Shown: piece by piece, positions 1-64,000 of the stretch
How positions within the stretch are numbered: position 1 is the stretch's first letter
Layout of the letters: the number at the start of each line of letters is the position of its first letter
Source of the DNA: Quadrisphaera sp. RL12-1S
GTDB taxonomy: Bacteria > Actinomycetota > Actinomycetes > Actinomycetales > Quadrisphaeraceae
Direction: 5' to 3'
NCBI RefSeq assembly: GCF_014270065.1
Contig: NZ_JACNME010000002.1
Location: 62,001-126,000 of the forward strand
DNA length: 64,000 nucleotides
The notes under the pieces: model-generated
Database searches by the model: none
Told to the model about the DNA's origin: nothing
Seen by the model: the letters and a program-made list of their open reading frames with translations, nothing else
Program-made: the position numbers and the translations under genes

Positions 1-1
1 G

Positions 2-550
2 GTGGTGGCGGCGACGGGCTTCGAGCAGGACCTGTCGCTGCTGGCACCCGAGGTCCGTGCGGCGCTCCTCGACGACGACGGCGTCATGGCCCTCGACCGG
101 CGCGTCCTGCCGCTGCGCGTGCCGCGGCTGGCGTTCGCCGGGTGGGGCAACACCTACCGCAGCCCGCTGACCGCCGAGGTCGGGGCGGTGTGGCTGGCCG
201 CCCACCTGGCCGGGGAGCTGCGCCCGCGCCGGCGCGCCGACGTGGAGCGCCGCGCCGACCGCTACCACCTCACCCACGCCCGCGCCGCCGCCCACGGCGA
301 GCCGCAGCTGCCGAGCGGCTCGTTCGGCGCCCTCGACGACCTCCTGGCGGACCTCGGGATGCCGCTGCCGCGCCGGGTGCGGTGGCGTCAGTGGACCCGG
401 CCGCTGACCCCGGACACGTACGCCCACCTGCTGCCCGCGCTGCAGCGCCGGCTGGTGGCCCGCGGGCTGCTCGACGCGTCCGTGCCGCGGCCTCGCGAGG
501 CGCACGAGGCGACGGCCAGTGCCAGGACGGGCCGCTCCGTCAGGTCGTGA
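2..550 (+). CDS. Flavin-containing monooxygenase, C-terminal fragment
   Basis: Partial gene that enters from the left edge; its true start lies outside the window. The visible 182 residues carry the C-terminal segment typical of class B flavoprotein monooxygenases: a hydrophobic strand LAFAGWGNTYRSPLTAEV, then a helix in which the protein is positioned over an inner helix (VWLAAHLAGEL), followed by an Arg-rich surface region and a short Ser/Thr tail. No FAD or NADPH glycine motif falls inside the window, so substrate and subfamily cannot be judged. It converges on the downstream exonuclease gene with about 38 bp between stops. Family call is by pattern only; a generic FAD-dependent oxidoreductase is the alternative. 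Confidence 0.6.
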   Translation: MVAATGFEQDLSLLAPEVRAALLDDDGVMALDRRVLPLRVPRLAFAGWGNTYRSPLTAEVGAVWLAAHLAGELRPRRRADVERRADRYHLTHARAAAHGEPQLPSGSFGALDDLLADLGMPLPRRVRWRQWTRPLTPDTYAHLLPALQRRLVARGLLDASVPRPREAHEATASARTGRSVRS

Positions 551-588
551 CACGGCGACGGCGCCTCACAGGGGACGCCGCCGAGGGC

Positions 589-1596
589 TCACCAGGCGCG
601 AACGCGGCTCGGGCGGAGGTCGACGACTTCTGGCGCCGGCACCGGCGCGGGGCGCGCCGTCTCGATGAGCACGGCCGCGGTCGCGGGGTCGGCCACGGGC
701 GTGCCCAGCTCCAGGGCGCGGGTGGCCTTGCGGGTGCCGGAGTGCACGTCGTCGGTGACGAGCAGCCTCGTGCGCCGTGAGACGGCACTGGTCACGCGCA
801 GGCCGCGCTGGCGGCAGCGGGCCTCCAGCAGGGCGCGCACGTCCGGGTCACCGCCGGTGAAGACGACGGCGTCGCCGGCAGTCAACGCCGGCAGCGACGG
901 CAGAGCTGCGAGCCGTGGCGCCGCCGTCGTCGTCGTCCTCGGTGTTGTCGGTGTTGTCGGTGCTGCGGGTGCGGCCACGGCTCCGCGCCGGCGCAGCACG
1001 GGCGGGTGCGGCGGGGGAGCGACGGCGGGCCAGGCGGTGGTGGTCGCGCGGCGCAGGAGCCCGGTGTGCGCGCCCGGTCCCGCGGAGCGCAGGTAGCAGG
1101 TGAGCAGCTCGGCGGTGGCGCGCGCGTCACCGAGGGCGGAGTGGGCGCCGGTGAGCCGGACGCCGGCGGCGGCGCAGCAGTCGGCCAGCTTGCGCTTGAG
1201 CAGGTGCGGCAGGTGGCGGCGGCTCTCCGCGAGGGTGCACAGCTGGGCCACGTCGGGCATGAGCACGCCCGCGCGCTCCATCTCGGCGCGCAGGAACGGC
1301 ACGTCGAAGGCGGTGTTGTGCGCCACCAGCACGCGCCCGGCGAGCACCTCCACCAGGGCCGCGACGACGTCCGCGAAGCGCGGGGCGGAGCGCACGTCGG
1401 CGGGGCGGATGCCGTGCACCTGGGTGGCGCCGACGCCCGCCCGGCCGGGGTGGACGAGCGTGGACCACTCCGCGCCGGCCACGCCGTCGGGGGAGACGTG
1501 GACCACCGCCACCTCCACGACGCGCTCGGTGCGCGGGGAGAAGCCGGTGGTCTCGAGGTCGAGCACTGCGAAGCCTGCTGTGCCGGGGAAGTGCAC
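589..1596 (-). CDS. DnaQ-like 3'-5' exonuclease with C-terminal BRCT domain
   Basis: 335 residues from a GTG start. The N-terminal 170 residues form a DEDDh exonuclease of the DNA polymerase III epsilon type: D13 and E15 in VLDLETTGF, D98 in AHNTAFDVPFL, H152 and D157 in HSALGDA, so all five acidic/His positions are present. A Pro/Thr-rich linker (about 190-235) leads to a BRCT domain (about 240-325) with the phosphate-pocket-like VFTGGD and the SRRTRLLVTDD segment. Family members with this arrangement proofread or process DNA ends, and the BRCT domain probably recruits the nuclease to a partner. Expressed as a single gene between a monooxygenase tail and a VOC gene. Catalytic assignment is firm; the cellular role is inference. 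Confidence 0.85.
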   Translation of the reverse strand: MHFPGTAGFAVLDLETTGFSPRTERVVEVAVVHVSPDGVAGAEWSTLVHPGRAGVGATQVHGIRPADVRSAPRFADVVAALVEVLAGRVLVAHNTAFDVPFLRAEMERAGVLMPDVAQLCTLAESRRHLPHLLKRKLADCCAAAGVRLTGAHSALGDARATAELLTCYLRSAGPGAHTGLLRRATTTAWPAVAPPPHPPVLRRRGAVAAPAAPTTPTTPRTTTTAAPRLAALPSLPALTAGDAVVFTGGDPDVRALLEARCRQRGLRVTSAVSRRTRLLVTDDVHSGTRKATRALELGTPVADPATAAVLIETARPAPVPAPEVVDLRPSRVRAW

Positions 1597-1655
1597 CCCG
1601 TCACGCTACGTGCTCTCCTGACCCTCCCGGACCAGCGGCGTGACGGCTCCGGTGC

Positions 1656-2045
1656 TCAGGTGAAGAGGCAGAAGGGGTGCCCGTCGGGATCACGCAGGAC
1701 GCGGACGTCGTCCTGCGGCTGGAACGGGTCCAGCACCGCGCCCACCTCCAGGGCCCAGGTGACGGCGGCGTCGAGGTCGTCGACGTGGACGTCGAGGTGC
1801 GCGGTCGCGTGCTGCGCGCTCGGCTCGCTGGGCCAGGTCGGGCGGGTGAAGCGCGCGTCGTGCTCGAAGCTCAGCACGGGCCCGAGGTCCGGGCTGGCGG
1901 GACGGACCTGCGCCCAGCCGGGCTCGTCCGCGGTCACCGGACTGCCCAGCAGCCGGGAGTAGAAGGCCGCCAGCCGCTGCGCGTCGGAGGCGGCCAGCGT
2001 CACGGAGGTGACCCGCAGGCGGGGGCGGGTGTCGTCGTCGTCCAC
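1656..2045 (-). CDS. VOC (glyoxalase/bleomycin-resistance fold) protein
   Basis: 129 residues from GTG (VDDDDTRPRLRV). It shows one pair of VOC beta-alpha-beta-beta-beta modules: VTSVTLAASDAQRLAAFYSRLLG at the front (in two pieces of the first module) and HLDVHVDDLDAAVTWALEVGA followed by RVLRDPDGHPFCLF at the end. The closing DPDGHPFCL motif is typical of the family, which binds a metal and acts on small molecules or confers antibiotic binding. The open frame extends upstream to 2570, but that part is the decayed EAL gene read out of frame, so I place the start at 2045. Substrate unknown. Confidence 0.8.
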   Translation of the reverse strand: MDDDDTRPRLRVTSVTLAASDAQRLAAFYSRLLGSPVTADEPGWAQVRPASPDLGPVLSFEHDARFTRPTWPSEPSAQHATAHLDVHVDDLDAAVTWALEVGAVLDPFQPQDDVRVLRDPDGHPFCLFT

Positions 2046-2077
2046 CGTCCGAGGCTGCCACCGGTCGGCGACGGCTG

Positions 2078-2570
2078 TCAGGAGCCCGCGGCGGTGGCGA
2101 GGGGGGCGTCGGTGCCGCGGCGGGCGGGGGTGAGGAGCGCGGTGAGCCGCTCGGGCGGGACCGCGGGGCTGAAGAGCCAGCCCTGGCCAGCTCGCACCCG
2201 TGGGCGAGCAGCCACTGCGCCTGCTGCTCCTCCTCGACGCCCTCGGCCACCGAGCGCATCCCCGGGGCGCAGGCGACGCGAGGCGGCGCTCACCAGGGGC
2301 GCCTCCCGGTCGGCGCGCTCGATGTCCACGATGAAGCTGCGGCCGAACTCCAGGACGGCGCTGCCGAAGTCGTCGACGGCGGTGCTGACGCCGAGCTCGC
2401 ACAGAGCGGGTCAGGCGCCCGGCGAAGAGGAAGCAGAGGGCGCTGCTGACGAGGGCCAGCACGTCGGTGAGGCGCACCAGCCACGTGGTGCGGTCCCCGC
2501 TGGACGCCGGGAGCGGGGTGGTGGAGATGACCAGCACCCCGACGGCTCCGAACAGCACGCCCATCAGCAC
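2078..2570 (-). pseudogene. Decayed membrane EAL-domain (cyclic-di-GMP phosphodiesterase) gene
   Basis: Remnant readable only by changing frame at least three times. It starts with two hydrophobic segments (MLMGVLFGAVGVLVIS and VLALVSSALCFLFAG), then jumps straight into the second half of an EAL domain: ELGVSTAVDDFGSA, FGRSFIVDIERADRE, next SVAEGVEEEQQAQWLLAHGC, and finally RAGQGWLFSPAVPPERLTALL before the stop at 2078. These blocks are the DDFG, AEGVE and QG-LFS motifs of EAL proteins in correct order. The GGDEF part and the EAL signature itself are missing, so an internal deletion plus frameshifts have destroyed the gene. Alternative: assembly errors, but the missing middle makes true decay more likely. 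Confidence 0.7.
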
Positions 2571-2850
2571 CCACGTCGGGCGCCGTCAGCGCCGACGACC
2601 TGGCGCGGAGGCGGGCACGAGCGTCGCACCACGATCGCCGGTGGGCGCCCGGTGGTGCTGGAGCACCCCATCGGGGTCACCCGCAGGTGTCTCCCGGCGC
2701 CTGGTCGGGCAGGCTCGCCCGCGGGGTCAGTGGTGGTCGCGAGCGCACGCGGTGGAGGATGACCTTCGGTCGGCACCGAGGAAGGTCGGGGGCGGGGTCT
2801 TCACATGTCCACCTGCGCGTCGTCGGTGCGCTGCACCCGCGGAGCCCTGA

Positions 2851-3855
2851 GTGTCTAGGAACCGTCCACCGTCGCTGAAGGACGTCGCCCGGGAGGCCGG
2901 CGTCTCCTTCCAGACCGTCTCCCGCGTCATCAACGACGGCCCGCGCGTCTCGAGCGACACCCGCGCTCGGGTCCTCGAGGTGATCGCCAGGCTCGGCTAC
3001 CACCGCAACGACGCGGCGCGGGCGCTGAAGACCAGCCGGTCCCGCACGATCGGGGTCATCGCTGACGCCTCCCCGCGCTTCGGCCCGGTGAGCACGCTCA
3101 CCGCGGTGGAGTCCGCCGCCCGCGAGGCGGGCTACACCGCGCTCGTCACCACCATGAGCCACCCGAGCCGCGACCTCGTGGCCGACACCCTCGGCGACTT
3201 CATGGAGCGCGGCGTGGAAGGGGTGGTGGTGATCGCCCCCCGCGTGGACCTGGCCCACGTGGCGCAGGAGACGCCGTCGGAGATCCCGGTCGTGGTGCTG
3301 GCTCCCGGGGAGGCGAGCCAGCCGGGGATGACCGTGTTCTACGAGGACCAGGAGCTGGGCGCCCGCCTGGCGGTCCGCCACCTCGTGGAGCTCGGCCACC
3401 GGGACGTCGCCCACCTGGCGGGCAACCAGGAGTGGCTCGACGGGCAGGTGCGCCTGCGGGGCTGGGAGGCCGAGCTCCGGGTCCACGGCATCGAGCCGGG
3501 GGCGCTGCGGCTGGGGGACTGGTCCGGTGACAGCGGCTACGAGATCGGTCGCGAGATGGTGGCGCAGGGGCTGCCCGGGGCGGTCTTCGTCGCGTCGGAC
3601 CTCATGGCCCTGGGGTTCGTCCGGGCCGTCCACGAGGCGGGGCTGTCCGTCCCCGGCGACGTGTCCGTGGTCAGTTTCGACGACAACGAGTTCGCCCCGC
3701 AGGTGCACCCGCCGCTCACCACGGTCCGCCAGTCCTTCGGGGTGGTCGGCTCGCGGTGCATGGAGATCCTGCTGGCGCTGATCTCCGGGGACGACGTCGA
3801 CACCACCCCGGCCGTGCCGGAGCTCGTGGTGCGGCAGTCGACCCGTCGCGCCTGA
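2851..3855 (+). CDS. LacI-family transcriptional repressor
   Basis: 334 residues from GTG, with GGAG six bases upstream. An N-terminal helix-turn-helix (SLKDVAREAGVSFQTVSRVI, residues about 8-27) and hinge helix (ARALKTSRSRTIGVI) are followed by a periplasmic-binding-protein-like effector domain running to the C terminus, ending in the usual PxLTTVRQ block (about residues 288-297). Length matches the family. The gene reads toward a sugar-uptake and oxidation cluster, and two near-identical palindromes with the central CG typical of LacI operators lie just after it (3910-3959). I infer that it represses the downstream operon until a sugar or sugar-derived ligand binds. Confidence 0.95.
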   Translation: MSRNRPPSLKDVAREAGVSFQTVSRVINDGPRVSSDTRARVLEVIARLGYHRNDAARALKTSRSRTIGVIADASPRFGPVSTLTAVESAAREAGYTALVTTMSHPSRDLVADTLGDFMERGVEGVVVIAPRVDLAHVAQETPSEIPVVVLAPGEASQPGMTVFYEDQELGARLAVRHLVELGHRDVAHLAGNQEWLDGQVRLRGWEAELRVHGIEPGALRLGDWSGDSGYEIGREMVAQGLPGAVFVASDLMALGFVRAVHEAGLSVPGDVSVVSFDDNEFAPQVHPPLTTVRQSFGVVGSRCMEILLALISGDDVDTTPAVPELVVRQSTRRA

Positions 3856-3909
3856 GCCTCCTCTCGAGCTGCCCGTCCGAGGGGTGGGAGAAGGGGTCCT
3901 GACAGACAG

Positions 3910-3959
3910 GGCGAACGTTCGCCCAAAACCCTTGACGCGCCTCTAGGCGAACGTTCACA
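3910..3959 (+). promoter_or_regulatory. Paired LacI-type operators around a -35-like element
   Basis: Two palindromes with the same core: GGCGAACGTTCGCC at 3910-3923 (perfect) and GGCGAACGTTCACA at 3946-3959 (12 of 14 identical). Their centres are 36 bp apart. A TTGACG hexamer at 3932-3937 sits between them, so repressor bound at both would cover a promoter. AACGTT at the centre fits LacI-family operators. No convincing -10 box was identified. They lie between the repressor gene and the isomerase/transporter operon. Confidence 0.75.
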
Positions 3960-4104
3960 CTCATGGCACCGGTCGAGCGGGTGCGCTGGACGGGTGGGGA
4001 GGACGGCCGCGCCGAGGCGGCGTCCGCTCCCTCCCGACCGCCCGCGAGGCCGTCGGTGCCACGTCGGTGTGGTGCCTCCGCCAGGCACCCAGGAGGACGC
4101 GACG

Positions 4105-4947
4105 ATGCGCATCGGGCACCACACCATCACCTGGGGAGGGGTCGTCGGACACCCCGCCGGTGTCACCAGCACCAAGGACCTCCACTACCTGTCCCAAGGG
4201 TCGGTGGTCGAGGCGGTCCAGCAGATCGGCGCCGTCGGCTACGAGGGCACCGAGGTCTTCGACGGCAACCTCGCGGCCCTCGCCGACACGCCGGAGGTGC
4301 TCCTGGAGGCGCTGGCGGCGGCGCAGGTGGAGCTGGTCAGCGTCTACGCGGGGGCGAACTTCGTCTACGCGGACGCGCTGCCGGACGAGATGGCCCGCCT
4401 GCGCCGCAGCTGCGAGCTGGCCCAGCGCTTCGGTGCCTCGCGCCTGGTGGTCGGCGGCGGCGCCCGCCGCGCCGCAGGGACGCCCGACGCCGACTACGAC
4501 CGCCTCGGCGCCGCGCTCGACGTGGTCGACGACCTGGCCGCCGACCACGGCCTCGAGGCCAGCTACCACCCGCACCTGTCGACCATCGTCGAGTCCCCGG
4601 CGGAGCTCGAGAGGCTCATGGACCGCACGCGCATCGGGTTCTGCCCCGACACCGCCCACCTCGCCGCCGGCGGTGGAGACCCGGCGGCGCTCGTCCGGCG
4701 CTACCCGGACCGCCTCAAGCACGTGCACCTCAAGGACATCGACCTGCGCACCGGAGCGTTCCTGCCCCTCGGGCAGGGCGACCTCGACCTCGCCGACGTC
4801 CTCGCCGCCGTCGCCGAGACCGGCTACGACAGCTGGCTCATGGTCGAGCTCGACTCCGCTGACGGGTCGCCCCAGGAGGCGGCCGCGGCCAGCCTCGCCC
4901 ACCTCCGGGGTCTGCTCAGCGGCCTGCCGAACCGCGCCACCGCCTGA
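4105..4947 (+). CDS. Sugar phosphate isomerase/epimerase-family TIM-barrel protein
   Basis: 280 residues; start ATG 4105 is chosen because AGGAGG at 4091-4096 sits eight bases before it. The protein has the AP-endonuclease-2/IolE-like TIM-barrel pattern: an N-terminal IGHHTITWGG strand, GYEGTEVFDGN with a ligand acid, YHPHLSTIVES with paired His, GFCPDTAHLAAGG with Asp-His, KHVHLKDID, and the last strand WLMVELDSAD. The repeated His/Asp/Glu positions imply a bound divalent metal. Members interconvert keto sugars, inosose derivatives or 3-keto-glycosides. First gene of the LacI-controlled cluster; position beside a GMC dehydrogenase suggests it acts on an oxidised sugar. Confidence 0.85.
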   Translation: MRIGHHTITWGGVVGHPAGVTSTKDLHYLSQGSVVEAVQQIGAVGYEGTEVFDGNLAALADTPEVLLEALAAAQVELVSVYAGANFVYADALPDEMARLRRSCELAQRFGASRLVVGGGARRAAGTPDADYDRLGAALDVVDDLAADHGLEASYHPHLSTIVESPAELERLMDRTRIGFCPDTAHLAAGGGDPAALVRRYPDRLKHVHLKDIDLRTGAFLPLGQGDLDLADVLAAVAETGYDSWLMVELDSADGSPQEAAAASLAHLRGLLSGLPNRATA

Positions 4948-4952
4948 CGCCC

Positions 4953-4992
4953 CACCGCCCCACCGCCTCACCGCCTCACCGCCTCACCGCAC
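4953..4992 (+). repeat. Five tandem 8-bp units between isomerase and binding-protein genes
   Basis: Units CACCGCCC, CACCGCCT (three times) and CACCGCAC follow each other without gaps just after the isomerase stop codon. Slippage-prone low-complexity DNA in an 80-bp intergenic spacer. It contains no visible hairpin, so a terminator role is not supported. Confidence 0.7.
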
Positions 4993-5027
4993 GCCCCACC
5001 CCCACCCGCGACCGGAAGGCCTTCGCC

Positions 5028-6217
5028 ATGCCCACCTCCGTCCTGCGCCGCCGCCTCGGTGCGGCCGTCCGCCTCGCCGCCGTCCCCGCGGCGATGTGCC
5101 TCCTGCTCACCTCGTGCAGCGCCGCCGGCACCAGCGCCTCGGCCCCCGCCGGCGGCGCCGACAAGGCCTTCGACGCCAAGGTGGACGCCTCGCTCGCCTC
5201 GGTGGAGTCCCAGGTCCTCAGCACCGGGCCGAACGGGGAGAAGCCCGCCAGCGCCGACGCCGCGACCCTCACCGACGCCCAGGTCGCGCAGGTCAAGGGG
5301 CTGGGCGCCACCGCCGCGATCACCATGCACTACGCCGGTGACGACTGGTCGACCTCGCAGATCAAGGGGTTGCAGGACGAGTTCGGTCGCCTGGGCATCA
5401 CGGTCGTCTCCAGCACCGACGCGAACTTCGACCCGGCGCAGCAGGTCTCCGACATCGAGAACGCGATGACCCGCAAGCCCAGCGTCATGGTCTCCCTGCC
5501 CACCGACCCGGTGGCCACGGCCGGCGCGTACCGGGCCGCGGCCGCGGCCGGCACCAAGCTCGTCTTCATGGACAACGTGCCCAAGGGGTTCGTGGCCGGG
5601 AAGGACTACGTCTCGACCGTCTCCGCGGACAACTACGGCAACGGCGTCATCTCCGCGCACCTCATGGCCCGCGCGCTCGGCGGCAAGGGGACCATCGGCC
5701 TGGTCTTCCACGAGGCCGACTTCTTCGTCACCAAGCAGCGCTACCAGGGCTTCAAGGAGACCATCGCCAAGGACTACCCGGACATCAAGATCGTCGCCGA
5801 GCAGGGGATCGCCGGTCCCGACTTCGCCGGGGACGCCCAGCGGGTGTCCGCTGCCATGCTCAGCCAGAACCCCGACCTGAGCGGCATCTGGGCCGTGTGG
5901 GACGTTCCCGCCGAGGGCGTGCTCGCCGCGGCGCGCGCCGCAGGCCGTGACGACCTCAAGGTCGCCACGCAGGACCTCGGCCTGAACGTCGCCATCGCGC
6001 TGGCGCAGGACCGCAACGTCGTGGGTCTCGGCGCACAGCGCCCCTACGAGCAGGGCGTCACCGAGGCGCGCCTGGCCGCGCTGAGCCTCATCGGGCAGCA
6101 GGTGCCGGCGTACGTGGCGCTGCCCTCCCTGGGCGTGACCCACGACAACGTCCTGGACGCCTGGAAGACCGTCTACTCCCAGGACGCCCCTGCCCAGCTC
6201 CGCGACTCCTTCGTCAA

Positions 6218-6221
<4 letters not shown>
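5028..6221 (+). CDS. Sugar ABC transporter substrate-binding lipoprotein
   Basis: 397 residues with a type II signal peptide: Arg-rich start, hydrophobic stretch, and lipobox LTSC with C30 as the lipidated cysteine. The mature part is a class B periplasmic-binding-protein fold (Peripla_BP_4, ribose/xylose type), with characteristic blocks such as FDPAQQVSDIENAM, KPSVMVSLPTDPVA, VFMDNVPKG and GIWAVWDVPAEG. It captures a monosaccharide or polyol outside the membrane and delivers it to the permease encoded two genes downstream. Its stop overlaps the ATPase GTG start by two bases, giving translational coupling. Ligand cannot be read from sequence. Confidence 0.93.
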
Positions 6222-7759
<1,538 letters not shown>

Positions 7760-7761
7760 CC

Positions 7762-8754
7762 ATGTCGACCACGTCGTCACCACCCGCCACCGCCGCCGCT
7801 GCTCAGGCAGCGCCGCAGCGCGAGAGCCTCCTGCAGCGGCTCGACTGGCGCCGCTACATCATCTACATCGGCTTCGTCGTCATCTTCGCCGCCTTCGCGG
7901 TCACCCTCGGCGACAACGGCTTCCTGTCCACCAACAACCTGCTCAACATCGTGCGGCAGTCGGCGATCATCGCGATCATCGCCGTGGGGATGACCTACGT
8001 CATCGCCTGCGCCCAGATCGACCTGTCAGTGGGCTCCACCGCCGGCCTGGCCAGCGTCGTCACCGCGATGGCCATCTCCTCGTACGGGCTCGTGGCTGGC
8101 ATCGCCGCGGGCCTGCTCGTCGGCCTCGTGGTCGGCTGCATCAACGGCGCCCTCGTCAGCATGCTCAACATCCCCTCGTTCCTCGTGACGCTGGGCATGC
8201 TGGGCATCGCCGTCGGCGTCGCCCAGTGGATCACCGACTCCGCGCCGCAGCCGATCCTCAACAGCACGTACAACCTCGTCTTCGGGGGCGGGAACTTCGG
8301 GCCCGTGCCGGGGCTGCTCGTGTGGATGGCGATCGTGGTCGCCGTCGGCGCCGTGGGTCTGGCCAAGACCCGGTTCGGCCGGCAGGTGCTCGCCACCGGC
8401 GGCAACCGGATGGCGGCGGACTTCACCGGCGTGAACACCCGCCGGATCACGTTCTCGGTGCTCGTCATCTCCTCGGTGCTCGCGTCGCTGGCGGGCATGC
8501 TCTACGCGGGCCGGCTGGAGTCCGGGCGCTTCCAGTGGGGCACCGGCGACGAGCTCTCCGCGATCGCCGCGGTGATCCTGGGCGGCACGAGCCTGTTCGG
8601 CGGATCCGGTGCCGTGATCGGCACCTTCGTCGGAGCGCTGCTCATCGGCCTCATCAACAACGGGCTGGTGCTCGCCGGGCTCGACACCAGCCAGCAGCAG
8701 GTGGTCCGCGGTGTGATCATCATCCTCGCGGTGGCGCTGGCGAGGCGGAAGTGA
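7762..8754 (+). CDS. Sugar ABC transporter permease (RbsC/XylH type)
   Basis: 330 residues; ATG 7762 with AAGGAG at 7749-7754 inside the end of the ATPase gene. Eight or more hydrophobic segments are visible, with the family motif AIGMTYVIACAQIDLSVGS in its usual place after the second segment (here AVGMTYVIA, IDLSVGST) and the conserved EAA-like loop GNRMAADFTGVNTRRI. Length is normal. With the two preceding genes it completes a carbohydrate importer. The TGA stop overlaps the GTG of the next gene by two bases, so uptake and oxidation genes are one transcription unit. Confidence 0.95.
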   Translation: MSTTSSPPATAAAAQAAPQRESLLQRLDWRRYIIYIGFVVIFAAFAVTLGDNGFLSTNNLLNIVRQSAIIAIIAVGMTYVIACAQIDLSVGSTAGLASVVTAMAISSYGLVAGIAAGLLVGLVVGCINGALVSMLNIPSFLVTLGMLGIAVGVAQWITDSAPQPILNSTYNLVFGGGNFGPVPGLLVWMAIVVAVGAVGLAKTRFGRQVLATGGNRMAADFTGVNTRRITFSVLVISSVLASLAGMLYAGRLESGRFQWGTGDELSAIAAVILGGTSLFGGSGAVIGTFVGALLIGLINNGLVLAGLDTSQQQVVRGVIIILAVALARRK

Positions 8755-9404
8755 ACGACACCTTCTTCGACCCGCACCAGCGCGCGACGATCGCCGCCGC
8801 CATGGCGCGCATGATCCCCACGGACGACACCCCGGGTGCTGCCGAGGCCGGGACCATCGACTTCCTCGACGGGTACCTGTCAGGGACCGACCGCATCTAC
8901 GCGGCCCCGGACGGCAACGGCTTCGAGGTGCTCACCGGCCGCCGGCTCGACGCGTGGACGCAGCGCCTCGAGGTGGTGCGGGCCCGCTACGTGGCCGGTG
9001 TCCGCGCCCTGGACGCCGCCGCCGAGCGGCGCGGCGGGCGGTTCGTCGACCTCAGCGGCGAGGAGCAGGACGACGTGCTGCGCGAGGTCGAGCGCCCCGA
9101 GGGGCGCGAGCAGGAGGCGGACGCAGCCCGCGCCAAGGTCGCCCTCTACGGCGCGCCCGTCGAGGCTGCGCTGCAGCAGACCAGCGCCGAGGTCGACCTC
9201 GGCTTCGTGCCGCTCCTGGCGCTGCACACCCGCCAGGGCTTCTACGCCGACCCCGTCTACGGCGGCAACCGCGACCACGTGGGCTGGAAGGTCATCGGCT
9301 TCCCGGGGCCCGCGAGCCTCGCCGAGGTCCACCAGGGCCGCTACACGACCATCGACTACTTCGCCGAGGACCGCGTCCACCCCGGCACGGAGGGCCTGTC
9401 ATGA
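8751..9404 (+). CDS. Gluconate 2-dehydrogenase subunit 3-family protein (small subunit)
   Basis: 217 residues from GTG 8751, which overlaps the permease stop. The N-terminal FFDPHQRATIAAAMARMIPTD and later TDRIYAA, followed by a C-terminal block rich in Tyr/Gly (GFYADPVYGGNRDHVGWKVIGFPG), match the subunit 3 family that partners GMC flavoproteins in gluconate, fructose and glucoside 3-dehydrogenases. No twin-arginine signal peptide is seen, so the complex is probably cytoplasmic unless the true N terminus differs. The last codons overlap the dehydrogenase ATG (ATGA at 9401-9404). A charged segment around residues 100-130 is longer than I expect for the family. Confidence 0.85.
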   Translation: MNDTFFDPHQRATIAAAMARMIPTDDTPGAAEAGTIDFLDGYLSGTDRIYAAPDGNGFEVLTGRRLDAWTQRLEVVRARYVAGVRALDAAAERRGGRFVDLSGEEQDDVLREVERPEGREQEADAARAKVALYGAPVEAALQQTSAEVDLGFVPLLALHTRQGFYADPVYGGNRDHVGWKVIGFPGPASLAEVHQGRYTTIDYFAEDRVHPGTEGLS

Positions 9405-11059
9405 CCAGCCAGACGACCGCCGGGACCCGGCACGACCCCACCGACGTCCTCATCATCGGTGCCGGCGCCTCGGGTGCCACCGCCGCCAAGGTGCTCACCG
9501 AGAGCGGCCTGCGGGTCGTGGCCCTGGAGAAGGGCCCCTGGCGCACCAAGGAGACCTTCAGCGGTGACGAGCTGGCGAGCATCAACCGGTACGACCTGTG
9601 GCCGGACCCGCTGCTGAACCCCCGCACCCACCGCACCGGCGTGGACGAGCCCGCCACCACGCAGCTGTTCTGCCCGGTCCCCCAGATGGTGGGCGGCGGC
9701 ACCGTGCACTGGCAGGGCTGGCTGCCGCGCTTCACGGAGGAGGACTTCAGGTTCCACTCCGTGGTCGGTGACGTCCCCGGCGCCTCCCTGGCCGACTGGC
9801 CGATCAGCTACGCCGAGCTCGAGCCGTACTACACCGCGGTGGAGTGGGCCTTCGGCGTCTCCGGGCAGGCGGGCGCCAACAGGTACGAGTCGTTCCGGTC
9901 CAAGGGCTACCCGTGCCCGCCGATGCCCATGTCGCGGTACGCGGAGAAGTACCACCGGGGTGCTGCAGCCCTGGGGTGGAACACCTTCCCCACCCCGCAG
10001 GCGGCGCTGTCGCAGCCGTTCGACGGGCGCCCGGCGACGGTGCTGAGCGCCTTCGCGCAGCAGCACGGTGACCCGTCAGGGACGCGGTCGAGCGCGCTCA
10101 ACGTCTTCGTGCCTCAGGCCGTCGCCACGGGGCGCTACGACCTGCGGCCTGACAGCGTGGTGCGGGAGATCACCGTCGACGCGCGCGGGCGCGCGACCGG
10201 CGCGGTGTACGAGGACGCCGAGGGGCGCCTGCACGAGCAGCGCGCCGACGTCGTCGTCCTGGCGTGCGGGGCGGTGGAGACCGCCCGGCTCATGCTGCTG
10301 TCGCGCTCCGCGGCCCACCCCCACGGCCTGGGCAACGAGAACGACCTGGTGGGCCGGAACGTGACCTTCCACGAGTTCAGCTCCGCCGTCGCCACCTTCG
10401 ACGACCCGATCTACGCGTGGGCGGGCGGTGGGTACGTCAGCGCGAGCTCGTTCGAGTTCTACGGGCACGACGACAGCCGCGGGTTCGCCGGCGGCGGCCA
10501 CATGGCGACGTCGGGGGTCGGCATCCCGCTGCCCATCAACTGGTCGCTGCCCGACCGTCCCGCGTGGGGCGCGGAGGCCAAGCGCGTGGACAGGGAGCAC
10601 TTCAACCACTCGATGGCCGCCTCGATGGTGGTGCACGACCTCCCGCAGCACGACAACCGCGTGGACCTGGACGACGAGGTGGTCGACGACTGGGGCCTGC
10701 CGGTGGCGCGCATCACCCTCACCCCCCACGAGAACGACCTGGCGATGGGGCGGTTCCTCATCGACAGGAGCGCGGAGATCCTCGAGGCGGCGGGCGCCAC
10801 CAGCGTGCAGAAGGTCTACCCGGACCGCGTCACCGGCAACTGCTCCCACCAGCACGGCACCGCGCGCATGGGGAACGACCCGGAGACGTCGGTGCTGGAC
10901 CGGGACTGCCGGGCGCACACCGTCGAGAACCTCTTCGTGGTGGACGGCAGCTCGTTCCCGACCGGCACCGGCGCCAACCCGACGCTGACGATCATGGCCA
11001 ACGCGTGGCGCGTGGCGGAGCGGATCGCCGCGGGGCGCGACGCGGCGACGAGGGGGTGA
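9401..11059 (+). CDS. GMC-family FAD-dependent sugar dehydrogenase (large subunit)
   Basis: 552 residues. FAD-binding VLIIGAGASGATAAKVL lies at about residues 16-32; the second FAD contact VGGGTVHWQGWLPRF follows; the C-terminal signature contains CSHQHGTARMG (conserved His483/His485) and NLFVVDGSSFPTGTGANPT. This is the gluconate/glucoside-3-dehydrogenase branch of the GMC superfamily, which works with the small subunit encoded immediately upstream and overlaps it by four bases. I infer that it oxidises the imported sugar or glycoside to a keto form, passed to the TIM-barrel protein of the same operon. No cytochrome c subunit gene is present here, so the electron acceptor is unknown. Confidence 0.9.
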   Translation: MTSQTTAGTRHDPTDVLIIGAGASGATAAKVLTESGLRVVALEKGPWRTKETFSGDELASINRYDLWPDPLLNPRTHRTGVDEPATTQLFCPVPQMVGGGTVHWQGWLPRFTEEDFRFHSVVGDVPGASLADWPISYAELEPYYTAVEWAFGVSGQAGANRYESFRSKGYPCPPMPMSRYAEKYHRGAAALGWNTFPTPQAALSQPFDGRPATVLSAFAQQHGDPSGTRSSALNVFVPQAVATGRYDLRPDSVVREITVDARGRATGAVYEDAEGRLHEQRADVVVLACGAVETARLMLLSRSAAHPHGLGNENDLVGRNVTFHEFSSAVATFDDPIYAWAGGGYVSASSFEFYGHDDSRGFAGGGHMATSGVGIPLPINWSLPDRPAWGAEAKRVDREHFNHSMAASMVVHDLPQHDNRVDLDDEVVDDWGLPVARITLTPHENDLAMGRFLIDRSAEILEAAGATSVQKVYPDRVTGNCSHQHGTARMGNDPETSVLDRDCRAHTVENLFVVDGSSFPTGTGANPTLTIMANAWRVAERIAAGRDAATRG

Positions 11060-11066
11060 CGGCGTA

Positions 11067-11102
11067 GGGCGCCCCGGTCGGCTGCGGCTGACCGGGGCGC
11101 CC
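11067..11102 (+). terminator. Hairpin terminator after the sugar-oxidation operon
   Basis: A perfect 13-bp stem (GGGCGCCCCGGTC at 11067-11079 pairing with 11090-11102) closes a 10-nt loop seven bases after the dehydrogenase stop. There is no T-tract, as usual for terminators in high-GC actinobacteria. Confidence 0.85.
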
Positions 11103-11203
11103 GTGCTGACAGGCGTCGTCGTGGGAGGTGCGGCGCTCTCGTGGGGGGAGGCGGGCCGCACGTCACCGGGTGGTGACGCAGCCGTGACGGCGAGCCGGTC
11201 AGC

Positions 11204-11271
11204 CGGCTCCGAGAAGTGGCCCCTTGGGGGTGATCGGATGATCACTCCCAAGGGGCCACTTCCCGGAGCCG
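11204..11271. repeat. Long palindromic repeat, copy 1 (32-bp arms)
   Basis: Left arm 11204-11235 and right arm 11240-11271 match at 30 of 32 positions around a GGAT loop. The right arm shares a 25-base identical block (from CCCAAGGGGCCACTTCC through GGAGCCG) with copy 2 at 12992-13022. The two copies bracket the cell-wall-binding gene. It can act as a bidirectional terminator between convergent genes; its conservation at both ends of one gene suggests a dispersed intergenic repeat family. Confidence 0.85.
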
Positions 11272-11333
11272 CCATCATCCAGACCACCGGCGGCTGTCCC
11301 CGCGATGTCAGGGCGCCGCGGTCACACCCGTCG

Positions 11334-12857
11334 TCAGCCGACCTTGGACCAGGTGCCGCAGCGGCTCGACGTGAACATGACGTCGTCAGCGCTGATTTCG
11401 ACGGTCGCGGTGGCGCCCTTCTCGACGATGTCGTTGGCGATGATCGTGTCGCTGCCGCCCGTGGCGGCGCTGCTGCGCTGCCAGTAGCAGGAGTCGTTGC
11501 TCCTGGACTGGTACGTACCCGGCGCGACGTGGATGTTGACGAGCCAATCACCCTCGCCGATGGACGTCTGCGGACGCGGCGTGGTGTCGACGGCGCTCCA
11601 GGCGCTGCACCGGCTGCTCTTGAAGACGACGTCTGTGGGCAGGATCGTCACGATCGACTGACCGCTGGTGATGTCGTTGGCGAGGATGGCGTCGGTCTTG
11701 CCGGACGCGTTCGAGGCGCGCTCCCAGTAGCAGCTGTCGTTCTTCGTCGAGATGTACGTGCCCGCGGGGATGTCCTTGCCGACCAGCAGCGAGCCGCCGC
11801 CGTACGTCTTGCCCGCGGGGGCGGCCGGCGGCGGAGCCGAGGCGCAGACGCTCATGCTCGCCGCGGCGTCGGACACCGCCCGCGTACCACCGAGCACCGT
11901 GACGCTGGAGCCCTTGAGTCGCGCGAACTCCGCGGTGGTGGCCGCGGGCGCGCATGAGTCCCGGGCGAGCAGCAGCGGCTGGCCCTTCGAGGCGGCCAGC
12001 GGTCCCGCGGCCAGCGCGTCGGGGAAGTTGGCGCCGGTGGCCACGAACGCGCCGTCCGCGGTGCCAGGGAAGCCGAGCTGGGAGACGAGAGCCGCCGTCG
12101 CGTAGCGGTCGCTGCCGCCGACGCGGTCGACGCCCGCGCCGGGCACGGCCGCCTTGACCTGGCCGACGACGCCGTCGGACACGACCCCGCTCGACCCGAG
12201 GACCACCACCCGGGTCGGAGCGAGGTCCTTGAGGGCGTTGCTCGTCTCGAGCGGCAGCGAGTCCTGCGGGGTGAGCAGCAGGGCGCTGCGGGAGCGGGTG
12301 GCGACGGCGGAGGCGGCCAGCGCGTCGGGGTAGTTCAGCCCGGTCGCCAGGTAGACGGTGCCTCCGGTCCTGACGCCGGCCGCGGCGGTGATGGCGGCCG
12401 CCGTGCCGTAGCGGGTCGAGCCGGAGATGCGGCTGGGGCTGTCGTCCCAGTTCCGCAGCTGCTGGACGACGTCGTCGGTGACGGCACCGCCGCCACCGAC
12501 GACACGGATGTCGGCGGGCTTGAGGCGGTCGAGCTCCGCGGTGACGGACGCGGGTAGGGCCCCCGACCTCGGGACCAGCAGGAGCGGCGCCGGTGAGGCG
12601 TGCTGCTGCGTGGCCGGGCCGGTGGCCAGGGCGTCGGGGAAGTTCTCACCCGAGGCGATGTAGACGACCTGCCCCGAGACGGCGGTCGGCACGAGGGCCC
12701 TCGAGACGGCGGCTGCGGTGGCGTAGCGGTCGTCGCCCTGGACCCGGTTCACCGACGGAGCGGCAGCAGCCGCCGTCGTCGTCCCGAGGCCGAGCAGGCC
12801 GATGGTGGCTGCGGCGCAGAGCGCGGTCAGCCGTCGTGAGGTGGCGGTCCAGGACAC
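11334..12857 (-). CDS. Secreted cell-wall-binding protein with three CWB2 repeats and two C-terminal tandem domains
   Basis: 507 residues from GTG with GGAGG just upstream. A Sec signal peptide (residues 1-33, ending in an Ala run) is followed by three cell-wall-binding repeat 2 units at about 37-137, 143-238 and 244-338, each opening with RVxGxxRYxTAA and containing an NFPDALA-like block. After a Pro/Ala linker come two roughly 70-residue units (about 353-423 and 433-506) that share GTY, NDSCYW, IIAND and SSRCxxW; each has two cysteines, probably a disulfide. CWB2 repeats attach proteins noncovalently to wall polymers; the C-terminal domain is of a type found in actinobacterial exported proteins with no known function. 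Single gene, flanked on both sides by a shared palindrome. Confidence 0.9.
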   Translation of the reverse strand: MSWTATSRRLTALCAAATIGLLGLGTTTAAAAAPSVNRVQGDDRYATAAAVSRALVPTAVSGQVVYIASGENFPDALATGPATQQHASPAPLLLVPRSGALPASVTAELDRLKPADIRVVGGGGAVTDDVVQQLRNWDDSPSRISGSTRYGTAAAITAAAGVRTGGTVYLATGLNYPDALAASAVATRSRSALLLTPQDSLPLETSNALKDLAPTRVVVLGSSGVVSDGVVGQVKAAVPGAGVDRVGGSDRYATAALVSQLGFPGTADGAFVATGANFPDALAAGPLAASKGQPLLLARDSCAPAATTAEFARLKGSSVTVLGGTRAVSDAAASMSVCASAPPPAAPAGKTYGGGSLLVGKDIPAGTYISTKNDSCYWERASNASGKTDAILANDITSGQSIVTILPTDVVFKSSRCSAWSAVDTTPRPQTSIGEGDWLVNIHVAPGTYQSRSNDSCYWQRSSAATGGSDTIIANDIVEKGATATVEISADDVMFTSSRCGTWSKVG

Positions 12858-12955
12858 GTCCTCCAGCCAAGGTCACCCCTGGCGCTGCTCGCGGGACCGT
12901 GAGGTGCGTGTCGTGACCCCTCCTGGGATGACAGCGGCGTGCCGCTTGTTCGTGA

Positions 12956-13022
12956 GGCTCCGCAGATGCGCCCCTTGGGTGTGACCGATCAGTCACGCCC
13001 AAGGGGCCACTTCCCGGAGCCG
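12956..13022. repeat. Long palindromic repeat, copy 2
   Basis: Left arm 12956-12985 and right arm 12992-13021 pair at 23 of 30 positions with a six-base loop (CGATCA); the inner CCCCTTGGG/CCCAAGGGG stem is intact. The right arm is nearly identical to that of copy 1 (11240-11271) and in the same orientation, while the left arm has diverged. Lies between the divergently placed start of the wall protein and the end of the nitrilase operon. Confidence 0.8.
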
Positions 13023-13050
13023 TGCGCCGAGACCGCGCCGTCACCCCGCC

Positions 13051-13076
13051 CTAGACCACGGCCCTAGACCACGGCC
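13051..13076. repeat. 13-bp tandem duplication covering a stop codon
   Basis: CTAGACCACGGCC occurs twice in a row at 13051-13063 and 13064-13076. The second copy contains the stop codon of the nitrilase-family gene (TAG read on the minus strand), so the stop and its flank were duplicated without changing the protein. Confidence 0.85.
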
Positions 13077-13912
13077 CCGTACAGCTCGGGGCGGCGGTCG
13101 TCCAGGAGGTGGGCGTGCTCCGTCAGCCGCTTGTCCCGCGACGCCGCCAGGTCGAGGTCGGCCCACGCCACGCCCGTCCCGGCGCCCACCTCGGACACCA
13201 CCCAGCCGTCGGCGCTGACGATGCTCGTGCCCTCGTTCCAGTCCACGCCGCGCTCGGTGCCGGACCGGTCGGCGCACGCGATGGCCACGTGGTTGACCCG
13301 TGCCGCCGCCATGGCGATGACCACCTCCGGCACCCGCTCGCCCGCGGGGCGCGGCACGAGCGGCCAGTTGGTCGGTACGGCGATGAGGTCCGCCCCGGGC
13401 CGCTCGGCTGTAGGGAGCGCGGCGGTCCGGGTCCACTCGGGGAACTCGAGGTCGTAGCAGACCATCACGGCGATGCGCCCGTGCGCGGTGTCCACCACGG
13501 GCGGCGCCGAGGAGCCGGGGGTGAAGACCAGCTTCTCCCGGTCCCACAGGTGCGCCTTGCGGTACACCGCGCGCACGCCGCTGGCGTCGACCACCGCGGC
13601 TGAGTTGTAGAGCAGGCCGTCGTCGCCGAGCTCGCAGAACCCGCCGACCACCACGGCCCCGTCACGGGCGGTGCACGCCGCGGCCCAGGCCGCGAAGACG
13701 CCGTGCTCGGGCGTCACCGCCACGCCCCGCGCCTCCTCGGGGGAGGAGAACACGTAGCCCGACGTCACCAGCTCCGGCAGGACGACGACGTCCGCGCCCG
13801 CGCTGATCGCCGTCCGCACCGCCGTCGCCGACACCTCAGCATTGGCAGGGAGGTCGCCGACGGTCGGCGCCAGCTGGCACGCCGCCACCCGCGTCGTCGT
13901 CGTCGAGCTCAT
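13064..13912 (-). CDS. Nitrilase-superfamily carbon-nitrogen hydrolase
   Basis: 282 residues; ATG 13912 overlaps the permease stop (ATGA). The Glu-Lys-Cys triad of the superfamily is present: Glu in VVLPELVTSGY, Lys in YRKAHLWDREK, and Cys in VMVCYDLEFPEW; PTNWPL and ARVNHVAIACADR are further family blocks. Such enzymes hydrolyse amides, ureido groups or nitriles. Length is normal for the amidase/N-carbamoylase branches. It is last in an operon with a HisD paralogue and an amino acid permease, controlled probably by the divergent LysR gene, which points to use of a nitrogen compound. Exact substrate unknown. Confidence 0.88.
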   Translation of the reverse strand: MSSTTTTRVAACQLAPTVGDLPANAEVSATAVRTAISAGADVVVLPELVTSGYVFSSPEEARGVAVTPEHGVFAAWAAACTARDGAVVVGGFCELGDDGLLYNSAAVVDASGVRAVYRKAHLWDREKLVFTPGSSAPPVVDTAHGRIAVMVCYDLEFPEWTRTAALPTAERPGADLIAVPTNWPLVPRPAGERVPEVVIAMAAARVNHVAIACADRSGTERGVDWNEGTSIVSADGWVVSEVGAGTGVAWADLDLAASRDKRLTEHAHLLDDRRPELYGAVV

Positions 13913-15342
13913 GACTGCGACCGCTCCAGGCTCGCCCGCACGCGCCCGGCGAGCCCCGGCGCGAAGGAGATCGCCACGCCGAGCACGAGCCAGGCGAGCA
14001 CCACCCACGGGAACCACGAGTACGGCGCCTCGAGGCCCACGGCGTTGCGGTAGATCGTGTAGATGACCAGCGCCAGGCCGAGCACCGGCACCACCACCTG
14101 CCACCGCGGCGCCTTGGCCGCACCGCGGAAGAACAGGAAGCGGATGGCGCCGGCCGTCGCCAGCACGTACGCGACGAGCAGCGCGATGGTCCCGATGGTG
14201 AGGGCGTAGTAGGTGGCGTTGAGCGCACCGGAGGTGACGGTCAGCCGCTCGATGACGACGACGAGGAGCGTCAGCACCCCGGCGACCACCAGCGCCGTCG
14301 ACGGCGCGCCGGTGGGGGACAGGCGGGCGATGCCGCGCTGGCTGCCGGTGTCGCGCGCCAGGGCGAACAGGATGCGCGCGGCCGCGGAGACGGTGCCGAG
14401 GAAGATGGCGAAGAGGCTGACGATCGCGGCGACGGTGAGCAGGTCGCCCAGCCACGCGCCGACGTAGGCGGTGCCCAGGTCGAGGTAAGGCGCACCGGCG
14501 GAGGAGAAGGCCTGGGTGCCGGCCTCGTCGGTGCCGTAGCCGAGGGACTGCGCGACGATCGAGAGCAGGTAGAACGCCCCGACCACCACGATGGCGATCT
14601 TGAGGGCGCGGGGGATGTCGCGCTTGGGGTCCTGCGTCTCCTCACCGAGCGCCGCGGCACCCTCGAAGCCCGCGAACGCGAGGAAGCCGAACACCGCGGC
14701 GGCGGCGATGGTCGCGACGCCCGTGCCGGACGGGAGACTGAGGAAGTCGGCGTTCAGGCTGCGCCCGCCCGGCGCGGTGCCCGTGCCCAGGCGCACGAGG
14801 ATGACGACGCTCAGCAGCGTCACGAGCGCCGCGCCGATGAGCTCGGCGTACAGCAGGGAGCGCGTGATGACGTGCACCTCGCGCCGGGCCAGCACCAGCA
14901 CGACGGCCAGGGCGACGACGAAGACCAGCGCGTAGTCGACGCTGAACCCGGCCCCGAGCCTGTCGAGCAGCTGGTCGAGGAAGAAGCCGATCTCCATGCC
15001 GGAGCCGGCGCCGATGGTGACGTAGGCGAAGAACAGCGCCCACCCGGCGACGAAGCCCGAGCGCGGGCCGAGCGTGATGCCGACCAGCGCGTACACCGAG
15101 CCGGTGTGGGAGATGTGGCGCGACAGCTTCACGAAGCCGTACGCCACCAGCGAGACGGCGACGAGCGCGAAGACGAACGCCCACGTCGCGCCCGGGCCGA
15201 GGATGCCGGCGGCGCCGGCGCCCAGCAGGGCCATGACGCCGACGGGGCCGATGAGGCCGACGGAGAAGGCGGCGGCGTCGGCGACCTTGAGCTCGCGCTT
15301 GAGGCCGCCTCCCGTCGTCGTCGAGGGTGCGGTGGTGCTCAT
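13909..15342 (-). CDS. APC-superfamily amino acid/polyamine permease
   Basis: 477 residues with about 12 hydrophobic segments. The N-terminal LKRELKVADAAAFSVGLIGP and the conserved GFEGAAALGEETQDPKRDIPRA, in two adjoining pieces near residues 225-245, are typical of the APC family. ATG 15342 is preceded by AGGAG. It lies 31 bp after the HisD paralogue and overlaps the amidohydrolase by four bases. It most likely imports the amino compound processed by the neighbouring enzymes. Within APC I cannot separate amino acid from polyamine or amine transport. Confidence 0.9.
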   Translation of the reverse strand: MSTTAPSTTTGGGLKRELKVADAAAFSVGLIGPVGVMALLGAGAAGILGPGATWAFVFALVAVSLVAYGFVKLSRHISHTGSVYALVGITLGPRSGFVAGWALFFAYVTIGAGSGMEIGFFLDQLLDRLGAGFSVDYALVFVVALAVVLVLARREVHVITRSLLYAELIGAALVTLLSVVILVRLGTGTAPGGRSLNADFLSLPSGTGVATIAAAAVFGFLAFAGFEGAAALGEETQDPKRDIPRALKIAIVVVGAFYLLSIVAQSLGYGTDEAGTQAFSSAGAPYLDLGTAYVGAWLGDLLTVAAIVSLFAIFLGTVSAAARILFALARDTGSQRGIARLSPTGAPSTALVVAGVLTLLVVVIERLTVTSGALNATYYALTIGTIALLVAYVLATAGAIRFLFFRGAAKAPRWQVVVPVLGLALVIYTIYRNAVGLEAPYSWFPWVVLAWLVLGVAISFAPGLAGRVRASLERSQS

Positions 15343-15373
15343 GTCGCTCCTGGTGGCTCGAGGTGGCAGAGGG

Positions 15374-16693
15374 TCAGGCGGACCAGCGGGCGGTGCGGAG
15401 CGTGGCGGTGGCGCTGTGGGCGGCCATGCCCTCGGAGTCGGAGATGACCTGCACGGCCGTGGCCAGCAGCGGCGTCGCCTCCTGGGTCACGCGCTGGTAG
15501 GTCAGCGGCTTGAGGAAGCGCGAGACCGACAGGCCCGCGCTGTGCTTGGCGCCGCCGGCGGTGGGGAGCACGTGGTTGGTGCCGGCCATGCCCTTGTCGG
15601 AGTAGGCGACGGTGGACGCCTCCCCGAGGAAGAGGGAGCCGTAGTTGCGGAGCCGGGCGTGGTACCAGTCGTCGTCGGCGGTCTGGACCTCGAGGTGCTC
15701 GGGGGCGAGGTCGTCCATGAGGGTGGCGGCGGTCTCGCGGTCATCGGCGACGAGCACCGAGCCGAAGTCGCGCCAGGCGGGGCCGGCGATGTCGCGGGTG
15801 GCCAGGGTGGCGAGCTGCTTCTCGACCTCCGCGACGACGGCGACGCCCAGCGCGTGGGAGGTGGTGACCAGCGCGGCGGGGGAGGTGGGGCCGTGCTCGG
15901 CCTGGCCGAGCAGGTCCGCGGCGACGAGCACCGGGTCGGCGGTCTCGTCAGCGATCACCGCGACCTCGCTGGGGCCGGCGGGCAGGTCGATGGCCACCCG
16001 ACCGAACAGCTGCCGCTTGGCCTCGGCCACGTAGGCGTTGCCCGCACCGACCAGCATGTCGACCGGGCCGTCACCGACCAGGCCGAAGGCCATCGCGGCG
16101 AGCGCCTGCACGCCGCCGAGCACGAAGACCCTGTCGACGCCGGACACGTGCGCGGCGTAGACGACCGCGGGGTTGGCGCGCCCGTCGGGCTGGGGCGGGG
16201 TGCAGGCGACGACGTCGCCCACGCCGGCGGCCTTCGCGACGCCGACCGTCATGAACGCGCTCGCAGTCAGCGGGAAGCGGCCGGCGGGCAGGTAGGCGCC
16301 GACGCGGCCGACGGGGATGTAGCGGTGGCCGACGACGAGGCCCGGCTCGAGCTCGGTCTCGACGTCGACGAGGTGGTTTCGCTGGACCTTCGCGAAGGCC
16401 TGGGTGCGGCGGGCGCCGAGCTCGATGGCCTCGCGGAGGTCTCGCGGGAGGGCGTCGGCGGACTTGGCGATGTCGGCGGGGGAGAGCTCGACGTCGCGGC
16501 CGTCCCAGCGGTCCAGCTCCGCGGCGTGCTTGAGCACGGCGTCCATGCCGCCGGCCTCGATGTCGAGCAGCATCTGGCGGACGCGGCTGGCGACGGCGGG
16601 GTCGTGCTGGGCGGGCGGGGCGTCGACGGCGGGGGCCTTCAGGGTGGTGAAGCGGCCGGCGAGGGAGGTGAGGACGGCGGGCGTGGAGAGCAC
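15374..16693 (-). CDS. Histidinol dehydrogenase-family paralogue (NAD-dependent alcohol dehydrogenase)
   Basis: 439 residues from GTG. The HisD fold is complete and its zinc and catalytic residues are visible: Gln and His in LLGQAEHGPTS, Glu-His in LAPEHLEVQ, Asp in AYSDKGMAGTNHVLPT, and His in SEGMAAHSATATLR. The stretch around KGMAGTNHVLPTAGG and FLKPLTYQRV differs from biosynthetic HisD and resembles catabolic paralogues that oxidise other amino or sulfo alcohols to acids. No other his gene is nearby, and the operon partners are a permease and an amidohydrolase, so a catabolic role is more likely than histidine biosynthesis. Substrate not determinable. Confidence 0.85.
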   Translation of the reverse strand: MLSTPAVLTSLAGRFTTLKAPAVDAPPAQHDPAVASRVRQMLLDIEAGGMDAVLKHAAELDRWDGRDVELSPADIAKSADALPRDLREAIELGARRTQAFAKVQRNHLVDVETELEPGLVVGHRYIPVGRVGAYLPAGRFPLTASAFMTVGVAKAAGVGDVVACTPPQPDGRANPAVVYAAHVSGVDRVFVLGGVQALAAMAFGLVGDGPVDMLVGAGNAYVAEAKRQLFGRVAIDLPAGPSEVAVIADETADPVLVAADLLGQAEHGPTSPAALVTTSHALGVAVVAEVEKQLATLATRDIAGPAWRDFGSVLVADDRETAATLMDDLAPEHLEVQTADDDWYHARLRNYGSLFLGEASTVAYSDKGMAGTNHVLPTAGGAKHSAGLSVSRFLKPLTYQRVTQEATPLLATAVQVISDSEGMAAHSATATLRTARWSA

Positions 16694-16726
16694 GTCAGCG
16701 ACGGTAGGGAGACGCGCATCACCAGG

Positions 16727-16746
16727 ACAAGAGGGCGACGTCTTGT
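16727..16746. promoter_or_regulatory. Candidate LysR-type binding site in divergent promoter
   Basis: Inverted repeat ACAAGA-N8-TCTTGT at 16727-16746 in the 89-bp gap between the HisD paralogue and the LysR gene. Perfect 6-bp arms and location between divergent genes are what a LysR-family autoregulator would use. Confidence 0.6.
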
Positions 16747-16782
16747 GCGAAGCGCAGGGTTTCCTTGTGGATACTGAGCGGC

Positions 16783-17673
16783 GTGACGTTGGTGCAGCTG
16801 CGGGCGTTCCTCGCTTCGCTCAAGACGGGGAGCTTCACGGGCGCGGCCCGGGAGCTCGGGATGACGCAGGCGTCGGTGTCGGAGCTGGTGCGTCGGCTGG
16901 AGGAGGAGTCCGGCGGTGAGCTGTTCGTCCGCGGGGCCCGCCGACTGGTGGTGACGGCGGCGGGTCGTGAGCTGGCGCCCTACGCGGAGCAGGCCGTAAC
17001 GGCCGCCGACGCTGGCGCGCGTGCGGTGGCGGCGCTCGGGGCGCTGGGGGGTGGGACGGCGTCGTTCGGGCTGCTGCGCAACGCCGACCACTACGCGCTG
17101 GCCGGTCTGGTGGAGCAGTTCCACACCCGCTACCCCGCGGTGCGGGCGAGGTTCATCGGCCAGAACTCGGTGGAGGTGGCGGCCTCCGTGGTCTCCGGCG
17201 AGCTCGAGGCGGGTCTTGCTGTGCTGCCCGTCGACGACGACGGGCTGGACGTGGTGCCGCTGCTGCGCGACGAGGTGCTGTGGGTGTCGGCTGATGCGTC
17301 GCGGCTGCGGGAGGCGGTGTCGATCGCTGACGTGGCTGCGGCGCGGCTGGTGCTCTACGACGCGCACTACGGCTGGCGCGACCCCACGCGCCGCCAGCTG
17401 GCCGAGAGGGCACAGCTGGCGGGGCTGTCGCTGGAGGCGAGCATCGAGGTGGAGCACGTCGAGACGGCGCTCCGGCTCGTGGCCCGCGGGCTGGGGGACA
17501 CGTTCGTGGCGAGGGCGGTGACGCAGTCGGCGGTGTTCCCCGAGGGGCTGCACGTGGTGCCGTTCGCGGACCCGCTCTACGACACGGTGGCACTGGTCAG
17601 CCGCCGCGGTGCAGTGCTTTCACCGGCGACGCGGGAGATCGCCCGGATGGCGCGGGCAATGCTTGACGCTTAG
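16783..17673 (+). CDS. LysR-family transcriptional regulator
   Basis: 296 residues from GTG 16783 (VTLVQLRAFLASLKTGSF); an in-frame start 18 bases upstream gives an unlikely N terminus. The winged helix-turn-helix occupies residues 1-60 (FTGAARELGMTQASVSELVRR), followed by a linker helix and the two-lobed substrate-binding domain. Divergent from the HisD-permease-amidohydrolase operon across an inverted repeat, so it is its likely regulator and probably autoregulates. Ends directly before a strong hairpin. Confidence 0.93.
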   Translation: MTLVQLRAFLASLKTGSFTGAARELGMTQASVSELVRRLEEESGGELFVRGARRLVVTAAGRELAPYAEQAVTAADAGARAVAALGALGGGTASFGLLRNADHYALAGLVEQFHTRYPAVRARFIGQNSVEVAASVVSGELEAGLAVLPVDDDGLDVVPLLRDEVLWVSADASRLREAVSIADVAAARLVLYDAHYGWRDPTRRQLAERAQLAGLSLEASIEVEHVETALRLVARGLGDTFVARAVTQSAVFPEGLHVVPFADPLYDTVALVSRRGAVLSPATREIARMARAMLDA

Positions 17674-17707
17674 CCCAGGTCGTCCGCCACGCGGCGGACG
17701 ACCTGGG
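17674..17707. terminator. Hairpin terminator between LysR and restriction-modification genes
   Basis: Perfect 15-bp stem, CCCAGGTCGTCCGCC (17674-17688) with its complement at 17693-17707, around a four-base loop, directly after the LysR stop. It also marks the edge beyond which the sequence becomes AT-richer. Confidence 0.88.
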
Positions 17708-17769
17708 TCCAGAGGCTGGGACACGGCTCAACCGGGCCGAACAAGGCCCAGCGTTCACCTGTGAAAGGG

Positions 17770-20493
17770 TCAGCGTGGTGGCTTGAAAGCGGAAATTATG
17801 GTCTCCGAGAGTGGCGTCTCAAGAAAGAGCCCTTGCGAAACAGCGTCCAAAGCGCTCCTGCGCTGTCGGGCAGCTTGAGCTTCGGCCTCGTCAGCCAAAG
17901 ACAAAGAGGCAATAATCTCATGAGCCACCGCCTCCGGGGGGCGGGGAAGAAGCATCTCGCTCAAAGTCGACCAATTGACCCGGGTACGTCCTATTCCTGT
18001 AGATCGAAGTAACATGTCGGCTCGTGCCTCAGAAGATCTCAGCATGGCCCAGAGCACATACGTGTGTATGTCTGAGGAACTTCGAATTAGAGTATACTCG
18101 CTAGTGACAATAGTGCCATCCAAGTGCTCCGGGACTATCCCAACCGCTCCGTGAATGGCATTGATGTGACTAATTGCAATATCGCCAGCCCTGACCCAGG
18201 TATACCTTCCTCGTGGCAAGTCGCCAATCGATACCGTTTCGGCCGCCTCGCAGAATCCGTCGTACGAGACGCGCAAATAAGTGACTTCATCAGTTCCGGC
18301 TTCATCGAAGTTGACCGGTCTTGCAGCCGCATCTGCGAGTGCCAACACATTCTCCACATAATCACCTAGGCGAATCCCAGGTAGGCCAGCTGCGGTCCAT
18401 CCAATCTCCCTATGCCGAAGTTGCGGCATTACTGCCTTCACGTCCATGCGTTCAGATATCGCGCTGGCTGGGACGACCCAATCCCGGTTCGCAAGGGCGC
18501 CTGTTTTGAATTTACGGAAGAGGTCGATCACCGAGGCTACCTCAGCGTCGGCGTTCTCTCTATTAACCGCATCAATAGGAAGAACGCGTTGGCGTGGCGA
18601 GTCATCGACACCCACTGACGAGCAGTAGTACATGAAGACGTCAGGCTGCTCCTCACTCTCTTCAGACTTCTTGCGAAGCACTAGGAGGGAAGTCTTGACG
18701 CGAGCTTGAGAGCGCTGGAATGCATCTCCGGGAAGCGAGATGACAGCTTCGATAATGAAATGTGAACGGAGCCATGAGCGAAGTCGAGAGTGGCTCGGGC
18801 CGCCTAAGATTCCATCGTCAACTACCGAGATCAGGCGACCCCGTGGAGCGAGTAGTTCGTAGTACCGTTCAAAGAAGAGATGCATCGATGAAACGGCCTG
18901 GATAGGTGCCCGCCCACCGCCTTCACTATTAAAAGCAAGTTCATAGCTATCCAGGAGTTCATTGTCCGACATCTGCTTGCGATTGTACTCTTTGGCAAAT
19001 GGGGGATTGGTTAGTGCAACGTCAGCAACGCCCGCGCGCGGTCCGCCAGTGTGCTCGTTCAAACTGTTGCTGACGAGCTGTTTAAAGGCGGCCTTCTCCT
19101 GCACCAACTCTACGTCATCGGTCTCTTGCCTACGAACGCTTTTATCCAAGGCGTCAAGTTGAAAAATCTTACTTCCGCCATCTCCGTGCAGATACATGTT
19201 AATACGGGCGATCCGAGCCAGAGCAGGATCTCGAGCGATATCGACTCCGATCAAGGATTCATTAGCAACTTTGCGCTTGAGCTGTTCCTTTTCGATGTTA
19301 CTTAGAGATGCATTTTGGTCAATCTTCTGCTGCAGGACCGAGAGTGCTTCGATCAAAAACCCCCCCGTTCCGCAGCATGCGTCGATTACCCGGTCCACCC
19401 TGTGCTGATCCGCATGAAGATCTGCGATCCCAGTGGCGAGTTTCACGATGCTGCGAGGCGTGAAGTACTGACCAAGGTCCTTGCCGCGCAAAGTTGAGTT
19501 CAGGAATGTTTCGAACATTCGGCCGTTCAAATCTTCGTCAATGCTATGGAGGTCGATGTGCTCGAGGCGGCCAGTGATGGCCTTTAGAGTTTCGGCTGAG
19601 AGGTTAATTCGCTCACTTGGTGCGAAGATGCGTCGTTTACTGTTGTTGGCAATCTCGAGCTCGAAGGCCTCTATACGCCCCTTGAAAAGAATCGCGTCGA
19701 GCGGGTTGGCGGTTTCTTGCTCTCGTGATTCGATCCACTGCCTCGAAAAATAGACTTCGCTAGCAGGCACTGATAGTGAGCCGTTGGCAAGCCTCCTGGC
19801 TGCGGGCGACGCTATGACCTGTCGGTCCGACCACAGTTTCAGGAAGATAACCTTAACGAACTCCATAAATGCAGCGGTATAGCTTAAGTTTTCACGCTTG
19901 TAGATTGTTCGATGAATCCAGGCAAAATGTGTATTTAGTTCCGCTACTGACAACTTCTGTAGCTGAAACGTCTCTGAGGGCTGGGCCTCAATGATGCCTC
20001 GCGTTCGACGCATGTTGTTCTTTGCTACAATTTCACGCAAGGCTAGATAGTTTGCATTGCCATCGGCGAAATCGTGCCAGGCCGTTGTGACCAGCGGAGT
20101 GTCACTGTCCCACCGATAAAGGCGGGATTCGACGCCATTGGTCAAAAGAAAGTAGTCGACTGTGGCGGCACCTGCACGCGCGGTCCTGTTGAATTCGAAG
20201 CAGTAGCTAGCTGCTTGACCGGTCCAATCGTCGATGCTTTCCTCGGTACCCTTAGCCTCGATAATCCATCGCAGAGTGCCGGATGGCGCTACTCCAAAGT
20301 CCGGGCGCCACCGTTCCTGGGATCTCCCCCGATTGATAGACAATTCTCTCATGGACATCTTGGGCTTGATCTCAGAATCTTCGTAGCCAAGGTCTTGAAG
20401 AAGGCGGGCCACAAAGAAAGTCTCGACTGTTGCCTCGTTCCCGAGGTCAGATAGGCGACCGAACTTATTGGAGGTCTGCTGCTCGCTTGGCAC
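17770..20493 (-). CDS. Single-chain restriction-modification protein (nuclease, N6-adenine methylase, specificity domain)
   Basis: 907 residues from GTG. The N terminus looks like a PD-(D/E)XK nuclease: PDF at 64-66 and EAK at 79-81 in RPDFGVAPSG...IIEAK. A helical region (about 180-360) with FTPRSIVKL leads to a class I methyltransferase: SAM motif DACCGTGGFLIEAL from 371 and catalytic NPPF at 496-499, typical of N6-adenine enzymes of the HsdM/type IIG kind. The last 220 residues resemble one HsdS target-recognition half, ending RTRVNWSTLSEMLLPRPP before a helix. All three activities in one chain suggest type IIG-like restriction-modification. Base composition and codon use are far AT-richer than all neighbours, a sign of recent transfer. 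Confidence 0.85.
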   Translation of the reverse strand: MPSEQQTSNKFGRLSDLGNEATVETFFVARLLQDLGYEDSEIKPKMSMRELSINRGRSQERWRPDFGVAPSGTLRWIIEAKGTEESIDDWTGQAASYCFEFNRTARAGAATVDYFLLTNGVESRLYRWDSDTPLVTTAWHDFADGNANYLALREIVAKNNMRRTRGIIEAQPSETFQLQKLSVAELNTHFAWIHRTIYKRENLSYTAAFMEFVKVIFLKLWSDRQVIASPAARRLANGSLSVPASEVYFSRQWIESREQETANPLDAILFKGRIEAFELEIANNSKRRIFAPSERINLSAETLKAITGRLEHIDLHSIDEDLNGRMFETFLNSTLRGKDLGQYFTPRSIVKLATGIADLHADQHRVDRVIDACCGTGGFLIEALSVLQQKIDQNASLSNIEKEQLKRKVANESLIGVDIARDPALARIARINMYLHGDGGSKIFQLDALDKSVRRQETDDVELVQEKAAFKQLVSNSLNEHTGGPRAGVADVALTNPPFAKEYNRKQMSDNELLDSYELAFNSEGGGRAPIQAVSSMHLFFERYYELLAPRGRLISVVDDGILGGPSHSRLRSWLRSHFIIEAVISLPGDAFQRSQARVKTSLLVLRKKSEESEEQPDVFMYYCSSVGVDDSPRQRVLPIDAVNRENADAEVASVIDLFRKFKTGALANRDWVVPASAISERMDVKAVMPQLRHREIGWTAAGLPGIRLGDYVENVLALADAAARPVNFDEAGTDEVTYLRVSYDGFCEAAETVSIGDLPRGRYTWVRAGDIAISHINAIHGAVGIVPEHLDGTIVTSEYTLIRSSSDIHTYVLWAMLRSSEARADMLLRSTGIGRTRVNWSTLSEMLLPRPPEAVAHEIIASLSLADEAEAQAARQRRSALDAVSQGLFLETPLSETIISAFKPPR

Positions 20494-20757
20494 GAAATTA
20501 GCTTATCAGTACTAGGAAGCTATGGGTAATGCGAGGGTGTGTAGGCTTCTGCGCTTGACACGCAAACTCATGGACAACCATGTATTGGAATTTGTGATCC
20601 TGTGGCGGTAAGGATCTCTCTAGGTGCGTATTTGTCGGTTAAGAGATTGCCGGAAAGTTGTCGCCTCAATGGTTGTTTTCTTCTCGTCGAGGAGGCCTGG
20701 CCTGACTGCAAATGGATCCTTCGGCATCACTTCCGTGCGCCGTGACAAACTCGCAGC
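20494..20757. other. AT-rich divergent intergenic region
   Basis: 264 bp between the divergent restriction-modification and helicase genes. Much AT-richer than the surrounding genome. A TTGACA hexamer at 20555-20560 could be a -35 element for the helicase gene, but I see no matching -10 box. No coding signal or repeat recognised. Confidence 0.5.
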
Positions 20758-23700
20758 GTGACCGCTGTAACCCCGCCCGGTGCCTACGAGGCCCTCCTCA
20801 CCCAGCGGCTGCACCAGGCGCTCGAGGCCTCCGACCTCGTCGCGGAGCACGGCACCGTTCCCGACGCCGCCGCCCCCGACGTCCTCACCCGCCACGTCGC
20901 CGTTGCCGTCCAGCGAGCCCTGGCGAGCGCCAGGCCCGAGCAGCGCGCCAATCTCGTGAATCGCGTCCTCGACCTCGTCGGAGCGCCTGAGGACGACCAC
21001 GTCAGCCAGATCGAGCAGCTCCTGGCCCTGCGCCTCGCCGGGCTGGGGGAGGGCTGGCCCCACCACCGACCCGTGACGCCGCTGTCCGACGTCGCCCTGC
21101 TCACCAACAGCCACGGCGAACCCAACCTCGGCGCCGAGCTGCGCGCCGAGATGGCCAGCGCTGACGACGTCGACCTGCTGTGCGCGTTCGTCCGCTGGCA
21201 CGGCATCCGGGTGCTCGAGGACTCCCTCAAGGAGCTTGCGGAGCGCGGACGCCCGCTGCGGGTCATCACCACCACCTACTGCGGTGCCACCGAGCGCAAG
21301 GCCCTCGACGTGCTGGTCCGCCGCTACGGCGCGCAGGTGAAGGTCCGTTACGAGACGCAGAGCACCAAGCTGCACGCCAAGGCGTGGCTGTTCCGCCGCG
21401 GGTCGGGATTCGACACCGGCTACGTCGGCAGCTCGAACCTGTCGAAGTCGGCGCTGGTCGACGGGCTGGAGTGGAACGTCCGCATCTCCTCGGTCGCCAC
21501 GCCCACGCTGGTGCGCAAGTTCGAGGCGACCTTCGACACGTACTGGAACGACGCCGGGTTCCTCGACTACGACCCCGACCGCGACGCCGCCCTGCTCGAC
21601 CGCGCGCTCGTCGAGCAGGGCGGCGGGCCGCGCACCACGCTCGTCGTCCCCGTCTCCGGGCTCGACGTGCAGGCGCGTCCTCACCAGGTGGAGATCCTCG
21701 AAGCGCTGGACGTCGAGCGGACCGTCCACGACCGGCACCGCAACCTCGTCGTCGCGGCCACAGGCACGGGCAAGACCGTGGTCGCCGCGCTCGACTTCCG
21801 CCGGATCCGTGAGCAGTGGGCGGCGGAGCGCCGCGGCGAGCCGCGGCTGCTGTTCGTCGCTCACCGCAAGGAGATCCTCGAGCAGTCGCTGCGCACCTAC
21901 CGCGAGGTGCTCAAGGACGGCTCCTTCGGCGAGCTGCACGTCGGCGAGTACAAGGCCGAGCAGTGGCGGCACGTGTTCGCCAGCGTCCAGTCGCTCACCG
22001 CCCAACGCCTCGCGCTGCTCGACCCCGATCGGTTCGACGTCGTCGTCGTCGACGAGTTCCACCACGCTGACGCGTCGAGCTACCGGCGGCTGCTCGACCA
22101 CCTGCGTCCCGCCGAGCTGCTGGGGCTCACGGCGACGCCGGAGCGCGGTGACGGCGTCGACGTCCGCAGCTTCTTCGACGGGCGCACGGCCTTCGAGCTG
22201 CGGCTGTGGACGGCGCTCGAGGCGGACCTGCTGTGCCCGTTCCACTACTTCGGCGTGCACGACGGCACGAACCTCACGCGCGTCGACTACGGGCGGCGGG
22301 CGGGGTACGACCTCAACGGCCTGTCCGACGTCTACACGGGAAACGACGCCCGCACCCGCATCGTGCTCAGCACCTTGCGGGATCGGGTCACCGACGTCGA
22401 CAGCATGCGCGCGCTCGGCTTCTGCGTGTCCGTGGCGCACGCGCAGTACATGGCGCGGCGCTTCAGCGAGGACGGCATCCCCGCGCTCGCCGTCCACGGC
22501 GGCACACCAGCGCACGAGCGCGAGCAGGCGTTCCGAGCGCTGGCGGCCGGGGATGTGCGGTGTCTGTTCGCCGTTGACCTCTTCAACGAGGGCCTCGACG
22601 TCCCTGACGTCGACACGATCATGCTCCTGCGTCCCACGCAGTCGGCGACGGTCTTCCTGCAGCAGCTCGGGCGCGGGCTGCGACGCGCGCCGAACAAGGC
22701 GGTGCTGACGGTGCTCGACTTCATCGGGCAGCACCGCGCTGAGTACCGCTTCGACGTGAGGTACCGCGCGCTGACCGGCGCGACGCGGTCGCAGCTGGAG
22801 GCTCAGCTCGAGCAGGGCTTCCCGTACCTGCCGCCCGGGTCGCAGCTGGTGCTCGACGCTGTGAGCCAGAAGATCGTGCTGTCCAACGTGCGCTCTTCCC
22901 TGAGGATGGCCAAGGAGGAGCTGCTGGCCGACGTCCGCAGCTACGCCTCGGGCGGTCGGGTGCCGACGCTGCAGGAGTACCTCGACGAGAGCGGTCGTGA
23001 GGTCGCCGACGTCTACCGCGATCGCGGAACCTACGGCAGCTGGACCGCGCTGCTGCGCGCTGCGGGTCTGCCGACGCCGGAAGGCGGTACGGGGGAGGCC
23101 GCGCTGTTGAAGCGCGTGGCGGCTCTAGTGCACGTCGACGACGACGAGCGCGCCCGTGCCTACGCCCGCTTCCTCACCCCGGGGGCAGTGCCCTACGAGG
23201 ACCTGAGCGATCGCGAGCAGCGGCTCGCGCGGATGTTGTTCTTCACGCTGTGGCCGAACCGCGGTGGATTCAGGTCGTACGAGGAGGGCTTCGCCCACCT
23301 CCGGGCCCACCCCGCGGTGGTGGCGGAGGTCCAGCAACTGATGGCCGGTGCGGTGGAGCGGGCGCGGCACGCACCGAAGCCGCTCAGCCCGGCGTTGGCG
23401 CACCTGCCGGTGCTCAGCCACGCCACGTACCGGCGTGACGAGCTGCTTGCGGGTCTCGACTACGCCGACGAGAAGCGGTCGACCGCCGGTCACGTCAGCG
23501 GGGTGGCCTGGTGCGAGAGGACCGCGGTGGACGCGCTGCTCGTGAACCTCCGCAAGGACGAGCGCGCCTTCACCCCGACCACGATGTACCGCGACTACGC
23601 GCTCTCGCCGCGGCTGTTCCACTGGGAGAGCCAGAACGCGACGTCGCCGGAGTCACCGACGGGGCGGCGGTACGTGGAGCACGAGGCGGCCGGGTCGCAC

Positions 23701-23877
23701 GTGGTCCTGTTCACGCGAGAAGCGCCGAAGGGGGAGATGGGGACGCCGCCGTTCCTCTGCCTCGGGACGGCGACGTACGGCGAGCACCGCGGGGAGAGGC
23801 CGATGGCTGTCACATGGGAGCTGCGTCGGCGGATGCCCGCGGACGTCGTGCATGCGGCGTCGGCGGCCAGCGCCTGA
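20758..23877 (+). CDS. PLD-nuclease/superfamily 2 helicase protein with DUF3427 C terminus
   Basis: 1039 residues from GTG. Residues about 100-260 form a phospholipase D-type nuclease module with one HxK motif (H206, K208) followed by GYVGSSNLSKSAL. A superfamily 2 helicase core follows: ATGTGKT at 334-340, DEFHH at 432-436 (DEAH-box variant), GLTATPERGDG, and the C-terminal lobe with VDLFNEGLDVPDVD and QLGRGLRRAPNK. After residue about 680 comes a long region of the DUF3427 type found behind such helicases. This architecture occurs in bacterial DNA-processing proteins that often sit near restriction genes. Composition is that of the host genome, unlike the upstream gene. A role in degrading foreign DNA is inference. 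Confidence 0.87.
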   Translation: MTAVTPPGAYEALLTQRLHQALEASDLVAEHGTVPDAAAPDVLTRHVAVAVQRALASARPEQRANLVNRVLDLVGAPEDDHVSQIEQLLALRLAGLGEGWPHHRPVTPLSDVALLTNSHGEPNLGAELRAEMASADDVDLLCAFVRWHGIRVLEDSLKELAERGRPLRVITTTYCGATERKALDVLVRRYGAQVKVRYETQSTKLHAKAWLFRRGSGFDTGYVGSSNLSKSALVDGLEWNVRISSVATPTLVRKFEATFDTYWNDAGFLDYDPDRDAALLDRALVEQGGGPRTTLVVPVSGLDVQARPHQVEILEALDVERTVHDRHRNLVVAATGTGKTVVAALDFRRIREQWAAERRGEPRLLFVAHRKEILEQSLRTYREVLKDGSFGELHVGEYKAEQWRHVFASVQSLTAQRLALLDPDRFDVVVVDEFHHADASSYRRLLDHLRPAELLGLTATPERGDGVDVRSFFDGRTAFELRLWTALEADLLCPFHYFGVHDGTNLTRVDYGRRAGYDLNGLSDVYTGNDARTRIVLSTLRDRVTDVDSMRALGFCVSVAHAQYMARRFSEDGIPALAVHGGTPAHEREQAFRALAAGDVRCLFAVDLFNEGLDVPDVDTIMLLRPTQSATVFLQQLGRGLRRAPNKAVLTVLDFIGQHRAEYRFDVRYRALTGATRSQLEAQLEQGFPYLPPGSQLVLDAVSQKIVLSNVRSSLRMAKEELLADVRSYASGGRVPTLQEYLDESGREVADVYRDRGTYGSWTALLRAAGLPTPEGGTGEAALLKRVAALVHVDDDERARAYARFLTPGAVPYEDLSDREQRLARMLFFTLWPNRGGFRSYEEGFAHLRAHPAVVAEVQQLMAGAVERARHAPKPLSPALAHLPVLSHATYRRDELLAGLDYADEKRSTAGHVSGVAWCERTAVDALLVNLRKDERAFTPTTMYRDYALSPRLFHWESQNATSPESPTGRRYVEHEAAGSHVVLFTREAPKGEMGTPPFLCLGTATYGEHRGERPMAVTWELRRRMPADVVHAASAASA

Positions 23878-23957
23878 GGCGCGGATGATGCGTGTCGTTC
23901 CCCGGCTGCACGTCCCGTCCCGGAAACGATGCATGCAGAGCCACGTGAGGAGCAAAG

Positions 23958-24617
23958 GTGTCCCGACGCCGCCGCAAGAAGACGACCGCTTCTGATGTCC
24001 TCGGAGCGGCCGCGGTTTTGATGGTTGTCGCGGGCGCTGTCCTCAGCGTCATCTTCGCCTTCTTGTCGGCCGTGTGGGACAGCGCTGGGATCTTCAGATG
24101 GCCCATCATCTGCGTCTTGCTCGCCTTGATTGTCCTCGCACTCAGGCGAAGAAGTCGTAAGCGCCGTGCAGCTCGTGCGCTGGTGCAGGCCCGATATGAA
24201 CGCCAGATGCAGATGGACCAGGACTTTGGGTACACGAAAAGCTTGTCGCCGAAACAGTTTGAAGAGCAAGTTGCTCGTCTTCTGCGCCGCGACGGATGGT
24301 TCAACGCCGCTGTCGTCGGAGGCGCAAATGATCGGGGCGCCGATGTCATCGCAACTCGGAACGGCCACAAGATGGTGGTCCAGTGCAAGCGATACTTCGG
24401 ACACAAGGTCACAAGCCGGGAGATGCAGCAGTTCGTCGGAATGTGCTACGACGAGCATAGAGCCACCATTGCTGTCTTTGTCACCACCTCGTCCTTCACC
24501 AAGGAGGCGCGTGCTATCGCGACCAGCAGACGGGTCGTTCTGATCGAAGAGCGAGACTTCACACGGTGGCAGTCCTTTGGTGAGGGTGATTTCCTGAGGA
24601 TCGGGGCGACCAGCTGA
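23958..24617 (+). CDS. Membrane-anchored Mrr-type restriction endonuclease
   Basis: 219 residues from GTG. A basic N terminus (SRRRRKK) and two hydrophobic segments (about 12-38 and 47-63) precede a basic linker and a nuclease domain. The nuclease core matches Mrr/restriction endonuclease-like proteins: E102/E103 in KQFEEQVARLL, D129 in NDRGADVIA, and Q142-x-K144 in VVQCKRYFG. Mrr-family enzymes cut modified or foreign DNA; the membrane anchor would place this one at the site of DNA entry. It lies 80 bp after the helicase gene in the same direction. Base composition is somewhat AT-richer than average. Confidence 0.87.
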   Translation: MSRRRRKKTTASDVLGAAAVLMVVAGAVLSVIFAFLSAVWDSAGIFRWPIICVLLALIVLALRRRSRKRRAARALVQARYERQMQMDQDFGYTKSLSPKQFEEQVARLLRRDGWFNAAVVGGANDRGADVIATRNGHKMVVQCKRYFGHKVTSREMQQFVGMCYDEHRATIAVFVTTSSFTKEARAIATSRRVVLIEERDFTRWQSFGEGDFLRIGATS

Positions 24618-24839
24618 CGAATGGGGAACGGATGGCGATCACGCCGCGTGCGCACTCACAAGAGGGATTCTTTACCCCAAGGTAAGTCGTGCTCACCGAG
24701 GCAGCTGGCCGAAGAACAACGTGATGCCTTACCTGATCGCGAGCAGATGCGAGGGCGACGGGAGCGAACCTCGAGTTGGGCGGCGTTTCGACGAACCCGT
24801 CGATCGGACCACGGACGCTCCCGCTGAGCCAGTTCCCGT
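24618..24839. other. Intergenic region at right edge of the nuclease cluster
   Basis: 222 bp between the Mrr gene and the end of the convergent ADP-ribosylglycohydrolase gene. Slightly AT-rich near 24660-24690. No ORF with coding character, hairpin or repeat was recognised. Confidence 0.5.
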
Positions 24840-25817
24840 CTACCCAGTCCAGCCCGACGCTGCGGTGTCCCGGGCGAGCCGCTTCAGGTCAGCGGCACGG
24901 CGGCCGCCGATGCCGTGGACGAGGCGGCGCCAGTCGGGCGGGACCAGGCCGGCGCCCCAGCGAGCGCCGAGGAGCGCTCCCGCGATCGCCGCGACGGTGT
25001 CCGTGTCGTTCCCCGTGCGGACCGCGGCGTGCAGCGCCGGCTCGAGGTGGTGCTGCGGCGTGGAGGTGATCGCCGTCCACGCGTCCTGGAGCGCGGCGAC
25101 GGTCCACCCGTTGCTCGCAGCCGGGTCGCGCTCGCCGCGGGCAGCTGAAGCAAGGCGGCGTCCCCAGAGCTGTCGGCGATCCGGAGGGAGGAGGTCGAGG
25201 CCGCTCTCGACGTCGAGGCGCCCGTCCAGCACGGCGATCCGCACCGCCTCGCTCCACAGCACGCACGAGTCGCCGGCGTCCGGGTCGGCGTGCGTCAGCT
25301 CGGCCACGGCTCGCGCGGCGCGGGCGGTGGCCTCGCGGTCGTGCAGTCGCGTCAGCCCGACGACGCCCGTGCGCATGAGGGCTCCGTTGCCGCCAGTGCG
25401 CTCACCAGCGGCGGCGAGTGCGGCGCAGGAACCGCGGAGGCGCCCGGCAGAGCCGGGGCCGGGCGACGTTGCGCCGAGCACCTTCGCCGTCTGGATGCCG
25501 ATGTCAGCCGGGCCGTCCGCGGCCCAGGCGATGAACCCATCGGCGATCTCGTCGAGCGCCTCGGCGGAGGTGAGGTCGAGCCCGCGCGAGGACACCTCAG
25601 CGATGATCACGGCCATCTGCGTGTCGTCGCTGTACTCGCCGGGGGCGTAGTCGCCGAGCCCACCGCCGAGCATCTCGGCGCGGCCTCCGGTGGCGTCACC
25701 GAGGTGCGGCAGCCGCTCCTGCGGGACGAACTCGTAGGGAACGCCCAGGGCGTCACCGACCGCCTGGCCCAGGAGCACCCCCTGGGCCCGGTCGAGCTGC
25801 ATATCGCTGAGCTGCAC
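24840..25817 (-). CDS. ADP-ribosylglycohydrolase-family protein
   Basis: 325 residues; ATG at 25802 is a nearly equal alternative start (MQLDRAQG). The metal-binding motifs of the DraG/ARH family are present: GQAVGDALGVPYEF, the YSDDTQM acid pair, GNGALMRTGVVGL, and the C-terminal GNDTDTVAAIAGALLGA. Enzymes of this family bind two magnesium ions and remove ADP-ribose from proteins, nucleic acids or small molecules. It stands alone, with a divergent gene on its 5' side. Proximity to nuclease genes suggests counteracting an ADP-ribosylating toxin or phage factor, but no transferase gene was found in the window. Confidence 0.92.
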   Translation of the reverse strand: MQLSDMQLDRAQGVLLGQAVGDALGVPYEFVPQERLPHLGDATGGRAEMLGGGLGDYAPGEYSDDTQMAVIIAEVSSRGLDLTSAEALDEIADGFIAWAADGPADIGIQTAKVLGATSPGPGSAGRLRGSCAALAAAGERTGGNGALMRTGVVGLTRLHDREATARAARAVAELTHADPDAGDSCVLWSEAVRIAVLDGRLDVESGLDLLPPDRRQLWGRRLASAARGERDPAASNGWTVAALQDAWTAITSTPQHHLEPALHAAVRTGNDTDTVAAIAGALLGARWGAGLVPPDWRRLVHGIGGRRAADLKRLARDTAASGWTG

Positions 25818-26071
25818 AGGCCCTCCTCCGCTCGTGCCTCGCCACCTCGCGCCTCCGGAAGCGGCTGCGCCTCAGCATCCTCTGCGCTGGTCCACCTTCG
25901 GGTGGGACGTCCCGTCGTCGTCCTGTCGTGGTCTAGGAGGCGCAGCACGGACGGCCCACCGGCGCAGCGACGTCCCGGGTGAGGTGGATCAAGGTGGGGC
26001 GGCGGGAGTGCCGATCCGTCGGGTGAGCGTGCGACCAGCCGCCTGCCCGCCCGACACCCGGAGACGCGCCG

Positions 26072-27316
26072 ATGCCCTGGAACGAGCCGATCGACCCGAC
26101 GGGCGTGGCCCGCGCGATCGCTGACGACGTGCAGGTGTTCCGCCCGGAGCCGGGCACCGGACCCGTGAGGCTGCCGAGCTGGGCGCGGTTCTACCTGGCG
26201 CCGGCGGCGCTCGTCGTCGTCGTCCAGCCGGGGCTGGCCTGGAACCAGGCGGAGCAGGCGCTGGCGTACGGGCTGCACCACTCCGAGGCGGTGGGGGTGC
26301 CCTTGGCGCTCGCCTTCCCCGAGGAGGCGGGGGGAGGCAGCAGCCCGGTCCGGGCGTCGCGGGTGCGAGCCGCCTACCTGCGGCCCGGGCGCGTGTCGGT
26401 CTGGACGTACGGGCCCGTGGACGGTGCCCACCCGTGCCGGCCGCTGACCCGTGAAGAGGCGCAGGTGGCGGTCCGGGAGGCGTCGACGGTGCTGCGCGGG
26501 CAGGTCAAGCCCCTGCCGCACGACCACGCCGAGGACGTCGCCGCCGCCCTGGCCCGCGCCGTCGACGAGCTGACCGACCTGCCGCTGGTCCCGACGCCGC
26601 GCAGCGCGTCGCGCACGTGGACCTACCGCGGTCTGCGGGTGCTGTCGGTGATGGCGTCCACCGACGAGACGGTGGTCCGCACCGGCGTCCACTCCACCGA
26701 CCGGCGCCTCAGCCACGAGGGCCGGCACGCGATCCGGCCCGGGGCGCTCTCGGACGAGTTCGCGAGGGCGATCCTCGAGGAGGTGCGGGAGGCCTGCGCC
26801 GGCCGGGCGGTGGCCAAGGAGAGCGAGCAGCGCGCGGAGCACTGGTTCTCCAGCGCTCTGCCCGCGCTGCTGCCGCAGGTGATGCCGCTCGTGGAGCGCG
26901 AGGTCGGACGGTCGGTGCTGCGCGAGGTGCCGACGTACCGCCCCGCCGGGGGGACCGGCTTCATCGACCTGGTGGCGCTCGACGACGACGGGACGCTGCA
27001 CGTCATCGAGACGACGCCCGGCAGCGACCCGATGCTCGTCCTGCAGGGCCTCGATCACCTCATCTGGGTCGAGGCGAACACGCGGCTCCTGCTGGAGGCC
27101 TTCGGCGTGGCGCGTGTCGAGCGCGTGGTCATCGACTACGTGCTGGCCGACCGCAAGGGCGAGGCGTTGCCCGCAGGCACGGACGTCATGGGGCCGTACG
27201 CGGCTGCCAGCCGCGCCGCGCTCGCGGACGACGTCCGCTGGCAGGTGCACGTGGCCGAGGCGTGGACGTCGAACGCAGGTCGGCTCGTGCCGGTCCCCGT
27301 CCCGTCAGGCCGCTGA
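26072..27316 (+). CDS. Uncharacterised protein with degenerate PD-(D/E)XK core
   Basis: 414 residues from ATG. Not recognised as a named family. The C-terminal part (about 250-340) has the layout of a PD-(D/E)XK nuclease: an acidic helix SEQRAEHWFSSAL, then GFIDLVALDDDGTLHVIETT with D299 and E313. The lysine expected two residues after the Glu is Thr315, so activity is doubtful unless Lys moved. The N-terminal 200 residues show WARFYLAPAALVVVVQPGLAWN and no recognisable motif. It lies 254 bp from the divergent ADP-ribosylglycohydrolase and is followed by another nuclease-like gene. It may be a non-catalytic DNA-binding or defence protein. Confidence 0.7.
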   Translation: MPWNEPIDPTGVARAIADDVQVFRPEPGTGPVRLPSWARFYLAPAALVVVVQPGLAWNQAEQALAYGLHHSEAVGVPLALAFPEEAGGGSSPVRASRVRAAYLRPGRVSVWTYGPVDGAHPCRPLTREEAQVAVREASTVLRGQVKPLPHDHAEDVAAALARAVDELTDLPLVPTPRSASRTWTYRGLRVLSVMASTDETVVRTGVHSTDRRLSHEGRHAIRPGALSDEFARAILEEVREACAGRAVAKESEQRAEHWFSSALPALLPQVMPLVEREVGRSVLREVPTYRPAGGTGFIDLVALDDDGTLHVIETTPGSDPMLVLQGLDHLIWVEANTRLLLEAFGVARVERVVIDYVLADRKGEALPAGTDVMGPYAAASRAALADDVRWQVHVAEAWTSNAGRLVPVPVPSGR

Positions 27317-27501
27317 CGCGGACCGCTCGTAGCGCCACACGAGGCCGTCCCGGTCGCGGCGGCCTCGCTGGAGCTGTGTCGGGTCGGTGGTGCGTCCAGG
27401 CGGTCCCCGTCAGGAGACCAGGACGTCGATCACGCCGATGCCGCGCTGGTGCACTCGCTCGCGCGATCGAGCCGTCCCACGAGGCTGCCGATGGTGCTGG
27501 G

Positions 27502-28098
27502 GTGACCGAGCTCGCGCCGACCTGGATCCCGCCCGTCGTGCCGGCGGCCGAGGAGCGCCCGCTGACCGGGTCGGAGCGGTTCCTCGGTGTGGATGCCGGA
27601 GTCGGCGACTTCTGGCGGTTCGCCATGGGCGACCTGCGCAGCAACACCACGCGTGGTCTGCTGGCCGAGTTCCTCGTGCAGTGCGCAGTCGGAGGTCGCG
27701 GTGTGCGGGAGGAGTGGGCTGAGCACGACGTGACAGCCCTCGACGGGACGACGATCGAGGTCAAGAGCGCAGCACGGCTGCAGGCGTGGCCGCAGCGCCG
27801 AGCTGCGGTGCCGCGCTTCGGGGGTCTGCGCAGCCGCATCTGGACGGACGGCGCCGGCCGAGCGGACGTGGCCACCCACCACGCGCAGGTGTACGTCTTC
27901 TGCCTCCACACCGAGATCGACCCTCGCGCCTACGACGCGCTCGACCTCGACCAGTGGCAGTTCGCCGTGTTGAGCGGGGAGGCCGTCAGGGCGCAGGGCT
28001 GTGCCTCGCTGGCCTGGCCGACAGTGCTCAAGCTCGCCGGCGAGCCCCTGCACCACGGCGATCTCGACACAGCCGTCCGAGCGTGTCGTCAGGTGTGA
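27502..28098 (+). CDS. Small nuclease-like protein with EVK motif
   Basis: 198 residues from GTG 27502. No named family recognised. The arrangement E56 (RGLLAEFLVQ), D77/D81, then TIEVKSA with E86 and K88 is a compact and complete PD-(D/E)XK pattern. The protein continues with a Trp-rich segment and YVFCLHTEIDPRAYDALDL followed by WQFAVLSGEAV, as seen in small restriction-endonuclease-fold proteins whose last part recognises DNA. It comes 185 bp after the degenerate nuclease gene in the same direction. Its last 10 bp overlap the end of the convergent hydrolase gene. The gene may be the last member of the defence-like region. Confidence 0.75.
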   Translation: MTELAPTWIPPVVPAAEERPLTGSERFLGVDAGVGDFWRFAMGDLRSNTTRGLLAEFLVQCAVGGRGVREEWAEHDVTALDGTTIEVKSAARLQAWPQRRAAVPRFGGLRSRIWTDGAGRADVATHHAQVYVFCLHTEIDPRAYDALDLDQWQFAVLSGEAVRAQGCASLAWPTVLKLAGEPLHHGDLDTAVRACRQV

Positions 28099-28988
28099 GT
28101 CCGCAGGAACCCCGTCACCAGCATCTCGAACTCTGCCGGCTGGTCTTCCCACGGCAGGTGACCTGCCCTCTCCACGACCGCCAGCTCGGCGCGCGGCAGT
28201 GCTGCGGCCACCGCGAGCGTCCCCGTCGCGGGCCGCGGGTCCTCCGCGCCGCGGATGAGGAGCACCGGCACGTTGATCCCCGTCAGCTCCGCCAGCGCCT
28301 CGCCGGGGTCGCGCCCGAACTCCTCGGCCGCCATCGCGCGGTTCGCGTGCTCGTTGACCGGCAGGGGAGTGGCAGCGAAGGACTCCACCGCCGCCACCGT
28401 CGCGGATGTCGCAGGGGCGGGGTGGTCGGGCAGCCACTGCAGCGTGCGCCACCGCACCTCCTGCGCCCACGTCCGCCCGCGCTGCCCGAGCTCCTCAATC
28501 TGCTTGTGCTCCTCCATCTCAGCTGCGGTCAGCCGGCTCGCCATCGCGGCCCCGGCTTGCGCGCGCTGCGACGGCCAGTCCGGTCCCGTCCCCGCGCACC
28601 ACACCAGGGCGCCGACGCGGTCCGGGTGCGCTGCGGCGTACCGCGCGGCGATCGTCGCCCCGAAGGAGTGCCCGAAGACCGCCCACCGCTCGTGGCCGAA
28701 GGCCTCCCGCAGCTCCTCTAGGTCGGCGACCGCTCGCGCGATCGACTGCACGTCGCTGGGCTCGGAGCGTCCGCAGCCGCGCTGGTCGTACCGGTGGGTG
28801 GTCAGCGAGTCGGCCACGCACGCCGCCACCGGCTCGAGGTAGTCCCACAGGCCCGGACCTCCGTGCACCAGCACGAGCGCCGGCGGCCCCTCGTCGTCGT
28901 CCCCGTCGGTCACCCAGGACGACGACGTCCACAGCTCCACTCCGTCGCGCATCCGCACCCGCCGCTCCCCGGCGTCCGCGTCGGTCAC
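28089..28988 (-). CDS. Alpha/beta hydrolase, proline-iminopeptidase-like
   Basis: 299 residues from GTG 28988. The oxyanion-loop motif LVLVHGGPGLWDYLEP, the TTHRYDQRGCGRS block and the nucleophile elbow GHSFGAT are those of the S33 peptidase/hydrolase family; the Asp is in LLIRGAEDPR and the His in ERAGHLPWEDQP. S33 proline iminopeptidases usually have GGSWG at the elbow, so an esterase or general peptidase role is equally possible. No signal peptide, hence cytoplasmic. Convergent with the EVK nuclease-like gene (10-bp overlap) and divergent from a small zinc-ribbon gene 45 bp away. Confidence 0.88.
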   Translation of the reverse strand: MTDADAGERRVRMRDGVELWTSSSWVTDGDDDEGPPALVLVHGGPGLWDYLEPVAACVADSLTTHRYDQRGCGRSEPSDVQSIARAVADLEELREAFGHERWAVFGHSFGATIAARYAAAHPDRVGALVWCAGTGPDWPSQRAQAGAAMASRLTAAEMEEHKQIEELGQRGRTWAQEVRWRTLQWLPDHPAPATSATVAAVESFAATPLPVNEHANRAMAAEEFGRDPGEALAELTGINVPVLLIRGAEDPRPATGTLAVAAALPRAELAVVERAGHLPWEDQPAEFEMLVTGFLRTHT

Positions 28989-29033
28989 CGGACCAGCCTG
29001 GCAGCGCCGGCGCCCGCGAGGCACCATGGCGTG

Positions 29034-29252
29034 ATGACCAGGCCGCTGCTGTGCCCCGGCTGCGGGGAGCGGGAGGGTGTGCGGCTGGTGCTCGGGTACC
29101 CGAACGCGCAGGCGCGGGCCGAGGTCGAGCGCGGCGACGCCGTGTGGGGCGGCTGCTTCATGCCGTACCCGCCTCCGCCGCGGCCGTGGGTCGACACGGC
29201 GTGCCGTGCGTGCGGTGCGCAGTGGTCGAGCGAGGCCAAGCCCTCCCGCTGA
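29034..29252 (+). CDS. Small zinc-ribbon protein
   Basis: 72 residues from ATG 29034. Two CxxC pairs (CPGC near the start and CRAC near the end) bracket a variable middle with a YPPPPRPW run, which fits a single zinc ribbon. A related pattern of N-terminal zinc ribbons is seen in two genes a little downstream (30816 and 31877). Function unknown. Divergent from the hydrolase gene, so the 45-bp gap should hold both promoters. Confidence 0.65.
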   Translation: MTRPLLCPGCGEREGVRLVLGYPNAQARAEVERGDAVWGGCFMPYPPPPRPWVDTACRACGAQWSSEAKPSR

Positions 29253-29315
29253 CGTCCGGGCGGCGCCGACGACGGCCGAGTTGTCCACAGGGGCACGGCC
29301 AGGACGAGCACGCGC

Positions 29316-29969
29316 GTGCCCGGCCTCCCTAGCCTCCGGGGCATCATCGAACACCGGGTCTCAGCCCTGCCGCTGCCGGAGGCGCCCGAGCACCGGGCGC
29401 GCCGTCGTCTCCGGCGCGCGGGCGCCTTCGCCCTCGTCGCCCTGGGACTGGCCGGTGGGTACTTCGTGACGCTGCCCCTGGTGACCTTCGTGGTGTGGGT
29501 CACGGGGTCCTACCTGCTGTTCGGGGACAGGGGGTTGGAGCACGTGGCGCAGACGGTGCAGGCTCACGAGGAGCTGCCCGCCCCGGGGCCGCCGCCGACG
29601 GCGCCGGTGGCCAGGAGGGACGCCGAGGGGGCGGCAGAGGCAGCGCGGTACTTCGTCGCCTCCTACGAGTACGGGTACACCAGCGGTGACCCCGCCTGGA
29701 TCGAGGAGCTCTCCACCCCGCAGTGCGCCACCTGCGCCTCTGCGGTGAGGGCGATCGACCTGGTCGACCAGCGGGGTGGGCGCTTCCTGATGATGGACTT
29801 CGAGCCCACGGCCGTCACCGTCACCTCCTTCACCCCGGAGCGCGCCGCCGTCCACCTGTCGGTGGCGATCTCTGACGCCGCCATGTCCACCAGCGACGGG
29901 GGCATCGCCGAGCTCGGGGGTGGGAACGTCGAGAACGACGTCGTCCTCGTCTGGCAGGACGGCCACTAG
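29316..29969 (+). CDS. DUF6318-like single-pass membrane protein
   Basis: 217 residues from GTG. A basic N terminus is followed by hydrophobic residues about 35-68 as a membrane anchor. The outer domain contains EAARYFVASYEYGYTSGDP followed by LSTPQCATCASAV, the pattern of DUF6318-type domains (aromatic-rich helix, a GD turn and a C-x2-C pair). A paralogue with the same plan lies at 44033-44824. Function is unknown; both are probably surface-exposed. The start is uncertain, since several in-frame alternatives exist. Confidence 0.7.
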   Translation: MPGLPSLRGIIEHRVSALPLPEAPEHRARRRLRRAGAFALVALGLAGGYFVTLPLVTFVVWVTGSYLLFGDRGLEHVAQTVQAHEELPAPGPPPTAPVARRDAEGAAEAARYFVASYEYGYTSGDPAWIEELSTPQCATCASAVRAIDLVDQRGGRFLMMDFEPTAVTVTSFTPERAAVHLSVAISDAAMSTSDGGIAELGGGNVENDVVLVWQDGH

Positions 29970-30068
29970 CTGGTCGACAGCCTCGACGATGGGCTGTGGG
30001 CCCCCGGCCAGCACGCCTGACCGCGGTGCCTGACGCTGGTGTCGGGGGGCGCTGGCACGCTGGGCCGC

Positions 30069-30686
30069 GTGTCCAACAGCGCGGTCTCGACGGTCACGGT
30101 GTGGTCCACCGACCCGGCTGCTCTGGCGGCGGTGAAGGCGCACGCGGCGGCGTCCCCAGGTCGTGGCGGCAGCACCGCCGGCGGTCCTGGCACCCACCGC
30201 CTCCCGGGGTGGCTCGGCGGGCTGGGGAAGCGGCTCGACCGCTCGCGGGCCGCGACCGTCGAGCGTCCGTTCTCGCTGGAGGCCGTCGTGCCGACCGGCA
30301 TGGAGCTCGACGCGTGGGACCGCGACCGCGCCCTGGAGCTGTGGGGCACGAGCCTGCCAGAGAAGGACTCCTCGCTGGAGCACGAGAACGAGGACCGGCT
30401 GGTCTACGAGCTGGTCACCGCCTACTCCCAGCCCACCGCGGTCTTCCGGGCGCTCAGCGCCGCGCACCCGTCGGTGGTGCTGCACGCCGTGACCACCTGC
30501 GAGGGCGAGTTCGCCGCGGTCGGCTGGTACGTGCGCGGCGAGGCGGTGGACGAGCGGGAGGCGGAGCTCGACCTCACCGACGAGCAGTGGGAGGAGTGGG
30601 ACGGCGAGTGGGACCTGCCGGCCGACTGGTCCTTCGACGTCAAGAGGGCCCGGCAGCTGGCGACGGAGGGGCCGACCAGCGGCTGA
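30069..30686 (+). CDS. Api92-like hypothetical protein
   Basis: 205 residues from GTG 30069 (VSNSAVSTVTVWSTD); a start 30 bases upstream is possible. The central part, RALELWGTSLP, later LVYELVTAYSQPTAVFRALSAAHPS in adjoining pieces, then a strand ending in FAAVGWYVRGE, resembles the ferredoxin-like C-terminal domain of Api92/DUF1281-type proteins, found mostly in phages and mobile elements. Usual members start with a region of Cys and Asn that is not conserved here. Lies just before the PrsW operon but separated by about 130 bp, so it may be transcribed with it or not. Confidence 0.6.
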   Translation: MSNSAVSTVTVWSTDPAALAAVKAHAAASPGRGGSTAGGPGTHRLPGWLGGLGKRLDRSRAATVERPFSLEAVVPTGMELDAWDRDRALELWGTSLPEKDSSLEHENEDRLVYELVTAYSQPTAVFRALSAAHPSVVLHAVTTCEGEFAAVGWYVRGEAVDEREAELDLTDEQWEEWDGEWDLPADWSFDVKRARQLATEGPTSG

Positions 30687-30815
30687 CGGGTGGCGGGTCA
30701 TCGGCGGGTGGGTTCGGCTGGGCGAAGGACGCCGCTCAACTCAGCGGCGCAGCCCGTCGACAAGGACGCGGAGGGCGGAGCACCCGCGCCGCGTCCTGCC
30801 GCTGGGAGAGCACTC

Positions 30816-31880
30816 GTGACGAGCAACACCGACCCGGGCGCTGGGGTGACCGCGCACGTCGACACCGCCTTTGCGCACGACGCGGTCCTGGACAGCGCTG
30901 GATGCGCCGCCTGCGGGGCCGGACTCGTGTCCGCGGCCGCGTTCTGCGGTAGCTGCGGGCATCGCCGGGGTGCTCCCGTCAGCCCGGCGGAGACGGTCAT
31001 GTCGCCCTTGCCGACAGCACCTTCGGTCAAGGTGTCACTGACGTTGCAGCCGCTCATCGCCTGGGCGCGTGAGCCCGGCTTCTGGCGCGGCTGGGTGGGG
31101 CCGTTCGCGCTCTTCGCCGTCGCTCCGTTCGCCCTGCTGCAGGCATCGGGTGAGACGGAGTCGCGAGTGATCGCCACAGGCTTCGCGGTCTACTTCGCCC
31201 TGCTGTGGGGGCTGGTCCTGCACCGGGTCATCGCTCCCGAGCCGCAGGACCGGTGGCTGCTCGTGCGCATCAGCCTCTTCACGGCCTTCGTCGGAACCGC
31301 GCTGGCCATCGCGATCGAGGAGTGGGTCCTCTCGGACGCCCCGCAGCTGCCCGACTACGTCTTCGGCGTCGGGCTGCCGGAAGAGGCGGTCAAGGCGCTT
31401 CCCGTCTTGCTGTTCGTCTTCCTGAGCCGTCGGTCCTGGACCCCTCGCACGTTCATCTTCGCCGGGGTCGTCAGCGGCCTGACGTTCGGCGCTGTGGAGG
31501 CGATCAGCTACACGGGCCTCTACGAGCAGCTGTCCGACCTGGGCGCAGGCACCTATGGCGACATGACGGCTGCCACCATCTGGCGCCTGCTGTCGGGAGG
31601 TCTCTTCCACGGGTGCCTGGCCGGGGTGCTCGCGTACTTCATCGGGCTGGCGTACTGGTACCGCCGCTCGGCCGTGGTCCTCGTCGCCCTCGGTCTCGGT
31701 CTCGTCTCGGTGCTCCACGGCTTGTACGACGACCTGTCGGGTGGATGGCTCGGCACGGCGGTGGCGGGCTTCACGATCGTCGTCTTCGCCGCCTACGTCC
31801 GCATCGGGGACGAGATCGCGCTGCGTCTCGGAGAGCCCGACCAGCAGCGCCCCGCTGCACTGACCGGAGGCGCCCGGTGA
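30816..31880 (+). CDS. PrsW-family intramembrane metalloprotease with N-terminal zinc ribbon
   Basis: 354 residues from GTG 30816, with GGGAGAG five bases upstream. Residues 30-47 carry a zinc ribbon (C30, C33, C44, C47). From residue 88 on there are about eight membrane segments with PrsW signatures: PEEAVKALP (E189, E190), LTFGAVEAISY (E228), GGLFHGCLAG (H265), and HGLYDD (H301, D305), in the correct order and all inside or next to membrane helices. PrsW proteases of other bacteria cut membrane-bound anti-sigma factors. First gene of a four-gene operon with overlapping starts; the other three are membrane or nuclease-like, so one of them may be a substrate. Confidence 0.85.
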   Translation: MTSNTDPGAGVTAHVDTAFAHDAVLDSAGCAACGAGLVSAAAFCGSCGHRRGAPVSPAETVMSPLPTAPSVKVSLTLQPLIAWAREPGFWRGWVGPFALFAVAPFALLQASGETESRVIATGFAVYFALLWGLVLHRVIAPEPQDRWLLVRISLFTAFVGTALAIAIEEWVLSDAPQLPDYVFGVGLPEEAVKALPVLLFVFLSRRSWTPRTFIFAGVVSGLTFGAVEAISYTGLYEQLSDLGAGTYGDMTAATIWRLLSGGLFHGCLAGVLAYFIGLAYWYRRSAVVLVALGLGLVSVLHGLYDDLSGGWLGTAVAGFTIVVFAAYVRIGDEIALRLGEPDQQRPAALTGGAR

Positions 31881-32557
31881 GCCGGGGTCCCCTCGCACTC
31901 GTGCGCTGCCCCGCGTGTCGAGCGGCGGTGCCTGGCGACGACCTGTGCGCGCGATGTGCGGCGCCGCTGGCAGCGAGCAGCACAGGCGTTCAGGTGCCTG
32001 TAGCGGCCGACGACGGCGCCCGCACCTCAGCGGCGACGCTGCGCCAGCTGCTCGAGCTGCCCTCGCCGAGGGGGTCGGGGCTGCCGGACGACTCCAGTGG
32101 TCCCCCTTCGACGGGCCACGCCGGATCCGCTGTCCACGGACACGGTCCCACCACCACCCGGCGAGCTGTCGCGGCTGGGTCGGGCGCGGTCGGCGTCGGG
32201 CTCCTCTGCGCGGTGGTCGCCGGGTACCTCGTCCTCGGGGTCAGCTCCAGCCACACGATCACCGGCGCTGTGCACCTGTCGGCGACTGGCGCGGACGCTC
32301 TGGGCACCACCTGCACGGCAGCCTCGTCCGGGTTGGGTGAAGGTTCCGACGTCGTCATCACCAGCGGTGACGGCACCGTGCTGGGATCCACCCACCTCGG
32401 CGCAGGGACCTATGACGGGTCTCGCTGCGTGCTTCCGTTCACCCTCAGCGATGTCGAGGACGCCGGCGACTACTTCATCACCCTCGATGGCGGGGACCCT
32501 GTGTCGTTCAACCGCGAGGACCTCGTTCGCGACGACTGGCGGGTGGACGTCTCATGA
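31877..32557 (+). CDS. Zinc-ribbon single-pass membrane protein
   Basis: 226 residues from GTG 31877, which overlaps the protease stop (GTGA). A cytoplasmic zinc ribbon (C11, C14, C24, C27) and a Ser/Pro-rich linker lead to one membrane segment (about 97-122, VGVGLLCAVVAGYLVLGV) and an outside domain of about 100 residues with GTTCTAASSGLGEGSDVVI and DGSRCVLPFTLSDVEDAG, two cysteines that may pair. The cytoplasmic ribbon plus exported beta-rich domain suggest a membrane sensor or an anti-sigma-like adaptor, a plausible client for the protease upstream. No named family recognised. The stop overlaps the next ATG. Confidence 0.75.
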   Translation: MSRGPLALVRCPACRAAVPGDDLCARCAAPLAASSTGVQVPVAADDGARTSAATLRQLLELPSPRGSGLPDDSSGPPSTGHAGSAVHGHGPTTTRRAVAAGSGAVGVGLLCAVVAGYLVLGVSSSHTITGAVHLSATGADALGTTCTAASSGLGEGSDVVITSGDGTVLGSTHLGAGTYDGSRCVLPFTLSDVEDAGDYFITLDGGDPVSFNREDLVRDDWRVDVS

Positions 32558-33537
32558 GCCTGAGGCGGCTCATCACGTCCCGGCGCACCCACGTCGTCGT
32601 CCTGCTGCTCGCTGGAGCGGCAGCGGTCGTGGCGCTGCCGGTGCGGTCCACCTCGTGCGGGAGTCCCCTGCAGACCTGGACGCGTCAGCAGGCGGTCACC
32701 GCCGCGTTCGTGTCCCCGCAATCCGACTCTGATGTCACCCGTCGGGACACCGCTGCCGTGGCCGCCGCGCACAAGGCCGTCTCTGAGGCCGACAGCGCCG
32801 AGCACCGGGCCGAGGAGCTGCAGCAGGCCGCCGACCAGAAGTCGGATGAGGCCTCCCAAGCGCAGACCGACCTGTACTCCAGTCCCGGCTACTACGGGAG
32901 CGACACCTCCTATGAGCTGTCGATGGCGGAGTCGAAGGTCAGCTCCGCCGAGTACGACGTCGAGTACTACGAGAGCGACGTCCGCTCGCTGACCTCGTCA
33001 CTGGACGAGTCACGCGGCACCACCATGGAGTCCTACTACTCCTCCCAGCTCGCCACCGCGCAGAGCCAGCTGGCGGACGCCAAGTCGGAGCTGTCCCAGG
33101 CGCAGGCCGGACTGAAGTCGGCGAAGGCCGCGGACACCCAGTCGCAGGCCTCAGCCGAGGCGGCCCAGACCCGCGTTGATGACGCGCTGACTGCCGCCAC
33201 GACCGCTCAGCAGGAGGCGCAGACCGCGGCCACCGACGCCGAGGGCCAGGTGGAAAGGGCTCGCCAGCAGTTGCAGAGCGCGACCGCCACTCAGGAGCGG
33301 CATGTCGCGGAGAGCGCGGGAGAGGTAGCGGCTGCCTACACGCGCTGGTTCGACGCGAAGGTCGACGTGTCCGCCGCCAACGCCGTGCTGCGGGACTGCC
33401 GTGACGACAGCCTCCTGTCCGGGGCAGCGTCGACGGTCATGGCTGCGGGTGCGGCGGGCCTGGTGCTCGTGCCGGTGGTCGGCGGGATCCGAAACCGTCG
33501 GAAGGGTCGGCGCGACGGTCGAGAGGCCACATCGTGA
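32554..33537 (+). CDS. Coiled-coil protein with N- and C-terminal membrane segments
   Basis: 327 residues from ATG 32554, overlapping the previous stop. A hydrophobic segment at about 13-30 (HVVVLLLAGAAAVVALP) and another at about 288-312 (STVMAAGAAGLVLVPVVGG) enclose some 240 residues of Ala/Gln/Ser-rich heptad-like sequence (AAHKAVSEADSAEHRAEELQ and repeated LATAQSQLADAKSELSQAQ). A Tyr/Ser patch (YSSPGYYGSDTSYE) interrupts the coil near 110. The topology suggests a large external coiled-coil loop, perhaps a spacer or oligomerising rod. No family recognised. Third gene of the PrsW operon; next start overlaps its stop. Confidence 0.75.
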   Translation: MSLRRLITSRRTHVVVLLLAGAAAVVALPVRSTSCGSPLQTWTRQQAVTAAFVSPQSDSDVTRRDTAAVAAAHKAVSEADSAEHRAEELQQAADQKSDEASQAQTDLYSSPGYYGSDTSYELSMAESKVSSAEYDVEYYESDVRSLTSSLDESRGTTMESYYSSQLATAQSQLADAKSELSQAQAGLKSAKAADTQSQASAEAAQTRVDDALTAATTAQQEAQTAATDAEGQVERARQQLQSATATQERHVAESAGEVAAAYTRWFDAKVDVSAANAVLRDCRDDSLLSGAASTVMAAGAAGLVLVPVVGGIRNRRKGRRDGREATS

Positions 33538-34400
33538 CCCCGGGGGGCCGTGCCGCGCAGCGAGCCGAGGCGATCGAGACGCAGCTGGCGCGCAAGCGCG
33601 AGCTGCTCGCGCGCACGCAGCACGACATCACCTCCCTGGAGGCGCAGCTGCACCAGTGGACAGCCGGCGCGGAGGGGGAGCAGCGCACCGCCGCCGCGCT
33701 CGAGGTGCTCGAAGCCGACGGGTGGCAGCTCCTGCACGACGTCCACTGGCCCGGCCGTCCCAAGGCGAACCTCGACCACGTCGCCGTCGGCCCGGGCGGG
33801 GTGGTGGTGGTCGACGCCAAGCGCTGGTCCGGTGACATCACCGTGACCGGGGCGGAGCTGCGCCTCGGCAGCTGGCGCAAGACCCGCGACTGCGAGAACG
33901 CCGCGCGCATGGCCTCCGACGTCGCGTCGCTGCTCGCGCCCCAGCACCGCACGGCCGTCGCGTCGGTGCTCTGCCTCGTCGGCAAGACACTCCCGCCGAC
34001 CGCGGTCGAGGCGGGCGTGGTGGCCGTCGGTGACGCGCACCTCGCGGACCACCTGCGCTCCCTGCCCCGCCGGTTCGACGACGACGACGTCAGCGCCGTC
34101 ACCGCCCAGCTCCGCGACCTGCTCGCCGGTGCGACCTCACCGCCGGTGCTCACGGCGTCGGCGTGGGAGGAGCGCACGGCGCCCGTGTCCGTGCCGTCGC
34201 TCGCGGTGCTCGGGTCGGTCGCCGCACCGACGCGCCGCTCGACGCGCTCGGAGCGTGCCGCGTCGGGACGGGCGGTACAGGACCGGCGCGTCCGTCGTCG
34301 TCAGGCGTCCTCGAAGCTCGAGTACGTCGTGGTGCGCCTCGGTCTGCTGGGAGCTCTCGTCGGCGGCTACTACCTCTGGGTCGGCTCCCTCGGGCGGTAG
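33534..34400 (+). CDS. NERD nuclease-related domain protein with C-terminal anchor
   Basis: 288 residues from GTG 33534, which overlaps the coiled-coil stop (GTGA). A short coiled coil (about 8-42) precedes a NERD domain: E47/E49 in AGAEGEQRTAAAL, D81-H82 in ANLDHVAVGP, and D94-x-K96 in VVVDAKRWSG, a complete PD-(D/E)XK-like set. The last 25 residues (VVVRLGLLGALVGGYYLWVG) form a membrane tail anchor. NERD proteins are thought to bind or cut nucleic acids and are often linked to membrane signalling proteins. Last gene of the operon; convergent with sucrose phosphorylase with three bases between stops. Confidence 0.85.
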   Translation: MTPGGRAAQRAEAIETQLARKRELLARTQHDITSLEAQLHQWTAGAEGEQRTAAALEVLEADGWQLLHDVHWPGRPKANLDHVAVGPGGVVVVDAKRWSGDITVTGAELRLGSWRKTRDCENAARMASDVASLLAPQHRTAVASVLCLVGKTLPPTAVEAGVVAVGDAHLADHLRSLPRRFDDDDVSAVTAQLRDLLAGATSPPVLTASAWEERTAPVSVPSLAVLGSVAAPTRRSTRSERAASGRAVQDRRVRRRQASSKLEYVVVRLGLLGALVGGYYLWVGSLGR

Positions 34401-34403
34401 CGC

Positions 34404-35900
34404 TCAGCTGAGCGGGCGCAGGCTCCGGAACACCGCGGTCGGGACGGCGTCGTCGTCGTCCTCCTGGTCCGCGGTCTCGGTGACCTGCCACGTGTGCTCG
34501 CGCAGGTCGGCACGCAGCTGTGCGCTGCTACCGGGAGCGGTCCAGCGCAGCAGCAGCTCACCGGGCCGGTCGGTCTCGGTGACGGTGAGGTCGCCGTCGA
34601 ACGCCGCGCACCGGTTGCGCCACCGCAGGACGTCGAGGAGCAGCGCCACGTGCGGGTCGGTGACGCGCTCGCGGACCTCCTCGACCGTGTAGTCGTGGCG
34701 GTTGATGGCCCGCGGGTCGCCGACGGCCTCGAGGGCCTCGAGGTCGTTGCCGCCGAAGAGCGCTCCCACGTAGTAGACCTGCGGGATCCCGGGCACGAAG
34801 AGCTGGAGCACGCGGGCGAGCAGGTGGGCGTCGTCGTCGCTGAGAGCGTCGTGGAAGGTGCACATGAGCTGGTAGCGGCGGGCCTTCTGGCCGTCGCGGC
34901 GGATGACGGGCTCGCGGCCCGTGACGAGGTGCCGGCTGTCAGCGATGACGGCGCTGACGCGCTCGCTGACGAGGTCGACCTCGTCCTCGGACAGCAGCCC
35001 CGCGACGTCGACCACGCCGATGCCGTCGTGGGTGTCGAGGGTGGTGAACTGACGGCGGGGGCAGATCTCGAGCCAGTGCCGCAGGCGGTCGGTGCGGCCG
35101 GTCATGAGGGCGTGGAGGGTGAGCATCGGCAGCGCGAAGTCGTAGACCCACAGGCCGCGCTCGGCCATGGCGAGCTGGATCTCGTAGCGCTCGTGGACCT
35201 CGGGGAGCATCTGCGTACCCGCTGCCCGGAGGGGCTCCATGCCGATGTCGAGCACCTGCCACACCTCCGGCTCCACGAAGAAGCAGCTGGTGCCGGGGCG
35301 CTTGGAGGCGTAGGCGAACGCGTCGAACCGCACGATCGGCACCAGCTGCGCGAGCCGGCCCAGGGTGCGGCGGTAGTGCTCCTGGGTGGCTGCGGCGAAG
35401 GGGTCGACGTCGACCTGCTCGGCGAAGAAGGTGCTCCACAGCTGCACGTCGGTGCCGTCGGCGCGCGTGTAGGTGCGCACCGGGCCGCCCTCGCGGCGGC
35501 TGTACAGAGTCTCGAGGTCCTCGGGGGTGGGGGCGCCGCCGGGCCAGAACTCGTCCCAGCGGATGAACATCTCGCGGTAGGGGGAGGCGTCGCCGCGGGC
35601 GAGGTAGTCCCGGAACTCGGCGGAGCGGACCGAGACGTGGTTGATCATGAAGTCGACCATGACGGTGTGGTGCTCGGCGAGGCGCTCGATGTCGTCCCAG
35701 GTGCCGAAGCGCGGGTCGACGGTGTCGTAGTGGACGACGGCGAAGCCGCGGTCACCCGACGACGGGTAGAACGGCAGCACGTGCACGCCGCCGAAGGCGC
35801 CGGACAGCTCGTGGTCGAGCAGCTGCTGGAGCTGGGCGAGGTCGCCGCCGAGGCTGTCGGCGTAGGTGATGAGCATCGCCTCGTTGGTGACCGGCTTCAT
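34404..35900 (-). CDS. Sucrose phosphorylase (GH13_18 family)
   Basis: 498 residues; ATG 35900 chosen because a GAGGG element lies just upstream and the protein then begins MKPVTNEAMLITYADS like the family. The TIM barrel shows VHVLPFYPSSGDRGFAV, FMINHVSVRS, nucleophile D193 in VRFDAFAYASK, acid/base E234 in LPEVHERYE, and the third acid in LDTHDGIGVVD. GH13_18 enzymes split sucrose, sucrose 6-phosphate or glucosylglycerate with phosphate to give glucose 1-phosphate; which one cannot be told here. Single gene, divergent from the DUF222 gene. It is unrelated in position to the sugar-oxidation operon. Confidence 0.92.
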   Translation of the reverse strand: MKPVTNEAMLITYADSLGGDLAQLQQLLDHELSGAFGGVHVLPFYPSSGDRGFAVVHYDTVDPRFGTWDDIERLAEHHTVMVDFMINHVSVRSAEFRDYLARGDASPYREMFIRWDEFWPGGAPTPEDLETLYSRREGGPVRTYTRADGTDVQLWSTFFAEQVDVDPFAAATQEHYRRTLGRLAQLVPIVRFDAFAYASKRPGTSCFFVEPEVWQVLDIGMEPLRAAGTQMLPEVHERYEIQLAMAERGLWVYDFALPMLTLHALMTGRTDRLRHWLEICPRRQFTTLDTHDGIGVVDVAGLLSEDEVDLVSERVSAVIADSRHLVTGREPVIRRDGQKARRYQLMCTFHDALSDDDAHLLARVLQLFVPGIPQVYYVGALFGGNDLEALEAVGDPRAINRHDYTVEEVRERVTDPHVALLLDVLRWRNRCAAFDGDLTVTETDRPGELLLRWTAPGSSAQLRADLREHTWQVTETADQEDDDDAVPTAVFRSLRPLS

Positions 35901-35987
35901 GCGTCCACCCTCGGGGTGGTGGCCAGCTGGCGCGAGTGCGGGCATCAGGCCTGGTCAGCCCGGGTTGTCGGTGGTGGGTGATCGGGT

Positions 35988-38381
35988 GTGGGCATGGGTC
36001 AGGGGCCGGTCTCGCGGCTGGAGGAGCGCATCGCTGCGCACCTGTGGTGGCGCTCAGTGGCCCACCCCGACGGCTACGAGCTCGCCTCTGACACCCAGGT
36101 GCTGCACCTGGAAGAGGACGACGACGACGAGCGCTCGGCTGCAGCGGCGCCGGCGCTGCTGCCGGAGGCGTGCCTGGTCGGGGTGCGCGAGGAGGTGGCG
36201 CTGCTGTGGGCGGCGCGCGTTCCCGGGGTCGGGCTGGTGGCGGCGGTGGAGGAGCTCTGGGCCGACCTGGCCGCCGACCTGCCGGCGGCCTGCTGCTCCA
36301 CCGACACCACCGACAGTGCCTGTCCCGGGGTCAGCGATGCGGAGCTGGTCGAGGCGGTCGCGGCGTGCGAGCGCCAGCTCGCAGCACTGGCCGCCCGCCG
36401 TGACCAGCTCGCCGGGGTGTTCGCCTCCCGACGCCAGGCCGAGGCTGAAGCCGACGTCGCTGATGCGCGTGCTGCCAGCGCCCGTGACGGCACGGGCCGC
36501 CCGTGGGCCATGCGGGTCCGCTCGACTGCTCCCTCGGAGCTGTGCGCCCGGCTCGGCATCGGGTCGGTGGCCTCTGAGGCGTTGGTCGAGCGGGGTCTGG
36601 CAGCGGTGGGGGCTCACCGGGATGTGGCTTCGGCGATGGCTGCCGGAGCCCTGCCCGCGGGGGCCGGGAGCTGGCTGCTGGAGCAGCTGTCCGCGGTGCG
36701 CACGACCTCCTACCTGAGCGCGCTGGAGTCCGAGAGCGCTGCCCGTGAGCGGGCGCTGGAGGCGCAGCGTGCCGCTGAGGACGCTGCCCGCGCCCAGGCC
36801 GGGCTGGTGCCGCTGACGCGAGAGGAGGTGCGGGCTCGGGCCGCTGCCGATCGGGCGCAGGTCGACGCCGAAGCGGAGGCAGCAGCTGCCGCCCACGCCG
36901 AACAGGTCGCTGCGGCGGTGCGCCGGGAGCTGCTGGGCAAGGCCACCGGCACCGCGGCCTGGACCGCCGCAGGGGCCGGGCAGGACCTGGCCCGCACTGA
37001 CGCCGGTGACGCAGGTGACGCCCGTACTGACGGTGACGGTGGTGATGAAGAGGGTGCCCCGCAGAAGCCTGCGGCGTCTGCGACCACCCGTCCCACCGCG
37101 GGGGCGGGGCTGGGCCCGAACCGGCGGGCGTGGACCAAGCGTCTGAACACCGCGGTGGCCCGCGCTGACGGCCCCGCCGCCCAACGGCGCGCGGCCAAGG
37201 CCCGCGCGGCGTGCTCCACCTCCCGCTGGTCTGAACCGGACGGGCAGGCGGCGCTGCAGCTGCGCGGACCCGCCGAGGACATCGCGGTGATCACCGCGGC
37301 GATGGACGCCCGCGCCCGACGCCGCCAGGAGGAGGCCCGCGCCGCTGAACGTGCTGCTGCCAAGGAGCAGGGCCGGGCCTTCGGCCGGGGCGCGGTGGGC
37401 TCCCTGGACGCTCACCGCATCGCGGCGCTGGTGGAGTGGGCGAGCGCAGCACTCGAGGTCGCCGGCACCTCCGGGGTGTGCGGCACGTGGTACCCGATCG
37501 CCCGCACCGCCGCCTCCAGGCCGGTGGTGCACCTGGTGCTGCCGTGGACGGTGGCCGCCGGGGTGAGCACGATCGGGGCGCAGCTGGCCGGGTACGGGCC
37601 CATCGGTGCGGTGGCGGCGTTGCGGATCGCCGCGGACGGGATGTGGCGGCGGGTGCTGGCCGACCCGGTGTGCGGGGCGGCGGTGGCAGTGGAGGAGGGC
37701 GCGTGGCGCCCCTCGACGGCGTTGGCGCGGTTGGTGGGGCTGCGGTGGTGGTCTTCGACGATGCCGTCCTCGACCCGTCCGGTGGGGTTGGACCACGGTC
37801 CCGCCGGTGGTGGGGGCGGTGGTGGTGGTGCTGGGGGTGGGCAGATCGACCACGTCCAGGCCTATGACAGTGGCGGGGCGACGGAGGCGACGAACCTGCA
37901 GCTGCTGGCGCAGGTGGAGCACCTGCTCAAGCAGGCCGGGGAGCACGCCCGTCCCGGGCACGGCTGGAGCGTGGCGGTGGCGCGGACCGCTGCGCAGCCA
38001 GGGCCGGGGGACGCGGTGGTGTGGACCGCGCCGACCGGGCACACCTACCGCGTCAGCCCCCAGGTGCTGCTGGACCCCGACGACGGTCCCGACGACGGTC
38101 CTGGTGACGGTGCTGGTGACGGTGCTGATGGCGGTCCTGAGGGCGGGGGTGAGCTGCCGGGGTGGGTGCACCGGTTGCTGGCTGATGTGCTGCCCGCGTG
38201 GGTGGGCTGGCCACCGGATGGTCGCCCAGATCCTCCCGGTGGGCCGGCGGGGGTGGCGTGGTCGACGGACTGGACCCGTGCGGCCTTGACCGACGCACCA
38301 CCGCAGCCGCGCCCAGGTGCTGACGGTGACCCCGGCGACGGGGAGGAGCCGTGCCTGTTCGACGACCTCCCCGCCGCGTGA
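35988..38381 (+). CDS. DUF222/HNH endonuclease-like protein
   Basis: 797 residues from GTG 35988 (ATG 35994 is also possible). The N-terminal two thirds are Ala/Glu/Arg-rich helices of the DUF222 (13E12) type with repeated RxxxAE patterns. The HNH-like finger is near residues 620-650: GQIDHVQAYDSGG with D621-H622, TEATNLQLLAQVEHLLKQ with Asn, and the closing His. The finger is preceded by a run of glycines (LDHGPAGG then eight Gly). Such genes occur in many copies in actinobacterial genomes and their target is unknown. It starts 87 bp from the divergent sucrose phosphorylase. Confidence 0.82.
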   Translation: MGMGQGPVSRLEERIAAHLWWRSVAHPDGYELASDTQVLHLEEDDDDERSAAAAPALLPEACLVGVREEVALLWAARVPGVGLVAAVEELWADLAADLPAACCSTDTTDSACPGVSDAELVEAVAACERQLAALAARRDQLAGVFASRRQAEAEADVADARAASARDGTGRPWAMRVRSTAPSELCARLGIGSVASEALVERGLAAVGAHRDVASAMAAGALPAGAGSWLLEQLSAVRTTSYLSALESESAARERALEAQRAAEDAARAQAGLVPLTREEVRARAAADRAQVDAEAEAAAAAHAEQVAAAVRRELLGKATGTAAWTAAGAGQDLARTDAGDAGDARTDGDGGDEEGAPQKPAASATTRPTAGAGLGPNRRAWTKRLNTAVARADGPAAQRRAAKARAACSTSRWSEPDGQAALQLRGPAEDIAVITAAMDARARRRQEEARAAERAAAKEQGRAFGRGAVGSLDAHRIAALVEWASAALEVAGTSGVCGTWYPIARTAASRPVVHLVLPWTVAAGVSTIGAQLAGYGPIGAVAALRIAADGMWRRVLADPVCGAAVAVEEGAWRPSTALARLVGLRWWSSTMPSSTRPVGLDHGPAGGGGGGGGAGGGQIDHVQAYDSGGATEATNLQLLAQVEHLLKQAGEHARPGHGWSVAVARTAAQPGPGDAVVWTAPTGHTYRVSPQVLLDPDDGPDDGPGDGAGDGADGGPEGGGELPGWVHRLLADVLPAWVGWPPDGRPDPPGGPAGVAWSTDWTRAALTDAPPQPRPGADGDPGDGEEPCLFDDLPAA

Positions 38382-38480
38382 GGCGCCCACACGCAGCTCG
38401 GAGCTGCGCGAGGACAGGAGTTGTCCACAGGTGGTCTTCGTGCAGCCCACCGCGGTCTCGCCGCCCGGCAGAGTGCGGAC

Positions 38481-39353
38481 ATGAGCCCGCGTTCACGCCG
38501 CCGCACCTCGAAGTCCGCCGCTCGCCGCACCTCCGCCCAGCGCCGCACGCGTCCGAGCATCCCGCGGCAGCGGCAGGCGCCTGAGGACGGGTACCCGCAG
38601 CGGCCCGAGCCCTTCGTCTCCAACGACGACGCCCTCCTCGTGCTGCACCGCGCCGTGGAAGACCCGGCCTTCCAGCAGTTCCTCGATGAGCTGCCCCTGG
38701 TCAACCTGGTGGGGCAGTTCCTGGAGTGGGTCGGGGAGTGCGAGGACCTCGACGACCTCACCGACCTCACCGCAGACGCACACGACTGCCACGACGCAGA
38801 CGACGATGACGACGCTCCCCTCCCCTCTGAGGCCGCGCTCTCCGTGCGGCTCGGCGTCGCGCTCATCGGGTCCACGGCTGTCGAGCGCTGGCGCTCTCGC
38901 GTGCTCTCCCTGGCCTGCTCACGGTGGGCGCTCGTGTCGCTCAGCGACGACGGGCTGGAGCGCGGTCCCGACATCCTCGGCTGGGACGCGGTGGACGCCA
39001 GGGACAGGGCCTGGGCCCGCGCCCTCGTCGTCGCCGCGGCCGTCGAGTGCACTGCCCGCTACGTGTCCGCTCAGCACGTGATGGGCGACCACGTCCGGCA
39101 CGCCCTGGCGACGATGCTCGCGACCTCCGTGGAGGAGAACCCCTGGCCCCTCGGCCTCATGAGCGCCCTGCGTCCTGACGACCTCGTCTCCGAGCACGTG
39201 GACCGCATCGTCCTCGAGCACGTCACCGAGCTGCGCGCGTGGGGCGTCCTGGCCGACGGCGACGAGCTGCGCGTCGCTGCTGGCGCCGAGCCCCTGCTGC
39301 GGTCCGTCTCGATCAACCTCCGTACCGACCCGGTGCCCGTGCCGGTCTCCTGA
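38481..39353 (+). CDS. Hypothetical acidic protein with basic N terminus
   Basis: 290 residues from ATG 38481; an upstream GTG at 38421 would add 20 residues of no coding character. A basic, Arg-rich first 55 residues is followed by an acidic domain with DDLTDLTADAHDCHDADDDDD and mainly helical sequence (SRVLSLACSRWALVSLSDDG, HVRHALATMLATSVEEN). No motif of a known enzyme. It follows the DUF222 gene by about 100 bp and converges on the SDR gene with 9 bp between stops. Possibly a DNA- or RNA-binding protein because of the basic head; this is inference. Confidence 0.6.
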   Translation: MSPRSRRRTSKSAARRTSAQRRTRPSIPRQRQAPEDGYPQRPEPFVSNDDALLVLHRAVEDPAFQQFLDELPLVNLVGQFLEWVGECEDLDDLTDLTADAHDCHDADDDDDAPLPSEAALSVRLGVALIGSTAVERWRSRVLSLACSRWALVSLSDDGLERGPDILGWDAVDARDRAWARALVVAAAVECTARYVSAQHVMGDHVRHALATMLATSVEENPWPLGLMSALRPDDLVSEHVDRIVLEHVTELRAWGVLADGDELRVAAGAEPLLRSVSINLRTDPVPVPVS

Positions 39354-39362
39354 GGGGCCGGG

Positions 39363-40244
39363 TCATCCGGAGCGCGAGGTGCGGCGAGCCAGCCGCGCCA
39401 CGAGGGCCGGGTAGTGCGCCGGCAGGAGGCGCACGACGGCGTCGACGACCTTCGCGTCACGCCCGACCAGCACCCGCGGCCGGCCCGCCTCGACCCCGTC
39501 GACGACGATCCGCGCCGCCTGCTCCGGCGGCATCCGCAGCAGCTTCTCGTTGTAGCGCTTCTGCTGCGCCTCCTCGGCCGCGCTCACGCGGTGCCCGGAG
39601 GCCTTGGCGTGCTCGAGCGCGGACGTCGCGATGCTCGTCGCCACCCCGCCGGGGTGCACGACCGTCACGCGCACCGGCTGACCGGCGGTCAGCACCTCCG
39701 CCCGCAGCGCCTCGGTGAACCCGCGCACCCCGAACTTGCTCGCGCTGTACGCCGACAGCCCGCTCTGCGCCATGAACCCGTTGAGGCTGGAGATGTTCAC
39801 GACGTGCCCGTCCCCGGAGGCCACCAGGTGCGGCAAGAACGCCTGCGTCCCGTGGATCACCCCGAACAGGTTGATGCCCAGCACCCGCTGGTACTCCGAC
39901 CAGTCGCTGTCCGCCACGGTGCCGCTGCTGGCCACGCCCGCGTTGTTGTAGACCTGGTGGACCACCCCCAGCTCGTCGACGACGACGCGGGCGTACGCGA
40001 AGAACGCCTCGCGGTCGCTGACGTCGAGCCGGGCGGTGTGCACGCGCGCCCCCAGCGCCCGGGCGCGCTGCGCGGTCTCGGCGAGTCCCGCCTCGGACAC
40101 GTCCGACAGGGCCAGGCGCGCACCCCGCCGGGCCAGCTCCAGGGCCAGCGCACGTCCGATGCCCGACCCCGCGCCGGTCACGACGCACACCTTGCCCGCG
40201 ACGCCGTTGACCACGCCGTTGACGCCCTGACGCTGCCTGCTCAC
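39363..40244 (-). CDS. Short-chain dehydrogenase/reductase
   Basis: 293 residues from GTG 40244, which overlaps the stop of the upstream fusion gene (GTGA). Classical SDR motifs are present: TGAGSGIGRALA for NAD(P), NNAG in VYNNAGVASSG, catalytic Ser in VVNISSLNGF, and YSASK in SAYSASKFGV. The DVSE turn after the second strand favours NAD. Coupling to an EthA-like monooxygenase-hydrolase fusion suggests it makes the ketone substrate from a secondary alcohol, or reduces a product. C-terminal ARLARRTSRSG is a basic tail. Confidence 0.92.
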   Translation of the reverse strand: MSRQRQGVNGVVNGVAGKVCVVTGAGSGIGRALALELARRGARLALSDVSEAGLAETAQRARALGARVHTARLDVSDREAFFAYARVVVDELGVVHQVYNNAGVASSGTVADSDWSEYQRVLGINLFGVIHGTQAFLPHLVASGDGHVVNISSLNGFMAQSGLSAYSASKFGVRGFTEALRAEVLTAGQPVRVTVVHPGGVATSIATSALEHAKASGHRVSAAEEAQQKRYNEKLLRMPPEQAARIVVDGVEAGRPRVLVGRDAKVVDAVVRLLPAHYPALVARLARRTSRSG

Positions 40245-42787
40245 TGCTGTGCTCCTTCGAGTGGACTGGCCGCTGAGGCACCGGAGGCACCCGAGGCCGC
40301 TGCCACGTGGTCACCGACCAGGTCCGCCAGACGGTCCACGAGACCCGGCGGCAGGTGGTGGCCCATCCCGGGGATGACGACGTGCCGCGCCCCGGTGATC
40401 GCCGCGGCCGTGGCGGCGCCGCCGCTGGGGTCGACCATGACGTCGCGGTCACCGTTGATGACCAGCGTGGGTGCCGTCACCCGCGCCAGCTCCGCCGTCC
40501 GGTCCCCACTGGCCGCGATCGCCTGGATCTGCCGCGCCGGCCCGATCCGGGACACCGGCCCGCCGCCCCGCTCCCACGACCCGCGGGCGCGAGCTTCCTC
40601 GGCGGCCAGCGCGTCGTCGTCGAGGGGGAAGCCGAGGCCGGCGAGGTGGCGCATCATCGCGACGTGCCGCTGGACGGCCACCTCGACGGTGGCCGCGGGG
40701 GCGTGGCGCAGCCGCCACAGCGTCGACCGGGTCGGCGCCCCGACCCCCGCGGCACCGGTGGTGGAGTACAGGGACGTCAGCGACGCCACCCGGTCCGGCC
40801 GCCGTGCGGCGACGGTCTGCGCGACCATCCCGCCGAGCGACTGCCCCACCAGGTGCGCGCGCTGCACGCCGAGGTGGTCGAGCAGGCCGACGGCGTCGGC
40901 GGCCATGTCCGCCAGGTCGTACGCGTCGGGCCGCGGCCGCCGCAGGAGCTGGCGGACCAGCCCGGGGGCGGGGGCGTCGATGCGGCTGGAGCGTCCGATG
41001 TCGCGGTTGTCGAACCGCACCACCCGCAGCCCGCGTGCCACGAGCGCGTCGACGAGGGCGTCCGGCCATGCGGTCAGGTCCTGTCCGAGACCGGCGACGA
41101 GCAGCACCACCTCGCGGCGCTCGTCGTCGTCCTCGCCGGTGCCTCCGGTGCCTCCGGTGCCTCCGGTGTCCCGGAAGCACAGCCGCGGCCCGGCGGGCAG
41201 CTGGACGAACAGGTCCTGCGACGGCCGCGCCACCGAGGTGAGCTGCAGCTCGGGGTCCACCACGTCTCCGGTGCGCAGCAGGGCGAGGTCGGAGTGGTAG
41301 TCCATCGACGTCGTCCACGGCGGCCGGCTGCCCTGTCGCGGCAGCTCCCCGACGGCGCGCTGGATGTACCCGGCGGCGAAGTCGAGGTAGGGCCGGGTCG
41401 GCATGTCGGGGTCGGAGGGGACGGGACGGGCGGTGTCGTAGCCGTGCTCGGCCATGTGGCGCAGCAGCCGCACGAAGTGCTCGCACAGCAGCCCGACCTT
41501 GAGCGTCCAGGAGGAGTTGGTGTACCCGATCGCGAAGGCCAGGTTGGGCACCCCGGACAGCATCATCCCCTTGTAGGCGAGCCGCTCGGAGAGCCTGACC
41601 TCCTCGCCGTCCACCTCCACCCGGGTGCCGCCGAACACCTGCACCGCCAGGCCCGTGGCCGTGACCACGACGTCCGCCTCCAGCCGCTGCCCGCTGACCA
41701 GCCGGACGCCGGTGGCGTCGAAGGAGGCGATCGCGCCGGTGACCACCGAGGCCCGGCCCGAGCGGATCGCCGCGAAGAGGTCGCCGTCGGGGGAGGCGCA
41801 CAGGCGCTGGTCCCACGGGTCGTACGGCGGGTTGAAGTGCGTGTCGACGTCGTAGCCCTCAGGCAGCTGCTTCGTCACGACGCGGCGGTAGATCGCTCGC
41901 GCCAGCCGGGGGTGCTGCTGGCAGAAGCGCCACACCGCGCGCTGCTTGGCGATGTTCTTGCGGCGGGTCAGCGCCGCGCCCCGCTCGTCACCGAACCAGC
42001 GGCGCAGCCGCGCGCCGAGGGCGTCCCCGCGGGAGACCGGCATGACGTAGGTGGGCGTGCGCTGCAGCATCGTCACGTGGGCGGCCTGCCCGGCGATCGC
42101 CGGCACCACCGTGACCGCCGTCGCCCCGCTGCCGACGACGACGACGCGCTTCCCGGTCAGGTCCAGGTCCTGCGGCCAGTGCTGCGGGTGCACCACGGTG
42201 TTGCCGGGCGTGGCCGCGAACCGGTCCAGCCCCGGCAGCTCGGGGGTGTACCCGGCGTCGTAGCGGTAGTAGCCGGTGCCCGCGAACACCCAGCCCGCCG
42301 TCAGCTGGAACCGCACGGGCCGCTCGTCGTCGTCGGTGGCGTCGTCGGAGGTCTGGTCGGTGCGCTCCACGGTCACGGTCCACCGGGCGCTCCGGCTGCT
42401 CCAGGCCAGGTCCACCACGCGCTGGTGGTAGCGGATCCGATCGTCCAGACCGCCTTCGGTGGCGGCCTCGCGGACGTAGCGCAGGATGCGCGGGGCGTCG
42501 GCGATGGCCTGCTCGTCCAGCCACGGCTTGAACTCGTAGCCGAAGGTCGACAGGTCGGAGTCGGAGCGCACCCCGGGGTAGCGGAACAGGTCCCACGTGC
42601 CGCCCGAGGCGCCGCGGGCCTCGAAGATGGCGAACGACGTGCCGGGCAGCTCGGCGGCCAGGTAGCGCCCGGCGCCGATGCCCGAGATGCCGGCACCGAT
42701 GACGACGACGTCGAGGTGCTCCACCGGGGAGTGCTGGGAGTGCTGGGAGTGCTGGCCGTCGCTGGCGACGGCGAGGGGAGCGGTCAC
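40241..42787 (-). CDS. EthA-like Baeyer-Villiger monooxygenase fused to alpha/beta hydrolase
   Basis: 848 residues from GTG 42787; a longer frame to 42871 would overlap the divergent gene. Residues 25-535 are a class B flavoprotein monooxygenase: FAD motif VVVIGAGISGIGAGRYL, BVMO-type motif PGNTVVHPQHWP at about 194-205 (the usual leading Phe-x-Gly reads Pro-Gly-Asn), second dinucleotide site VVVVGSGATAVTVVPA, and QRTPTYVMP as in EthA. After a Gly/Thr linker (GTGGTGGTG) a complete alpha/beta hydrolase follows with nucleophile S650 in GQSLGGM, Asp in NGDRDVMVDPS and His in GMGHHLPPG. One chain could make an ester from a ketone and hydrolyse it. The stop overlaps the SDR start. Confidence 0.9.
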   Translation of the reverse strand: MTAPLAVASDGQHSQHSQHSPVEHLDVVVIGAGISGIGAGRYLAAELPGTSFAIFEARGASGGTWDLFRYPGVRSDSDLSTFGYEFKPWLDEQAIADAPRILRYVREAATEGGLDDRIRYHQRVVDLAWSSRSARWTVTVERTDQTSDDATDDDERPVRFQLTAGWVFAGTGYYRYDAGYTPELPGLDRFAATPGNTVVHPQHWPQDLDLTGKRVVVVGSGATAVTVVPAIAGQAAHVTMLQRTPTYVMPVSRGDALGARLRRWFGDERGAALTRRKNIAKQRAVWRFCQQHPRLARAIYRRVVTKQLPEGYDVDTHFNPPYDPWDQRLCASPDGDLFAAIRSGRASVVTGAIASFDATGVRLVSGQRLEADVVVTATGLAVQVFGGTRVEVDGEEVRLSERLAYKGMMLSGVPNLAFAIGYTNSSWTLKVGLLCEHFVRLLRHMAEHGYDTARPVPSDPDMPTRPYLDFAAGYIQRAVGELPRQGSRPPWTTSMDYHSDLALLRTGDVVDPELQLTSVARPSQDLFVQLPAGPRLCFRDTGGTGGTGGTGEDDDERREVVLLVAGLGQDLTAWPDALVDALVARGLRVVRFDNRDIGRSSRIDAPAPGLVRQLLRRPRPDAYDLADMAADAVGLLDHLGVQRAHLVGQSLGGMVAQTVAARRPDRVASLTSLYSTTGAAGVGAPTRSTLWRLRHAPAATVEVAVQRHVAMMRHLAGLGFPLDDDALAAEEARARGSWERGGGPVSRIGPARQIQAIAASGDRTAELARVTAPTLVINGDRDVMVDPSGGAATAAAITGARHVVIPGMGHHLPPGLVDRLADLVGDHVAAASGASGASAASPLEGAQQ

Positions 42788-42841
42788 CGCCCCATCGTGC
42801 GCTCCCCCCCGCGGGGGCGCACCGGTGGCTACCGTGAGCGC

Positions 42842-43183
42842 GTGCCCGACGACCGCGCGCCCGCCCCGCACCCGGGCGAGCTGCCGGCGCCGTACGAGGT
42901 CGAGGCGCCCGTCGACGACGTCGCGCTGGTCCCCGTCGGGCTCGGCCTGGCCGCCCTCCTGGTCACCGCGCTGTCGATGCTGCTGCCCGCGCTCGGGGCG
43001 GCAGGAGCGCTCGTCGGGCTGCTGGGCCTGGCGGCGTCGGCCCTCGTGGCGCGCCGGCGGACCCCGGTGCCGCGCACCGCGGTGGCGGGCGCGGTGCTCA
43101 GCGCCACCGCGCTGCTGCTCTCGGCGGTGCTGGTCGCGGTGGCGGTGCTGGCCGCCCTGGGGACCGCGCTCGGCCGCAGCTGA
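42842..43183 (+). CDS. Small membrane protein with three hydrophobic segments
   Basis: 113 residues from GTG 42842. An acidic/Pro-rich head (PDDRAPAPHPGELPAPYEVE) is followed by hydrophobic stretches at about 33-52, 54-68 and 78-105, with RRRTPVPRT between the second and third. It resembles DUF4190-type small actinobacterial membrane proteins but I cannot assign a family with confidence. Divergent from the monooxygenase fusion with 54 bp between starts, and convergent with the metalloprotease gene with no gap. Confidence 0.6.
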   Translation: MPDDRAPAPHPGELPAPYEVEAPVDDVALVPVGLGLAALLVTALSMLLPALGAAGALVGLLGLAASALVARRRTPVPRTAVAGAVLSATALLLSAVLVAVAVLAALGTALGRS

Positions 43184-43933
43184 TCAGGGCGTGGCGAGGT
43201 CCTCCACGCACGGGCCCTCGCCCATGGCCGCGAGCCCCGCGAAGTCGCCGGCGGCCGGCTCGACGACGTCGGGGTCGTCCTCGGCGTCCATGAGCTGCGT
43301 CGGGTCGTCGACGTGGTCGAGCCCCACGAGGTGCCCGAGCTCGTGCACCACCACCGAGCGCACCTGCGCCCGCCCGGTGCGCTCGGTGAGGATGTCGGAC
43401 AGGTCCGGTCCGTCGAGGACCACGTCACCGCTGACGTAGGCGCTGCGGCCGGCGCTGTCGGTGTACGCCTGGCTGCCGGCCAGCCCCACGGTGTCGCCGC
43501 GCAGGTCGGGGATGGTGGTGTCGTCGGTCCAGGCGATGAGCACGGGGGCCCAGGCGTCGTCGCCGTACCGCGCCAGCTGCGCGCCGCGGTCGGGGGTGGG
43601 CTCCTCGTCGGTGGGGCCCTCGTCCACGAAGGTGAGGCCGGTCGCCCGGGCCACGGTGGCCACCGCCTCCTCGACGATCCGGTCCACCCCCGCGGGAGCG
43701 CCGTCGAGGTGGGTGACGTACCGGACGGGCCGGCACGAGCTGTACCGGACCGGCTCTCCCGAGGCGGCGTCCCGCTCCAGCACGGCGTACCCGGCGCCCT
43801 CCCCGGCTGACGGTGCTGACGCCGACGGCGCGTCGTCGGCCGGGGCGTCCGCCAGCAGCGAGCAGCCGCTGAGCGCGACCGCGGTGCTCAGCAGCAGGAC
43901 GGCGGCTGCTGCACCGCGAGCGCGTGTGCCCAC
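43184..43933 (-). CDS. Metzincin-type zinc metalloprotease, lipoprotein
   Basis: 249 residues from GTG 43933, chosen because it gives a clean lipoprotein signal: VGTRARG, hydrophobic core, lipobox LSGC with C24. After a Ser/Pro linker, a catalytic domain ends in VVHELGHLVGLDHVDD: HExxHxxGxxH with H197, E198, H201 and H207, and a Met-turn at M215 (QLMDA). This is the matrixin-like (M10) arrangement. It is exported and tethered to the membrane, where it may process surface proteins. Upstream lies a divergent DUF6318-like gene. Confidence 0.88.
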   Translation of the reverse strand: MGTRARGAAAAVLLLSTAVALSGCSLLADAPADDAPSASAPSAGEGAGYAVLERDAASGEPVRYSSCRPVRYVTHLDGAPAGVDRIVEEAVATVARATGLTFVDEGPTDEEPTPDRGAQLARYGDDAWAPVLIAWTDDTTIPDLRGDTVGLAGSQAYTDSAGRSAYVSGDVVLDGPDLSDILTERTGRAQVRSVVVHELGHLVGLDHVDDPTQLMDAEDDPDVVEPAAGDFAGLAAMGEGPCVEDLATP

Positions 43934-44032
43934 ACCAGCAGCCTCCCACGCCAGGTCACCGCGGTCGGCGTTGTCCACAGGTCGCCGACCATGATCAGCG
44001 CGGTCGGTGCCGTCCTGTCTAGCCTTCCGACC

Positions 44033-44824
44033 ATGATCGACCAGCAGCTCCCGCCTGTGCCGTCCGCATGGCCGCGAACGCCGGGCGAGGTCGCGTCGCG
44101 GCGCCGGCGCACGCTCCTGGTCTGCCTCGGGGCGGTGGTCGGGGGCGCGCCCGTGCTGTGGCTGCTCAGCAGGGCGGCCTCCTGGCTGGTCGTCGACGTC
44201 GTCGCCGCGGCCGTCCTGGTCGCCGGGCTGTCGCACGGCTCCGCGCCGGCCGGTGCCGACGGGGCCTCGGCGGGCACGTCCCACGGTCCGCGCGGCGCAC
44301 ACGCGTCACCAGCCCCGTCACCAGCCCCGTCACCGGGACCGGGACCGGGACCGGGTGGGCGGATCCTCGCCACCGCGCCCGCCCTGCCGGTGGCCAGCCG
44401 GGACGCGCAGGGTGCGCTGGCCTTCAGCGACTACTACGTCCAGGCCTTCGCGCACGGCTACGCCACCGGTGACCTCGCCCCCCTGGAGGCGGCGCAGACG
44501 CCGGGCTGCGTCACCTGCGCCGGAATCGCCTCGGCGCTGCGCAGCAGGGAGGAGCAGGGCGTCCCGCTGCGCGACCCGGAGCTGACCTCGGTGATGACCA
44601 CCGTCACCGGTGAGGACGGCGGTGCCCTGGTGCACACGACGGTCGACGTCGCCGCCTCCGTGGTGGTCCTGCGCGACGGCACCCGAGTCGACCTGGAGGG
44701 CTACCGCGCGGAGACCGACGAGCACCTGGTCTGGAGCGGCGGCCGGTGGCGCGTGGCGGACCTGCAGGGTGACGCGTGGTTCGTCCACCTCACCCACCGC
44801 ACCGCGGCGCGGCCGGGCACGTGA
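44033..44824 (+). CDS. DUF6318-like membrane protein (second copy)
   Basis: 263 residues from ATG 44033; the 42 bases before it are in frame but repeat the CCGACCATGATC motif and lack coding character. Two hydrophobic segments (about 37-55 and 59-75) precede a Pro/Ser linker and an outer domain with FSDYYVQAFAHGYATGDL then TPGCVTCAGIASAL, matching the DUF6318-type gene at 29316. It ends in a beta-rich half (VDVAASVVVLRDGTRVDLEGY). Probably surface-exposed. Divergent from the metzincin gene across 99 bp. Confidence 0.72.
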   Translation: MIDQQLPPVPSAWPRTPGEVASRRRRTLLVCLGAVVGGAPVLWLLSRAASWLVVDVVAAAVLVAGLSHGSAPAGADGASAGTSHGPRGAHASPAPSPAPSPGPGPGPGGRILATAPALPVASRDAQGALAFSDYYVQAFAHGYATGDLAPLEAAQTPGCVTCAGIASALRSREEQGVPLRDPELTSVMTTVTGEDGGALVHTTVDVAASVVVLRDGTRVDLEGYRAETDEHLVWSGGRWRVADLQGDAWFVHLTHRTAARPGT

Positions 44825-44847
44825 GCCCGGTCGCGCCGGTCAGCGGC

Positions 44848-45681
44848 TCACTCGCAGCCGACGCCGTCACCGTCGCGGTCGAGCTTGCGGCTGTAGCCGG
44901 GGTCGCCCACCCGCACCGGGGCGGCACCGGCGGCGCGCGCCGCGGCGCAGTTGGCGTAGGTGACCGCCGAGCCAGTCGAACCCTTCGAGGTGCCGGCCTG
45001 GTCCTGCTGCACCGGACCGGTCGAGGTCTTCGAGGAGGACGACGTGGACGCCGACGGCGCCGAGGTCGGCTTCGCCGCGGCGGCCTGCGCCGCCGTCAGC
45101 CGGGCCTGGAGGTCGTTGGCGCGAGCGGTGGCGGCGTCGGCGGAGGCCTGGGCGCCGGCGAGCGCCTTCTCGGCCGTGGCCCTCGCGGCGGTAGCGGCGT
45201 CCGCGGCCTGCTGGGCGGCGGCCATCTGGTGCTGGGCGTCAGCGATGGCGGTGTCCGCGTCGTGGACCTGCCGGACGGCCTCGTCGGCGCGGCGCTCGGC
45301 GTCGGTGGTGCGCGTGGAGCTGCCGGCCCCGCCGATGCCCATGCCCACGAGGAGCGACACCACCCCCGACACCACCGCGACGGCCGCGTACTTGCGCTTG
45401 CGCCACCGACGCGCCGGCTGTGACGCCGTCGGCGCGGGCACGTCGGGGAGCGGGCCTGTCGGCGTGGTGCCCGTCGGTGTGGTGCCCGTCGGTGTGGTGC
45501 TGTCCGGACGGGTGCCGGCCGACCTGCCGGCGCGGGTGCGTCCCGTGCGGCGGGGCAGAGGCACCGTCCCGCCGACCGTCCCGCCGAGCTGGGCCGTCGC
45601 CAGCGCGTGACCGCCCGCGGCGTCCGCCGACCCGGCGTTCCTGAGATCGGCGTTCCTGAGATCGATGGTGCGCTCGTCCAC
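44848..45681 (-). CDS. Excalibur-domain membrane protein with coiled coil
   Basis: 277 residues from GTG. A Thr/Pro/Gly-rich head with TTPTG repeats, one membrane segment (about 98-118, YAAVAVVSGVVSLLVGMGIG), an Ala-rich coiled coil (about 128-200), a Ser/Thr linker and the C-terminal Excalibur domain, with YANCAAARAAGAAPVRVGDP then DRDGDGVGCE, a DxDxDGxxCE calcium-binding loop bridged by two cysteines. Typical exported actinobacterial surface protein. Convergent with the DUF6318-like gene. Confidence 0.88.
   Translation of the reverse strand: MDERTIDLRNADLRNAGSADAAGGHALATAQLGGTVGGTVPLPRRTGRTRAGRSAGTRPDSTTPTGTTPTGTTPTGPLPDVPAPTASQPARRWRKRKYAAVAVVSGVVSLLVGMGIGGAGSSTRTTDAERRADEAVRQVHDADTAIADAQHQMAAAQQAADAATAARATAEKALAGAQASADAATARANDLQARLTAAQAAAAKPTSAPSASTSSSSKTSTGPVQQDQAGTSKGSTGSAVTYANCAAARAAGAAPVRVGDPGYSRKLDRDGDGVGCE
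45464..45493 (-). repeat. 15-bp tandem repeat inside the Excalibur gene
   Basis: GTGGTGCCCGTCGGT occurs twice without gap (45464-45478, 45479-45493) with a partial third copy. It encodes TTPTG units on the minus strand, so copy-number changes would lengthen the linker in steps of five residues without a frameshift. Confidence 0.8.
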
Positions 45682-45822
45682 GTCCGCCCCCGGCTGCCTC
45701 GCGCCGTCCCCCGACGGCCCCTCCCGACGGTAGGGGCCGCGCCGTCACCAGCGGCGGAGCACACGCCGGTGGCGCTGCTCACAGACCGGAAGCACGGTCC
45801 CGGCGGAGGTGTTGTGCCTGGC

Positions 45823-46506
45823 ATGAGCAGCACCACCCACACCGTCGGGATCATCGGCGCCGGCCGCATCGGCTCGGCCGTGGCGCAGCTGGCCGTGGAC
45901 GCCGGCCTCGACGTGGTCATCGCCAACTCCCGTGGCCCCGAGACCCTCACCGAGCTCGTCTCCACCCTCGGGCCGCGCGCCCGCGCCGCCAGCGCGGGCG
46001 AGGCCGCGCGCGCCGGTGACGTCGTCGTCCTGACCATCCCGCTGAAGAACACCACCGACGTCGACCCGGCGCCGCTGGCCGGGAAGGTCGTCCTCGACAC
46101 CGGCAACTACTACCCGCAGCGGGACGGGCAGGTGGCCGTCCTCGACGACGGCTCCACCACCTCCAGCGCCCTCACCCAGCAGCACCTGGCGGACAGCTCC
46201 GTGGTGAAGGTCTTCAACAACATCTACTCGGAGTCGCTGCGGTCCCTGGCCCGGCCCTCCGGCGACGCCGAGCGCACCGCCCTGACCGTCTTCGGGGACG
46301 ACGACGACGCGAAGGCCGTGGCCGTGGCCTTCCTCGACGTCATCGGCTACGACGCCGTGGACGGCGGCGACCTCGCCGGCAGCTGGCGAGCGGAGCCGGG
46401 TCGCCCGGCCTACGGGTGGCCGTACGCCGCCGGTGACGACTTCACCACCGCCAGGCCGGCCGGCGCCGACGCGGTCCGCGAGGCCCTCGCGCGCGCGGAG
46501 CGCTGA
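45823..46506 (+). CDS. NADPH-dependent F420 reductase-like protein, copy 1
   Basis: 227 residues from ATG 45823. N-terminal Rossmann fold VGIIGAGRIGSAVAQLAVDAG and NSRGPETL for NADP(H) binding, then VVLTIPLKN, TGNYYPQRDG, VVKVFNNIYSESL and FGDDDDAKAVA, as in the COG2085 reductases that move hydride between NADP and deazaflavin F420, or dinucleotide-binding relatives. A close paralogue lies at 53336-54070. The product ends before a strong hairpin and has no obvious operon partner. F420 itself is common in actinobacteria but nothing in this window shows its synthesis. Confidence 0.8.
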   Translation: MSSTTHTVGIIGAGRIGSAVAQLAVDAGLDVVIANSRGPETLTELVSTLGPRARAASAGEAARAGDVVVLTIPLKNTTDVDPAPLAGKVVLDTGNYYPQRDGQVAVLDDGSTTSSALTQQHLADSSVVKVFNNIYSESLRSLARPSGDAERTALTVFGDDDDAKAVAVAFLDVIGYDAVDGGDLAGSWRAEPGRPAYGWPYAAGDDFTTARPAGADAVREALARAER

Positions 46507-46525
46507 CGGCGGAGCGCTGACGACC

Positions 46526-46560
46526 CCGACGTCTGGCGGGCCGCTCCCGCCAGACGTCGG
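46526..46560 (+). terminator. Hairpin terminator
   Basis: Perfect 15-bp stem, CCGACGTCTGGCGGG (46526-46540) and complement at 46546-46560, loop CCGCT, 19 bases after the stop of the F420 reductase-like gene. Confidence 0.88.
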
Positions 46561-46664
46561 TGGCTCGCTGGCACCTGGGACGGGCAGGCTGCGCAGACCG
46601 GGTCCGCCGAGGGTGGCGGACGGGCAGCAGCGACAGCACCGACAGCGAGGGCGAGGGGTCGACG

Positions 46665-47666
46665 ATGACCAGCACGAGCACGGCAGCCACCACGCAGACC
46701 GGGGGCACCACACCGGTGCCCTTCGACCCGGAGTGCGCTGCGGCGCTGGCGGCGGTGGGCGGCTTCCCACCCCTGACGCCCGACCTCATCCCGGTCATGC
46801 GGCAGGGGCTCCCGGGCCTGGAGCCGCCGTCGCTGGAGGACCTGCGGCGCGGCGGCGCCTTCGCCGTGGAGGAGCGGTCGGTGCCCGGCCCCGACGGAGC
46901 CCCGGAGGTCAGCCTGCTCATCTGCCGCCCCACCGCGGCGACCGGACCGACGCCGCTGGTCTACCACGTCCACGGCGGCGGGATGATCATCGGTGACAAC
47001 CGCACCGGGGTGCTCGAGGCGCTGGACTGGGCCCAGGACCTCGGGCTCACCGTGGTCTCGGTGGAGTACCGCCTGGCCCCCGAGACCCCGCACCCCGGCC
47101 CCGTGGAGGACTGCTACGCGGGGCTCGTCTGGGCCGTGGAGCACGCCGAGGAGCTGGGGGTGGACCCCGCCCGCGTGGTGGTCGCCGGTGCGAGCGCCGG
47201 CGGTGGCCTGTCGGCCGCCCTCGCGCTGCTCGCCCGCGACCGGCGCGGGCCGGCGCTGCTCGGGCAGCTGCTCATCTACCCGATGATCGACGACCGCAAC
47301 GACTCCCCGTCGGCGGTGCAGATGGCCGACACCGGCACCTGGGGGCGCACCGCCAACACCACCGGCTGGACCTCCCTGCTGGGAGACGCGGCCGGTGGGG
47401 CGGACGTCTCCCCGTACGCCGCACCGGCCCGCGCCACCGACCTGTCGGGCCTGCCGCCGGCCTTCGTGGACGTCGCGTCGGCCGAGAACTTCCGCGACGA
47501 GGACGTCGCCTACGCGGTGCGGCTGTGGCAGGCCGGCGTGCAGGCGGAGCTGCACGTGTGGCCGGGTGGGTTCCACGGCTTCGACGCGTTCGCCCCGGAG
47601 GCGCAGATCTCCCAGGAGGCCCGCGCCGCGCGGCTGCGCTGGCTGCGGCGGCTGCTCGCCGGCTGA
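46665..47666 (+). CDS. HSL-family esterase/lipase (alpha/beta hydrolase)
   Basis: 333 residues from ATG 46665. Family IV esterase motifs: oxyanion HGGG in YHVHGGGMIIGDN, VEYRLAPETPHPGP, nucleophile in VVAGASAGGGLSAAL, Asp in FVDVASAENFRDEDV region, and His in GGFHGFDAF. No signal peptide, so cytoplasmic. Hydrolyses short- to medium-chain esters. It precedes a PucR-like regulator by 61 bp in the same direction and could be co-regulated with it. Confidence 0.92.
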   Translation: MTSTSTAATTQTGGTTPVPFDPECAAALAAVGGFPPLTPDLIPVMRQGLPGLEPPSLEDLRRGGAFAVEERSVPGPDGAPEVSLLICRPTAATGPTPLVYHVHGGGMIIGDNRTGVLEALDWAQDLGLTVVSVEYRLAPETPHPGPVEDCYAGLVWAVEHAEELGVDPARVVVAGASAGGGLSAALALLARDRRGPALLGQLLIYPMIDDRNDSPSAVQMADTGTWGRTANTTGWTSLLGDAAGGADVSPYAAPARATDLSGLPPAFVDVASAENFRDEDVAYAVRLWQAGVQAELHVWPGGFHGFDAFAPEAQISQEARAARLRWLRRLLAG

Positions 47667-47727
47667 GCTGCCGGGGCCGCCGGGCCGCCGGGCCGCCGGT
47701 GCTGCGGCGCAGGAGCAGGATGGTCCC

Positions 47728-48807
47728 GTGCAGCAACTGGCGCTGCGCCTGTCGGCGCTGGACCCGGAGGCCGGCGCCGCGCTGCGCGTGGTCACCTACT
47801 TCGACGAGCTGGCCGCCGGGGGAGCGGGGCTGACCGCCGTCGTCCGCGGCGCGGCCCTGCTCACCGGCAGCCCGGCCCTGCTCGTGGACCCGCGCCGCCG
47901 GCTGCGCGTGCGGGTGGAGGTGGACGGCAGCGCCACGTCCCCGCCCGGCGCCTCCCTGGTGGGCGCCTCCCCGGCCACCGCGTCCCCGGACCCCGGCTGG
48001 CTCCGGGCCCCGGTGGACGTCGTGGCCGGGGGAGGCGGGGACGGCGGGGCCGTCCTGTGGCTGGAGCGCCCCGGTCCGGCGCGCGTGGTGGACGCCGTGG
48101 TGCTGGAGCGCGCGGCGGCGCTGCTGCACGCCCTGCTGGCACGGACCAGGCCGCTGCACGACACCGCTCCCGAGCCCGACGAGGCGGCCGTGGAGGTGCT
48201 GCTCGACGACCGCGCCGACCCGGTGGCGCGCGACCGCGCCGCGAGGTCCCTCGGTCTCGGCTCGACGAGCCGGCACCGCGTGGTGGCCGCGGAGGGAGCA
48301 CCACCCCGCCTCGTCAGCTCCGCCGCCTGGGGCGCCGACCTGCCACCGGTCGGGCGGGTCGGGCGGGTCGGGGTGGGGCCGGCGGCCGCACCGGACCAGC
48401 TGCCCGGGTCCTGGCAGGACGCGCAGCGGGCGCTGCGCCTGGCCGCGGACGGCACGGCTGACGACCCCGGGCCCCGGGTGGTGCTCGCCGAGGAGGTGCC
48501 GGCGCTGCTCCTGCTCGCCGACGCCGTCGGTCCGACCACCCCGCGCTCCGCCGACGTCGTCGCCCTCGACCGCGCGGCCGCGGCGGCCCCGTGGGCGCTC
48601 ACCACCCTGGACGCGCTGGCCCGCAGCGCGAGCCGCCGCACGGCCGCCACCGCGCTGGGGCTGCACCACTCCACGCTCACCGAGCGCGTGCACGCCTTGG
48701 AGCGGCACCTCGGCTGGCCGCTCGACGACCCCGCCGGGCTGCTGCGGCTGTCGCTGGCGCTGGTCGTCCGGCGGCTGCACCGACACCCGCCTACTGTCGG
48801 GGGGTGA
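47728..48807 (+). CDS. PucR/CdaR-type transcriptional regulator
   Basis: 359 residues from GTG 47728. The diagnostic part is the C-terminal helix-turn-helix of the PucR type: TTLDALARSASRRTAATALG followed by LHHSTLTERVHALERHLGWP. The N-terminal 290 residues have a GAF-like sensory region (VVRGAALLTGSPALLVD) with Gly/Val-rich repeats near 230. Such proteins activate catabolic genes in response to small molecules. Its stop overlaps the start of the acetoacetate decarboxylase-like gene, and the esterase lies just upstream, so these three genes may form one unit. Confidence 0.8.
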   Translation: MQQLALRLSALDPEAGAALRVVTYFDELAAGGAGLTAVVRGAALLTGSPALLVDPRRRLRVRVEVDGSATSPPGASLVGASPATASPDPGWLRAPVDVVAGGGGDGGAVLWLERPGPARVVDAVVLERAAALLHALLARTRPLHDTAPEPDEAAVEVLLDDRADPVARDRAARSLGLGSTSRHRVVAAEGAPPRLVSSAAWGADLPPVGRVGRVGVGPAAAPDQLPGSWQDAQRALRLAADGTADDPGPRVVLAEEVPALLLLADAVGPTTPRSADVVALDRAAAAAPWALTTLDALARSASRRTAATALGLHHSTLTERVHALERHLGWPLDDPAGLLRLSLALVVRRLHRHPPTVGG

Positions 48808-49352
48808 GCCCGCCGCCACCGCCGTGGACGTGCCAGCTGCGGGCCGTGGTGGTCCCGGCGCTCGTGCGGGCACCGGCGCTGCGGGCGGGGGCCTTCGCCG
48901 TCGTCGACTACGCGGACACGCCCGTCGGCGCCTACCGCGAGGCGCTGACCGCGGTGGCGCTGGGCGCCCGCAGCGGCTGGGTGCCGTGGATGGTGGTCGA
49001 CTCCGAGGCCTCCCGCGCCGGGGGCCGCGAGGGGTGGGGGCTGCCGAAGGAGCTCGGCGTCATCGACACCGACCTCGCTGGTACCGGCCGCGCGCCGACC
49101 AGCGCGCGGGTGCTCGCCGAGGGGGTGGACGTCGGCGTGACGGCGCGGGTGGCGGCCGGGCCCGGCCTGCGGGTGAGCCTCACCGCGCAGCTGCGCCAGC
49201 CGCGCCGCGGTCCGGCGGTGGTGCGCTTCACCGGACGGGTGCGGCCGGCCGTCGTCGTCCTCGAGGGGACGCCACCGCGCGGCGTGCGCCCGGGACGCCG
49301 GCCCGGGGTGGCGCTCAGCGGCGAGCTGCTGGTCGGCGCCCCGAGGCCCTGA
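48804..49352 (+). CDS. Acetoacetate decarboxylase-like protein
   Basis: 182 residues from GTG 48804 overlapping the regulator stop (GTGA). The ADC-fold blocks are YADTPVGAYREALTAVALG, then WVPWMVVDSEASRAGGREGW followed by GLPKELGVI, resembling the region around the active-site lysine of acetoacetate decarboxylase and its relatives. K in GLPKEL is a candidate. It is shorter than classical enzymes (about 250), as in bacterial ADC-like families of unknown substrate. Role in keto-acid or polyketide-type metabolism is speculative. Confidence 0.7.
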   Translation: MSPPPPPWTCQLRAVVVPALVRAPALRAGAFAVVDYADTPVGAYREALTAVALGARSGWVPWMVVDSEASRAGGREGWGLPKELGVIDTDLAGTGRAPTSARVLAEGVDVGVTARVAAGPGLRVSLTAQLRQPRRGPAVVRFTGRVRPAVVVLEGTPPRGVRPGRRPGVALSGELLVGAPRP

Positions 49353-49379
49353 GCCCCTCCGCTGGTGCCCCGCCGAGGC

Positions 49380-50624
49380 TCAGGTGACGGTGCAGGCGTC
49401 GTCCGAGCCGGTCAGGGACGGCGTCAGCGGGGCGGACGGCGTGGACGCGGACGGGCTCGGCGTCGTCGTCGGGTGGTGGCCGGAGCCCTTGCTGCTGCTG
49501 TGCGACGGGCTGGCGGACGGGGTCGGCGACGCGGACGGCTGCGACGCGGCGCTCGAGGACGCCGCGCTGGTCGGGTCGACGTCGTCCGCGAGGTCCTTGA
49601 ACAGGTTCCCGGCGGCAGGCTGGCTCCACAGCACGTTGGCCGTGTCGGACTTCACCACCTCACCGCGGGGGAAGTTGGGAACGGTGAAGAACTGCAGCTG
49701 GCTCGGCGGCAGCGACTTCACCGACTCCGCCAGCGACGCCAGCGACGTGAGGCTGCCCAGCCCGGAGTCGGTGGTGATGGACTTGGTGGCGGCGTCGAGG
49801 AAGCCGTACATCGCGGTGGGGTCGGTGAGCTCGCTCTGCGCGGTGCGGGCCATCGAGGCGAGAAACTGCTGCTGGCGGTTGATGCGGCCCAGGTCGGAGC
49901 CGTCACCGATGGCGTGGCGCTCGCGGACGAACGCGAGCGCCTGCTCGCCCTCGAGCTTGTGCTGGCCCGCGGGCAGGTCGAGGTTGGCCTTAGGGTCCAC
50001 CACGGGCTGGGTGGTGCAGATCGGCACGCCGCCCAGCGCGGTGGTCATGTCCTTGAAGCCCTCGAAGTTGACCACCACGAAGTGGTCGATGTGCACCCCG
50101 GTTGCGGCCTCGAGGGTCTTGATGGAGCACGCGGCGCCGCTGGCGGCGCCGCCGTGCAAGGACCCGAGGGTGAACGCCTCGTTGATCTTGCCCTTGGTGG
50201 GCCCGGTGGTGGTGCCGTCGCTGCCGGTGCAGCTGGGGATGGACGTCCACGAGTCGCGCGGGATGCTCACCGCCGCCGCCCACTTCCGGTCCGCGGACAG
50301 GTGCACCAGCATCATGGTGTCCGACTGCGCGGTGGTGAGGTCGGCGCCGTACTCGGTGCCGGTGCCGGCGCGGCTGTCCGAGCCGAGCACGAGGATGTTC
50401 TCGGCGTCCTTGGCCACCACGGCGGGCCGGTCCGTGCCCAGCTGGCTGCTGATGTCGGCGCTGGTGATGTTGCTGTCGAGGTGGCGGTACACGCCGTACG
50501 CGGTGGCGGCGCCGCTCAGCACCACCACCGCCGCGACCGCGCCCACGATGCGCAGGGTCCGGCGGCGGCGCCGCAGCATGCGGGCGCGCGGCGAGGCGTC
50601 GTCGGACACGGCGTGGGAGGGCAC
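49380..50624 (-). CDS. LytR-CpsA-Psr (LCP) family cell-wall glycopolymer ligase
   Basis: 414 residues. A basic head (RRRRRTLR) and one membrane segment (about 25-45) precede the extracytoplasmic LCP domain: NILVLGSDSRAG, SDTMMLVHLSADRKWAAAVS then IPRDSW, GKINEAFTLG, and the Arg-rich helix RERHAIGDGSDLGRINRQQQ, which hold the polyprenyl-phosphate-binding Arg/Asp residues. A Ser/Pro/Thr tail of about 70 residues follows. LCP enzymes attach teichoic-acid-like or arabinogalactan-type polymers to peptidoglycan. Single gene, convergent with the decarboxylase-like gene. Confidence 0.93.
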   Translation of the reverse strand: MPSHAVSDDASPRARMLRRRRRTLRIVGAVAAVVVLSGAATAYGVYRHLDSNITSADISSQLGTDRPAVVAKDAENILVLGSDSRAGTGTEYGADLTTAQSDTMMLVHLSADRKWAAAVSIPRDSWTSIPSCTGSDGTTTGPTKGKINEAFTLGSLHGGAASGAACSIKTLEAATGVHIDHFVVVNFEGFKDMTTALGGVPICTTQPVVDPKANLDLPAGQHKLEGEQALAFVRERHAIGDGSDLGRINRQQQFLASMARTAQSELTDPTAMYGFLDAATKSITTDSGLGSLTSLASLAESVKSLPPSQLQFFTVPNFPRGEVVKSDTANVLWSQPAAGNLFKDLADDVDPTSAASSSAASQPSASPTPSASPSHSSSKGSGHHPTTTPSPSASTPSAPLTPSLTGSDDACTVT

Positions 50625-50900
50625 CCCACGACGGTAGGTGGCCTGCGGCGCCGAGCATCACCAAAACGGCACCACCCCAGCGACGGCTCAGCAACCTCTC
50701 AGGTGGTGGCGGCCTCGGCGACGATGGTGGTGAAGGCGTCGCCGATCTCGTCCTCGACGGGTGCGTCACCCTCGCCGAGCTCCCTGCGCGTGTCCTCCAC
50801 GGTGGCGTCCTCCCCGGTCGCGGGCGTCGGGGCGGCGGGCTCGGCCTCGGAGGCCGACGCTAGGTGCAGCGGGCCCGGACCGCCCCCGCAGCGCCCGCCG
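50625..50900. other. Intergenic region between MarR and LCP genes
   Basis: 276 bp. Read on the minus strand, the part near 50699-50850 has an open frame with acidic sequence (GEDATVEDTRRELGEGDA), but no start with a ribosome binding site and no family match, so it is not called as a gene. Nothing else recognised. Confidence 0.45.
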
Positions 50901-51338
50901 TCACTCCTGCGGGGCCAGGCGGTGCAGCAGTGACGCCAGCAGGCTGCGCTCGCCGTCGGAGAGGGCGCCGAACAGCTCCGCCGCCGCCTGCGCCCGGGCC
51001 CGCTCCGCGTGCGCCACCGCCTCCTGCCCCGCGCCGGTGAGGACGACGACGACGGCGCGCCGGTCCGCCGGGTCCGCGCGGCGCTGCGCGAGGCCGCGGT
51101 CGGCGAGGCCGTCGACCACCTCGGTGGCCGAGCGCGGCGCGATGCGCAGCGCGGCCGCCAGCTCGGAGACGCGGACGCCGTCCTCGCGTGAGAGGACCCG
51201 CAGCGCGCGGGCGTGGTGCGGGGACAGCCCGGCGGGCTCGAGCGCGCTGTGGAACCCGCGGCGCAGGTGCCGTGCCGCACCGAGCAGCGCGTCGGCCAGC
51301 TCGGCGCTGCTGCCCTCGGGGCCGCCGCTGGGAGTCAC
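50901..51338 (-). CDS. MarR-family transcriptional regulator
   Basis: 145 residues. Winged helix pattern: GLSPHHARALRVLSREDGVR, VSELAAALRIAPRSATEVVD then GLADRGLAQRRADPADRR with the wing, and LTGAGQEAVAHAERAR as dimer helix. Divergent from an ABC exporter across a palindromic operator (51367-51389), so it very likely represses that exporter and itself until a drug-like ligand binds. Confidence 0.93.
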   Translation of the reverse strand: MTPSGGPEGSSAELADALLGAARHLRRGFHSALEPAGLSPHHARALRVLSREDGVRVSELAAALRIAPRSATEVVDGLADRGLAQRRADPADRRAVVVVLTGAGQEAVAHAERARAQAAAELFGALSDGERSLLASLLHRLAPQE

Positions 51339-51366
51339 CGGGGAATGCTAGCGCGCACTCTTGTGC

Positions 51367-51389
51367 TTACCTCTTCGTGAGGTAACCTC
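51367..51389. promoter_or_regulatory. Overlapping palindromes, likely MarR operator
   Basis: TTACCTC-N5-GAGGTAA (51367-51385) with perfect 7-bp arms, overlapping GAGGTAACCTC (51379-51389), a second palindrome on the same half site. Located in the 81-bp gap between the MarR start and the exporter start. Confidence 0.75.
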
Positions 51390-51419
51390 AGCAATGTTCC
51401 CGCTCTCGACCGGAAGGAC

Positions 51420-53339
51420 GTGGTCACCACGTCGAGCCCCACCCTCAGCCCACCCGTCCCCACCACCACGCCCGGTAACCCCGGCGGTCCCGGCGGCCGA
51501 GGCCCGCGCGGCGGCCGCGGCCCCGCGCGCACCGACCCCGCGGACCGCGAGCAGCTCCGCCGCTCGCCCGTCTCCCTGGGCCGCATCGCCTCCCTCTTCG
51601 CGCCGCACCGCTGGCAGGTCGCGCTCGTCGTCGTCCTCATCGTCGCCTCGTCGGTGGTGTCGCTGGCCACGCCGTTCCTGGTCCGCACGGTCATCGACGA
51701 CGCCCTGCCGCACGCCGACGTGCGCCTGCTCGCCCTCGCCGTGGCCGGCATGGTGGCCGTCGCCGCCACCACCTCGCTGCTGGGCGTGGTGCAGACGTGG
51801 ATCTCCACCGGTGTCGGCCAGCAGGTCATGCACCGGCTGCGCACGTCGGTCTTCACGCACCTGCAGCGCCAGTCGATGGACTTCTTCACCCGCACCCGCG
51901 GCGGCGAGATCACCTCCCGCCTCACCAACGACATCGGCGGGATGCAGTCCGTGGTGACCTCCACCGCGACGTCGCTGGCGTCCAACGCCACCACCGTGGT
52001 CGGCACCGCGGTGGCCATGGCGGCGCTGTCGTGGCGGCTGTCGCTGCTCACGCTCGTGGTGCTGCCGCCCGCGGTGTGGCTGACCCGGCGCGTGGCGCTG
52101 CTGCGCCGCTCCATCACCTCCGCCCAGCAGCGGCGCCTCGCCGACCTGCAACACCAGGTGGAGGAGTCGCTGTCCGTCTCGGGCGCGCTGCTCACCAAGA
52201 CCCTCGGCACCGCCGACGCGCAGGCGCAGCGCTTCGCGGCTACGTCGGCGGAGCTGGTGGACCTCGAGGTCCGCTCCTCCCTGGCCGGGCGGTGGCGCAT
52301 GGCCACCATGAACGTGGTGTTCGCCGCCATCCCCGCCGCGATCTACCTCGCCGCCGGGCTGCCCGTCACCTCCGGCGGGATGACCGTCGGCACGCTGGTC
52401 GCCTTCACCGCCCTGCAGGCCGCGATCTTCAGGCCGCTCATGGGCCTGCTCGACGTGGGCGTGCAGCTCACCGCCTCGATGGCGCTGTTCAGCCGCGTCT
52501 TCGAGTACCTCGACCTCGCCGTCGACATCGCCGACCCCGAGCACCCCGTGCCGATGGAGGCCGCGCGCGTGCGCGGCGAGGTGCGCTTCGAGGGCGTCTC
52601 CTTCACCTACCCCGGCGCCGACCGCTCGGCGCTGAGCGACGTCGACGTGGTGGTCCCCGCCGGCACCTCGCTGGCGCTGGTCGGCGCCACCGGCTCCGGC
52701 AAGTCGACGCTGGCCTCGCTCGTCGCGCGCCTGCACGACCCGACGCACGGGCGGGTGCTCCTGGACGGCGTGGACCTGCGCGAGGTGTCCCTCGCGGCGC
52801 TCGCGTCCGTGGTCGGCGTGGTCTCGCAGGAGACGTACCTGCTGCACGCCACGGTGCGCGAGAACCTGCGGCACGCCAGGCCGTCCGCCACCGACGCCGA
52901 GGTGGAGCAGGCCGCGCGCCGCGCCCAGGTGCACGACGTCATCGCTGCCCTGCCCGACGGGTACGACACCCTCGTCGGCGCCCGCGGGCACCGCTTCTCC
53001 GGCGGCGAGCAGCAGCGGATCGCCATCGCCCGCACGCTGCTGCGGGACCCGAAGGTGCTCGTCCTCGACGAGGCCACCTCGGCGCTGGACAACACCACCG
53101 AGCGGGCCGTGCAGGCCGCGCTCGACGAGGTCCGCCGCGGCCGGACGACGATCATGATCGCCCACCGCCTGTCCACCACGGCCGGCGCCGACCGGATCGC
53201 GGTGCTCGACGGCGGCCGCGTGGTCGAGCAGGGCCCGCGCGCGGAGCTGCTGGCCTCCGGCGGAGCCTTCGCGGCGCTGGTCGCTGCCGGTGGCGCGCCG
53301 GGAAGGGCGCAGTCCGGGGAGGTGTTGGCACTCGCATGA
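51420..53339 (+). CDS. ABC exporter, fused membrane and ATPase domains
   Basis: 639 residues from GTG 51420; a GGAAGG just two bases upstream is too close, so a nearby alternative start is possible. A Pro/Gly-rich head (residues 1-48) is followed by six membrane helices (about 65-330) and the ATPase: Walker [11 protein letters not shown]-loop [13 protein letters not shown], signature [15 protein letters not shown], Walker [13 protein letters not shown], and H-loop IMIAHRLST. Half-transporter of the type IV exporter kind; probably a homodimer exporting drugs or lipids. Controlled by the divergent MarR. The stop overlaps the next ATG. Confidence 0.93.
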
Positions 53340-54070
53340 GCACCACCGAGACCCCCGGGTCCAGCAGCCTGACCGTCGGCATCATCGGCGCCGGCAACAT
53401 CGGCAGCACCCTCGCCAAGCTCGCGGTCGACGCGGGCCACCGCGTGGTCATCGCCAACTCCCGCGGCCCCGAGACCCTCGCGGACCTCGTCGCCCAGCTC
53501 GGCGAGGGCGCCCGCGCGGCCACGGCCGCCGAGGCCGCGCAGGCCGGCGACCTCGTCGTCGTCACCGTCCCGCTGAAGAACTACCGCGAGCTGCCCGCCG
53601 AGCAGCTGGCGGGCAAGGTCGTCCTGGACACCAACAACTACTACCCCGACCGCGACGGCCGGATCGCCGAGCTCGACGACCACAGCGCGACCACCAGCGA
53701 GCTGGTGGCTCGCCACCTGGCCGGTGCGTCCGTGGTGAAGGTCTTCAACAACATCTTCTTCGTCGCGCTGGCCGCCCTGTCCGCGCCGGCCGGTGACCCG
53801 GCGCGTGCGGCCCTGCCGATCTTCGGGGACGACGACGACGCGAAGGCCACCGCCACCCGCTTCCTCGACAGCATCGGCTACGACGCGGTGGACGGCGGGC
53901 CCCTGGCGCGCAGCTGGCGCTCCGAGAACGGCCGCCCGGTCTACGTCATGCCGTACGCGACCAACGGCGACGTCAGCACGCCCGCCCCGGCCGACGCCGC
54001 GACGGTGCGCTCGCTGCTCGAGGCCGCCGAGCTGCACGACCCGGCGCAGCAGCCCAAGCCCCTCAGCTGA
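53336..54070 (+). CDS. NADPH-dependent F420 reductase-like protein, copy 2
   Basis: 244 residues from ATG 53336, overlapping the exporter stop (ATGA). Same plan as the gene at 45823: VGIIGAGNIGSTLAKLAVDAG and NSRGPETL for NADP(H), VVTVPLKN, DTNNYYPDRDG, VVKVFNNIFFVAL, and FGDDDDAKATA. Unlike copy 1 it is translationally coupled to an ABC exporter under MarR control, which suggests a role in detoxification by reduction. Ends before a hairpin. Confidence 0.8.
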   Translation: MSTTETPGSSSLTVGIIGAGNIGSTLAKLAVDAGHRVVIANSRGPETLADLVAQLGEGARAATAAEAAQAGDLVVVTVPLKNYRELPAEQLAGKVVLDTNNYYPDRDGRIAELDDHSATTSELVARHLAGASVVKVFNNIFFVALAALSAPAGDPARAALPIFGDDDDAKATATRFLDSIGYDAVDGGPLARSWRSENGRPVYVMPYATNGDVSTPAPADAATVRSLLEAAELHDPAQQPKPLS

Positions 54071-54111
54071 GGTCGCGCACCGCGGCCACGGCCGACCGCG
54101 TGGTCTGACCG

Positions 54112-54152
54112 GGTGTCATCGCCGCTCACGGTGTGTGGGCGGCGATGACACC
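54112..54152 (+). terminator. Hairpin terminator
   Basis: Arms 54112-54129 and 54135-54152 pair at 17 of 18 positions (GGTGTCATCGCCGC stem), five-base loop, about 40 bases after the F420 reductase-like gene. Confidence 0.85.
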
Positions 54153-54167
54153 GGGCACTTCCCGACC

Positions 54168-54338
54168 ATGGCGGTGGACGGGGTCAGCGCGGTCGGCGGT
54201 GCGGGCGCAGGTCAGCCCGGTCTCCAGGAGGAGTACCGGGCTGAGCTGCTGGCGCGGCTGCGCGAGCGCCGTCGACAGCGCCAGGCCCTGCTGCCCCAGC
54301 GCGAGCCGCGCCCTGCCAAGGGCCAGCCGCGCCGCTGA
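54168..54338 (+). CDS. Possible small basic protein
   Basis: 56 residues from ATG 54168 (MAVDGVSAVGGAGAGQPG), ending in a very basic helix RAELLARLRERRRQRQALLP. No ribosome binding site is visible and it starts 16 bases after a terminator. Coding character is moderate. No family recognised. It may equally be non-coding. Confidence 0.4.
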   Translation: MAVDGVSAVGGAGAGQPGLQEEYRAELLARLRERRRQRQALLPQREPRPAKGQPRR

Positions 54339-54358
54339 CCCTCGGACGGGGCTGAGCC

Positions 54359-54817
54359 TCAGGCGGCGGACGCCTCCACGGCGAGGTCCTCGGCCAGGGC
54401 CTGGCGCAGGTCGGGGCGCAGGGGCTCACCCATGGCCCAGAGCAGCCTCGCGGCCAGGCCCGCGGGCACCGTGCCGGTGGCCTCGCGCCGCGTCATGCCG
54501 CGCACCACGTCGTAGGGGACGTGCGCGGCCACGGCGAGGTCGCGCAGCGCCTTCGGGCCGAGGGGGCCGGCGTCCTCCAGCCACTCCGCGATCGTCTCGC
54601 GCATCGCCGCGGCCGTGACCGTGGTGCGCATGCGGTCGGAGACGGGCTTGGCCGGCAGGTGCAGCTGCGACGGCGAGGGCAGGGGCCGGACCGGGGTCTC
54701 GACGCTCCGGACGGGCGCCGTGCTGCTGCCCCGGCTCGTCGTGCTGCTCGTGCTGCTCGTGCTGCTGGTCGCCGTCGTGCTCGTCCTCGTGCTGCGGCGT
54801 GTGCTCGCGGTGCTCAC
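54359..54817 (-). CDS. Small protein with helix-turn-helix-like C terminus
   Basis: 152 residues from GTG 54817. The first 45 residues are Ser/Thr/Arg low-complexity (STSSTSSTTSRGSS); from about 60 on a folded region follows, RTTVTAAAMRETIAEWLEDA then PKALRDLAVAAHVPYDVVRG followed by MTRREATG, which resembles an XRE-like helix-turn-helix (ALRDLAVAAHVPYDVVR). The Ser/Thr head encoded by GTG/CTG-type repeats may be unstable. A regulator is plausible but unproven. Divergent from the aldo/keto reductase. Confidence 0.6.
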   Translation of the reverse strand: MSTASTRRSTRTSTTATSSTSSTSSTTSRGSSTAPVRSVETPVRPLPSPSQLHLPAKPVSDRMRTTVTAAAMRETIAEWLEDAGPLGPKALRDLAVAAHVPYDVVRGMTRREATGTVPAGLAARLLWAMGEPLRPDLRQALAEDLAVEASAA

Positions 54818-54968
54818 CTTCTCGTGCGCCCCCTCAGGTGGCTGGTGCTGGACGGCCGGTACGGCCCGCCCACTGGTGTCAACACCTGTTCGACGCCGTT
54901 CAGTCCTCGGTGTGGTCGCGGCCACCTGCCGCGCGGGGTGATCTGGGCCACCTGCGAGGCTGGACGGC

Positions 54969-56024
54969 ATGGAGCAGCGAGCGCTCGGACGGTCGGGCCT
55001 GAAGGTCTCGACGATGACCATGGGGACGGCCACCTTCGGCGGCGGCCTGGCGGCCTTCGGCAACACGCAGCTGGACGGCGCGCAGCGCCAGCTGGCGATG
55101 GCGAAGGACGCCGGCGTGACGCTGGTGGACACCGCTGACGCCTACTCGACGGGGTTGTCGGAGGAGATCGTCGGGAAGGCCCTCGCGGGTCAGCGCGACG
55201 ACTGGCTGATCGCCACTAAGGTCCGCTTCCCCATGGGGGACGGGCCCAACGACCGCGGCCTGTCGCGCCACCACGTCATCAGCGGCTGCGAGGCGAGCCT
55301 GCGCCGCCTCGGCACCGACCACATCGACCTCTACCAGATGCACGAGTGGGACGGGCAGACGCCGGTGGAGGAGACCCTCGCGGCGATGCAGCACCTCGTC
55401 GACTCCGGCAAGGTCCGCTACGTCGGGGTGTCCAACTTCTCCGCGTGGCACCTCATGAAGATGCTCGGTGCGGCCGAGCGCGACCGGCTCGTGAGCCCCG
55501 TCGCCCAGCAGATCTACTACACGCTCGAGAGCCGCGAGGCGGAGAACGAGCTGCTGCCGCTCGCCGCCGACCAGGGCCTGGGCGTGCTCGTCTGGAGCCC
55601 GCTCGCCGGCGGGCTGCTGTCGGGCAAGTACACGCGCGGCGCCGACGGCCAGGTCCAGGGCCCGCAGGGCTCACGCCACCTCGGTGACTGGCACGAGCCG
55701 CCGGTGAACACCCCCGACCGGCTCTTCGCCACCATCGACGTGCTGCGCGAGGTGGCCGCCGGCCGCGGCGTCTCCGGCGCGCAGGTGGCGCTGGCGTGGC
55801 TGCTGACCCGCCCCACCATCACCTCGGTGATCCTCGGCGCCCGCACCGAGGAGCAGCTGGCCGACAACCTCGCGGCGGCCTCGCTGCAGCTGACCGACGA
55901 CGAGGTCGCGGCCCTGGAGTCCGTCAGCCGGCCGCCCCTGCAGTACCCCTACTGGCACCAGAAGATGACCGCGTCCGACAGGCTCGGGCCCGCGGACCAG
56001 GTGCTGCACGGCAACCACGCCTGA
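54969..56024 (+). CDS. Aldo/keto reductase
   Basis: 351 residues from ATG 54969. The four catalytic positions of the family are visible: Asp and Tyr in [10 protein letters not shown], Lys in [12 protein letters not shown], and His in [10 protein letters not shown]. Further AKR blocks: [14 protein letters not shown], and the NADPH-binding [18 protein letters not shown]. Length fits the YajO/Tas-like branch. Reduces aldehydes or ketones with NADPH. Single gene, terminated by a shared hairpin with the convergent VOC gene. Confidence 0.93.
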
Positions 56025-56032
56025 CGGCCCTC

Positions 56033-56075
56033 GCCGTCGTCGTCCTGGTCTCCGGGGAGCCAGGACGACGACGGC
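56033..56075. terminator. Bidirectional terminator hairpin
   Basis: Perfect 16-bp stem, GCCGTCGTCGTCCTGG (56033-56048) with complement at 56060-56075, 11-base loop, between the convergent aldo/keto reductase and VOC genes. Confidence 0.87.
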
Positions 56076-56086
56076 GGCCGGGCGGG

Positions 56087-56551
56087 TCAGCCCAGCGGGG
56101 CGGTGAGCTCGAGGTTGATGTCGTCGGGGTCCTGGATGCTCAGGACGGCCATCTCCTGCGCGGGGATCTCGATGACCTCGCCGTGCTCGATGCCGGCGGC
56201 GGCCAGGCGGGCCGAGGCGGCGTCGAGGTCGGCGCGGGAGCCGACGGCCAGGCTGATGTGGTCCAGGCCGGGTCGCTCGGGGCTGAACGTCTGCCCGGAG
56301 GCGCCCGGCACCGGGCGCAGGCCCAGGATCTGGTCGCCCAGGGCGAAGACCGCGCCGCCGAAGAGCTTCTGCGGGTCCTCCACCGCGCCGGGGTCGCTGC
56401 TGAGCTCGGACGTCTTGTCGACGGCGGGCTCGGCACCGACCAGCGCCGTGTAGAAGGCCTTCGACCGCTCGATGTCCGTCACCGACAGGCGGACGTGGTG
56501 GATGCCGCGGGGCTGGGCCAGCGGCTGGGTGGTCTGCGTCGTGTCGCTCAC
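56087..56551 (-). CDS. VOC-family protein, second gene
   Basis: 154 residues from GTG 56551. Two VOC modules: GIHHVRLSVTDIERSKAFYT at the front (metal His) and GLDHISLAVGSRADLDAAS later, ending with IQDPDDINLELTAP (metal Glu). Resembles glyoxalase/dioxygenase-type members with a divalent metal. Substrate unknown. It is not closely similar to the VOC gene at 1656. Confidence 0.87.
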   Translation of the reverse strand: MSDTTQTTQPLAQPRGIHHVRLSVTDIERSKAFYTALVGAEPAVDKTSELSSDPGAVEDPQKLFGGAVFALGDQILGLRPVPGASGQTFSPERPGLDHISLAVGSRADLDAASARLAAAGIEHGEVIEIPAQEMAVLSIQDPDDINLELTAPLG

Positions 56552-56591
56552 GACGGGTCCCCTACCCGCCGGAGATCGCCTCACACGCCGG

Positions 56592-57176
56592 ATGTCAGAG
56601 GCGGCGGGCAGGGTGAGCGGCGTGGCGGACGGGGTGGTTTTGGGCGGGCCGGTCCCGGGCGGGCCGGTCCCGGGCGGGCCGGTGCGGACGCGGCCGATCG
56701 TCGTGCCGCCGGCGCCGCCGCCGTCCACCCCGGCTGCGGCGCGCACCATGCGGGCCAACCGGCGACGCGACACCGCCCCGGAGCTGGCCGTCCGGCGCGA
56801 GCTGTTCCGGCGCGGCCACCGCTACCTCGTGGACGCCACCCCCGCCGGAACCAGCCGGCGCCGCCGCGCGGACGTGGTGCTGCGCGGTCGGCGCGTGGCG
56901 GTGTTCGTCGACGGCTGCTTCTGGCACTCCTGTCCTGTCCACCTGCACGTGCCGAAGGCCAACCGCGCGTGGTGGGAGGTGAAGCTCGCCAGCATCCGCG
57001 AGCGGGATGCTCGCACCGACGCCGAGCTGCTCGCGGCCGGGTGGCTGCCCCTGCGGGTGTGGGAGCACGAACGGGCAGCCGACGCCGTGGACAGGATCGA
57101 GGCCGCCCTCGCGGAGCGCCCCCGCTGGGCAGGGTCGCGTCCGGTGGGCACGCTGACGTCCGCATCGCGGCGCTGA
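56592..57176 (+). CDS. vsr: Very-short-patch-repair (Vsr-like) endonuclease
   Basis: 194 residues from ATG 56592 (GTG 56613 is an alternative). After a Pro/Gly repeat head, the Vsr domain begins MRANRRRDTAPELAVRRELF, has D94 in RADVVLRGRRVAVFVDGCF, and FWHSCPVH at 110-117 with His112, Cys114 and His117 as in zinc-binding Vsr proteins, then WWEVKLASIRERDARTDAEL and LPLRVWEHE. Vsr enzymes nick beside T:G mismatches that arise from 5-methylcytosine. No cytosine methylase gene is present in this window, so it is an orphan here. Confidence 0.88.
   Translation: MSEAAGRVSGVADGVVLGGPVPGGPVPGGPVRTRPIVVPPAPPPSTPAAARTMRANRRRDTAPELAVRRELFRRGHRYLVDATPAGTSRRRRADVVLRGRRVAVFVDGCFWHSCPVHLHVPKANRAWWEVKLASIRERDARTDAELLAAGWLPLRVWEHERAADAVDRIEAALAERPRWAGSRPVGTLTSASRR
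56642..56686 (+). repeat. Three tandem 15-bp units at the 5' end of vsr
   Basis: GGGCGGGCCGGTCCC at 56642-56656 and 56657-56671, and GGGCGGGCCGGTGCG at 56672-56686. They encode GGPVP pentapeptides in frame; repeat expansion would only lengthen the disordered head. Confidence 0.85.
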
Positions 57177-57265
57177 CCCGGACGCCAGGCTCCCCACCGG
57201 ACGTCAGCCTGCCCGCACGGAGGTGGCGCGCAGAGCCATGATCGTCGGGTCAGGGGCGGGGCGGG

Positions 57266-58477
57266 TCAGGGGATGGGCGGCACGGCGGTGCTGGGGAGGG
57301 CGACCACCGGGTCAGCGGGCAGCGTCACCACGGACGGCTCGGGCCCGGTGGTGGCAGCAGCAGCAGCAGCGGCGGCGGCTGTCGGCGCCGGCTGCGCCTC
57401 GTCGGCGAGCGTGGCGACCGTGGTGAGCGGCCCGCTGTGGCAGACGCGGTTGCGTCCGGTGCGCTTGGCCTCGTAGAGCGCTGCGTCGGCGCGGTCGAGC
57501 AGGCGCGCCGACAGCTCCGAGGCGCTGCCGTCGGTGGTGCGCGGCGGAGCGGGCGTGCTCGCCGTCCCCAGGCTGACGGTGACGCGGGGCAGGCCCGGCT
57601 CGTCGACGGCCTCCACCGCCACCCGCAGCCGCTCCGCCAGACGCGTCACGCGCCGCGCCTCCCCGCGGGCCACCAGCGCGATCTCCTCCCCGCCCCAGCG
57701 GACGAGCAGGTCGTCCTCGCGGACGGTGCCGCGCAGCGCGTCGGCCACGGCGACGAGCACGCGGTCTCCGACGAGGTGGCCGTGGGTGTCGTTGACGCGC
57801 TTGAAGTGGTCGACGTCGGCCACCACCACCGACACGTGCTCACCTGCGCGCGACGCCGCCCTCACCAGCGGACCCACCCGCATCGCCAGCCCGTGCCGGT
57901 TGAGCAGGCCCGTCAGCTCGTCCAGCCCCGCCGCCCGGGCGGCCGCGGCCCGCGCCGCGTCGAGCTGCTGCGCCAGCGCCCACACCACGCCCACCACCAC
58001 CGCGGGCACGGCGGCCATCGCCGCTGAGGCGATGAGGGTGAGCAGCGACGGCGGCTCCCACGCGGCGAACACCAGCGGCGCCCCCAGGCACGCCAGCGCG
58101 GTCAGCGAGACCAGGCCCCACCGCCGCAGGTGCATGACCCCGACCACCGGGATCGCGGTCAGCACCGACGCGCTGAGCCACTGCCACCCGAGGTCGGGCT
58201 GCACCACGCCGGACACCGCGGTGGCCAGGGCGCCGCAGTGCAGCAGCACCCCGGCCTCGGCGTCACCGACGCGGCCGCGGCGCACGAGGTGGACGGCGGC
58301 GGCGGCAGCCGCGGCGCACGTGCCCGCCACCACGCCGCGCGCGATCGCCAGCCCACCGCCGGAGGCCACGTCCACGGTGAGCACCAGCGCGCTCGAGGCA
58401 GCGGCGAGCGCCGCGAGGAGCGCCAGCACCGCGGTGCGCCACTCCAGGCGGCGGACCACCGGCCACCCGCGCCACAT
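57266..58477 (-). CDS. Membrane diguanylate cyclase (GGDEF domain)
   Basis: 403 residues from ATG 58477 (GTG 58480 is equally possible). About six membrane helices form the N-terminal 180 residues. The GGDEF domain follows: DELTGLLNRHGLAMR, VVVADVDHFKRVNDTHGHLV, and the active site RWGGEEIALV (GGEEF-type signature), then ADAALYEAKRTGRN. No RxxD inhibitory site is evident. It makes cyclic di-GMP. A tail of about 60 residues is Ala/Pro-rich and encoded partly by a CAG-type triplet repeat. Overlaps nothing; divergent from the MetX-like gene. Confidence 0.9.
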   Translation of the reverse strand: MWRGWPVVRRLEWRTAVLALLAALAAASSALVLTVDVASGGGLAIARGVVAGTCAAAAAAAVHLVRRGRVGDAEAGVLLHCGALATAVSGVVQPDLGWQWLSASVLTAIPVVGVMHLRRWGLVSLTALACLGAPLVFAAWEPPSLLTLIASAAMAAVPAVVVGVVWALAQQLDAARAAAARAAGLDELTGLLNRHGLAMRVGPLVRAASRAGEHVSVVVADVDHFKRVNDTHGHLVGDRVLVAVADALRGTVREDDLLVRWGGEEIALVARGEARRVTRLAERLRVAVEAVDEPGLPRVTVSLGTASTPAPPRTTDGSASELSARLLDRADAALYEAKRTGRNRVCHSGPLTTVATLADEAQPAPTAAAAAAAAATTGPEPSVVTLPADPVVALPSTAVPPIP

Positions 58478-58613
58478 CACGCGCCCATCATGGCGGTGGA
58501 CCCCGACACGGGCTCCCGATGTCCCACGTCCGGCAGACGGCGCAGCACCTACCGCTGCCGTCCGGGGACGGACAGGATCGGGGGCGACCGACCCTCGACG
58601 AGGAGGACCTGCG

Positions 58614-59621
58614 GTGCCCGACCAGTACTTCGACCTCGGTGACCTGCCCCTGGCCAGCGGACACGTGCTCCCCGGGGCGCGGCTCGCGTACCAGACGGCG
58701 GGCACGCTGAACGACTCCCGCAGCAATGCCGTGCTGCTGCCGCACATGTACTCCGGGACGGCGGACTTCATGCACGCCTTCATCGGCGAGGGCCGCCCCC
58801 TCGACCCGAGGCGGTACTTCTTCGTGCTGCCCGCGCAGCTGGGGAGCGGGACGTCGTCGTCGCCGAGCACCACGCCGCCGCCGTACGACCGGGGCGCCTT
58901 CCCCCCGGTGGCCATCAGCGATGACGTCCGCGCACAGCACCGGCTGCTCACCGACCACCTCGGCATCAGTCGGCTCGCGATGGTCAGTGGCTGGTCGATG
59001 GGCGGGCAGCAGACGCTGGAGTGGGCGGTGCGCTACCCCGACCTCGTGGAACGGGCGGTACCGTTCGCCGCGACGCTGCGCAACCCCGACCACTGCACCG
59101 TCTTCTGCCAGCTCCACACCGACGCCCTGCGCAGCGACCCGGCCTGGAACGGCGGGTTCTACGAGCGAGCCTCGGACGTGCACGTGGGCCTGCGCCGCCA
59201 CGCCCAGGCGTTCGCGCTCATGGGCGCGAGCTCCCACATGTACCGCCAGGAGGCCTGGCGCGAGCTGGGCTTCACCTCGCGGGACGGCTTCGTGCAGGGC
59301 TTCCTGCAGGCGTACTTCCTGCCCATGGACCCCAACGACCTGCTCTGCCAGGCGCACAAGTGGGCCACGAGCGACGTGTCCGCCGACCACGGCGGAGACC
59401 TGGACGCCGCCGCGGCGCGGATCACCGCGCGGGTGACCGACGTCGCCTTCACGGGAGACCTGTTCTTCCCGCCCGAGGACGTCCGCGCCGACGCCGAGCG
59501 CATCCCCGGCGCGAGGTACGAGGAGATCGGCTCGGTGTGGGGCCACTTCACGATGTTCAACCTGCGCGAGGCCGACACCGCTCAGATCGATGCCGTCTAC
59601 GCGGAGGCGCTGGCCTCGTGA
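58614..59621 (+). CDS. MetX-like alpha/beta hydrolase (homoserine O-acetyltransferase family)
   Basis: 335 residues from GTG 58614 with AGGAGG at 58601-58606. The family plan is clear: DLPLASGHVLPGARLAYQTA, AQLGSGTSSSPS, nucleophile elbow in VSGWSMGGQQTLEWA, Asp in VAFTGDLFFPPED and His in SVWGHFTMFN. It belongs to the MetX-related family, but the substrate pocket residues of true homoserine acetyltransferases cannot be confirmed, and no other methionine gene is near. A hydrolase role is as likely. Converges on the NagB-like gene and overlaps its 3' end by 25 bp. Confidence 0.85.
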   Translation: MPDQYFDLGDLPLASGHVLPGARLAYQTAGTLNDSRSNAVLLPHMYSGTADFMHAFIGEGRPLDPRRYFFVLPAQLGSGTSSSPSTTPPPYDRGAFPPVAISDDVRAQHRLLTDHLGISRLAMVSGWSMGGQQTLEWAVRYPDLVERAVPFAATLRNPDHCTVFCQLHTDALRSDPAWNGGFYERASDVHVGLRRHAQAFALMGASSHMYRQEAWRELGFTSRDGFVQGFLQAYFLPMDPNDLLCQAHKWATSDVSADHGGDLDAAAARITARVTDVAFTGDLFFPPEDVRADAERIPGARYEEIGSVWGHFTMFNLREADTAQIDAVYAEALAS

Positions 59622-60464
59622 CCCGTCCCGCTGGACCGGGCCGCTGAGGCGGCGGCCCGGTCCACGAGGAGGCGCGGGGCCGCGCAGTCGGACAGGACGG
59701 TGGCCGGCCACGCCGGGTCGTAGCGCTCGGCGGCGGTCAGCCGCGCCACCGCGGCGCCCTTGCCGGCGCCGTGGCAGAACATGAGCACCGAGCGCGACAG
59801 GTCGCGGAGGGTCGCCACGCCCACGCTCACCCCGTGCCGCGGCACGTTCGCCAGGTCCCCGCCGAAGCTCGGGAACGTGCCGAGGTTGTCGCGCCGGGTG
59901 CTGTCCGGCAGCTCCACCACCCGGGTCACCGCGTCGGGCGGCGTGCCCGGCGGGTTGAACGCCACGTGGCCGTCGCTCGCGCCGCTGGCCAGCAGGAACA
60001 GGTCGACGCCACCCACGGCGGCGATCCGCGCGTCGTACGCCGCCGGGCCACCCGGAGCGGCGGGGTCGGGCAGCCACAGCGCGTCGTCGGCGGGGCCGCG
60101 CCCGGCGCCCGCGGCGCGCTGCAGCGGCTCGAGCACCACCTCCCGGCCGTACCGCGCGCACGAGTGCCGCGCGGCCGGGTCCTCGAGCGCGAGCCCGGGC
60201 CCGTCGTCGTCCTCCTGCGGTGCGCGGGGGGACCAGGTACTCGTCCATGAGGACGACGACGAGCCGGCTGACGTCGAGCCGCTCCGCCGCCACCCGGCGG
60301 GCCAGGGCGGCGTAGGTGGTGGCCGGGCTGCGCCCCGTCGGGCAGCCGAGGACGAACGCGTCGGCACCGCGGGCGCGGGCGGCCGCGAGCCCCTCGACGA
60401 CGACGGCGGCGGCCGCCTCGCCGAGGGCCTCGGGGGAGGGCAGGACGGTGGGCTCGACGCGCAC
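59597..60464 (-). pseudogene. Frameshifted NagB/6-phosphogluconolactonase-family gene
   Basis: The N-terminal half starts at GTG 60464 and reads LGCPTGRSPATTYAALARRV and VVVLMDEYLVP, the family phosphate-loop and LMDEY motifs. It breaks near a run of six G (60226-60231, C on the coding strand). The other half continues in the next frame: LASGASDGHVAFNPPGTPPD (corresponding to GxGxDGHxAFNEP) to a stop at 59597. Removing one C restores a single frame of about 288 codons. Homologues are glucosamine-6-phosphate deaminases. Either real inactivation or a sequencing error in the homopolymer. Confidence 0.8.
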
Positions 60465-60474
60465 CGCCCCGACG

Positions 60475-61815
60475 CTAGGCGGCGAGCCGGGTGAGCACGC
60501 GGTCGAGGGCGTCGACACCGGCGTCGAGCTCGTCCGGGGTCACCGCCAGTGACGGGCGGAAGCGCAGGCTGCGGGTGCCGCACCCGAGCACGAGCACGCC
60601 CTCGTCCTTGAGCGCCGCGACCACCGCGTTCCGGGTGGCGGCGTCGGGGAGGTCCACGGCGCACATGAGACCGCGGCCGCGGGGGTGCGTCACCACCGCG
60701 TGGCGGGCGGCGAGGTCCTCCAGGCGCGTGAGCAGCTGGGCGCCCAGCAGGCCGGCGCGCTCCACCAGGCCCTCGGACTCGATGACCTCGAGGATGCGCT
60801 GCGACCTGACCATGTCGGTGAGGTTGCCGCCCCAGGTGGAGTTGATGCGCGAGCTCACAGCGAAGACGTTGTCGGGCACCTCGTCGACGCGGCCGCCGGC
60901 CATCACCCCGCAGACCTGCGCCTTCTTGCCGAAGGACAGGACGTCGGGGACCACGCCCAGCTGCTCGAAGGCCCACGTGGTGCCGGTCATCCCGACGCCG
61001 GTCTGCACCTCGTCGAGCACGAACAGCGCGTCGTTCTCGTGGCACAGCTCCTTCATGAGCCGCAGGAACCGCGGGCGGAAGTGGCGGTCGCCGCCCTCGC
61101 CCTGGATCGGCTCCATGATGAAGCAGGCGATGTCGTGCGGGTTGGCCGCGAAGGCCGCGCGGGCGGCGGCGAGCGCGGCGTCCTCGGCGCGCTCGACGGC
61201 GTCGTCGTCGCCGAGGCCGGTGTGCGGGGCGGGGATGCGCGGCCAGCCGAACTGCGGGAAGCGCGCGGTCTTGTTCGGGTCGGTGTTGGTCAGCGACAGC
61301 GTGTAGCCGGAGCGGCCGTGGAAGGCGCCCTCCAGGTGCATCACCTGCGTGCCGAGCGCCGGGTCGAGGCCCTTGCTCTCGTTGAGGCGGCTCTTCCAGT
61401 CGAAGGCGACCTTGAGGGCGTTCTCGACGGCGAGGGCGCCGCCGTCGATGAAGAACAGGTGCGGCAGGTCCGGGTGGCCGACCACGCGGGCGAAGGTGTC
61501 GACGAACTCCGCCAGCTGCGTGGTGTAGATGTCGGAGTTGGACGGCTTGTGGACGGCCGTGGCCTGGAGCTTCGCGAGGAAGGCCGGGTCGTCGGTGAGC
61601 CCGGGGTGGTTGGTGCCGATCGGGTTGGACGCGAAGTACGTGAACAGGTCGAGGTGCTCGCGGCCCGTGGTGGCGTCGCGCAGCCAGGAGCCGTGGGAGC
61701 CGGCCAGGTCGACGACGAGGTCGTACCCGTCCACGAGGAGGTGGCGCGACAGCGACGCCAGGACCTCGCGGGGGTCGATCGTCGAGCTGGTGGTGGTGTG
61801 CGTCATCACGGCCAT
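60475..61815 (-). CDS. lat: L-lysine 6-aminotransferase
   Basis: 446 residues (ATG 61815; ATG 61806 possible). Class III PLP aminotransferase with the LAT-specific pattern: GGALAVENALKVAFDWK, FHGRSGYTLSLTNT, MEPIQGEGGDRHF, D268 in VLDEVQTGVG contacting the pyridine nitrogen, the PLP lysine in LSFGKKAQVCG (K297/K298), and SSRINSTWGGN. It moves the epsilon-amino group of lysine to 2-oxoglutarate, giving aminoadipate semialdehyde. Gene order with an Lrp regulator directly upstream is as in mycobacteria, where the pair responds to nutrient stress. Confidence 0.93.
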   Translation of the reverse strand: MAVMTHTTTSSTIDPREVLASLSRHLLVDGYDLVVDLAGSHGSWLRDATTGREHLDLFTYFASNPIGTNHPGLTDDPAFLAKLQATAVHKPSNSDIYTTQLAEFVDTFARVVGHPDLPHLFFIDGGALAVENALKVAFDWKSRLNESKGLDPALGTQVMHLEGAFHGRSGYTLSLTNTDPNKTARFPQFGWPRIPAPHTGLGDDDAVERAEDAALAAARAAFAANPHDIACFIMEPIQGEGGDRHFRPRFLRLMKELCHENDALFVLDEVQTGVGMTGTTWAFEQLGVVPDVLSFGKKAQVCGVMAGGRVDEVPDNVFAVSSRINSTWGGNLTDMVRSQRILEVIESEGLVERAGLLGAQLLTRLEDLAARHAVVTHPRGRGLMCAVDLPDAATRNAVVAALKDEGVLVLGCGTRSLRFRPSLAVTPDELDAGVDALDRVLTRLAA

Positions 61816-61898
61816 GCCGGGACTCTAGAGGTCGATGACCCGCCTGGAAAGCGTCAGGCAGGCCGATCGCCTGCCAGATGCTTGATGTGGAGGCGGAT

Positions 61899-62348
61899 CT
61901 ACTGCTCGGGGGCGGTGGCGCGCTCGAAGAACGTCTGCAGCACCACCGTGCTGCGGGTGCGCACCGACGCCGCCTGGCGGATCCGCTGCAGCAGGTCCTC
62001 CAGGGCCCGCGGCGAGGCCACCCGCGCCATGAGCAGGTAGCTGGCGTCACCGGCCACCGAGTAGCAGGCGCTGATCTCCGGCAGGTGCTCCAGGCGGCGC
62101 GGCGCGTCGTCCGGCTGGGCCGGGTCGAGCGGGGTGATCTCGATGAACGCGGCCAGCGGCTGGCCCACGGCCTCCGGGTCCACCACGGCCCGGTAGCCGG
62201 TGATGACCCCCTCGGCCTCCAGGCGGCGCACCCGCGCCTGCGTGGCCGACGTGGACAGGCCGGTCTGGCCGGCCAGCTGGGCGAAGGTGGCCCGGCCGTG
62301 GTCGCTGAGCGCGCGGACGAGGGCCAGGTCCGTGGCGTCGAGGGTCAT
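61899..62348 (-). CDS. Lrp/AsnC-family transcriptional regulator
   Basis: 149 residues from ATG 62348. N-terminal helix-turn-helix with DLALVRALSDHGRATFAQLA, LSTSATQARVRRLEAEGVIT, and a C-terminal RAM domain (IEITPLDPAQPDDAP and YSVAGDASYLLMARVA). Such proteins form octamers and respond to amino acids. It is 83 bp upstream of lat in the same direction and is its likely regulator. The upstream gene, 11 bp away, is an M16-like peptidase. Confidence 0.93.
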   Translation of the reverse strand: MTLDATDLALVRALSDHGRATFAQLAGQTGLSTSATQARVRRLEAEGVITGYRAVVDPEAVGQPLAAFIEITPLDPAQPDDAPRRLEHLPEISACYSVAGDASYLLMARVASPRALEDLLQRIRQAASVRTRSTVVLQTFFERATAPEQ

Positions 62349-62359
62349 GGCGGGAGAAC

Positions 62360-63934
62360 CTAGCGGCGCCCGGCGACAGCGCGGCGCATGCGCTCGGTGT
62401 GCGGGGCCAGCCGGCGCAGCACCTCCTCCAGCACGGGCCGCCCGTAGCAGTGCGGGTGCACCCAGATGTGGCACGTGTCCAGCCCGAGGACGACCACGCC
62501 GGGGCCGCCGTCCTTCTCGACGACGCCGACGACGTCCTCCCAGCGGACCTCGTGCACGATGCCCGTCTCGTCCCGCTGGGCGATGCTGTGCTCGCCGAGC
62601 ACGAGCGTGCGGTCCGCGCACGTGCGCGCCAGCCGGCGCCACAGCGGCGGACGCAGCTGGCGCCCCGGCGGCAGCTCGGCCACCTCAGGGCACCAGGGCC
62701 TGCGGCTGATGGGCGCCACCTGCTGCGCGGACTCCGGGAGCCGCGCGCCCTCGGGCACCACCAGCAGCGCCCGGCGCGCAGCCGTGGCCAGCAGGTCGCG
62801 CACGTCCTCGCGCGTGGTCCGCGCGACGCCCGCCGCGATCTGCGCCAGCGCGGTGGCACCCGGCCGCCCGGCCGCGACACCGATCGCGGTCTCGGCCGCC
62901 AGGCGGAACGGCTCGTTCTCCGCGACGTCCTCGTCGGTCGGGTCGACGCGGTCGGCGTAGGCCCGCAGCACGTCGTCGAGCTCGGCCTGCGCCGGGCCGT
63001 TCGCGGCGAGGTCGCCCAGCTGCTCCCAGACCAGGCGGGCCGCCTCGCCGGCGCTGTCCTCGGGACCGTCGACGGCGAGGGTGAAGACGTCACCGTCAGG
63101 GCCGTCGACGGTCTCGGACACCACCGAGAAGGTCAGCTCCGCGTGGTTCCGCTCGACCTCCTCCAGGCGCTCGGCCAGCAGCGTCTGGGCGACGCGGACC
63201 GCGTGGTCGTCGGGGTCGAGGCCGTCGAGCAGCAGGGCCACCCCGGGCGAGGGGGCGTCCTCCACCCACTCCGGCCCGTCCCCGAGCCGAGGCCGCGGGA
63301 ACCGGCGCGGTGCCGAGGCGTCCGCAGGGGAGGGCCCGCCGGGGCGCAGCGGGAGCTCGAGCCCCTCGGGCAGCGGCCCCAGGACGCCGATCGCCGCGCG
63401 CCCGGCGGTGAAGTGGGCGGCGACGTGCGCGGCCACGCCCTGCGCGGTGTGCACCAGCGGGCCGTAGCCCGGCGTGACCACCAGGCCGGCACCGGCGAAG
63501 CCGTAGCGGGCCGCCCACGCCGCCGCCGTGGTCAGGTCGGCGCCGACGCTCGCCTCGGTGGCCACCACGTCCTTCTCGCGGTCGAGGTGGTCCAGCGGCA
63601 GGTCCGCCAGGGCGGTGCACACCCGGCGCAGGAAGGCGCCCACCTCGTCGGGGCGGCCGTGGGCGTAGAAGGCGGTGTGGTCGACGGTCACCGTGGCGTT
63701 CGCGTCGAGGTGGGACTTCGGCAGCTGCGCCATGACGAGGTGCTCGACGAGGTGGGTCAGGCCGATCGTCTCGAAGGACTCGTCCTGCAGCCCCACCCCG
63801 AAGAACAGGACGGCGCGGGTCTTGGACGGGCCGGGCTGGTGGAACACCCGGACGCCGTCGACCACCAGCTCGCGCGGCCCGGACGCGGGCTGCGGCTCGG
63901 CCTCCACCTGCTCCTCCAGCGGCTCGGCGCTCAC
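62360..63934 (-). CDS. M16 (insulinase/mitochondrial processing peptidase)-like protein
   Basis: 524 residues from GTG 63934, overlapping the preceding stop (GTGA). The zinc-binding HxxEH is present at 61-65 (THLVEHLVM), and a later Glu (about 127, VVATEASVGADL) could be the third ligand. A typical M16 half has about 450 residues; the extra 110 at the C terminus contain a beta-rich region with HEVRWEDVVGVVEKDGG and HIWVHPHCYGRPV. It resembles actinobacterial M16-like proteins that process secreted or membrane peptides. Upstream gene runs off the window. Confidence 0.82.
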   Translation of the reverse strand: MSAEPLEEQVEAEPQPASGPRELVVDGVRVFHQPGPSKTRAVLFFGVGLQDESFETIGLTHLVEHLVMAQLPKSHLDANATVTVDHTAFYAHGRPDEVGAFLRRVCTALADLPLDHLDREKDVVATEASVGADLTTAAAWAARYGFAGAGLVVTPGYGPLVHTAQGVAAHVAAHFTAGRAAIGVLGPLPEGLELPLRPGGPSPADASAPRRFPRPRLGDGPEWVEDAPSPGVALLLDGLDPDDHAVRVAQTLLAERLEEVERNHAELTFSVVSETVDGPDGDVFTLAVDGPEDSAGEAARLVWEQLGDLAANGPAQAELDDVLRAYADRVDPTDEDVAENEPFRLAAETAIGVAAGRPGATALAQIAAGVARTTREDVRDLLATAARRALLVVPEGARLPESAQQVAPISRRPWCPEVAELPPGRQLRPPLWRRLARTCADRTLVLGEHSIAQRDETGIVHEVRWEDVVGVVEKDGGPGVVVLGLDTCHIWVHPHCYGRPVLEEVLRRLAPHTERMRRAVAGRR

Positions 63935-64000
63935 GAGGCACCGCCCTGGGCCGGGACCAGCTGTTCCGGGACGTGCTGGGTCGGTGCGGCCTGCTCCCGC
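63931..64000 (-). CDS. C-terminal end of an unidentified upstream gene
   Basis: Partial. The last 22 codons read REQAAPTQHVPEQLVPAQG and end in TGA at 63931-63933, overlapping the M16-like start by four bases. Too short to recognise. The overlap implies an operon with the M16-like gene. Confidence 0.45.
   Translation of the reverse strand, partial: REQAAPTQHVPEQLVPAQGGAS

What the first reader, a model, noticed from the sequence alone, without database searches (positions are those of the whole stretch)
30816..34400. Four-gene overlapping operon: PrsW protease, zinc-ribbon membrane protein, coiled-coil membrane protein, NERD nuclease-like protein
Every start overlaps the previous stop, so the four proteins are probably made together and work as one complex. 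Seen: complete PrsW motifs, complete NERD catalytic set with a tail anchor, and two membrane proteins with no known family. Known: PrsW proteases cut anti-sigma factors; NERD proteins are nucleic-acid related. Inferred: a membrane-bound signal or defence module in which the protease releases a zinc-ribbon or nuclease domain. I know of no described system with this set.
Basis: partly seen in the sequence, partly recalled or inferred. Interest (0 to 1): 0.75.

Follow-up and report, generated by a model that had tools for sequence, protein, structure and literature searches.

The report
PrsW protease cassette beside older gene
In one GC-rich bacterium, three genes for a membrane protease and two membrane proteins sit just in front of an older nuclease-like gene; the four look like one operon, but in two sister species the nuclease-like gene stands there without the other three, so this is more likely a local arrangement than a conserved four-part machine.

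Summary
The four ORFs are real, with three 4-nt overlaps. Gene 1 is a PrsW-family protein (67 bits; EExxK, His, HxxxD, eight hydrophobic segments) with an N-terminal zinc-ribbon-like motif. Gene 2 is zinc-ribbon/TM/beta ectodomain. Gene 3 is a two-TM coiled-coil protein with no relative found. Gene 4 is a tail-anchored NERD protein.

The conserved four-part system fails its own test. In both congeners found with the upstream neighbour (G001, G002), that gene is followed after 44 nt by the NERD gene, without genes 1-3. Of 69 genomes of the order with both PrsW and NERD matches, only the window's has them within 10 kb. The NERD start reads GTGA in both congeners, which largely explains the gene-3/gene-4 overlap.

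Best reading: a lineage-specific three-gene signalling cassette, probably inserted before a resident NERD gene, in which a signalling-type PrsW acts on a co-encoded membrane protein. Direction, substrate and signal are inferred. Zinc-ribbon PrsW is already described (PMC3482391); the gene-2 ectodomain recurs in 19 of 296 genomes of the class. Ordinary parts, unusual combination, low to moderate interest.

The parts
30816..31880 (+). Gene 1: PrsW-family intramembrane protease, 354 aa, with N-terminal CxxC..CxxC zinc-ribbon-like motif and eight hydrophobic segments
   Evidence: Pfam PrsW 67.4 bits; motifs and hydrophobic segments; 49% identical over 249 residues to a stand-alone zinc-ribbon PrsW in G016
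31877..32557 (+). Gene 2: N-terminal zinc-ribbon-like motif (C11, C14, C24, C27), one TM (104-122), C-terminal beta-rich ectodomain with two cysteines (C146, C184)
   Evidence: ectodomain relatives in 19 of 296 genomes of the class, own included
32554..33537 (+). Gene 3: TM (12-30), long helical coiled-coil region (about 59-270), TM (294-312); C35 and C282 lie near the outer ends of the two TMs
   Evidence: no relative (one spurious hit)
33534..34400 (+). Gene 4: NERD-domain protein with C-terminal tail anchor; present at this place in two congeners
   Evidence: Pfam NERD 59 bits; orthologues in G002 (75.2%) and G001 (69.7%)
30039..30686 (+). Left neighbour ('up2'), no Pfam match; in G001 and G002 it is followed directly by the NERD gene
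30687..33533 (.). Segment between up2 stop and NERD start: 2847 nt here, 44 nt in G002 and G001; holds genes 1-3 and a 129-nt leader

Best explanation
Genes 1-3 are a lineage-specific cassette, present in the window's genome and absent from the two congeners that share the up2-NERD locus. It most likely inserted between up2 and a resident, tail-anchored NERD gene, so that the NERD gene is now read from the end of the cassette. Proposed working (inferred): gene 2 (zinc ribbon inside, beta domain outside) and gene 3 (coiled coil outside) sense or scaffold at the cell envelope; the signalling-type PrsW cuts gene 2, or less likely gene 3, in or near the membrane, which frees the zinc ribbon inside or sheds the outer domain. 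The NERD protein is co-expressed by position and is not an obligate partner. Shown: the ORFs, the domains, the absence of genes 1-3 in G001 and G002, and the lack of PrsW-NERD linkage in the genomes sampled. Inferred: direction of the event, substrate, signal and output. My confidence in the anatomy and lineage-specific arrangement is about 0.85, in insertion as against loss about 0.65, and in the protease-substrate mechanism about 0.4.
For: Locus comparison: the up2 to NERD gap is 44 nt in G002 and G001 against 2847 nt here. tblastn of genes 1-3 at E 1e-5 finds nothing in the eight fetched loci L042-L049, which hold the up2-NERD locus of G002 and G001. Gene 2 was in 1 of 79 and gene 3 in 1 of 79 genomes of the relatives set, the window's own in both; gene 1 in 2 of 79, the second being a solitary zinc-ribbon PrsW. 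GC3 of genes 1-3 (0.885, 0.815, 0.875) is below the mean of 44 other predicted window genes (0.907), but 5 to 11 of the 44 are as low or lower. [quoted passage not shown] A directly coupled single-pass membrane gene occurs beside 4 of 30 other PrsW genes against 4 of 193 other genes (one-sided Fisher p 0.013).
Against: Branching of the three congeners is open (sucrose-phosphorylase-like protein: G001-G002 87.0%, G000-G002 84.4%, G000-G001 83.6%; next neighbour: G000-G002 84.7%, G002-G001 82.3%, G000-G001 80.9%). G001 and G002 also share a DUF6518 gene between NERD and the sucrose-phosphorylase-like gene (82% identical) that is absent from the whole window. So they may be sisters, and a single loss of genes 1-3 in their ancestor is possible. 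None of the repeats shown (20 of 40 direct families, 25 of 92 inverted pairs) joins the two junctions. Three of the four coupled pairs have look-alike partners, so the linkage test rests on about two independent cases. The simple scan found no promoter or terminator. No sigma or anti-sigma family was matched in the four genes or in the window neighbours scanned. The gene-2 ectodomain occurs elsewhere without a PrsW-like ORF in the fetched flanks, which weakens it as a dedicated substrate.
Confidence: 0.47

Rival explanations
1. Four-protein membrane complex: the protease releases a zinc ribbon or the NERD domain as one signal or defence system.
For: Overlapping frames suggest coupled translation in this genome; all four proteins have predicted membrane segments.
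Against: NERD orthologues sit in G001 and G002 without genes 1-3; PrsW and NERD lie within 10 kb in 1 of 69 genomes that have both; the G001 NERD orthologue lacks the GAEGE stretch and the lysine of DAK; no PADLOC match for genes 1, 2 and 4.
Confidence: 0.1
2. Ancestral four-gene operon, with genes 1-3 lost in the G001/G002 lineage.
For: The three genomes are near a trifurcation; G001 and G002 share a DUF6518 gene that the window lacks; no insertion scar was seen.
Against: Genes 2 and 3 were found in none of the other 78 genomes of the relatives set; gene 1 has one relative there, alone and elsewhere.
Confidence: 0.23
3. The cassette makes a membrane assembly in which PrsW does not cut its neighbours, and genes 2 and 3 are a cell-envelope binding pair (for example glycan binding) that merely share a transcript.
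For: The best fold match of the gene-2 model is a family 41 carbohydrate-binding module (E 0.011, not significant); the ectodomain occurs apart from PrsW.
Against: The PrsW motif residues are all present, which suggests selection for catalysis.
Confidence: 0.2

Closest known systems
Zinc-ribbon-fused PrsW 'signalling peptidases' (Biol Direct 2012, PMC3482391, passages read)
   Same: PrsW domain with zinc-ribbon-type motif, about eight TM and complete motifs
   Different: Here it is coupled to two further membrane genes; the zinc ribbon scores below Pfam cut-offs
Bacillus subtilis PrsW-RsiW (site-1 cleavage of an anti-sigma factor; PMC4602095, passages read)
   Same: Same protease family and active-site motifs
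   Different: No sigma or anti-sigma family was matched in the four genes or the neighbours scanned
SmdA of Staphylococcus aureus, a membrane NERD protein (PMC9040797, passages read)
   Same: NERD domain held at the membrane by a single TM
   Different: The SmdA anchor is N-terminal, here C-terminal; the paper says SmdA lacks several of the most conserved NERD residues, while this one has GAEGE, D81 and DAK
Unnamed actinobacterial ectodomain proteins (for example L052, L053, L054, L056)
   Same: N-terminal zinc-ribbon-like CxxC motif, one TM, related outer domain
   Different: L052 and L053, the two of these scanned, have a DUF732 match before the outer domain; no PrsW-like ORF in the flanks fetched for the ectodomain matches other than the window's own

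Membership tests
PrsW-protease (PF13367) | Score above the Pfam curated cut-off | tested here: met
   67.4 bits against 23.5
PrsW-protease (PF13367) | EExxK, conserved His in a later TM, HxxxD (as given in PMC4602095) | tested here: met
   EEAVK 189, H265, HGLYD 301
PrsW-protease (PF13367) | About eight TM helices (PMC3482391) | tested here: met
   8 hydrophobic segments by a simple hydropathy scan
PrsW-protease (PF13367) | Proteolytic activity | not testable with these tools
   needs an experiment
PrsW-dependent polymorphic toxin system | Toxin domain fused C-terminal to PrsW (PMC3482391) | tested here: not met
   PrsW match 146-326 of 354 residues; no domain after it
PrsW/anti-sigma regulated proteolysis | Sigma and anti-sigma factor encoded with the protease | tested here: not met
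   No such family in the four genes or in the neighbours scanned; a distant substrate is not excluded
NERD (PF08378) | Score above the Pfam curated cut-off | tested here: met
   59.0 bits against 22.1
NERD (PF08378) | PD-(D/E)xK-like residues (motif recalled) | tested here: met
   GAEGE 45-49, D81, DAK 94-96
Known anti-phage defence system | Match to a PADLOC protein model specific to the system | tested here: not met
   Genes 1, 2, 4 none; gene 3 only JetC, LmuB and PDC-S06 models, at best 20.8 bits
Conserved four-gene PrsW/ZnR/coiled-coil/NERD system | Co-occurrence in relatives | tested here: not met

The most novel reading that the evidence does not exclude
A compact three-gene membrane-signalling cassette (zinc-ribbon PrsW, zinc-ribbon/ectodomain protein, coiled-coil hairpin) that lands in front of resident genes and puts them under its own coupled expression; here it has captured a tail-anchored NERD protein, and its PrsW may release that NERD protein from the membrane.
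Probability: 0.1. Interest if true: 0.6.

Novelty: new variant of a known kind. Interest (0 to 1): 0.27.

Why it matters
If the protease-substrate pairing is right, it would give a small model for PrsW signalling outside sigma-factor control. It also shows that tight gene overlap can arise when a neighbouring start codon supplies the stop (GTGA), so overlap alone should not be read as proof of a conserved complex.

Tried and rejected
Phage or plasmid origin of the cassette: gene 1 in phages none, in plasmids one distant Deinococcus PrsW at 36%; gene 2 in phages none, in plasmids one weak Tsukamurella hit (E 0.04); gene 3 in plasmids and phages none; viral contigs none for genes 1-3. A genome-collection scan with the PrsW pair gave three relatives at 27-29%; I saw other N-termini and no such neighbours in the ORFs listed (by eye). 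NERD as a core member: rejected by synteny. Terminal repeats of a mobile element: none evident among the repeats shown. Gene-2 fold: no significant match. Solved structures by sequence: none for genes 1 and 4. G004 was considered as a third congener with the same locus; its NERD is more like a second NERD type and its match is split over two frames, so I do not count it. Literature: 'PrsW' with 'NERD domain' gave 0 papers; 'PrsW' with 'zinc ribbon' gave 1, an ECOD classification paper not opened; the titles and abstract starts listed show no paper describing this set. The library holds open-licence papers only. After a check of the report I lowered the best explanation from 0.50 to 0.47 and raised the loss rival from 0.20 to 0.23, because of the DUF6518 gene shared by G001 and G002.
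Full report
What is there. The first gene does not overlap its predecessor: 129 nt separate it from an unknown gene at 30039-30686. The codon pattern supports all four as genes. Gene 1 passes the Pfam PrsW cut-off (67.4 against 23.5 bits) and gene 4 the NERD cut-off (59.0 against 22.1); gene 2 has only a sub-threshold zinc-ribbon match, and gene 3 only sub-threshold matches in Pfam and NCBIfam and coiled-coil-type matches in PADLOC. Gene 1 has EEAVK, FGAVE, FHG and HGLYD, eight hydrophobic segments and an N-terminal CxxC..CxxC; gene 2 has CxxC..CxxC, one TM and two cysteines in the outer domain; gene 3 has two TMs with one cysteine near each; gene 4 ends in a TM.

Structures. Single-sequence models gave a beta-rich outer domain for gene 2 (block pLDDT 70-87 over residues 121-210, the rest lower) and long helices for gene 3 (59-109, 116-152, 159-270; ends low). 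A PDB fold search with the gene-2 model gave nothing below E 0.001; the top row was a CBM41 module at 0.011. The orientation (zinc ribbon inside, outer domain outside) is inferred from the sequence.

Relatives. In the relatives set of 79 genomes (own included) gene 3 occurs in 1, gene 2 in 1, gene 1 in 2 and the NERD protein in 35. In 394 genomes of the class, gene 3 gave one further hit of 53 residues with two stops inside, which I treat as spurious, and gene 1 again only G016. Sensitivity is limited: only the best 5 first-look candidates of each genome were scored, up to 27. The G016 homologue is 49% identical over 249 residues and also has the zinc-ribbon motif; genes 2 and 3 have no tblastn match in the 13 kb around it. 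The gene-2 ectodomain is weakly related to proteins of other genera (best E 1.5e-7); 4 of the 6 loci I read out show the order zinc-ribbon motif, TM, outer domain. A five-row alignment of it (A2) finds 19 of 296 genomes of the class; 5 of these 19, the window's own included, supplied the rows, so 14 are new, some near the E 0.001 limit. A motif search for PrsW-like ORFs in the 20 loci flagged only the window's own locus; these loci reach only about 1.5 kb to each side.

The locus in congeners. In G002 up2 ends and the NERD gene starts 44 nt later; in G001 the layout and spacing are the same; genes 1-3 are absent from the fetched regions. Of 15 genomes searched, up2 occurs in 3: own, G001 and G002. 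The wider locus is variable: both congeners have a DUF6518 gene between NERD and the sucrose-phosphorylase-like gene, which the window lacks, and the window has a DUF6318-like gene to the left of up2 that has no match in L042-L049. Both congeners start NERD with GTGA, so an ORF arriving in the right frame would end on that TGA; the gene-3/gene-4 overlap therefore says little about shared evolution. I prefer insertion because genes 2 and 3 are unknown in the relatives searched, but protein identities leave the branching of the three species open, and the shared DUF6518 gene could mean that G001 and G002 are sisters. GC3 of genes 1-3 is slightly low (5, 10 and 11 of 44 other genes are as low or lower). 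No junction repeats were seen among those shown.

Linkage in the order. PrsW is found in 91 of 119 and NERD in 83 of 119 genomes of the order; 69 have both, and 26 have a pair on one contig. Only the window's genome has the two within 10 kb; the next pair, in G054, is about 17 kb apart. Fragmented assemblies could hide pairs. I fetched 34 regions holding 36 of the 129 PrsW matches listed: the low-scoring ones, except two (G471, G460) and the window's own gene, plus four high-scoring ones of the genus. My gene picker missed 4 of the 36, and 30 passed the filters used for counting. Of these 30, 4 have a same-strand single-pass gene directly coupled, against 4 of 193 other genes in these and the eight earlier loci (one-sided Fisher p 0.013). 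Three of the four partners look alike by eye, so this is weak support for a protease plus membrane-partner theme. In these 34 regions tblastn finds gene-1 relatives in L094 (G016) and weakly in L072, and none of genes 2-4.

Interpretation. PrsW is known for site-1 cleavage of RsiW and, in forms fused with zinc ribbons and other signalling domains, is predicted to be a signalling peptidase (PMC3482391 and PMC4602095, passages read). The best-supported function for genes 1-3 is such a signalling unit with its membrane partners encoded beside it. Which partner is cut, and what the zinc ribbon does after release, is inference. For the NERD protein, the one experimentally studied membrane NERD protein I saw is SmdA, a cell-morphology factor; its authors wrote in 2022 that to their knowledge the function of NERD in bacteria had not been studied before (PMC9040797, passages read).

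Verdict. Observation confirmed; the four-part complex is not supported; the three-gene cassette is real, unusual in combination and made of known kinds of parts.

Noticed in passing
window 17770-20493 (-) and 23958-24617 (+): Low-GC3 genes (0.57 and 0.71): an N6 DNA methylase-like protein and an Mrr-type restriction endonuclease domain protein; they suggest foreign, restriction-related DNA about 6-13 kb upstream.
   Followed up: partly
L042 9118-9795 (G002) and L043 5360-6046 (G001): A DUF6518 gene between NERD and the sucrose-phosphorylase-like gene in both congeners, absent from the window, where these two genes lie 3 nt apart.
   Followed up: partly
window 29316-29969 (+): DUF6318-like gene between the hydrolase and up2 in the window; in G001 the hydrolase and up2 are divergent neighbours without it, so up2 is flanked by variable DNA on both sides.
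   Followed up: partly
L043 6064-6780 and 9228-10157 (G001): The G001 NERD orthologue lacks the GAEGE stretch and the lysine of DAK, while a second NERD gene with VVVDTKNW lies about 3 kb away.
   Followed up: partly
L046 7207-7841 (G004): A NERD match split over two reading frames, so a damaged copy or a sequencing error.
   Followed up: no
L074, L076, L084 and L072: PrsW genes preceded, with overlapping or touching ends, by a single-pass protein; the three of these partners scanned (L072, L074, L084) have no Pfam match; those of L074, L076 and L084 look alike.
   Followed up: partly
alignment A2; L050-L056, L102-L121: An outer domain with a conserved cysteine, matched in 19 of 296 genomes of the class; in the three members scanned no Pfam family above its cut-off covers it.
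   Followed up: partly
L064 4980-6172 (Deinococcus plasmid): PrsW overlapping a short protein that looks single-pass by eye, with a sub-threshold DUF4177 match.
   Followed up: partly
L008, L009, L010: Distant PrsW proteins whose N-termini look like GYF-type domains (name recalled, not scanned) instead of a zinc ribbon.
   Followed up: no
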